Source: Planoprotostelium fungivorum (lineage: Eukaryota; Evosea; Variosea; Cavosteliida; Cavosteliaceae). From it: a DNA stretch of 42,393 nucleotides. Location: NCBI GenBank assembly GCA_003024175.1, contig MDYQ01000227.1:1-42393 (forward strand), given 5' to 3'. The translations under genes were made by a program, and so were the position numbers. The notes below the pieces were generated by a model, which was not told the DNA's origin, searched no databases, and worked only from the letters and a program-made list of their open reading frames with translations. Shown piece by piece: positions 1 to 42,393 of the stretch (positions are counted from its first letter, which is position 1; every line of letters starts with the position of its first letter).

Positions 1-536
1 GAATGATGTTCTGTGGCACACCCTTGCGAGAAGTGAACTTGTCGGCTGTTGGTTGAGAGTTTTCAACCAGATGCATTCGGATGGCCTCCTTTGCTTCCAC
101 TGATGTTGGGATTGTAGGAGGTTGAGGTTTTGCGACTGGTGAACCAGCTCCTGATGGTGTTATCCTCTGTCGTGATGATGATCTCACCTATATTCTTTGC
201 ATGCTTTTGTGTGGTTGCAAAAGCCTTCTTTCCAATCATCACCCCTTTTGCTCTCAATGACTTTAATTTCTCGTAGGGTGATATCAATGACAGCCACATC
301 TGTCGGTTTCTGTCCTTCTCGTCTAGATCGTTGATCTGATTTTTGATGGCAGCAAATAACTTTTCGTATAATATGTGCGACTTCTTCCACTCTGCCACCT
401 GTGTCGTATCTGCTGATCGATTCAATCAGGACCGATTATGACACCAAGGTCAATCACCATTCTGATCGAGACGCGACACAATTTGTGTACGACTTCTGAC
501 GGCAGCGTTGATAGATCTCTTCTCAGTAGAAGGCAT
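1..536 (-). CDS. Unrecognised protein, 3' part outside the window
   Basis: I do not recognise this gene. From the ATG at 536 three exons stay open to the window edge, giving about 150 residues with no stop, so the C terminus is missing. Two introns restore one frame: a 45-nt intron near 412-456 (GTGATT...GATCAG) and a 37-nt intron near 156-192 (GTGAGA...CATCAG). The N-terminal half is basic and probably helical, with WKKSHILYEKLFAAI and INDLDEKDRNRQMW as typical stretches. The middle holds a Lys-rich patch, and the third exon is Pro/Thr-rich (PVAKPQPPTIPT). I see no membrane segment or signal peptide. The frame is also open upstream to about 725, but that part overlaps a tandem repeat and reads like promoter, so I prefer 536. 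Unspliced reading would hit a false stop near 63. Confidence 0.5.
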
Positions 537-612
537 GGGTTGTGATGATGTGATCAGCTCAAAAAGAACAGTGTAGCGCGAAAATTTTATGGCACATTCG
601 GAAGTCCTTCTT

Positions 613-670
613 GGCCACCAACCGGAAAAATCGAAACATTTGACCACCAACCGGAAAAACCGAATCAGAT
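613..670. repeat. Two-copy 29-bp tandem repeat between divergent genes
   Basis: Two adjacent copies, starting at 613 and 642, share the core CCACCAACCGGAAAAA followed by [T/C]CGAA, with a period of 29 bp. They lie in the roughly 290-bp spacer between the gene starting at 536 (-) and the gene starting at 829 (+). A TATAAAA lies just downstream near 690. The arrangement would suit paired binding sites in a shared promoter, but that is inference. Confidence 0.6.
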
Positions 671-828
671 TCCCAGAAGGGGCGGCATGTATAAAATCTT
701 TTCGTCGAAAAGCTTGGGGTTTCATTTGATTGGGTCATTAATTCCTGGCAGCCGCAAGGTATTCTTCAGAGATGGGAGGCATCTTATCAGGGGTGAGAAT
801 TTCACATCCATGCATCTAAGCTCACCCT

Positions 829-1891
829 ATGAATAGAAATGCCGTTTATGAGAAGAGATGTAGCATGTGCCAACGGCCCATCACCGTTCGGACGATCTGC
901 GAGAGCTGTCGGAATCAAAAGAGACAAGCAGAGAAGAGAAAGCGAGAGGAAGAGAATGGAGAAACATGTATGTATCGAATTGGTGAATCATGCTGATGTC
1001 CCACAGTCGAGCAATCACGCTTTCTTTCTTTTACTGAATTGAATCACCCCAAAAAACGAATCAAGACCATGATGCGACATCTAGTCGAAGTATACGGCAA
1101 CGAGGAAGAGGTCGAGTTGATGCTGAGCTTCTGGTCCAAAAATTACGGGGAGAAAGTGCTGCCTCCTACAGAGAGCGTGAGCGTTCTCAACATCTTTCGA
1201 TCGTTCAACTCATCGTCATGAACACCTTCGTCACTTTTGTCATCGTCTGTTCATCATCGTCATCGTCTCTTCGTATGACCGTCTTCTAATTGTCTGTAGA
1301 AGATCACGAAGAATGTCCAGCAATTGTTCGAATCACTACCCCCACTCTCGCCTTTCAGGAAGCCATTGATCAATTCTATATTCCAAGGATTCTCTCCTTC
1401 AGAGGTAAAATCGATCTGTGGTGTTAGCTGGAGCACAGCATCAAGAGCGCAGCAGCTCGATCGAAAAGAGAACATCCTCTTAACACAAATATATCCTAAC
1501 GGAGTGAAACGTTCGTATATATCAGAAAGGGAAAAACGAGAGGTATGTGTGATGATGCTGCGATGATCGTGTTCTCATCATCATAGTCCAGATTGAAGAT
1601 GGGTTCTTGGATATGTGTCCAGTGAAGTCAGGCGATAACCAGACAATCAAGATTGGGAGTACTCTCGTGGCGAAGCACACCCAGTTCATCTCCAATGCAG
1701 AGCTTTACGATCAATATGTTGAAGCCTTCAAACATCGACCAGTGGTGAACGCCACACGTCTTCTTTCTTTGACTTTATTTCAGGGTGTCGTAAGCGAGAC
1801 TTACTTTTTGACACTACGCCCAAAGCAAGTCCGAATGGCTGGACCTATGACAAAATCTGCATTCATGGGACGATGCAGAACCGCTCATTAG
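829..1891 (+). CDS. Orphan protein with N-terminal zinc-ribbon-like Cys motif
   Basis: I do not recognise the family. The first exon opens at ATG 829 and encodes two Cys pairs (RCSMCQRPITVRTICESCR), a C-x2-C...C-x2-C pattern that would bind zinc, followed by a run of Lys/Arg/Glu. A 41-nt intron (GTATGT...CCACAG) leads to a helical exon (KKRIKTMMRHLVEVYGNEEE). Further exons contain LFESLPPLSPFRKPLIN and then IEDGFLDMCPVKSGDNQ. The end is uncertain. One frame stops at 1891. A better-looking alternative frame reads through SPNGWTYDKICIHGT to a stop near 1960, but I could not join it without a one-base frame change near 1740-1800. Nucleic-acid binding is possible from the Cys/basic start but unproven. 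Confidence 0.5.
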
Positions 1892-2386
1892 AGATGAGGG
1901 AATTCAAAAATGCGAACCAAATGAAAGATTTATTTGTGGTATGCACCTCCAAGGTATAATGAGCGACCAGAGTTATCGTCTCGAACAGAAGAACGCCATT
2001 TCCTAACCACATCCTCCTAATAGAACAGAACGCCGCGTATACCCAGATTGGATGAACCTGCAGAAAGGAGGACCTCATCGCAGATATATACCTGGTTGAA
2101 TGAAAACCACCACATAGATAATGGCACGACACCACAACAGCGAAGCAGCATATTAAAATAAAAATATGTGAATTCATTATTGAATGACAGCAAAACTGCG
2201 TCTTCTCACAATTAAAAGAGACGCAAGAAACCAAATTTTACCTAATCAAACATTGACTGTGGGATCATGCATGCATTGAACACGTCTACAGATTCTCCTC
2301 CATTCGATTCATGGGTTGCTCCGGTGGAAACAACTCATTCTGCTGGTAGCTGTCCTTCATGTTGTCTCTCAAGTCTTCTTCGTCAA
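1892..2386. other. Intergenic region between convergent 3' ends
   Basis: About 495 bp between the end of the zinc-ribbon-like gene (+) and the stop of the OSCA-like gene (-). It may include the real last exon of the plus-strand gene, to about 1960. The rest is AT-rich with no RNA gene, repeat or convincing coding exon that I can see. Confidence 0.5.
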
Positions 2387-5300
2387 TCAGAACAGATCCC
2401 TCCCGCTGATTTCACTCAGTTTCTCTCCTCCATTACTTTCCCTCACGATCTCGTCGATCTCAATGGTGGCACCCCGGTTCGATTGTAGCGGTCCGTATTT
2501 CGCCCTCTTTGAGAAGAGTCTATCGCAGTATCGATAGAAGACGATCGTGATGGGAATCTATCATCTCTCGTCAATCTCCCTTGATGGATCACCAAAACAA
2601 GATAAGAGATAACGATGATAAATGGAATCAACTGACCAGCACGAGTAGAACGGGTGATGCGTAGAACTGCTTTGCACCGAGTAGACCGACCATGGTTAAT
2701 TGGAAGACACCCAATCCAAATAGCATTCTCCCGAATGTCGCCGTCCAATAGACACCTGAACCCCTCAGACGATCTATCATCTGCATCCTCTCACCTCCCG
2801 CGTTGTACTCCCTCGGAAATACAAATTGGATGTTGTAGAGGGTGGTGAAGAGAGCGAGACAGTAATAGACGATGGCGAAGAGTAATATCATCGGTTGCTG
2901 TCCTCCTTCAGTGATTGTAATGAAGAGACGCCCACCATGGTGCTGTACGTGATGACGATGGCGAATATGAGAAGGTCTTGAGAATAGTGTCCCACGTAAT
3001 CAAAGTATCTACTTCTCTTCAGCTTCACATCGAATGGTGCGTCACCCTATGGTGTCTTTGTCTGCCTTCTCGTGTTCTCTGACGGTCTTGCAGAGGAATC
3101 GATGGTAGATGGCTCTGATGATGAGAGGTACGATTCTCAGCAGCTCCCCTGGAAAGGAAGAGAGAGCTTGTGTCATGACATAGATCATCATCGGTTCAGA
3201 TTGGAGGGGAATATTTGTTGATAATAATGTCACGATCTGTCTTACATCAGGTGGAAGGAGAATAAAAGACAATGAAAGACAATGAAAGACAATGAAAGAG
3301 AATAAAATGAATCACCGTGTTGAAATCGGAGTTATTAGAAAGTCGTTTGATGAGGTCCAAAGCAGAAGGACCCAAGAGGAAAGNATGAGAGGTACGATTC
3401 TCAGCAGCTCCCCTGGAAAGGAAGAGAGAGCTTGTGTCATGACATAGATCATCATCGGCTCAGATTGGAGGGGAATATTTGTTGATAATAATGTCACGAT
3501 CTGTCTTACATCAGGTGGAAGGAAGAATAAAAGAGAATAAAATGGAATAAAATAAATCACCGTGTTGAAATCGGAGTTAGTAGAAAGTCGTTTGATGAGG
3601 TCCAAAGCAGAAGGACCCAAGAGGAAAGACATGAAGACGTTGATGTAGTAGAAGACGAACCTTCAATGTCGTAAATGACAACACCATATCATCCCCTCAC
3701 AGTTTCTGGGTGACCACGAGTTCAATCTTGATCTGAGAATGATATCCTACTTTACTCGTGGCAGTGCGTATGACAAACGGAACCCTTTCATTCATTCATC
3801 TCGTGTGAATGAAGATGAAAGAAAAGAATCTCACATGGCCAGAAAAATGATGGTGAGTAGGACAGGTAGAATGCCCTCCACGATGGAGAAGAGCAATTGG
3901 CTCTTTCTCAGTAGATTCACGAGAGAAGGCATCATCTTGTCCAAGTTCTCCACCGTCGTGAGGAGGGAGAAGAATCCGATGGGTATCACCCACAACAGAG
4001 ACTGATGACGTCATCACGAGTCACGTGATCCCTCTCACCATGGCCAGGACGAAAGCGTCCAGTACCAGTTTACTACCGTACGGTCAGTACGTACCGGTGA
4101 CACGATTCTCACCGAACGAATACACCGTTGGGACTGGCCGAGATGTTCTTCCACACGACTGCCTTTGGATCCGGTGCCTGATGTACCTGCTCCACGGTTC
4201 ACATTCGATACAAAAGTCCCAAATAGAGGGTTCCAATTCAGATTCTCCATCATTCTTCACCTGCTCTCCCAGCAAGAGACGATCAGTCAGCACGCTCTGA
4301 GTGAGTAAACGAGCGACGTTCTTGTGTTGGAAGGTGATGAACGCAGCGTTGACTGGCTTCAAACCCACATCGTGTTCTTGTCTGCTGATGATGTCACGAT
4401 AGATGCCCTGCAGTTTGTCTTGGTAGTATTCGATGCGATCTTTCTCTGTGTTGGGATCACCCAGTGGACGTTTGACGCTGCGTGATTTGTGCATCAACCT
4501 CTCGGGCTGTCATCACGAGTTAGACGGTGATGTCGATGATTCGATGATGCACGATGGATCCATGACGATGGTGATGCGGAGATCGTGTGAGATACACCTG
4601 GGATTCTTGCTCTACGATAGCTCTCTCCAATTTAAAGATGTTCCTCTCGTACTTTTGCTGTAGTTCGACCAATTCCTCAGTATCAAACACGACGTGCACC
4701 GACCTCACAAGTCCTTCTTCCACCTCACATGACGTCACGTGACGTCATCCATCTCCCTTACCTCGTTTATCGAATTACGTCTCGTTGTAGAGTGGAAGGG
4801 CAGGATCCTCTGCACGTAAGATGTGGCTTCGGCTTCATTGTGAATGGCCACGCCCGTAATTAAGACGGTGTGGTTCTCTGGTAGCCTCTTTTCCAAGTGA
4901 ACGGCTCTCAATTCGGTGTACTGGGAGAATGAGACATCGCATGATGTCATCCTGTTCACCTCTTTCATCAGGACGTATAAGACGACGTAGACGGTTGCAG
5001 ATAAGAGGATTGTGAAGAGAAAATGGGCCCACAGGCGGGGAGATTTAGGAGGGATGTTGGACAGAGTCAATGATTCGAGACCGATGAAGGAGACGGTCTT
5101 GTTGCCTGTGAAGAGGTGAGGAGGGAGAGATCACGACACGTACCATCATCGAACGAATATTCTCCTGTGAAATGGATGGGAAATAATGTGATGGCGAAGA
5201 AGAGGAAGTAAGCGACAAAGATGAAGAGGATCGTCTGTAAGAATCTGTGAAGAGGTGAGAGGTGGGGAGATGGTGATGACACACCTGAGATACATGTATG

Positions 5301-5573
5301 CATCTAGACCGTGTCTCTTCAAGATCCTCTTCAGACTAGAATGAAAGACCAGGTGAGAGATCCACTTGAAGTATGAGCCCGAGTTGATCTGATTTCTCCT
5401 GTGTGATTCTATCAGCTCCCACATACTTTCCATACACACCCTAATGCCTTTGGATAGTAGAAGGTGGGGAATCTGGGTCTGAGGATGCAAAACACGACGA
5501 GCGTGATGACCGCAACGATCAGATTGACAACGGTGGCAACCACAAAGGCATAGTCACTTGTTGTGATACCCAT
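2387..5573 (-). CDS. OSCA/CSC1/TMEM63-family osmosensitive cation channel
   Basis: A multi-pass ion channel of the OSCA/TMEM63 family, which in plants, fungi and animals forms stretch- or osmolarity-gated Ca2+-permeable channels. Roughly 700 residues are spread over about 15 exons. The start at 5573 gives an N-terminal membrane helix (VVATVVNLIVAVITLVVF), then the hallmark GLDAYMYLRFLQTILFIF. A long cytosolic loop carries DRIEYYQDKLQGIYRDI and the family signature QAPDPKAVVWKNI. The pore-side helices follow (SLLWVIPIGFFSLLTT, FVFYYINVFM), then FDYVGHYSQDLLIFAIVITY and FAIVYYCLALFTTLYNIQF, and a polar C-terminal tail. All of this is collinear with CSC1. One two-exon segment is present twice around an N at 3384, an assembly join rather than biology, so the literal sequence does not encode a correct protein there. 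The stop is at 2387. Confidence 0.88.
3121..3628. repeat. Near-identical duplicated segment around a single N
   Basis: Bases 3121-3383 and 3385-3628 are the same exon-intron-exon piece of the OSCA-like gene, separated by one N at 3384. The exonic parts differ by only a couple of substitutions, one of which changes Asn to Thr. The intron between them differs in length because of a short GACAATGAAA-type repeat. This is what results when two overlapping contig ends, probably from two haplotypes, are abutted instead of merged. Confidence 0.88.
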
Positions 5574-5763
5574 GTTGGATGTGATTGATCCGATGTGTTC
5601 TGGAATGGATGATCGGAAGTACAAAATCCGCCGACAAAGGAAAGAATCCGCCAACGAACATGCGACACCCCGATGGAGTAAGTTGCAACACCATGAGAAA
5701 GACAACGATTGTAACTATGGACATAGAGCTCCAAGTCAACCTTCATGTGATCCGTTTCTTTAT

Positions 5764-7788
5764 TCAAGCAGACGCGGCCGCCTTGGCCGCTTGGTTGATG
5801 ATCTCGGCCGACTGCAACAACTGCTTCTTCGTGTGAACTGTAGACACGGACACTCTGATGGAGGCGGGAGGAACAAACTTTTCGTTTCCGTGGACATACT
5901 TTGCACGCGTCAAGAAGATGCCGTGGTCGAGGGCCTACACTCTTTAGAGGATGTTCCTGTTCGTGTGTGTCTCACCGTTTGAACGATCTGCTGTAGGAAC
6001 TTCTCGTCTTCGTAACGGTCGCCAGAGGGTTCGGACAGACGCAGGTGAATGACGGGGGATAGAGGAGAAGATGTGACCTGTCGGTGTCATCATCTTCTAC
6101 TCTTGATGATGTAATGATGATGATGAGATGTGTCAGAGGTGGATCTCACCTTTAAGACGCTCGTGGTGATGGCCTTTGTGAAGATGGACACGTTGTTCTT
6201 CAGTGTCTCCAGCATCTTGGGTTCATCATCGAGAATGTCTAAAGCCGTCTGCGAGGCGGTGGCCAAGAGAGGAGGGAGAGAGCAAGAGTAGACGTAACCG
6301 GAAGAGTTTAGACGCTGTCGGTGTCAGAGATTCCACTGGTGTTCCTCTTATTCACCTGGAAGTAGACGATGCTGGTGTCACCGCAGCAGAATCCACCAAC
6401 GGAGCTGGTGGCCGCCTCGAGATTACCAGTCAAAATGTCGATATCCTGGATCTACAACCAGTCAGAAAAAGAGAAGAGGTAGGACACTCACGGGCACGTT
6501 GAAGTGTTCGGTGGTACCTCTTCCAGTCTTACCGAGGACACCGATGCCGTAAGTGTCGTCCATGATCATACGGTAGCAGTACTTGTCCTTCAGCTTCATG
6601 ATCTTGTCGAGGGGTGCGATGTCTCCGTAGTTGAGGTACAGACCTGGGAGAGTGAGCGGAGATTCCGAGGAAATTACGAGGAAATACCTTCGATGACGAT
6701 GTACCTGCGGGTGATCTTTCTTCCGGTGGCAATGTCTTCGGCCTGAAAGGGTGAGTGGAGAGAATAAAATGAAATAAAAGGGACGGAAGAAGAGATGGAA
6801 GGGGGAGTCACCTTGATGGACTCTAAGATGCGGGTGAGATCGGCAATGTCGTTGTGTTCAAACCAGTAGACCTCAGCGCGAGACAATTTGGCTCCAGTTT
6901 GGAGGGCGTAGCTCACTCCCTTATCTCTGCCAGAACATGAGTCATGTGAAATGTGACAGAGGTGATCGACAAGAGATGTAGAGGATGGACATCATGTGAT
7001 TCGATGAAGATCTCACACGACGAGGATGTCACCACGTCCAGAGAAAGCTGGGATGGCAGAAGAGACAGTGGCGAAACCGTAAGAGTAGATGCAGCAATCG
7101 ACAGTGCCCAGAAAGTCTTTGATTCTCTTCTCCAAGTTCAAGTGAGAATCTGCGGAGGTTTAGACGTTCTGCATGTCAAGAGGGGAGATCGGAGGTGATT
7201 ACCGATGGTTCCGTTGAAACCACGAGGTCCACAAGTTCCCGTTCCGTACTTCCTCAGAGTGGAGATGGCTTGTTCCTGTGTTCGAGATGAGAAACATGAA
7301 CGACATGGAGGGAGTCTATACCTCTACTCTCTTGTCGTTGATCATACCCAGGAAGTTGTGCCTAGCCAGGTGAAGGACTTCTTTTCCATCGATGACCACG
7401 TGGGTTGTCGTAGTGCTGCGCGAGATCAGACGAGTCTGTTCCGACGAATGACGTCGATGATTACCTCTGTACGACGGGTGCATGATCGTCTAATTCCATC
7501 AAAGGAGTTCTCGAGGGAACGAGAGGAAGTGGGGTCCAGTTGTCGATCACCTCTTCGATTTCCTTTCCGCGATTAGATGAAGAGGGGACGTGGTAATGTT
7601 ACCTTTTCTGTTAGGGGTTTTTCGGTGTTGGCCTGAGGACGTCTGAATAGAATGTAGAGTACGAATACAAGGAGAAGGAAGTCGATCAGCAGTTGACCGA
7701 GGTTCATTCCGGAGAGAATGGGAGGAAGGAGAGCCTCGACCCACTCATCGAGAGTTGTCAGGTCGGCGATGTTGGAGTAGAGAGACAT
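5764..7788 (-). CDS. SPTLC1: Serine palmitoyltransferase subunit 1 (LCB1/SPTLC1)
   Basis: Subunit 1 of the ER-membrane enzyme that condenses L-serine with palmitoyl-CoA, the first step of sphingolipid synthesis; it partners the catalytic LCB2 subunit. Start ATG 7788 gives a luminal stretch and one membrane helix ([19 protein letters not shown]). After an intron comes the alpha-oxoamine-synthase fold: [14 protein letters not shown], with the Cys equivalent to human C133; [56 protein letters not shown]; and [10 protein letters not shown]. As expected for LCB1, no pyridoxal-phosphate lysine is seen in the subunit-2 position. About ten short introns give roughly 480 residues, the usual length. 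The stop TGA at 5764-5766 overlaps AATAAA (TGAATAAA). The gene is downstream of, and co-oriented with, WDR92. Confidence 0.95.
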
Positions 7789-8045
7789 GTGCTCTTCCTG
7801 GGTGCTCAAAGGATGTGCCGGTGGAACTCCAATTCCACGCGATTTTCACGGCAACATCTACAACGTCACCCATTTTCGGTCTTTCCATTTCTCCTCTTCG
7901 CTCCTCTATCTCTTTCTTCCTCCTCTATCTCCCAGTCTCATCTCTTTCCCCTATCAATCGGAGAAATGAGAACAAAACACTCAGCCTTCGTTGTCTTGTC
8001 ACATCCATCCGGTCTCAACCGATCTCACACCCGTAACCCTCTCCT

Positions 8046-9422
8046 TTAATGAATTGTATTCAACCTCGTGACTGCTGCGCACCGCACCGTCTGATCTAAA
8101 CTCCCCACGAGAGCCAACCCTTCCCTCTCTCCGTGCCATTCGAACGTGTGGACCGGCTGCGTAGAGATCTCCCTCTGCCCCAACAATCTGACGCTCCCCG
8201 CGACGCCCATGTCTACACCGTCAGAGTCTTTCTTCTTCCTCTGTGGAGGGTACTCGTACTTCCACAAGTTGATCGCTCCGTTTCCTCCTGTCGTGACGAA
8301 GAGGTCTCTGTTCTGTGGGGAGTGTCGGGCGGTCCAGACAGTCGACTCGTGTGCGTTCTGTTGGACGTGGGCGTAGCCTTCTTTGGGATGCTGCGTGCGT
8401 AGATCGTAGACGCGGAAAGAGGCGTTCATGGTGGAGACTGTCATCTTGTTCATGTCGATGTCTGGACGATCGAATTCGATGGAGCAGATACCTAGAAGGA
8501 GTGAGTGATTCGAATGGATGGTGGAGGCTCACCCTTGCCCAAATTGGTCGCGTAAGAAGTGCAAAGGTTTCGCATGTCGAAGAGCTTCAGATCACCATTG
8601 TCGAAACCTGATTGGGTGAGGTTCGTGACATCGAAATGGTTTCTCACCCGCCGCGATGGTTCGGTTGCCACCAGTGGAGTTGCCGAAAGAAACCGCCCAG
8701 CAGTCTTGTCTCTTGGACCCCGAAGGTATCTCCAAATCGATGACGCAGTCCTTCTGTCTGGGGTCCCACACCCTGACGTGACCGTCTCTGCTTCCGGTGA
8801 CGATTTCACTGGGTCCACCACCTTGTCAAGACGATCAGAAGAATGCATGTCATGGGATACATGTGAGAGGACGATCGCACTGGTAGAGATCAAGAGATGA
8901 GATGGGAATTCGGTTGAATGGGAGAGTTGATGGAAAAGAGAATCTTCTGCATGTTCGATCACCTTTGATGCCACCGATCCCATCGATGCAGTTTGCGATC
9001 TGCTCGTGAGCTTTCACCGTCCAAGTGGGCATCTCTAATCTCTCTAGATCCCACAGAGAAACTCTTCCGTCGAAATCGGCTGTGGCCAATCTGCGCTCCT
9101 CCATTGTGCTGGCTCCAAATGTACCACAACGGAAAGAACTCGGCTTCTCTGTCTAATTATGTTCAATCTCTCCATTTCCATCTTGATTACAGTGCATCTC
9201 ACCTCTGAGAGTAATTTGATCTCATTTCTCTTGAGTTCATATACCTGCAAGCTTCCACTACCTCTGGCGTGATTTCCTAAAACTACAAAGCTTTGGAGAC
9301 GATCAGATCATGGTATGATTCGATCCAGAAACTCACCGACAAGAGCCAGGAATCCATTTCGTGTCGTGAATTGTGATAGCCAATGATTTGCTCGAGAAAA
9401 TCTCAATCTGTGGTGTGGCCAT
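8046..9422 (-). CDS. WDR92: WDR92/DNAAF10 (Monad) WD40 protein
   Basis: A seven-bladed WD40 protein of about 360 residues, matching WDR92 (Monad, DNAAF10). In animals and algae this protein works with the R2TP/prefoldin-like co-chaperone in preassembly of axonemal dynein arms. From ATG 9422 (MATPQIEIFSSKSLAITIHD) the order is family-typical: FVVLGNHARGSGSLQVYELK, GRVSLWDLERLEMPTWTVK, IVTGSRDGHVRVWDPRQKDC, AAGFDNGDLKLFDMRNL, KSTVW-like STVWTARHSPQNRDLFVTTG, LWKYEYPPQRKKKDSDGV, GVAGSVRLLGQREISTQPV and LDQTVRCAAVTRLNTIH. Four or so introns of 40-65 nt. The stop is at 8046. Identification is strong because the KYEYP-QR-KKD block and the C terminus are WDR92-specific. Its presence bears on whether the organism has, or had, a flagellate stage. 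Confidence 0.93.
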
Positions 9423-9653
9423 CTTGCTTGATTATTTATGCCCATCATCAATTCCAAAAACAAAACGCCATAATTGCCACATCACTCTTCCGATCTCATG
9501 CCAACAGCAACATTATGGCCGTTCTCTGTAAGATGAGAGCTATCAACGGAGTCTGCAGAAACTCTTTTGTTAGAGAGCTATAGCTGATTCTTCATACAAT
9601 GTATTGCATCAACAATATCAACGACCGTGTGTATCATGTCTTTATCCAGCTCT

Positions 9654-11292
9654 CTAATAAGGTCTATCTCTTCTATCCCTTCTATCATCTCCACGACGGT
9701 CGTTGTAATCTCTCTCTCGGTTGTATCCTCCCCCTGCATCACATCAGATCACTCAGACACTCCAAATCTCTCACTGTCGTCTCCTCTTCCTCCCCTTCCT
9801 CCGCTTCTGTCGTCATATCCTCCTCTGTCTCCTCCTCTGTCTCCTCCTCTTCCTCCGCTCCTGTCATCGTATCCTCTATCTCCTCCTCTTCTGTCATCGT
9901 ACCCTCCTCTATCTCCTCCTCTTCCTCCATCATATCCTCCTCTGTCTCCTCCTCTTCCTCCATCGTAGCCTCCTCTTCCTCCGTCATAACCTCCCCTGCC
10001 TCCATCGTAACCTCCACGACCTCCGTCGTAGCCTCCTCTTCCTCCTCCGTAACCTCCACGACCTGTCCAACGTGAGTGGACGAGTGAATAGAGGAACCCA
10101 CCTCCGCCGTCACCGCCACCACCGGGCTTAGACATGTGGCACTTGTTGCACTCGTGTCGTCTGGCCCAATTCGTGTTACCACATCTGCTCCACGTTCAGT
10201 GTCTCCCGCAGAAGAATAAAATAGAATAAATGTAGACCCACCCTGGGCAGGTCCAATCTCCCGGATCACCACCACCACCGCCACCGCCACCACCGCGGCC
10301 TCCTCCTCCTCTACCGCCTCCAAATCCACCACCGAAGCCACCACCTCCACCACCGAATCCACCTCTGCCTCCTCCACCGACCGCTCCTCCGTAGCCTCCT
10401 CTTCCTCTACCTCCCACGGGGGGAATGTATTCCTTCTGTGCAGCCATAGATACCTTTACGACGGATCCCTTCCATTCTTTGTTGTTGAACCAATCTGAAG
10501 AGGTGAGAAGGGGAGATGAGAGGGATGGAGAGGGAATGGGATGGCTCACCGATGGCGGCAGTAGCGCTCGGAGGATCATCGAAGGTGATGGTACAATCTC
10601 CCTTCATCTCTCCTGTGTTCTTATCGGTGTAGAGGTTGATCTTGAGCTCTTGTGTCTTTCGATCCCTCTGATAATCACATCAGTCCATCTTCTTCGAATG
10701 ACCCTTTATAATCATCACCTTGATGATACCGATGGAGCCGAAATAGTCTCCGATCTCTTCTTTAGACACTCTGGGTGGCATGTTAGACACGTAGATGGTG
10801 TCTGGATCTTTCGGGGGAGGGATACCAGTGCCTGTACTACCTCCTCCACGACCTATTGAAACGGTGAGCAGGTCTGCAGTGGAATCGAATGGTTATGGAG
10901 ATCTTGTGATCTGTGATTGCTTACCTCCACGGCCTCTACCGCGGCCACCTCTATCATCTCTCTGCTCTTGCTCGTAGTTGTATTCCTGTGAGCGATCAAT
11001 GGGATATGAACACACCACCTCCTGAGGGTTCCGAACAACTCACTTGACTGTAAACGGGCTGCTTCAAATCAATACGATCGATGGAGACGAGCATATATGA
11101 GATGGATCACTCACCGCAGTAGGATCTCTCTGATAAACGTCCCTGTATTCTCCAGCTATATGCATGCAGTCAGCCGGCTGAAGGTTCTCGCATATGCTAC
11201 ACTGTCTTCTCACACTGAAAGTTATTGGAATACTGGGCCATTAGAGCCTCATATTCTGGCGAATTGAAATCTGGGGGGCCTGCACCGCTCAT
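9654..11292 (-). CDS. FUS/TAF15/EWS-like RNA-binding protein with PY nuclear signal
   Basis: A FET-family-like nuclear RNA-binding protein. Start ATG 11292 ([17 protein letters not shown]) is followed by a short Tyr/Gln-containing N terminus over several small exons, then an RGG patch. The RRM runs [19 protein letters not shown]...[20 protein letters not shown]...[18 protein letters not shown], all with FUS-type spacing. A long Gly/Arg segment follows, then a RanBP2-type zinc finger rebuilt across an intron ([18 protein letters not shown]), then RGGYDGGR repeats. After a 41-nt intron the last exon ends in [11 protein letters not shown] and stops at 9654. That end matches the PY-NLS of animal FUS proteins, bound by transportin. 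The human N-terminal prion-like domain is not obviously present; here the N terminus is short. Confidence 0.92.
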
Positions 11293-11731
11293 TTTGTTGC
11301 TCTGTCTTAGATGCCTCGAAACTGTTCTGCAAGCCAAACTGCGCGAGATCAGTCGCAGAATTCAGAGTATACACTCGTCACCGACGTCAACACCATCATC
11401 ACACCCACGACCTCTGAGGACCTCTAAATGACCGACAAGTTGCTAATAACTTTCAACCACAACACACGACAAGAATTGAAAAGTAGATCACTCGAATGAT
11501 CACATATAAACATCTCCCGGCACAAATGTATTTGGTAGACAAGTGTCTCGATAGAGGAGAATCGATGCAAGGAGGACGAGGCTGGTGTTGGAAGGGAGAA
11601 CACAGCTCGGGAGAATAAATATGCGATATATTTTTTGTGACATGTTCCTATGATATCGTAACATGTGCCACGACTTCGGCACAGAGGAGTCATCCGCATT
11701 TTCATCAGTTAAACTTGTTTGAAACATTGCC
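11293..11731. promoter_or_regulatory. Shared divergent promoter region of FUS-like and ARP3
   Basis: A 439-bp spacer between start codons facing away from each other, so it must hold both promoters. A TATAAAC lies near 11504 on the plus strand, and an AT-rich block (AATAAATATGCGATATATTT) sits near 11615-11635. I see no other gene in it. Confidence 0.5.
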
Positions 11732-13412
11732 ATGAGTCGTTCAGGGCTACCCGCTGTCGTTATTGACAATGGAACGGGGTAAGATTAAGACTCTTTCTCT
11801 CTCCTTCGGATGTCTAAAATGCAAAATGCAAAAAGATTTAACTCGACCCTCGTTCGTCTCTGAGATCACGTCGGCTCACCACTTCGACAGATACACGAAG
11901 ATGGGTTATGCTGGTAATGTAGAGCCTCAATACATTACCCCCACCACCATCTGCACTCAGGAGGGTAAGGGAGCACAGAAGGCCGCCGCTCAGAAGAAGG
12001 GAGCTGAAGATCTCGACTTCTACATTGGAGACGAGGCACTCGCCAACTCCAAGACTTACGACACCTTCTACCCTGTCCGTCACGGTCAGGTGTGTTTCTA
12101 ACTCTTCACGTCTCTATCCAGCCTTCTCACTCTGCTCAGGTCGAGAACTGGACTCACATGGAATACTTCTGGGAGCAGTGCATCTTCAAGTATTTGAGAT
12201 GTGAGCCCGAGGATCACTACTTCCTCTTGGTAAGTTTGTCTTCTTCTCTTGACTCTCCATTTTCAAATGAGTCACCATCCGATTTCTTCGGCCTCTAATC
12301 CTTTCTTCACGTCTAACTCCTCTTCAGACCGAGCCACCTCTCAACGCACCCGAGAACCGTGAGGCTACCGCCGAAATCATGTTCGAGACATTCAATGTTC
12401 CCGGTCTCTACATTGCCGTCCAGGCCGTCCTCGCTCTCGCTGCCTCTTGGACCTCCAAGAACGCCACGCGTACTCTCACCGGTACCGTCATCGACTCTGG
12501 AGATGGAGTTACCCACGTCATTCCAGTCGTGCGTATCTTCTACTTCATCTCATCCGTTGACCTTCTCAGGCCGAGGGTTACGTCATCGGTTCCAGCATCA
12601 AGCACATCCCCCTCGCCGGAAGAGACATCACCGCCTTCGTCCAGCAGCTGATGAGAGATCGTAACGAGCCCATCCCCCCCGCCGAGTCTCTCGAAATCGC
12701 CAAGAGAGTGAAGGAGCAGTACTCTTACGTCTGCCCCGACATCGTCAAAGAATGTGAGTCCATCTCCACTCCATCATCATGATCTGACCTCTACAGTCTC
12801 CAAATACGACACAGAGCCCAGCAAGTGGATCAGACAGCACACGGCAACCAACCAAGTGACCAAGAAGCCTTACACGGTCGACGTTGGTTACGAGCGTTTC
12901 CTCGGCCCCGAAGTGTTCTTCAACCCGGAGATTTTCTCTTCCGACTTTTTGACCAACCTCCCCAAGGTGGTGGACGACACCATTCAGTCCTGCCCCATCG
13001 ATGTCAGAAGACCCCTCTACAAGGTGAGAGATGGAGGAGGGGGAGAGGCTGACTCAGTCAGAACATTGTCTTGTCCGGTGGATCCACCATGTTCAAGGAC
13101 TTTGGAAAGAGACTGCAGAGAGACGTCAAGAGGTTCGTCGACTTTAGAATCAAGAGGAGTGAGGAGCTGTCCGGTGGAAAGATCAAGTCTGCCCCCCTCG
13201 AGGTCAACGTTGTGTCCCACCACATGCAGAGATACGCCGTGTGGTTCGGTGGTTCCATGCTTGCCTCCACCGTAAGTCTCGTTCGAAGATGAAAGATCTG
13301 ATGTAATGGACAGCCCGAGTTCTACCCCGTGTGCCACACAAAACAGCAGTACGATGAGATTGGTCCCAGCATCTGTCGCCACAACCCTGTCTTTGGAGCA
13401 ATGCAGGGATAA
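11732..13412 (+). CDS. ARP3: Actin-related protein 3 (Arp2/3 complex)
   Basis: The Arp3 subunit of the Arp2/3 complex, which nucleates branched actin filaments at the cell cortex. Eight exons splice cleanly: 11732-11778, 11891-12089, 12140-12229, 12328-12528, 12570-12753, 12797-13023, 13062-13271 and 13314-13412, giving about 418 residues, the family length. Diagnostic sequence includes [67 protein letters not shown], the Arp3-specific [58 protein letters not shown] and the C-terminal [19 protein letters not shown]-binding loops are intact. Introns are 38-112 nt. A possible AATAAA lies at 13463. Confidence 0.97.
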
Positions 13413-13543
13413 AGGAAGCACGGCTTACCTTCCATGTAACAATTATAATTGCTTCGAATGGATGAATAAAATTCATATCAACAAGATTTATTCTCTCTCC
13501 TTTGGTATTTTATAAAGGATCAACAGAGACGAGCCGAGAGGAG

Positions 13544-15746
13544 ATGGCTGAACCATTGAGGAGATCGACCTTCTTGGTGTATGACCAACTCCATCAAGAT
13601 GAGTCTTCCTCTGAGGGAGAGATCATCTTATACTATTGGCCACCCGATCTCCCAACGGCCTACCAGTTCTTTATTCAAGGAGGAACTATGGCTGCATTGT
13701 CCCTCATATCTGATATCGGACCGATGGATTCAGGACAAGCAGAGGAAGAAGGAGGCCCAAAGAAATCAGATCGTACGTCGAGACTCCGTCGTGATAACCT
13801 CTTCGAATCGTCACAGCCTACCATCTTTCTCAAACTCCAGAAGAACAAATTTGCAGTGAAGAAGGAAGATCCTTTCGTCTTCGTATTATCCTCAGAGATC
13901 TCTGAGCCAGATGCCTCTTTGGGTGCATCTCTGGACATCATATACGAGGCATTTCGTTTCTACCATCACGGTCCCACACAACTCTTAGAGGTGAGCGTGA
14001 CAATCCCTTCACAGCCATCCCATCACAATCATATGACGTCCATTCAGAAGAACAAAGACAAGAGTCGGAGGGATCTGATGGACGACTTCAAGAGAGCCTT
14101 CGACGAGCTCCTTCCCCTCTTGACTGACAGCACTTCCCCACACTCGGTTCATTCACACACGAACATCTCATTATCCAACTCGACGGGTCTCCCCACCATC
14201 ATGCCCCGTCTCGCCTTTAACACTCTTCCTTACGCACAGCTACCTACGGTGAGATCATCCTCTACTCTCTTTCATCACACACGCGATGCCATGTTGATCG
14301 TCTGCACAGAAGAGCAACCGTCTGTACATACAAGCGTCACAGATATTAGATCGTCTTTCTACTTTCACACTCAGAACCAACGAAACGAAGGACAAGGATC
14401 TCCGTGTCGATGAAGAAACGAAGACGGGAGCTCATCGTGCCGATGATGATGATAATGAGACATCAGAAGGAGAAGATGAAGACAATCGTCATCCATCATC
14501 TCACAAGGGAGACATCGTCATGTTGGATTTAGAAGGAATGGTCATCGATGATGGAGAGAGGGAAACGATGGAGAGTGAAAGAGTGACGAGAGAGAATGGA
14601 GGAAAGGCGGGAGATGTTGTCTTTGGGTCTCTTCTGTGTCATCACAACCGGTGAGTCACCATGATGATCATGCGACACCCGCTGATGACGATCAGCATCG
14701 TCATCACACAATTGGACGATTGTATATCGAGGTTCATACTCAACAAGATCATGCACATTGTGAGAATCGACATCATCACTTGCATCATGATGACGAGAGA
14801 CAGAGGAACACGACAGACATTCGAAGGAGTGAAGACGATTGGAAGACTCCACACTGGGACCGCTTCAACGTCTACGTCTCATCCAAGAGATTGAAGAGGT
14901 GACACCCTCTCTTCATCCTCTCTATCTCCTTCTCTCCATCTATCATCTCTAACGTTCAACAGTCTATTAGGTCAAGAGAAATACGATCGGTACAAGGACA
15001 GCATGAGAGCAGACGACACGGAGGAACAGATGGTCTGTGGATTGTACATATTGACTTACAGCACCATCGCAATTGCCACTCTCGTCGCCCCCTCTGCCAT
15101 ACAAGATCCATCCTTTTTAGCCTCCCTCTCCAAGGTGTCCTCTTCATTCGAGAAACAATTTCGAACCAGACAGGTCACACAAGACTGTGGCGTCGCAGCT
15201 TACGAGACGTACCTCAATCGATCCTTCCGCGACCACTCCCCCACTCACCGACTGGTCGGTCACCGCAGCCATGTGAATCACAACATCAGCCTGACGTCCA
15301 GTGGAACACACTTACCTCTCCTCTCTTCTTCTTCAGTCAATCTCAACCACACGAACATCTGCACGTGCATTCGAGTTCCATGGACTACAACGGAGGAGCC
15401 CAGCACGTATCACTATCTGTATTACGACGGTCTAGTGCATACGATGCAGGCGACGGGGCAATCTACAACGGATGGGAGATTTCTCACCAACACAAACTAC
15501 GCGAGGAGCATGTTTATGGAGAACTCGAATCTGTCTCAGATCTTACTGCAGTGAGTCAAGATGATGAAGAGGGGAGGTGTGATGAGATACAGAGACATCA
15601 AATCGGGGATCTACTGCAGGAGGATGATGGACAAGGAGCTCTACTTTCAACCGAATAGTACGAATCCACACGATGTGTTCATGAAGTACATCGATCAGAC
15701 GGTGCAGATCAACATGAGGAGGGATCATCAGATCAATATCTTGTAG
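13544..15746 (+). CDS. HPS4-like subunit of BLOC-3 (Rab32/38 exchange factor)
   Basis: A longin-domain protein resembling HPS4, which with HPS1 forms BLOC-3, the GEF for Rab32/Rab38 in lysosome-related organelle traffic. From ATG 13544 the first longin domain reads STFLVYDQL...GEIILYYWPPDLPTA...ALSLISDI, then the most conserved block FLKLQKNKFAVKKEDPFVFV and FRFYHHGPTQLLE, aligning with human LRKLKFAIKV...FFNFYNGP. A long acidic low-complexity linker (DDDDNETSEGEDED) precedes a second longin-like part (DVVFGSLLCHHNRIVITQLD) and the C-terminal region (GLYILTYSTIAIATLVAPS; YHYLYYDGLVHTMQATG; then DIKSGIYCRRMMDKELYFQ). About eight exons give roughly 600 residues. The first three are long and open; exon ends near 15.3 kb are approximate. 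CCZ1 was considered, but HPS4 fits better at both ends. Confidence 0.72.
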
Positions 15747-16166
15747 AGGAAGTCACAGTTTTGTTGCAGAGAATGTGATCAATGAAACTTGTATAGAGAG
15801 AAGAATCTTGTGCACTGGTGTATCCTGTGAATGGTTTGGATACTGCCTCTCTCGTTCTTTTATCTATGTTCCTTCTCCAAGCCTAGAGGTTCAGACCCAA
15901 GCTGATCGATCAAGGCCCCGTGATTAGACCGAGTGTGAGGATGTCCAATGCCAAGTTGCTGTCCGATGCCCGTGAATGGTTTGGATGGTAAGAAGTCTGC
16001 CATTGACGCTAACGCAAAACGCGATGAATACACTATCGACTTCACCAGTGTTGGTTTCTTGTGGTATGCAAAAGGTTGTGATTACAGTCCATCTACGTGA
16101 TGTAACATTTACAAAGATACATATCCATTCAATGATCGATAGCTGAATTTATTGATATCAAAAGAG
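15747..16166. other. Intergenic, HPS4-like to Sec61 alpha
   Basis: About 420 bp between convergent genes. It contains an 18-bp motif present twice with one mismatch (CC[T/C]GTGAATGGTTTGGAT at 15824 and 15969). It also has a 50-codon plus-strand ORF, 15948-16100, with three Cys near its start and no recognisable domain, which I do not call as a gene. The Sec61 poly(A) signal AATAAA (minus strand) is near 16146. Confidence 0.5.
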
Positions 16167-17906
16167 TTAAAAGAGGAAAGATCCCAACTCCTGTTGTTCC
16201 TTGACAAAGATCTCAAAGTATTGGTAGATGATCGTCACGGCAAGGAGAATACCCGTTCCACTTCCGATGGCTCCCATGAAGTCAGCCGTCACAGAGAGAG
16301 CTCCGATGCAGAGACCTCCAAAGGTGGCAGCGATGGGGATGTATCTGTTCAACTCCTTCTCGAGAGAGCTATCTCTGTGTCCTCTCATGGTCATCTGAGA
16401 TCATCAGCCATGCATCTTCTCATCATCTACAACTCACTCCTTGCTCTCTCAGCTGCTTGGCAACGTCCTTGGAAGAAGAACCGGAAACCTCAGGCCAGGC
16501 TCTAGAGAAGAGAGCACAAGTGGAGAGAACGAATGCAATGTAGCAGACGGCTCGGAGAGGGTCGTAGAACATATCGGCCGTGCTGTGAGGGGGAGAGATG
16601 TAGTAAGCCAGACCAGAGACGGGAATCTGGTGTCCGCTCTGTCCATACTCCTATCGAGATTCAGTCGTCATGTTCAGATGATGATGAGAGATGATGAGTC
16701 ACCTGCCACTGTCCAAAGAGACCGACGAGGAAGTTCTCGGGGAATCTTCTGAAGAGAACCTGAGAGAAGAAGTACAAGTTGGAGACGAGGGCAGTCTGAA
16801 GGATGATGGGCATGTTCGAGGTGTAGAAGAGCTTGATGGGGTAAGTGCCAGACTGTCCCTTGACCCTGCTGTTCTTCACGGGGAGATCAACGCGGAATCC
16901 TTGGAAGTAGATGACGATGCAGAAGACCAAGACAGTTGCGAGGAGGTTGGTGATGTTGGGCAGGTTCTGGCGGTAGAAAGCCTCCTTCAGGGCTCTGACC
17001 TTGTTCTCTCTCGTGATGAGAAGGTGGAAGAGAGCGATGACGGCTCCCTCGAATTCGGTTCCTCTTCCCATGTTGGTGGTGATGGGGGAGAAAGCCTTCC
17101 AGATGATGGACTCGCAAATGTTGGTGGCGATGAAGAGGGAGATACCAGAGCCGAGACCGTGGCCCTTCTGCAGCAGCTCGTCCTGGAGAGAGTGAGTCGA
17201 AGTGAAGACATAAAGAGGTGATGGAGATGATATGCTCACGAGGACGAGAACGATGACACCGGCGACAAAGAGTTGGAGGACGATGAGGAAGCAGTTGCTG
17301 AATCCCAAGCTGGAGGTCTCTCCGTACATTCCAGACAGAACGTAAACAGTTCCTTGTCCAAGAGTAATGATCATTCCCAAGACTGATGGAGAGTGAGAAG
17401 GTGAAAAGTGAAGGTAGGGGTAGAAGGAGACATCGAGTGAAAGAGAGAAAAACTCACGCTTTTGAGCGCCATTGTACAAGTTTCGCTCTTCCTTGTTAGA
17501 TTGATCGACATCGAGGATCTTAGCACCAGCAAGCAGCTGGACAACGAGACCAGAAGTTACAATGGGTGAGATACCCAACTCCATAAGAGTTCCTCTGTTT
17601 GAGGCTAAAATAACTCTCATCCAGTAGAAGGGGTCTGCACTATCGCTTGATACGATACCGTACAGAGGAATCTGACAGCAGACCAGATAGATAAAGAGGG
17701 TAATAGCAGTCCAGAGGACTCTTTCCTTGAAGGGCACTTTCCTCTCGGGTGCCGTGACCTCAGGGAGGAAGGGCATGAATGGCTTCACCAGGTGAATAAT
17801 TTTGACTGAAACATGATCAGACTATCTATCATAACATCTCGTCTCTCAAACGAGTATAGGCAGGTAATATCAGGTGAGTAGAATAGCAAAGATCCTCACA
17901 CGACAT
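16167..17906 (-). CDS. SEC61A: Sec61 alpha, protein-translocating channel of the ER
   Basis: The ten-helix pore subunit of the Sec61 translocon, moving nascent chains into or across the ER membrane. A tiny first exon (ATGTCGT at 17900-17906) joins over a GTGAGG...TTTCAG intron to [16 protein letters not shown]. Then follow [111 protein letters not shown] and [20 protein letters not shown]. The C-terminal exon holds [19 protein letters not shown] and [20 protein letters not shown], ending at 16167. Identity to animal Sec61 alpha is very high across the length (about 475 residues), with five or so introns. Both cytosolic ribosome-binding loops are present. Confidence 0.97.
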
Positions 17907-18728
17907 GTCTGTCCTTCCGTTCGTCTGCAGTATACTTTGGTCGATTTCGACTTTGGAGGGTCTCGGTAGCCCATCGCGTTAGTTACCGTGTTTTTCTCTT
18001 TTTGCCTACAAACGGCTCGACGCGTCACCACCAAAAGCCCCGGTCAAACAAAGTCTCTCGAGATATCTCACCACGTACCTTTACAACGCTTCCGTCTGCA
18101 GGAGGAGATCCTCTTTATAGCCTGGTGGGGATCCGAACATGGTGGGATCTGTGTGATCGAAAAGATTGGGTGTTGGATAGGTGGAGGGATGGAAGACCTA
18201 GGAAGATGTGGGCGGATGGAAGTGATGATCCACTTGGTGGAAGTAGGTCTCCTGACGATCTGAATCGTCTTAATTGTTCTTCCGAAATTAGATCGTATCG
18301 CCGTCTCTATCGGATTGGATAACATACACGATCGCAAGGAAGGTTGAACAAAACGAGAGTGGGATCCATTGAATTGAATAAAACAACAGCCTAAACCTAG
18401 CCTCATTCTCGGAGATCACCTTCAACCATACACGAATGTATTCGATGCAGAAACGGTGATATGTCTTGTCATTCATCGATTGTCATTCAATAAGATTGTC
18501 TACCAGCTCATCAGATTCATCGAGGAGATCATTTATACGTTGGATGTCTGAGAGACAGTCAAACTGCTTTTGTATGTACAAAAATACATCCGCATCACCG
18601 TGAATCTCCCGTTTTTGTGATTATCATCTTCACTCATCGACTGATTGTCTCTACCATGAAGGAGTGTCTCTTCACACTCGATTGTGATCGAAGCGATGAA
18701 TGAAAGAAGATGGGATTCAGAGTGGTGA
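17907..18728. other. 820-bp spacer with one uncertain short ORF
   Basis: It separates the Sec61 alpha start from the stop of the next minus-strand gene. The plus strand carries an ORF at 18002-18322 (106 codons) with a Trp/Asp-rich stretch (TWWDLCDRKDWVLDRWRDG, then MWADGSDDPLGG). It has no recognisable family, and part may be the Sec61 promoter. A minus-strand ORF at 18288-18476 (62 codons, one hydrophobic stretch) is equally unsupported. Beyond these I see nothing. Confidence 0.4.
18002..18322 (+). CDS. Candidate small orphan ORF
   Basis: An ATG-initiated open frame of 106 codons in the spacer upstream of Sec61 alpha. The second half has protein-like composition (SLVGIRTWWDLCDRKDWV; SPDDLNRLNCSSEIRSYRRL) while the first is basic and repetitive in Ser/Arg. 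A CAG at 18102-18104 could be an acceptor, so the true first exon may differ. No domain, signal or homology is recognised; chance is a fair alternative. Confidence 0.25.
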   Translation: MPTNGSTRHHQKPRSNKVSRDISPRTFTTLPSAGGDPLYSLVGIRTWWDLCDRKDWVLDRWRDGRPRKMWADGSDDPLGGSRSPDDLNRLNCSSEIRSYRRLYRIG

Positions 18729-19506
18729 CTATATCGCTTTATAATTGTATCGATATCTGTGCAGACCAGAGATCTCTTCTGTGATGCCTTTCAAATTGTG
18801 ATCGGCCCACAGAATGATTCCAGAGAGTATACTGTTCAATCCATTGAGCCACACATTATGTAGAATCTACGCGACATCAGTGTGACTGTGTAACCTGATG
18901 TGATGTGATCATCGATCACATCACGTGAAACATGTTCGCGTCACCTTTTCTGTTGGGAGTAAGAATTGCCAGATGATGAAGGCTAATGTTGTCGATGAGA
19001 ACAAGACAGTCATCCACGTTGAGTTTAATTTGTAGAAGCTCCTGGGCACGATGTATAATCCTTTGGTGAGTCAGATATCATCAGCAGACCCTCGATCGTC
19101 GGACGGATATCTGCATGTCTACGTGATCACCTGACAACGTGAAAGCGATGGACGAGAAGAGTTCCATCAAACGAATGAGATACACAGGTGCAGCCTCTCC
19201 CATTTCATCGTGGATGGGGAAATAGAAAGGATTGATGCAGGCGATGATCTTACAAACTGCCAAACCAAAACAGAAACCTGAGAAGAGCCACTGAAGAAGG
19301 AAGGTTTCAGAGTGAAATCAACTGACGCGATCGTACACACCCGCCAAATGGAATTCATCTTTTCGTTCTTCTCTGCGAGCTTTTCGATGAAAGCGATCTG
19401 ATCTAACCAGTAGTGTGGGTCGCATTATCATCCATTCGATCTCACCTTGCTCATCCATATACAGGTTGTCTTCGTCTTCATCGTCTCTCCTCTTTCGAAC
19501 ACTCAT
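18729..19506 (-). CDS. Unrecognised small polytopic membrane protein
   Basis: Five exons splice in frame from ATG 19506 to a stop at 18729, giving about 188 residues. The start is strongly charged (MSVRKRRDDEDEDNLYMDEQ). After a Lys-rich helix come hydrophobic segments: WLFSGFCFGLAVCKIIAC, LIRLMELFSSIAFTLSGLYI, STWMTVLFSSTTLAFIIWQF and LNGLNSILSGIILWADH, so probably three or four membrane helices. The end is polar and Tyr-rich (HRYRYNYKAI). I do not recognise the family, and there is no clear signal peptide. Introns are 44-80 nt, all with GTGAN or GTGTG donors. It lies close (67 bp) to the 3' end of the first GARP gene and may share transcription signals. Confidence 0.62.
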
Positions 19507-19574
19507 GTTTTACGTGTGTGTGCGTGTGCGTTGGAAATTATGTGTAATAAAGTAGAGTCTCTACACTCGATTCT

Positions 19575-20131
19575 TTATACATTCACAGCCACCTTCATGG
19601 GGTGCTTTGATTTTCCCTTCTTTCCTTTCGTCTTGTAATATTGCAGATGGTTGGCCACTCTCACTCGAGTCAATCCAACATCTCCCAGTCCAGCCTTGAC
19701 CATCAGATTCATAACAGTCTTTGCTGTGGCCGCACGGCCGAGCGCTTCGACCGATGCCTCAAATTGTCTGTGTAGTTCTGGTGTCCAAGTCAAACGCGGC
19801 TTCCCTGAGCATGTCGTTTTTGAGGCACTGTGGTTCTGCTCTGGAGAGGAGAGGGGGGAGTCCATCGAGGAAGAAGGTGAAGAGACGGGTGAGGGGGAGC
19901 GAGGAGAGGATGGGAGTGATTCCGTCTCTTCGTCGTGAATAATGATGTTCTCTTGCAAGAAGAGGTCTTTCTCCTGAACATCATTTAGCTACCTCCACAC
20001 GAGGGTCGTTCGCCGCTTACCTCGAGAGAAAGAGTGAAATGCTGTTGATGTGGGGAGGACAGGAAACGATCCAGTTCGTCCTCCAAGTTCAAGTAATCCG
20101 ACAAGAGCTCGTCTTGGAACAGGCCTTGCAT
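19575..20131 (-). CDS. GARP/MYB-like transcription factor 1
   Basis: A putative DNA-binding regulator of about 169 residues. From ATG 20131 the first exon is acidic (FQDELLSDYLNLEDELDRFL). A GTAAGC...TTCAG intron leads to a Ser/Pro-rich linker (SLPSSPRSPSPVSSPSSS) and then the GARP domain: LTWTPELHRQFEASVEALG, ATAKTVMNLMVKAGL, and the third helix LTRVRVANHLQYYKTKGKK. This is the single-repeat MYB form of plant type-B response regulators and GLK/PHR factors (their equivalent being SHLQKYR). A basic tail ends the protein at 19575. No receiver domain is present. It is a paralogue of the gene at 21577-22428; the two are separated only by the inositol polyphosphate kinase. Confidence 0.85.
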
Positions 20132-20409
20132 TGTTATAATCCTGCTTATTCTTATGCTGCACAGTAGAGAATGATTTGTGGTGGCGAAGAAACCATGGAT
20201 CACATCGATCGCGGATCTGTTAAATCTGAGCACAGATCTGACATCCGAACTGATGACGCTCGTGTGGTTTCCGCCGATAATGACAGGCTTCAACCCAGCA
20301 ACAGATCGCCTTAGTTGAGGTTGACCATGTGACAGGTGGCATGATGAACAGATTTAGAGATCAATACGATTTATGTCGCAGTTTCCTTCTGTTTCTTCAT
20401 TTGGCCTCT

Positions 20410-21467
20410 CTATGGGCAGGAGATACTGTTGGAGAGATTCACTCGGTCCAACAATCTGTCGAAGGCAGACAGGAGATTCTTGAGCCCGATGAGATAGCCT
20501 TCATCGTGGGTGTTGTTTGTGAGAGGGAAGACGTGGGCAAAGTCGATCATCTTCAATGACACGCGTGGGTTCTCTTGTTCGGACGCTTCGTTTCCTTTGT
20601 TTCTGTATCAGTGTCTGTGGTGTGACATGAGAAGGTATCACCTTCGTAGATGAAGAGGAGGGAAGATGAGATGAACTTGAGGTCCGTCTGTTGTTCGAAA
20701 AAGTGCAAGACCTGAGAAGAGTTTAGAACATGAGAGGGAGACGTAAGTCACCTTCTTTAGTTCTACGATGAACGAGGAGATGACGGGTCGTCTGAGTGAT
20801 TCACCGTTGTGAAAGAAGAGTCTATATACGTCAGAAAGATTCTCATGTTGTCCGTGTTCGTCCCACCTGAAGTTCTCCAGGACATTGTCTTCCGTGATCT
20901 GCTTCGTCCAGCTCTTATCTCTCACCATCAAGTTCTTCTGCACTCTATCGTACACCTGGTCGTTGTCAATCGAATGGAGATGAAGACAGGCCTTCACTCT
21001 GAACCCTGTGAAACGGTATCCCAAATTGGTCGTGGTCGTTAGAACATCCTTCTGTCTCATCGCGATGGCTTTCTCTGTGGTGGCATCATCTCCCGCGCTC
21101 GTGTTTCCCATCTTGATGTCGAGGATGGAAGGACATTCGAAGTTGTGGGTGAGATCGTCTAATGTGATGTACTCTGTGAGATGTCAGCACTTGGATCGTG
21201 ACTGAATGGTGACCTTTTCCATCAATAGAGGTGGTGCCGTGATATCGAGGAACGAACTGATGCAATGCAGGGAACCTTTGGTACGGACCTTCGAAATCAA
21301 TGAGAAGGATAATATTGATATCGTTTACCTTCATAAAATCCAATCTCCTTCTTCGAGGTATGCTTCATAATGCGGTCTTTCTGTTTCAAGAAAGCATCTC
21401 CGTGACCTCCAGTCTGGTTGTTAAAGGATTCTATGGGTGCATTGGGTATGGTTCCCTCGTGGCTCAT
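20410..21467 (-). CDS. Inositol polyphosphate multikinase-type kinase (IPK family)
   Basis: A kinase phosphorylating inositol polyphosphates, of the IPMK/Arg82-IP6K family. From ATG 21467 the first exon holds SFNNQTGGHGDAFLKQKDR, an IPK-type N-terminal start. Then come GPYQRFPALHQFVPRYHGT and the inositol-binding PxxxDxKxG signature (PSILDIKMGNTSAGDDATTEK). Further on are LGYRFTGFRV, FFHNGESLRRPVISSF, SSSLLFIYEG and the metal-binding DFAH block (MIDFAHVFPLTNNTHDEGYL), ending in GLKNLLSAFDRLL. About 320 residues and five introns. The SLLFIYEG and FFHNG blocks favour IPMK, whereas KMGNTSAGDDA is closer to IP6K, so the subclass is uncertain. The stop is at 20410. It lies between two GARP genes on the same strand. 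Confidence 0.88.
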
Positions 21468-21576
21468 CTTTCTGGTTGTTTGGTGTCGAAATGACACCCG
21501 AAATCTTCGTCCAACAGCGACGCTGTCTCTCACGTAGACAAAACAGAAGAAGAACGACGTAGTATAACTCTCGAAT

Positions 21577-22428
21577 CTATTTACATGGTGATCTTGGTTT
21601 CCCTTTAGCCGGTGGCTTCTTCTCTCCATTGACTTTGGCCTTTCTGGCGTTGTAATATTGCAGGTGGTTGGCCACTCGAATGCGTGTGAGTGCACTCTTG
21701 TCTGCCCCGTTCTCGATCATGAGCAACATGACGTTCTTCGCAGTAGCTCCTCGACCCAGAGCCTCCACCGATTGCTCGAACAGACGATGGAGATCCGGTG
21801 TCCAAGAGAGTCGATTTGGATTGCCTCCTTGGTGGTGTATGGCGAGTGACTTGTGAGACATGGCATGGGCTGGTGGTGGACAGAAGGAGAACTGTTGATT
21901 GGAGATGGGTGTATTTTCTGGGCTCGATGTGGGTGACCCTGAGGAATGAGAGGTGGAGGGACTCTGGTAAGGAATGTCTTGTGTGTATTGGTATTCAGCG
22001 ATGGGGTAGAATGCAGAGACGGCTGTTGGTGGCAGAGTGCGAGGTGTGTGAGGCTGGTAGAAATTGGTCTGTGTCGGTGGTGGTGGAAGAGGTTGCCATC
22101 TCGATCGAGCGTAGGACGGAGAGTCGAATGAGGCCCCCTATCTTTTTGTCAGCCCCTTTGTAAAACGGTGATAAATCTTCGCAGACACCGAAGGGAGAAC
22201 AGATGAGGCACCCACCCAGATATTAGAACCCGTCGCATGATATTCCGCTCTTGTCGGTGGTTGACTCGTCGGTGCGTGGAAGATGAGTTGATCGAGTTCA
22301 CTCTCCATACAGTGTAGGTCTCGATCCAAATCCCTCTCTTCTGTCTTAGGCTCTAGAACCCTTTGTGGATATACCCAGTTATTCATGTGGGTCAGTCCTC
22401 TGACCTGTCTGTGCTGGGTGGATAGCAT
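21577..22428 (-). CDS. GARP/MYB-like transcription factor 2
   Basis: A second GARP-domain protein, 257 residues in two exons with a 78-nt intron (about 22138-22215). From ATG 22428 the N terminus has an acidic helix (DLDRDLHCMESELDQLIFH), then a long Pro/Ser/Tyr-rich region (PLPPPPTQTNFYQPHTPRT; SSGSPTSSPENTP) typical of an activation domain. The GARP domain near residues 175-240 reads LSWTPDLHRLFEQSVEALG, ATAKNVMLLMIENGADKSA and LTRIRVANHLQYYNARKAK. A basic Lys/Pro tail ends at 21577. Its domain differs from the first copy at many positions, so the duplication is old. A TATAAATA on the minus strand at 22475-22482 lies 47 bp upstream of the start. Confidence 0.87.
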
Positions 22429-22474
22429 GTCGTTGCTGGGGTCAACCAGCTCTTGTGTCTCTAAGGTGAAGGAG

Positions 22475-22482
22475 TATTTATA
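22475..22482 (-). promoter_or_regulatory. TATA-box-like TATAAATA for GARP factor 2
   Basis: TATAAATA on the minus strand, 47 bp upstream of the ATG at 22428. That spacing would place transcription start about 20 bp before the start codon, matching the compact 5' ends seen elsewhere in the window. Confidence 0.5.
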
Positions 22483-22755
22483 CAGACAGAGACTCTGTTG
22501 TCTCTGTGGAAGGGTTCGTGGTCTGTTGATTGTGTGAACACAAAGATTGGCACAATCCGATCCTGTTCGGTTCTATCTGCGATAGTGGGAAGTCGGTGAA
22601 TCTGTGCATCTGTCAATGATCTAGCAGATCGTCAGCGAGATCACGCAGATGATGACGCGTGTGTCTTTGGTCCCTGACACAATTGGAGAAGAAGAAGAAT
22701 AAAATCTCGAAAATTTTCATTTTCATTCATCTGATCGATCGTCATTGATGCTGAG
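22483..22755. other. Spacer between divergent GARP2 and BRCC36
   Basis: About 270 bp, AT-rich toward the BRCC36 side (a TCGAAAATTTTCATTTTCAT stretch near 22708). It must hold the BRCC36 promoter. No ORF or RNA gene is visible. Confidence 0.4.
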
Positions 22756-23991
22756 ATGAAGAGGAGACTACCAGAAGAATATGAAGAACCTCATCTGAAT
22801 AGAGTGAGGATCACGCCAGATGTTCAAATCATATTGACGAGCCACGCTTTGACAACAGCGAACGAAGAGATCATGGGTCTACTCTTGGGCAGTTTCTGTG
22901 AAGACAGAGAGAAACAACACAGAGGTACAATAATCAGGGAGACAGAAGTGATCAGTGTCTCTGTTCTCCGCAGGTGTTTATCCTCAACACCACGTCGTAC
23001 AAGTATAAGCATCCCTCCACCCGTGTGATGAAAGATCAGAATGGAAAAAAGCCCAGATAGAGTGGAGATCAACAGTGAACAACTCACAGAAGCCCAAGCC
23101 GAGGCAGAGGTGATTGCATAGAACGTTAGCAGACAGATTGAACCTTTACACAGAGATTATCGAGTCAATTGAAGAGGACCATCAATGTTGTCGGATGGTA
23201 TCATTCTCATCCCAACATCACCGCCCCTCCGTCGTTCGTCGGTGATTCACCCTTCTATCGAATGGAATTGAAAGCATCACAGATGTCAGAACTCAAGCCT
23301 CGTATCAACAACTGGATCGCTCCTTCGTCGGGCTCATCGTCTCCTGTTTCAACAAGTCACCCGACAGAGTGAGCTGATCTCCCTCATCATTTCCATCGAT
23401 GGACGAGACAAACACAACCACACGAACCCATCTGTCTCAGACCTGCACTTTGAACTCTTCTGATGCGTCATGCAACAGACACAGCGAGTGAGGATATTGG
23501 CCTTCCAAGCCGTGAAATCGATCTCTTCACCGAAAGAGTCCATGGACACGTCCCTGGACAACGAGTACGAAGTCCTCCATCGCGAAGGGTGAGACCATCC
23601 TCTTTCTCCTCTCATGATGACACAGACTGTCTTACGCCACCATCCCCGTCTTGGTGGATCCATATCTTCTCGTCGATCACAACTGTCTGTCCAGAGTACC
23701 TTCCGTGTCGATTCAATAGTTGAAAAGGAAACAGGTGTGCGACGTAGAAGAGAAGATGATGGAAGAAGAAACAGAGGCTTACGAGAGATACTCTCAGAGG
23801 GGGTGAGATGATGATGAGACGAAGGTAACGGGGGCAGTGGGAGCGTGGTAGAAGTGCACGCGAGGGGATTGTATATATCCTCCCTCTCTTCCATGTTAGA
23901 CAACCACCTCTATCCCGCACACCAAGAGATGTCCACGCAGTTGTCCGCCAGAAGAGGACAGATGACATCAGATGATGATGAGACCGAATAA
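22756..23991 (+). CDS. BRCC3: BRCC36-type JAMM deubiquitinase (K63-specific)
   Basis: A zinc-dependent isopeptidase cleaving Lys63-linked ubiquitin, the catalytic subunit of BRISC/BRCA1-A complexes. From ATG 22756 the order is VQIILTSHALTTANEEIMGL (catalytic Glu), VFILNTTSYK, DRVEINSEQLTEAQAEAERL, then the JAMM centre VVGWYHSHPNITAPPSFVD followed by VRTQASYQQLDRSFVGLIVS. The His-x-His, Ser and Asp ligands are all present once a 43-nt intron is removed. C-terminal exons contain RVRILAFQAVKSI, ATIPVLVDPYLLVDHNCLSR and DVEEKMMEEETEAYERY. A 39-nt intron at 23697-23735 (GTACCT...AAACAG) hides an in-frame TAG. About 290 residues. The stop lies in GAATAAAA, so it overlaps the poly(A) signal, 12 bp from the stop of the facing gene. 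Confidence 0.93.
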
Positions 23992-24003
23992 AAGGGAGTC
24001 GAT

Positions 24004-24995
24004 TTATCGTATGGAATGGTATCGATATCGTGACACCCTCTTCGACAGACGATAGAAGAGGAGACCCAAGCAACAGAAGAGTAGGAAACCGCCAGCCAGG
24101 GAGAGACCGATGATGAGCGAGGCTCGAGTCGTTAGCCAGAAGGGTCTGTTGAAACATTCCTGTGAGAGGTCAACGGAATCGTCTTCTCATGAAAGTCACC
24201 TCTTTCAGCGGTCCCGGATGGTCTCCGTTGAGGAGGGCGAATGTGAGATTGACGTTCGTCTGTGTGGGTGTGGCGTTATAGAACTGGAAGTAAGTCGAGA
24301 CGGAGGGGCAGCGAGTGACGTGGAAACAAGAGGATGATGTCGTGTTGGTCGTTTCATTCAACGTCACATTGATGTGATACAACTTCGATTGATGTCAAAA
24401 TGGGAAGGTGTCATCGATTATTCTCTATAGATCTCACCTCGAATGGTTTCTGTACTTCATAGGGTCCACCTAACGAGGTCCTCAAACTCAGCGATTCATT
24501 GCAACAGATCTGATTACGTTCAATTTGATCAGTGGAAGATTGACTTACTTGAATCAATTGTTCGGTATCTTCACTGTCAGCGTCGTAGTGGATAGATGTT
24601 CCATTGGAGACATCGATGCTCACGAGAGTAGCGTTACGTGATAGTTTCTTCTCAAATGTCAATCCACGATAGCGTGCGGTGTTTCACCTCGATTTTAAGA
24701 CCTTGATCGCCGTACAATGTCCAAGTCGTGCGGTAATATTTGAGATAGAGGGATCCACCGACGGAACCCGCAATACACAACACAGCGAGAATGCAGAAGA
24801 AGGAGGACAACACCTTACAGAATCCCATCTCGTGCTCGTCCAATCGCGGGCGGTCTCCACGGGGTCGCAGGATGCGAATCGCGTCAGGGTGAGAAGCGCG
24901 GAGACTCCGAAAGCTTCAGAAGCTTCTTCAGAGATATTCGAAACGGAATTACACCTATCAAGCACAACGAGAGCCTGAGAGTGTACAGAGTCCAC
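24004..24995 (-). CDS. Glycosylated two-pass membrane protein, unknown family
   Basis: I do not recognise the family. The preferred model starts at ATG 24995 with a 14-residue first exon, then a basic cytosolic part (RILRPRGDRPRLDEHEMGF). The first membrane helix is FFCILAVLCIAGSVGGSLYL. An ectodomain of about 140 residues follows, with many N-glycosylation sequons (NAT, NGT, NES, NVT, NET, NTT, NLT) and several Cys (ICCNESLSL; SSSCFHVTRC). A second helix, ASLIIGLSLAGGFLLFCCLG, leads to a short basic tail (YRLSKRVSRYRYHSIR) ending at 24004. Five introns of 32-55 nt restore one frame. Alternatively the protein starts at ATG 24828, just before the first helix. The topology suggests a cell-surface or endolysosomal protein with both ends in the cytosol. 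Confidence 0.68.
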
Positions 24996-25207
24996 GAATC
25001 ATAGATGCAAGTGTTTCTGGATATAGACCACACATCTGGGCTGGTTCTGCGAGCTTGCTGGGTGGGGAAACACAATGAATACACCGTGCGTGCTCTTGTC
25101 AAAAAAATCCAATAAACCCGCCACCTTTTCTTTGAGCGCACATCACAACATCGAGGGAGCGAGAAGAGGCAGGGACAGTGACAACCAAGACACACACACA
25201 CGTAGAG

Positions 25208-25879
25208 ATGGATGAACCACAAAAGAACCAAGAGGGAGAGGATAGCTCTCTGAAACATTTGATCAAATCCTTCCTCTTCTTCCCAGACGAGCTGCAGAGC
25301 ACCCACAGACACTTCCCTGCATTGACACAATGTGGATCCATTCGCTTGGATTCCAGCCTACCTCCCCCATTTCGATCCACCAACCCAATGGAAGACACTA
25401 AGCGGCCCGAACAGCAACCGAAAGAACAACAATGGCCGACACCTTCCAAAGAGCAACCACCAGTCTTACACAGAGCCCCCTTCCATGAAATGCAGCGTGC
25501 GGGATCCATTGCCGAGACGAACACACCACCGAGCCACACCTCCGATGAAGAAGAGGAGGATAACGGGAACGCCATCAACGGCGTTTGGATGAGACACTAC
25601 GAAGAACTGAGACGTTTCAAGTCCCTGCACCACCACACGAACGTAACGAGGACGAAGAAGGACACGAGGAAACTGGGGAATTGGGTGGCAGAGCAGAGGA
25701 GAAAGAAGAAGCAGGGGAGGTTGAACCAACAGCAGATCGACTTTCTCACAGCTGCCGGCTTCGAGTGGGAGAAGAGGAGGAAGAGATCGTCCAGAGAAGA
25801 GCCCGCCTCCCCTCCCTCCGACTTCGCCTCGACCGCCTCTTCTGCCTTGATGAGTCTCTCTCAGTCGGGGAGGTGGTAA
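25208..25879 (+). CDS. Small protein with helicase-associated (HA) domain
   Basis: A single-exon gene of 223 residues, unusual here where most genes are interrupted. The N-terminal half is polar and Pro/Gln/Ser-rich (PEQQPKEQQWPTPSKEQP) with an acidic run (SDEEEED). Residues about 125-190 form a helicase-associated domain: WMRHYEELRRFKSLHHHTNV, KKDTRKLGNWVAEQRRKKKQ, GRLNQQQIDFLTAAGFEWEK. This matches the W..Y..L..F...H.H.NV...LG.WV..QR...K.G.L....I..L...GF.W consensus. The domain is best known as repeats beside bacterial and algal helicases; alone, its role is unknown, though DNA binding is inferred from its three-helix basic fold. The tail is Ser-rich. The start at 25208 is the first ATG with a good downstream frame. 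Confidence 0.82.
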   Translation: MDEPQKNQEGEDSSLKHLIKSFLFFPDELQSTHRHFPALTQCGSIRLDSSLPPPFRSTNPMEDTKRPEQQPKEQQWPTPSKEQPPVLHRAPFHEMQRAGSIAETNTPPSHTSDEEEEDNGNAINGVWMRHYEELRRFKSLHHHTNVTRTKKDTRKLGNWVAEQRRKKKQGRLNQQQIDFLTAAGFEWEKRRKRSSREEPASPPSDFASTASSALMSLSQSGRW

Positions 25880-25889
25880 CTTTTGAACA

Positions 25890-25896
25890 TATAAAT
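25890..25896 (+). promoter_or_regulatory. TATA-like element before ribonucleotide reductase gene
   Basis: TATAAAT lies 36 bp upstream of the ATG at 25932. It supports transcription starting around 25920 and therefore a short upstream first exon for the reductase gene. Confidence 0.45.
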
Positions 25897-25931
25897 CGAG
25901 TCTGTCTGAGTTGCACGTTTCAATCGAGCCC

Positions 25932-27237
25932 ATGAGTGGTGTTGTGTTCTCGTTTGAAATTTCGGAAGAGGAGGAACACGTGTTTTGCGCCCTCGGAGCG
26001 TGAGTAACGGTTAAAGCTGTCAGTTTGAAACTTTGGCGCCATTTTTCTTCGGCGCCAGGAACTTCAAAATTTCAGTCGGAGCAAACAGCACAGAAGACCT
26101 CATCTCTTGTCGAATGAAGGACTCTATCATCACCCCCACTCGCCCAGCACCCGTCCTACCTCAAGCCAACAGAAGACAAGTTGCCACAGCCCCCGCATCT
26201 GTCGATCCTCTCCTTCAAGACAACAAGGACCGCTTCGTCCTCTTTCCCATCAACTATTCTGAGATCTGGAAATTCTACAAGGTGGCTCAGGCATGTTTCT
26301 GGACCGCAGAGGAGCTCGATCTCGTTCCCGATCTCAACGATTGGAACAACAAACTCAACGATAACGAGAGATTTTTCATCTCTAGAGTCTTGGCTTTCTT
26401 TGCTGCCTCTGATGGTATTGTCAACGAGAACTTGGCCTGCCGATTTATGAGCGAGGTTCAGGTGTGTCGATCACATTCCCATTTCGTTCTCACATTCTGA
26501 TCTCACTACAGATCCCTGAGGCTCGCTGCTTCTACGGATTCCAGATTGCCATCGAAAACATCCACGCCGAGACTTACTCTCTCCTCATCGATACATACAT
26601 CAAGGACAATGCCGAGAAGAACATGCTCTTCCACGCCATCGACAACATCCCTTGCGTCAAGAAGAAGGCAGACTGGGCACTCCACTGGATCAACGACTCC
26701 GACTCTTTCGGAGAGAGGCTCGTCGCCTTCGCCGCCGTCGAGGGCATCTTCTTCTCTGGATCCTTCTGCAGCATCTTCTGGCTGAAGAAGAGAGGTCTCA
26801 TGCCCGGACTCTCCACCTCCAACGAGTTCATCTCCCGTGACGAGGGCCTCCACTGCGATTTCGCCTGTCTCCTCTTCAACATGCTCCAAGTGAAGCCCTC
26901 TCAAGCCACCGTGGCCAAGATCATCCTCGATGCGGTAGAATGCGAGAAGGAGTTTGTCACAGATGCACTCCCCGTAGGACTCATCGGAATGAACGCCAAC
27001 CTGATGACCAAATATATCGAATTCGTCGCCGACAGACTTCTCGTGGCCCTCAACTGCCCGAAGCACTTCAACACGGAAAACCCGTTCGACTGGATGGTTC
27101 TCATCTCTCTGCAAGGGAAGACCAACTTTTTCGAGAGAAGAGTCTCCGAGTACGCCAAGGCCAACGTCGCCTCTGGTACTTCTGCTAATGGAAGCGGTGC
27201 TGCCAAGCGAACGCTCAACATCGTCGACGAGTTCTAG
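25932..27237 (+). CDS. RRM2: Ribonucleotide reductase small subunit R2 (class Ia)
   Basis: The R2 subunit houses the di-iron centre and tyrosyl radical that drive reduction of ribonucleotides to deoxyribonucleotides. Core blocks: [29 protein letters not shown] (iron-ligand Asp), [13 protein letters not shown] (Glu), [20 protein letters not shown] (Glu, His and the radical Tyr), [35 protein letters not shown] (Glu, His), [20 protein letters not shown], and a C terminus TLNIVDEF that binds R1. One intron, 26462-26512, splits the core. Two starts are possible: ATG 26114 (about 357 residues), or ATG 25932 with a 59-nt intron (GTGAGT...GCCAG) that joins in frame to an acidic N-terminal exon ([12 protein letters not shown]). 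I favour the longer form because a TATAAAT precedes it. AATAAA follows at 27256. Confidence 0.94.
25983..26056. promoter_or_regulatory. Cluster of E2F-like sites at the RNR2 5' end
   Basis: Three matches to E2F/DP-type half sites lie within 75 bp: TTTTGCGCC at 25983-25991, TTTGGCGCC at 26032-26040 and TTCGGCGCC at 26048-26056. RNR subunit genes are classical S-phase E2F targets in animals and plants. The sites fall within the putative first exon and intron, just upstream of ATG 26114. Function is inferred from motif and gene identity. Confidence 0.55.
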
Positions 27238-27507
27238 GTTATTGTACAATCACGAAATAAAAGATGAATATATGAATCTCTTCATTCGCCGTAGCATCAC
27301 CTTTCCATCGGGCTTCTCGCTATGAGCCATGGTGCGAGGCAGGGCCTAGCGATTCACTTTCCGAAGTAGAGTAAACACGATCTTCGTGATGATTGTGGAC
27401 GCTGAACTACACCATCGTTGTCTCGATTGATCGAATTTAGTTTTAAATCACCGCGATGATGAGCCTCATGATGGTACTGGAGACGGTGAGCAGTCTCTCT
27501 GAAAGCC
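27238..27507. other. Spacer after RNR2, possible lost sacsin exons
   Basis: It holds the RNR2 poly(A) signal near 27256 and no coding exon that joins the downstream sacsin-like frame. I searched it for a tRNA-like cloverleaf by eye and found none. Confidence 0.35.
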
Positions 27508-29792
27508 TTGAGAGACGAAGCACCGTTGCTGCTGATGTTCCTGAATAACGTGAGTGGATGGAACATAGATGGTGTGCTCATGTCATTCGATCAGGTCGAG
27601 AAGATCACGGTGAGAAGAACAACAGCAGAGGGAAGAGATGTGCACATCTTCACTGCTCTGGCACTTGAGAGGCTCCGAAACGTGAGTGAACGGATGGTTC
27701 GATACGGAACGAACGCACCACAGGAGACCTTCAAGAAAGATCAGAGAGCAGATTCAACAGCTCGGGGGGCGTAGTTGGACCAAGAAGGAATACAAGCTAG
27801 TACCTTTCCTGTTCGCTGTGGTAATCGATGAAACATGTTCGTGAGGGTAGAGCCTTCACTGGACTCCCTCTGCCCTTCACCACTGGAATGCACGGAATCC
27901 ACGTGAACACTCACTTTCAGTTGAAAGAGGACAGAGGTCATCTGTTCATATATTCAGAGCGGACGGAACGAAAAGGTGAAGTAGAATCAGTAGTTGTCAT
28001 CTCATGAAGAACAGGTGATCAATGCTTCCGTTGTACACATCATCTCCAATTTAAGAGGCCCGATCGATTCCGTTGGCATGAAGCCAGAAGCTCTCTATCG
28101 ACTATTTCCTACCAAGAAGGTGAACTGTACAACGTCGACTGTCGATTGATCCTGTCTGCAGATGAATGAACCGTGGAACATCGTAATGGATACTTTCTAC
28201 CGAGGCATTCAAGATCAGCCCATCTTCTGGGATCCCCTGAGAAAAGAATATCTCTCCATCGATGAGGGTGTCCTCCCTGGAGATGTCTCTCAACTCATCG
28301 TCGATGTACTGAGGAGGATGGGATGCACGGTCTTCCATATGTCGCCGATTGAACGCATCGATGAACACATCAGAAGAGTTTGTGTGGGAAGGAAGTCAAT
28401 GCAAGATGATCAGTCCATCTTATGTGAGGTCAGCTCTCATCCAGGTGACACGACACTTCTTTTGATATCTTCCGTGCTGAATTGTGCAACCTCCGAACAA
28501 CTCTTCCATCACAGATGAAGAACGTCAGCAGCTCTTGATGTAAGTATATGCACCTGGAAGAATGTAACGATGATAGGTACGTTCTGCAAGATGAGGACTA
28601 TTCTTTCATGTCAGACGTGCCTCTCTGCAGGAACGTCAGCGGACAGTGGAGAACTTTCGACCAGCAGAAGCGGAGTGTCATTCTCTCTGAGGAAGAGAAG
28701 TCTCTGTTCGCCTGTTTGCATCAATACATGATGCACGAGGAGATGAATGAAGCCACTCGAAAGCATCCCAAGCTCTTTGAGCTCTATGATATCCACAAGA
28801 CGACACAGGATGATCTGTCCTGTTTCATCAAGAGTCAAACACAAGAAGGTGTCGATGCATCTTGGGCTGCCCGAGTGTGGACATTGATACGCAATTATCT
28901 ATCACTAGACCAATCATCAGACATCAAGAAACACTTCCTTGATGTGCCCATTATTTCCGTTCGCTCGCAGGAGAAGGTGAAGTGTTGAGAAGAAGAGATG
29001 ATGAATGTACACATATGGTATGTCTGTCCACACAGCATTTGTATCGATATGACGAAGAAGTGAGAGACATCTCTGCAGCTTGGGAGGAATCTTCCACAAG
29101 GAACACTTGGACTGGATACCCACAGGTGTCCTCCTCCACTTGACCTGTGACAGCTCTGGCCCTTCTACATGCCAGAAGAGAATCTCAATCATCTCACACA
29201 TTGCCAATGGAGAGTGATCTGTTCAAAATGATGAAGATCAGAGGTGAAGATGGACAGCTGCACCCTCCCACGGACTTGTTTCTATGCGAGGAGCCCCTTC
29301 GTTCACTCCTTCTACCTTCAGAGAAGGTGGATGTCAAGTTTGCAGCATTTAAATATCAATCCAGCATGGAGGTGATGTTTCCTCGTTGATCGATCGCTGA
29401 TGTACAAAAGAGTCTCCACGTCAAGCGATCCTGGACAAGACATCATACGTTTAGCCCAACGTATATCGGAAGAACAGGACCCCAGATCTAACAGACTTCA
29501 ACTCTTGTTAAAGATCTTACAAGGTGAATGTGAGAAGGTCAAATGTGTGGTGCTCATGGAAAGCGTAACTTCCCGGCGTGAACACGGGGTGAAGCCAAGT
29601 CGTCAAGCCAGAAATATGCCGAATCTGCCAATCTTTTCAGGTTGGCAACAACATGAAGATGGACCCATCAAGGAAGGAGGAACACGTGATGTCAATGGAT
29701 TCTTACCACGACACATTACCTTATATGGCCGCTCTGATCTTGTACATTACATTGGGGAAGAAAACTTCATTTTGCCCTTCGGCCAAAAATGA
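27508..29792 (+). CDS. Sacsin-like repeat protein, apparently lacking its ATPase start
   Basis: A multi-exon gene matching the sacsin repeat (SRR) module. The first clear exon already lies at the end of the HSP90-like ATPase region (APLLLMFLNN joined to VEKIT). Then come the diagnostic GRAFTGLPLPFTTGMHGIHV and HFQLKEDRGHLFIY; NLRGPIDSVGMKPEALYRLF; EPWNIVMDTFYRGIQDQPIF; LIVDVLRRMGCTVFHMSPI; DEERQQLLMYVLQDEDYSFM; DVPLCRNVSGQWRTFDQQ; and GEDGQLHPPTDLFLCEEPL. Sacsins are large co-chaperone-like proteins. Here I find no ATP-binding N terminus and no DnaJ or HEPN end. About a dozen introns of 34-100 nt mostly restore frame, but one join near 29.37-29.44 kb does not. It ends near 29792, where ATGA overlaps a possible start of the next gene. 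It may be a decaying fragment or a short family member. Confidence 0.62.
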
Positions 29793-29851
29793 ACCGGGAA
29801 AACGTCAAACATCACTTGACGGCATCACGTTTAGTTGGGAGAAGTAGCATC

Positions 29852-32227
29852 ATGTTCTTCTTCGACGATTCGACGGGCATCATCGCCGATCTCTCCACGA
29901 TGGACTTGAATGAAACTCCAGCTCCGAAGACATCTTCAAATTATCGTCTTGGGGGAAGTCTTCGAACCAGTGTGGACTACAAAACACGATTTAATTCAGA
30001 GGTCAGTGTCTCCCGAGATTGATACTGATGATTCACAGGAATCAGGCAGTTATAACTCGAGAGCATCTCGAGGTAGTATTTCTGGAAGCTATGGGTGATC
30101 ACGCAAAACTCGGTCTCATACACTGACATATCAGGATTACAGGACGCAACAGTGGGCAATGGTCTTCACTAATCTGGGACAGTCTCAGCTATTTGATGTG
30201 GGGTGAATCGTTCGTTCCATTGGCTGGTGAAGAAGGCTCTCCCGAACGTGAAGCAGATAAGACAGAGAGGTGAGAAGAAGGTGACGTAATCCACCGACGC
30301 TGAGCAGATGGACTGCAGTGGTGTTTCCTGAAGAGAGAGAGGAAAATCACTCCCTGAGCCAAATCCTAAAGAGGACGGAGGGGAGGCTCATCTCCTGTGG
30401 AATCCTCCACCGTTACAGAAATCGATGTTGGAGGATACTTACAGGCTGCGAGGAATTCAATCGAGAGAATCCCAACTTCTACGAGGAAGCTCTCCACAAT
30501 ACCTTTGGCTGTGAGGTGAGAGGTTCATCGTGATCTACTCGTCCTCGTGTGAAGATCTGAAAGAGATAGAACCCTCCTGACATTTACAATGGTGAAGAGA
30601 AAGAGAGGAAAGGCCTGAAGTGAGACAGTTCCTCTCTTTGGGGGGAGACTGAGTGATACCTTCATCTCTTCGATGGACACTGATCGTCTCATCCGCGTGA
30701 AGAAGATCTTGTGTGTCATCGCCACACAACACCCAGACCTCACTTACGCACCTTACCTTCCCAACATCGTTTTCATCTTATCCGATTGTCTCATCGATAG
30801 TGAGTTCCTCTCTCCTATCTCGTATTCATCTTGAGAAGGTGATGTCTATGTCTCGGTGTACCTTCTGCTGGGACTTTATCCGTACGAGAAGCAAGAGAAG
30901 GGTCGGGAGATCACGCACCCACACGCAAAATTCACCGAGACACACGATAAGGTGTGTTCCATCGTATAGAGAGATGATCATTTACCTTTCAGATATCCCA
31001 CAACATCAACCGATTGGAGAGACTCTATCGTTCCTTCGAGTTACTGGCCGATGAACTCCTCCCCGACCTGAAGAAGAGTGAGTCCAGTGGAGATCCATCT
31101 CATTGAACAGAGGTGGCTATCTCGGACATCATGGTGGGGGATCACTTTCAAAGCATCTTCTCTTCGTTCTTTGTCGATGTCTTTTCGTATCACGTGAGTC
31201 ATCGTTCTCTATCTCTCTCATCTCCAAGATGATCCTCCACTTGTTCGATGTGTTCCTCCTAGAAGACGAGTCTCTTCTCCTCCGTATCACGTTGACCCTC
31301 TACCAGTGGTGCATTGAGTGAGTCACTTCTTGTAACATCAAGCCTGTGACTGTGAAGCAGTGAATTGAATGATGAAAATATCCTACGTCCAGATGAATTC
31401 ATCGCTCGAGTGAAAGGTAAGACCATGGAAGAGGAAGGACTAACAAAAAGAGGGAGGGGAAATTCACTGCCATTTGCAACAGAGTTGATCGAGGGGAGTA
31501 GGGGATACAAGATTGACAGAAAACGAATCAGTGAAACCACGAGGACGGGATCTCCTAGAGTGGACACCAGTCAACTGTCTTTATTCTATCGCCCAAAGAA
31601 TATCCACACGTCACGCATCGTTACATCCATGCAGGTGCAGCAGAGACGACGAAGATGCTCGGATGACATGAACAGTTTGAAATAGTGTACAAGTGGCTAC
31701 CCTCTCGTTTTCGTATATTAGATCCTAAGAGGGTGAGCAGACGAGAGGGAAGGGACTGAAGAGATCAGATCTACGATACATCCGTAGATGGGTACGCCGT
31801 ATTGAACGTGAGGGATCGATGTGTGAGTGAGCCACAAGTGTGGTTCATCAAGACACACAATGAAGTGTTGGGAGCCTTCGTCACAAAGAATTGGAAGAGA
31901 GAAGGTCTCGCTTGGTTCGGAGAACGAGACAACTTCTTGTTCCGAATGCCTCTCTTCAGACACGACACTCTGTGCGACAGATTCACGTGGAAGGAGGGAA
32001 ACAGCCAACTGTTCCAGAACACGGAAGAGGATGGAATACAGATGGGGGGGTGAGTGATAAGGTGGAAGTTTACTGAGGGACACAGACCCCAAGGAGGGTT
32101 GTGCTTGGACCGAGAGATGTACAGAGGAAAGACCAGGAGCTGTTCCACCTTCGAGAACGAGCCCCTGACATTGGATGGGAAGGAGGATTTCATCTGTGTG
32201 CACATTGAGATTTACTCTTTTGTATGA
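29852..32227 (+). CDS. TBC-TLDc domain protein (TBC1D24/Skywalker-like)
   Basis: A putative Rab-directed regulator. From ATG 29852 (in-frame ATG 29789 also possible) the N terminus is Ser/Thr-rich, then SGQWSSLIWDSLSYLMWGES. The TBC part begins CGILHRYRNRCWRILTGCEE and continues DRLIRVKKILCVIATQHPDL, TYAPYLPNIVFILSDCLID, DVYVSVYLLLGLYPYEKQEK, DHFQSIFSSFFVDVFSYHMI and LFDVFLLEDESLLLRITLTL. The C-terminal TLDc domain holds YKWLPSRFRILDPKR, TSVDGYAVLNVRDRC, NEVLGAFVTKNWKREGLAWF, GERDNFLFRM, YRGKTRSCSTFENEPLTLDG and ends EDFICVHIEIYSFV. The HPDLTYAPYLP block and TBC-then-TLDc order match animal TBC1D24, where the TLDc half is linked to oxidation resistance. About 600 residues, a dozen short introns. 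The stop at 32227 faces the next gene 49 bp away. Confidence 0.85.
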
Positions 32228-32276
32228 TCAGCATCGCCTAATGTACATAAAACATACCACTGAGGATGGACATCCA

Positions 32277-34528
32277 TCAACTGTACATTTGAGGAATGAG
32301 GCGGTGGTAACAGTGCATTCTATTGGTGGTTGGTACGCGTTTTGTCTGATTCATCTGATTCACCTCGCTCAAGAACATGTCTAGGTACTTCTGCAGGTGG
32401 TTCTTCTGTAGGTGGGAGTTGACACTATAGAAGATGGTGTACTCTGAGAGGTACAGCGGCTCGTTGAACACGATGTATACTCTCTTCCCCAGATCGTTCT
32501 CCACGCACAGACAATAATTCGATTCACTCATCTCTTTCAACTGGTATGATTCAGCATCACTCTGATGATGTGGGCACGAGCGATACCTTCTTTACCATGC
32601 TTGCATCCAGAGGGAAGGTGAAGTTTGCCTTGAGGACCCCCATCCTTGCCTGCTCAATGTTAATTGGAGAAATGAGGAGAGACCCACCAGAATCACTTGT
32701 GCCAAGACGGCCGACTGAGCCTTTCTATTCGACTGATTAAATTCAGGTATGTCCTCTGTGAAGAAAGCAGGGAGATTATCCCCAAAGGGGTGGTCTTTTC
32801 CCAAAATCCCGTTTGGTCCGCCCTCTGACAGCTGAGGATCGGAAAGGCTGTACAATCTCTGTAATCGTTAAGAAGATGCAAGTGTCTTATGGAATATCAT
32901 TCACCTGCAGCTTGGGAGAAGCAGCTCCCAATTTCTTCAAGGACTTTTCAAATGCTAGTTGGCTCTTTGTGGTGAAGATCTTATAGATCTGATGAATCTT
33001 ATGTATGTGCGGTTTACCGTTCTCTGCTGGCCGTGGTGTACTCTCGGCAAAGTGTGATTTCACGAATCTATATCACTTCAACAGAGCCACGGTGCATCAT
33101 TACCACCTATACTCTGGGTGACCTCTGTCGAGTCGGTAACAGATTTGTTGCGATTTGGGGGAGTAATGAGACAGCAGTAAGCTCAATTGTCGCCTTCGAT
33201 GATCTCTGGTTAGTTGCCGTAACTGGGTAAAGTGTCTCTCTTCCGACTGGAGAGTGTCAGCGGTGGTGAAGTCGAATAGCTCTCCCTACCTTCTGCTTGA
33301 TAGTCTCCGCCTCAATCCACTTGTCTGTGTCCAGCGAATGTCGCTTGACGGCAGCTGTGATGTTCTTCTCCAACTCCTTCCTGCGGCTCCATCGCGCCTC
33401 CGACTCGGTGGAATACCTCTGTAACATCTGGAAGATGTCATTCCCTTGATCAGTGCGTGACTGCGTGACCTTATTCCTCGCTTCTTCAATAGACATCTCC
33501 AAACCGGCGAAAGACTCCATCAATTGCTTCTTTGTCTCCACAGCTTTCTCCTCCAAGGATTTTCGCTTGTATTGGATGTTCTTGATTTGCTCCTTGCTAT
33601 CTCGCTTCAATTCGTCTAATTGATTGATGAAAGCAGCCATGTCTGAATTATATAACTCGGCGATACGTTCTACCTCTTCCTGTCGGACTAGCGTGGCATC
33701 TAAGATGTGAATTTGCTTGAGGTGGAAGATCATAAAGGTTCGATATCCCTCCTGACTGACCACTGGACAGGGAGGGAAGATATCATCATCAAACGAGAGA
33801 TCTGACAGATTTGAGAGGTGAAGTAGGGACCTTGCTGTGCTCTTCATCTCTTGGATCGGATTTCCCGAGAAGCAGAGCATCTCAATGCGGCTGCAGATCC
33901 ACCCCTCTTTCTCTGGTAGAGCCGTGATCTGATTGTCCTGGATCCACAGCTCTCGTAGATCTTTCAGAGAGGAGAGACCATCAACGTCAGTTATCTGATT
34001 GGAATATAACCACAGTCTCTGCAACTTTTGGCAGCTGCAAAACGTGAGCTTCAGACGCTTAATGAAGCTCACCTGTGCAACCCCTCCATCTTCTGTATTG
34101 TATTGTTGTACATATACAATTCCCTCAGCTCCGTTAGCTTAGACAGATTCTCTATCTTTGTGATGGACTGCTGGCACAAGTATAAGATTTGAAGAGAGGA
34201 GGCCAGGCCACCGAGTGAAGGAGGGACTACCGTCAGGCCATTCCCCACAAGAATCAATTTTCGGAGGTATCGAAAGGCACTCAGATCTTCTATCTCAGAG
34301 AATAAATCGAATACAAACTCGAGTTCAGTGCACTCATCATCTTCTTCATAATGCTCCGCGTATACCTCTTTCTAAAAAGGCTTCAGATCCTGCGCAGGTC
34401 TTACAAGAAAGACTCACGCAGACAGCAGTGCTCAAAACGATGGGAACAACCTCCACGTACTCTTCCTCTTCTTCCAGTTCTATTGGACGATCGTCTGCAG
34501 AGAGGTCTGGGGAATGGGGATCTGACAT
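32277..34528 (-). CDS. LRRC9-like leucine-rich-repeat protein
   Basis: Start ATG 34528 gives an acidic N terminus (DDRPIELEEEEEYVEVV), then four or more SDS22-type repeats: RYLRKLILVGNGLTVVPPSL, LQILYLCQQSITKIENLSKL, LRELYMYNNTIQKMEGL, LQRLWLYSNQITDVDGLSSL and LRELWIQDNQITALPE. An LRR cap (HLKQIHILDATLVRQEEVER) is followed by a long coiled coil (LDELKRDSKEQIKNIQYKRK). The C-terminal third continues over short introns with IHKIHQIYKIFTTKSQLAFE, RLYSLSDPQLSEGG, ARMGVLKANFTFPLDASM and KRVYIVFNEPLYLSEYTIFY. This LRR-coil-'LPEY' order resembles the first half of LRRC9. At about 620 residues it is less than half the animal length. LRRC9's role is poorly known. The stop is at 32277. Identification is by architecture and is tentative. 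Confidence 0.65.
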
Positions 34529-34680
34529 GGTTCTTCAATAAGCTAGATGAGCCGAAACCAATTTCGTCTCTGATGCGATGTGTTGGTGGTTGCCGGGTAA
34601 TTTGCTTTTTTCAGAACAACATCACATCGGCAAGCTTCCAGACTGGCAAAGAGCCACAACGTAGTCTACAGCTCTCCTGA

Positions 34681-37242
34681 ATGGCTGAACCATACCGAAT
34701 CATAGAAGGAAACGATGCTAAGGTAAGAGCAATCACTCCCATCTTGAATATTTGACACAGACTAGAAGCCCAACGTTGCGCCGACTGAGACAAAATCGCG
34801 AGCCCACTCACTTAGCTCCAACGATGGAGATGTCCAAGCGAAGGTGAAGAGGCCTCTTAATCGATCGCTCACTCTCTCATAGAAGCCGGTCAAACTAGAA
34901 CCAGCAAACATGAAAGAAAACAACAATCCTCTACGAACTACACCCAAGTGAGCCATCCGCATCTTCCAAATCATTCTTCACGTCTAAAAGACATCTATAC
35001 GAATCGACAGTAACCTCCATAGAACTGCTCGACGTTCGATCATTATGCATAGAACCGTTGGCTTTGACGCGCCCGCCAGTCCCCCTTCTGTGAGAATGGA
35101 TTTATCCCCGAGGAAGAAGCTCTCTGATGCTTCCGACTCTTCGGAAAATGAGAAGACGAGAAAGTTTAGCGTTGAGGGAGACCGTGTTGAAGATGATCGC
35201 TCTACAAGAACTGCTCAGGTAAAGGAGCCCATCAAAGCTGTCATCAACGAGAACGAGGAGGAGGTAGGATGATTCTTGTCATACTCTCATTGAAGAGAGC
35301 CAGAAAATCGAAGAAACAGATGTGAAACCAGCCTCCCACGTCAAAACAGAAGAGAAAGACACGAACATGATGATCAAAGATGCGATTCCAGCTTTACACG
35401 TCGAATCAGAACAGAAAGAGATATCACACATCAAGGTGGAACAGAAAGAGGACACCAAAATGGAAGGGAGAGAAGATCAACACGTTGAGAAGGAGCAGAA
35501 GATCGAAAAGACGAAGAGGGATACAGTTTCAGCTTCCCCCACCGTCAGCGAAGAAGAGAGTTCACACGCTAAGCAAGGAGATCGTTCGATGAGTCTCTCC
35601 CCCCAAATCATCATCAGTGGAGATGAAGTGACATCCCCTAGCATAGCTGTTACTTCACCTCCAACCGAAGGAAAGACATCAGAGGTACCAATGGTCCACC
35701 TCAGACGTGATACGAGTGAGTCCACTTGCATCCTCTCCACTGAGCGTAAAACAGTAGCGGAGCTGGGAGACAGCTTCCTGGTGGTCAGCAGTCGCATTCG
35801 TTCTCCCTCAACCTTACCTGGCTCCAGGGTGAGCCTCACACCGAGGAATCATCTGACAATTTCCAACAGAACATGTGTGATAGTGGAACTATTGCCGCAC
35901 CCATCGGTCCATCTCCCTCTGATACGATGATCGATGTCGTCTCACCACCAGAAATAACAACCCACACACCTCCACACAAGGAAGAGCAAACAAATGGTGA
36001 ACATCATCTACTGAGACCAGGAGTCAACACAAATCACCTGACCTCATCGCGACGTGAGACTGAGTCATCATTTTTCGTGATCGAACCTTCACAGATGATA
36101 AGGATCTGGAGCGTCTGAAGAGGGGCGTCTCTTTCACCCCAGGACTACAAGCCGCACAGAAGTCAATGCCCAATATGGACGCGCTATCATCTCTACAAGA
36201 CAGACCGAAGGTGAGTGCATCGAACATTGGACAGGCTCATTGTCCCAGTTGGAACGAAGGAAGACTGCGACACTGATGGATATGACCAATGGACACAACA
36301 AGGTGAGATCCATCGGTAGCTACTGCTGATCCATCCAGGACAAGGATCTAGATTCGAATGCCAACACACCGCAAACCGCTCGTTCACCCTCCACTCGCCT
36401 TCGAATCGCAAAATCTTTCACGTGAGTGGTAGAGACGATTCCGATCTGATGAGACAGAGCTCGCATCACCCGAAGAGCATCTACAGCTGCCACTCCTGCG
36501 GACACAATGACCGTACTCTGGCTTCACCCGAAGACCAACAAGATCCAACGGTTCGCTCTACCCTTTGGAAACATACAGATCGGCCGGAAGCACGAAGGGA
36601 ATCAGGTGAGTGAGAGAGACAGAGCACCTCTGAATCGTTCAGATCGTCGTACGTTCAAAGTACATCTCTCGTGCCCAGTGCCGCCTCCAACTGGCCAGCC
36701 TGGGAGGAGACAAACTTTTGAGAATCTTCGACTTGGAATCGACCACGGGGACCTTTGTGAATGGAGAGAAGTTGGACGCAGGGACCGGCAGGATACTCTT
36801 GCATGGGGATCGTCTCCGTCTGGGAAAGACTTTGATGTTGATCACCGGTGAGATGCTGTTGCGATGATGGGGCTGACGCTGGGTTTAGAGGAGAAGCTTC
36901 ACTTTACGAATCCCACGAAGCAAGGAATGGGATACAAGAAGAGCTCGAAGATGTTCACGAATTGGAAGAAGAAATACTACGTCCTCTTCAATCAAATTCT
37001 CTTCTGGTGGTCCAAAGAGAGTGAGGTGAGTCCGGGTGTCTCCACCGTCTGTACTCAGAATCATACAGAAGACGGAAGGCATGTATCCCCACGGGATGAT
37101 CGACCTGGATGGAGTGATGTTGGACGAAGAAGAGGCCAGGGGGATATCACTGACAACAACGAGTCGAGTGAGATACTCTCTTCGCTTCGAGACGGAAGAA
37201 GAGAGGAAGGGATGGGTGGAAGTCATCCGAGCTGCCAGCTGA
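34681..37242 (+). CDS. Large adaptor with FHA and PH domains
   Basis: Start ATG 34681 (MAEPYRIIEGNDAK) opens a gene of about 11 exons and roughly 700 residues. The first 450 or so are disordered and charged, rich in Glu, Lys and Ser/Thr, with repeated KxEQKE-type units (HVESEQKEISHIKVEQKED) and likely kinase sites (LERRKTATLMDM; RITRRASTAATP). An FHA domain follows (MTVLWLHPKTNKIQRFALPF; NIQIGRKHEGNQ; SRAQCRLQL; DLESTTGTFVNGEKLD; LHGDRLRLGK), a phosphothreonine-binding fold with its Arg, Ser-Arg and Asn-Gly residues in place. A PH domain closes the protein (KSSKMFTNWKKKYYVLFNQI; GMIDLDGVMLDEEE; RFETEEERKGWVEVIRAAS), suggesting lipid or protein binding. The stop is at 37242. I know no named family with this order apart from kinesin-3 motors, and no motor is present here. 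Confidence 0.8.
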
Positions 37243-37398
37243 CGAGGCCACTTTTTGGAACCAAGGAATTCCACAAGCAGACAAAGCTGGCATGTAGGAG
37301 GAAGAAAGACGTGTGGAAAGGACTCTTTTATAAAATCGAAGTGTCGCCCGTGACAGATCTCTGCAGATGGAACCAAAACGACCGAGATTTCCAGGGAG

Positions 37399-38234
37399 AT
37401 GAAGTGGTTGTGATAGATCACACCCCAAGCCACAGACAAGCTTGGCGGAGTTGCTCAATACAACTCCGGGAACTCCGCGACAGGTGGGCTATTGCAATTC
37501 GACGAGCGGTCAGTCTTCAGCACTCCCCTCTTTGCGGAGATTTACCATTATCAAAACACCTTCCGAGCCAGGGGGTCACATTCAACGAGACGAACAACAC
37601 GACGCAAAGATGATGGTTCCAGAGAGTCTACGCCAACAGATGATGCCCACCTTTGAGGAAGAGGCAGTCATGTGCAGGAGAAAGAAACAAGCGTGCGTGC
37701 ATCACAGTCTGAGTGGTTGACTGATATACCCGTAGCAGCCACAAGATCACAGAGCAGAAGGGGAGACAGCGAATCAACATGCAAATCAACGACCTGAAGA
37801 ACCTACTCCCTGAGTGCAAGTCAGTCGTGACGACTAAGGCAGCCATTTTGGAGTGTGCTGTGATTTGCCTCAAGAGGTTAAGGGAGACCGTACAGTCGAT
37901 GGAGAGCGACAACTACACAATGCAGAGGGAGAACGCCCTGCTCAAGGAACAGGTCGGCCGCCTTCGAAACTTCAAGCCAGAGACACAACCCCACCCATCC
38001 AATCTGCAGGGGTTTGTCAAGGACGAGCCCTCTACAGAGTGCTTCTCGGACGAATACTCCTTCGACGAGCTCGAGTTCGACAGTCCAATAACTGGATTAG
38101 AGGAGGACTTCACCTCAGTCCCCGCCAGTGGACTGGACTTCAGTCACTTTAGGATGATAGAGGGATCAGATCTGTCTTTTTCTTCCCTCTTCGAAGTAGA
38201 AGATGTCACCCCCAAAAGGATGAAGCTGCTGTAG
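37399..38234 (+). CDS. bHLH transcription factor
   Basis: A probable E-box-binding regulator of about 245 residues. The preferred start is ATG 37399 with a six-base coding exon, a 32-nt intron, then SLAELLNTTPGTPRQ; an upstream start cannot be excluded. A polar region leads, over an intron at about 37692-37736, to the basic region and helix-loop-helix: RRKKQASHKITEQKGRQRIN, MQINDLKNLLPECKSVVTTK, AAILECAVICLKRLRETVQS. A leucine-zipper-like continuation follows (ENALLKEQVGRLRNF), so it is bHLH-ZIP-like (USF/MITF style). The His, Glu and Arg contact positions of E-box binders are present. The C terminus is acidic and aromatic (DEYSFDELEFDSPITGLEED; FSSLFEVEDV), typical of an activation domain, ending KRMKLL at 38234. 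Confidence 0.82.
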
Positions 38235-38417
38235 AGACGGTCGAGGGACAAAGGAATATATGTAAGATACTATGAGGAGTGCATCGAGAATAGAGAAAGA
38301 GGAACGTTCCTTGTGTTGATAAACAGTAGAGACGACGTAGATGACATTATTCGATGTACGAACGTCGTGACAATGAAGGTGATGGAAGAATAGGAGAATC
38401 TGCACACAGCCTGCAAT

Positions 38418-39034
38418 TTATGGGAGATTGTCCCTCAAGTATTCTACAAGATGCTCTGTCTTCCATCCATCGATCCTGTTTGAGAATGAGCTCGAGGAGG
38501 AACGGATGAGACTCACTTGAGAGATTCAACAGTACCCTCAGAGTTGACCAGTTGGAGTGTGGGATCAGAATAAGCTCTGTACTGGTGGGTATTAGCCAAG
38601 GTAATTTGAAGAGCTGTCACCTCTACTTGCAACCTGGGGAAGTCTTTGGCGTTACGATTGATGAACGTCTCAATGTGTGGATAGCGCTCCACTTTCCACT
38701 TGCATATGATCAACTTTCCTTCCGCAAAAGAGTTGTTCTAATGGTAATGAATCAGCTCGGTGAACTTTGATCATGTGTATCACCTTCGCACCAGATTCGG
38801 ACTGTCGATCGCAACAAGATAGACAATCATCGTATAATGCTGCTCTTTTTAGTGGAGTAATTCAGGATCTCAAGACTCACTTGCGTCTTTTACGAACGTC
38901 TTCAAGTCTTCACACTTGGAGCAGCTGACGTGATCGAATCCCAATTCGAGACAGCTCTGTTCTGCTACGACCACAGATGCGGATAGACAATAAATTGCAA
39001 TAACTACCAATAGAGATGCTGTTCTCCCTCTCAT
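38418..39034 (-). CDS. SELENOF: SELENOF (Sep15) homologue with Trp at the selenocysteine site
   Basis: A secretory-pathway thioredoxin-like protein; animal SELENOF binds UGGT in ER glycoprotein folding. From ATG 39034 there is a signal peptide (RTASLLVVIAIYCLSASVVV), then the Cys-rich UGGT-binding part (CLELGFDHVSCSKCEDLKTF; LYDDCLSCCDRQSE) and the redox domain (KLIICKWKVERYPHIETFIN; FPRLQVEYRAYSDPTLQLVN; WKTEHLVEYLRDNLP). Four introns of about 38-46 nt restore a length of about 150. Human SELENOF has Cys-Gly-Sec at the active site; here it is Cys-Lys-Trp, the Trp codon being TGG at 38696-38698. So neither Sec (TGA) nor Cys is encoded, and thiol-redox activity of the usual kind seems lost. 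No SECIS-like hairpin was evident downstream. Confidence 0.86.
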
Positions 39035-39129
39035 GTTGTGTGCGTCACTGAATAATAAAAATGACTGAAAAATCGAATAAATTGCAGATTTTTCTCCCCA
39101 GCTGATGTGCACATCAGGCCTCGTAAAAG
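39035..39129. promoter_or_regulatory. 95-bp bidirectional promoter, SELENOF/MOB1
   Basis: Only 95 bp separate the two start codons, which face apart, so both promoters and 5' UTRs must fit here. The segment is AT-rich near SELENOF (AATAATAAAAATGACTG). Co-regulation of the two genes is inference. Confidence 0.6.
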
Positions 39130-40294
39130 ATGAGCTTCTTTGGACTGTGAGTGACGTTTAGTTTCAATTCAGATATCATTATATCCATCGTCTCTTGAGC
39201 CGTATCTATCTCGTCGTTACAATACATCCAACATCTTGCGCACTTAATGCATATCATGGTATTATCGAACCGTATATGACGTTTTTATCACTCACCATAT
39301 AATAATCTTTTGAATCTGAAGTGAAATCAGAAACAAGAACAAACAACAAGTGAAAACAAAGAAGACAGAGGACACGAAACAATATCAATTGAAGCAATAT
39401 GCTGAAGCAACACTAGGGAGTGGTAATCTCCGCCAAGCGGTTCGATTGCCAGAAGGAGAAGATCTGAACGAATGGCTCGCCGTGAATAGTGAGCACCTCC
39501 TTTCGGTTCGTCCGATCGATTCGCGCTGACGTGCAACGTACAGCTGTCGACTTCTTCAATCAAATACACATGCTCTACGGAACGATCACCGAGTTCTGTA
39601 CTCCTCAGGCTTGTCCTGTCATGTCCGCCGGTCCAAAGTGAGCTCATTCTCATCTGTTTCCCTCATCTTCATCGTCCCCCACACGCCATACATCATCATC
39701 CTGCGAGATACTGAAGAGAGAAGGTATGAATATCACTGGGCAGATGGAACGACGATAAAGAAAGCCGTCAAGTTGGATGCACCTCATTACGTAGACGCTC
39801 TGATGCATTGGGTTCAATCGCACCTCGACGATGAGAACATCTTTCCCTCGAAAATAGGTCCTTCTCCTCTCTACTCTCTCCTCTATCTACTCTCTACCCT
39901 ATCTCTCCTCTCTCCTCTATCTACTCTCTACTCTATCTCTCCTCTCTGCTCCATCACACATACAACCCGTATTAGACGATAAGAAGATGAGACGACTCAC
40001 GTGTAGCAGGAATACCGTTCCCAAAATCGTTTCAGACGTCAGTGAAGAACATCTTTAAGAGATTATTCCGAGTATACGCACACATCTATCACTCTCACTT
40101 CAACAAGATCGTCAGCTTGGGAGAAGAGGCTCATTTAAACACGTCATTCAAAGTGATCCATCCGTGTGATGCACGTGACTGATCGTGTGCAGCACTTTAT
40201 ATACTTTGTACAAGAATTTCAATTGGTGGAGAAGAAAGAGCTGGCACCTCTACAAGAACTGATCACTCAACTGATGAATAGAACACCCGAATAA
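39130..40294 (+). CDS. MOB1: MOB1 kinase activator
   Basis: The co-activator of NDR/LATS kinases in Hippo/mitotic-exit signalling. A 17-nt coding exon (MSFFGL, from 39130) is followed by an unusually long intron (39147-39321, 175 nt). Then come [134 protein letters not shown] and [18 protein letters not shown]. The zinc ligands (Cys-x4-Cys and His-x4-His) are intact. About 210 residues, family length. A CT-rich low-complexity intron lies near 39.86-39.97 kb. The stop at 40292-40294 sits inside GAATAAATT, overlapping the poly(A) signal. Confidence 0.96.
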
Positions 40295-40309
40295 ATTGCC
40301 TAGATCGTA

Positions 40310-40445
40310 CGACTGTCTCATCATCTCTCTCATACTCCATCTCTCTCTTCATCTCTCTCATACTCCATCTCTCTCTTCATCTCTCTATTCATCTCTCTCA
40401 TACTCCATCTCTCTCTTCATCTCTCTCATCATCTCTCTCATACTC
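40310..40445. repeat. CT-rich minisatellite between MOB1 and the hydrolase gene
   Basis: About four imperfect copies of a 28-nt unit built from CATCTCTCTCATACTC plus CATCTCTCTCTT lie in the 221-bp spacer between convergent gene ends. It resembles, but is not the same as, the CT-rich tract in the MOB1 intron near 39.9 kb. Confidence 0.75.
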
Positions 40446-40515
40446 CTTGTCATTTCTTCACTGAGAAAGGAGCGAACATCCGTTTATTATCCAAGTTGGA
40501 TATCATGTCCACTCT

Positions 40516-41587
40516 CTACAATGAATTCAAGAATTGCACACAACTGCGGAAACATTTCTCCTTTCCCTCCTTGACGTCCCTCTGGCTGAGGTCACCTCTC
40601 ACAGCAAATCCGTGCACTTGTCCGGGGTAGATGTTCACTTGGTAAGTGATCTTCATCTTCGACAGTACCTTCATCGCATGAGAACGGATGTATACACCTG
40701 CTCACCTCTCTGGCATCGTTGGCTGCTTTATCGTCGAAGAAGCTATCCAGGGCACCCACTTGGAGGGAATAGGGCTTGGTCAACTTCTCTAAGATCTTAC
40801 CATCCACACCTGCAGGATGACAGGCGATGGCTGCGTCCACTTTGGTTCCTGCCTCGTTCACTCTCAGCACTCAAATTCAATCTCACCCTCTTGAGCCAAA
40901 ACGGTGGAATGGTATCCACCCCAGCAGAAACCGATGACAAACAAGGAACCTGAAAGACGTTCAGAGGGGAAGGAGATTGAAGTAGAAGAGGGGGAGTAAA
41001 GTAGAAGAGAGAGAATTGAGTAGAAGGATGAATTACTCGTTTGAGGATCGGACCAGATGGAATCAATGACCTTGTCCATGAGAGGTCTTACAACCGACTC
41101 TCTGTGCTTGACAGACCACACTCCAAATTGAGCCATGGTAGGTCCTTTGTCAATGACCTGCAGATGGCTCAGAAGAGATCCTTCCATTATCTCTCACCGT
41201 TTCGATCAGACCCTCTGCTTTGGGATCCGAGGGGAGTGGTGCGATCACCTTCAAGTGCTCGATCGGGAAAGAGTCGTTCTGCATTGAATTAACTTTCTGT
41301 CTTACGAGATGCTCACCTCAAAGAAGTCGGGGACGTATACGTAGAAGCCCTCTTTAGCGTATTCGTCTGCGAGAAGTCTGGCATTCTGAAAAGGATTACC
41401 ATCTCACGGAAGCTCTCTCGCTCACCGATATCTCCCAACCAAAGATGTCAGTGATGAATAACAGGCTCTTCTTTTTGTTTCCATCTCGGGGCTTGGCGAC
41501 GTAACAAGGTAGTTCGCCTACTGTCGTGACTTGTCCAGTTGGCGTTCCGGCGTGGAGGTGTCCTGTTACACAATTTTCGCAAGACAT
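40516..41587 (-). CDS. Dienelactone hydrolase-family alpha/beta hydrolase
   Basis: A soluble serine/cysteine-type hydrolase of the DLH family, likely cytosolic. From ATG 41587 the order is MSCENCVTGHLHAGTPTGQV, ELPCYVAKPRDGNKKKSLLF, ITDIFGWEI, NARLLADEYAKEGFYVYVPD and FFE. After a variable helical region comes the nucleophile elbow GSLFVIGFCWGG (catalytic Cys as in bacterial DLH), then AAIACHPAGVDGKILEKL and LQVGALDSFFDDKAANDARE (acid residue), and VNIYPGQVHGFAVRGDLSQR with the catalytic His. It ends at 40516 after FRSCVQFLNSL. Six or seven introns give about 250 residues, the usual size. The N-terminal Cys-rich start and F-G-W block match eukaryotic DLH/CMBL-like proteins. The substrate cannot be told from sequence. 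Confidence 0.9.
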
Positions 41588-42393
41588 GTGTTGTGTTATG
41601 TGAGGTCTCTTGTGGTTCGGGTTCTTGTTTGTGTTGTGGCGCAAGAGTTCATTATTTCCGTGGATTTCACAAGGATCTCCCGTGCGGCTTTTTCTACAAG
41701 ATAGGCGTGGTGGCAGTTTTTTAAATATTTTTAATATTTAACCCTTGAGCAGATTACTTGGCCACCAAATCTAGACAATCACACACGACGAGCGATCTTC
41801 TAAGTGTTGTAATACTCGGTGAAGTGATCGACGTCTTCGCGTCATCCATCAACCCACGTCCGATTTTCATCCTGTGTCAGCTTCATCGTCCCTTGTCATC
41901 GTTCCATCGTCACATCATCATCGTTTCGCCGCATCGTCACATCACCACAGGCGTCTCACACCACGGTGCACAGTAATACTCTGCGTATGATACTTTCAAT
42001 CAAATCTAGGGTATTGGGCCACATGTGAATCGAGGTTGCGATCGTGAGATGATGACGTCAGCTGGGTGATATTTCATTTGATTACAGGCAATTGAGATGT
42101 ACTTTTTTTCACCCATGACGTCCTCCTCTTCAGCACCGTCACCCGCATATATTCGAACTAGATTGTAGATTGTAAAAGGATTAAATCGAATGGGTTATTT
42201 AATCCGCTTAAAAGCTAATCCCTCTACAACGATGAACAACCTGCACTTTCTGTGGGTCATTGTTGGAAGGACTGTACATATTGGACCATTGAGAAAAAAC
42301 GAGAACGCGTAGGAATCAGCAAATGCCAAAGTGGATGTAATTAATAAAGATGGTACAATCTTGTTGAGTTATTATGCAGAATTGGTGAAACAA
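41588..42393. other. Window end, no supported gene
   Basis: About 800 bp upstream of the hydrolase gene. The part to about 41.75 kb is probably its promoter and 5' UTR and has an AT-rich block (TTAAATATTTTTAATATTTAA near 41723). A 72-codon plus-strand ORF at 41758-41976 is His/Ser-rich and looks random. An AATAAA lies on the plus strand near 42342, which could end or belong to a transcript beyond the window. No RNA gene is visible. Confidence 0.4.

Follow-up and report, generated by a model that had tools for sequence, protein, structure and literature searches.

A SELENOF homologue with Cys-Lys-Trp at the selenocysteine site in Planoprotostelium fungivorum

In Planoprotostelium fungivorum, the minus strand of positions 38418-39034 in the analysed stretch of 42,393 nt (contig MDYQ01000227.1, hereafter the window) carries an apparently intact homologue of SELENOF/Sep15, a helper of protein folding in the endoplasmic reticulum (ER), running from an ATG at 39034 to a TAA whose last base is 38418, and the codon matching selenocysteine (Sec) encodes Trp. 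We consider it probable (about 70%) that this is an intact nuclear SELENOF (Sep15) orthologue which has lost the CxU redox pair and would serve as a non-redox partner of UGGT. This reading builds on features of the sequence itself: a hydrophobic segment at the N-terminus, a UGGT-binding domain with its six cysteines, a Sep15_SelM domain, Trp at the Sec position and the retained Cys82.

Gene structure and family membership

If only three introns (41, 46 and 41 nt) are modelled, the protein has 162 aa and shows a 13-residue insertion in the alignment with fly Sep15. The insertion corresponds to a 39 nt GT-AG intron (38620-38582), which is in frame, stop-free and easily missed. Once this fourth intron is spliced out, the protein has 149 instead of 162 aa. 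PF08806 (Sep15_SelM) in Pfam then scores 55.7 bits, against 44 bits before, and the phmmer score for the fly Sep15 entry 2A4H in PDB is 38.9 bits (E 6.4e-9), up from 23.4 bits (E 0.0004). The correction leaves the CKW site untouched.

The final model consists of five exons, all in frame, and four introns, all GT-AG, without internal stops. Exon 1 (38881-39034) is followed by intron 1 (38840-38880, 41 nt), and exon 2 (38784-38839) encodes the second half of the Cys-rich domain with the motif CLSCC (Cys57, Cys60 and Cys61). After intron 2 (38738-38783, 46 nt) the thioredoxin-like domain starts in exon 3 (38621-38737) with LIIC-K-W-KVERYP. Exon 4 (38517-38581) encodes YRAYSDPTLQLVNSEGTVESLK, and exon 5 (38418-38475) encodes GWKTEHLVEYLRDNLP followed by the TAA stop, with no KDEL-type ending; the two are separated by intron 4 (38476-38516, 41 nt). 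Intron 3, the 39 nt intron, is supported by the gain in Pfam and PDB scores and by the best-scoring splice model described below.

The PF08806 score is well above the cut-off of 26 bits, hence the match is not due to chance. What sets SELENOF apart from SELENOM is the N-terminal UGGT-binding domain with six cysteines. All six are present (Cys 28, 38, 41, 57, 60 and 61), with a spacing of 10-3-16-3-1-21 compared to 11-3-15-3-1-20 in the human protein, as worked out from the residue numbering in the available text of PMC8360269. The thioredoxin-like domain aligns to 2A4H from residue 68 to 147, and identity to the fly fragment is 37%. A hydrophobic stretch, by eye a putative signal peptide, follows the start, and the protein ends in RDNLP. 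The preliminary description of this DNA had named the gene a SELENOF homologue on the basis of the letters and had counted the UGGT-binding cysteines in its favour; the Pfam and fly scores bear out the identity, and the cysteine set proved complete with near-human spacing.

Searches for relatives were also run in two collections of contigs that are not meant for eukaryotes. In viral contigs none of 7 pattern matches obtained with the 162 aa protein and none of 113 obtained with a three-sequence alignment were confirmed, and the same was the case for all 49 pattern matches in bacterial and archaeal genome contigs.

Introns in the window are short, its GC content lies at 0.45-0.51, and its genes are ordinary eukaryotic ones. 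A gap of 183 nt (38235-38417) lies between the stop of SELENOF and the TAG stop of a convergent bHLH transcription-factor gene (37725-38234, plus strand), and an exon of the Mob1/phocein family (39530-39979, plus strand) is found on the opposite flank. Elsewhere in the window there are a gene for the ribonucleotide reductase small chain (26015-27237, plus strand) with a 50 nt intron (26462-26511) and a TAG end, a helicase-associated (HA) domain (25136-25879, plus strand, 62.2 bits) and an inositol polyphosphate kinase domain (20638-21183, minus strand, 69.1 bits). The Sec61-alpha gene (17821-16661, minus strand) has two introns of 75 and 57 nt that are in frame and stop-free; they show as insertions in the alignment, and a gene finder would readily retain both. 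At 24.2 bits, a Pfam match to 'Sel_put' at 14895-15551 fell short of the cut-off of 25 and was disregarded as a selenoprotein candidate.

The codon at the selenocysteine position

The CKW motif (38696-38704, minus strand) is made up of Cys82 (TGC, 38704-38702), Lys83 (AAG, 38701-38699) and Trp84 (TGG, 38698-38696). In the phmmer alignment Trp84 stands opposite the second Cys of the CTC motif of fly Sep15 in 2A4H, and the human SELENOF motif at the matching position is given as Cys-Gly-Sec in the available text of PMC9304195. The minus-strand reading and the alignment to the fly CTC confirmed TGG as the codon matching Sec, as first proposed. The codon is neither an in-frame TGA nor a Cys codon, and the site is thus of neither the Sec nor the CxC form.

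It had further been stated that when members of this family lose Sec, Cys usually takes its place. This holds for some invertebrates, but not outside animals: according to the available text of The algal selenoproteomes (PMC7539508), land plants and certain algae have CMR in place of the CxU motif of SELENOF, some green algae have DQW, and a Cys homologue was not found in the algae. The green-algal DQW form has Trp at the Sec position, hence the Trp found here has a precedent, and the same text describes TGA to TGG (Trp) as a one-base change. Its authors regard the persistence of the CMR and DQW homologues as evidence of selenium-independent functions. With neither Sec nor Cys at the site and with its domains intact, the P. 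fungivorum protein falls into this class of other homologues. CMR also aligns at CKW in an approximate Arabidopsis SELENOF sequence, which serves as a lead and not as a test. Among the matches listed in our narrow literature search, DQW occurred only in PMC7539508, and CKW in SELENOF was not found.

A base-call problem at the very codon that matters had been named as one of two explanations for the Trp. In that case the true codon would be TGA, a base-call or assembly error would have hidden it, and the gene would be an ordinary selenoprotein. The one-base difference between TGG and TGA stands, and an amoeba with a Sec-containing SELENOF exists in Dictyostelium, as given in the available text of PMC2375036. 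Against this, the site is preceded by Lys, and not by Gly as in the human CGU. No SECIS was matched by Rfam in 37700-39100 at E values up to 10, in a search run without a positive control for protist SECIS; the sole Rfam match in this region was a snoRNA at E 6.1, which we ascribe to chance, and at the gathering score the whole window gave no match. The canonical SECIS core needs TGA. As the 183 nt gap is free of TGA on the SELENOF strand, a canonical SECIS cannot start in it, and neither can any of the 22 candidates returned by a scan of 37400-38417 with a loose SECIS-like pattern, which is a crude filter. A SECIS inside the region of the neighbouring gene is excluded by the Rfam search alone. 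The search for a SECIS in the 3' UTR, suggested in the preliminary description, hence came out empty. A tRNA search of the window with ARAGORN gave no hit, a result that is silent on the rest of the genome. The Lys before the site, the undetected SECIS and the TGA-free gap together weaken the base-call explanation, and we now regard it as very unlikely.

A splice form restoring Cys or Sec would equally undo the case for Trp. Possible splice forms were enumerated in two ways. The first enumeration kept exon 1, the first donor and exon 5 fixed and allowed introns of 25-130 nt with a GT or GC donor and an AG acceptor. Its 31,632 combinations gave 5,519 distinct open proteins of at least 110 residues. 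When these were compared with the fly fragment and with the approximate Arabidopsis sequence, the five-exon CKW model ranked first with scores of 119 and 240. In the second enumeration exon 4 was fixed as well, and 592 of the resulting 13,694 models kept the RYPHIETF frame. Trp was at the site in all models retaining KVERYPHIETF (307/307), and CKW was present in all that retained both CLSCC and LIIC (72/72). None of the 592 had TGA at the Sec site; a single TGA occurred in 28 models, in each case 11 residues ahead of RYP.

Just upstream of CKW (38737-38684, minus strand) another frame reads LFCGRKVD. Counted by eye, about 14 of 22 bases agree between the DNA coding for CGRKVD and that coding for CKWKVE, probably by chance. 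A splice form using this C-G-R-K stretch could avoid CKW and restore a usable active site, and Cys does fall at the Sec offset in 58 of the 592 models that keep the RYPHIETF frame, 52 of them through the CGRK reading. However, all of these 52 need a 28 nt intron, against 39-75 nt for the other introns modelled in the window, and the CxC pair or the LIIC strand is kept in none of the 58. The best model of this kind scored 106 and 217, compared to 119 and 240 for CKW. The CGRK reading was rejected on these grounds, and with neither a CxC pair nor a TGA at the site in the enumerated models, we consider any such rescue by alternative splicing extremely improbable.

A possible role on UGGT without the redox pair

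Trp was expected to abolish the redox pair while keeping a single Cys, and this agrees with the gene model: CKW keeps Cys82, and the second chalcogen is absent. An intramolecular selenenylsulphide or disulphide is thereby impossible, hence the protein should not act as a CxU or CxC reductase. In the available text of PMC7687155 the six conserved cysteines are described as critical for binding to UGGT, with a Kd of 20 nM, and binding of Sep15 is reported to raise the activity of UGGT1 and UGGT2, the basis of this effect being unknown. From the complete UGGT cysteine set together with Trp at the site, we infer that a non-redox UGGT cofactor, the other of the two explanations offered at the outset, is the best reading. 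The protein would enter the ER and, as it has no retention signal, would be retained there by UGGT, which it may support by binding and stimulating it. Alternatively, the support could consist in presenting misfolded glycoprotein clients to UGGT on the thioredoxin-like surface.

The thioredoxin domain is redox active in both human (PMC9304195) and fly (PMC6266307) according to the available texts, and the human domain reduced insulin, yet was not PDI-like (PMC9304195). Given this redox activity, the missing pair could reflect a relaxation of selection and not a different function. A missing catalytic residue is one of the early signs of gene decay, and the gene might be a decaying copy or paralogue whose redox site was lost under relaxed constraint. 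This is hard to square with five in-frame exons, the GT-AG boundaries of all four introns, the full set of six cysteines in the UGGT domain and the degree of identity to the fly fragment, and we hold decay to be unlikely.

In a further alternative, the lone Cys82 would bind clients through mixed disulphides and keep them on UGGT, while Trp84 would shape the surface to which they bind. We know of no experiment on such a monothiol mode, and none appeared among the matches listed in the literature search. Cys82 is kept and its partner lost, as in the land-plant CMR form, but the DQW form is also without the Cys, which argues that this residue is not generally needed (PMC7539508, available text). 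We give the monothiol mode only a slim chance, and it would seem less likely than a role on UGGT as a scaffold or in client binding.

Further, we speculate, although we regard the scenario as rather doubtful, that one step from TGA to TGG in a lineage using Sec, separate from the green-algal DQW forms, made SELENOF a fixed cofactor of UGGT with a single remaining thiol. If true, a recurrent Trp would mark a selenium-independent structural function of the Sec position. The role of SELENOF for UGGT is still open between reduction of client disulphides and modulation of UGGT, as presented in the available texts of PMC7687155 and PMC7563561, and the existence of natural homologues with the UGGT-binding domain but no redox pair is an argument that part of this role is independent of redox activity. 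This argument can already be drawn from the CMR and DQW forms; the CKW form, if its lineage proves separate, would be a further instance of it and a ready natural mutant.

Comparison with known SELENOF forms

The Sec-containing SELENOF of animals and Dictyostelium shares the Cys-rich UGGT-binding domain and the Sep15_SelM domain with the P. fungivorum protein, but has Sec where the latter has no Sec codon and no detected SECIS. Drosophila Sep15 (2A4H, CTC) has the thioredoxin-like domain in common with it (residues 68 to 147, 38.9 bits); at the site the fly protein has Cys and is redox active with a potential of -225 mV (PMC6266307, available text), whereas P. fungivorum has Trp.

The closest likenesses are to forms known from the available text of PMC7539508. 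The CMR SELENOF of land plants and certain algae resembles CKW in that the Cys is kept and the Sec position holds neither Sec nor Cys, and differs in having Arg at the site in place of Trp. The green-algal DQW SELENOF shares with CKW the Trp at the Sec position, the loss of the Sec motif and the retention of the protein, but is without the preceding Cys which CKW has kept; the register and the taxa of this comparison follow the wording of that text and not an alignment. The CKW SELENOF of P. fungivorum thus looks like a member of the published non-Sec, non-Cys homologues together with CMR and DQW, and would extend this known pattern modestly.
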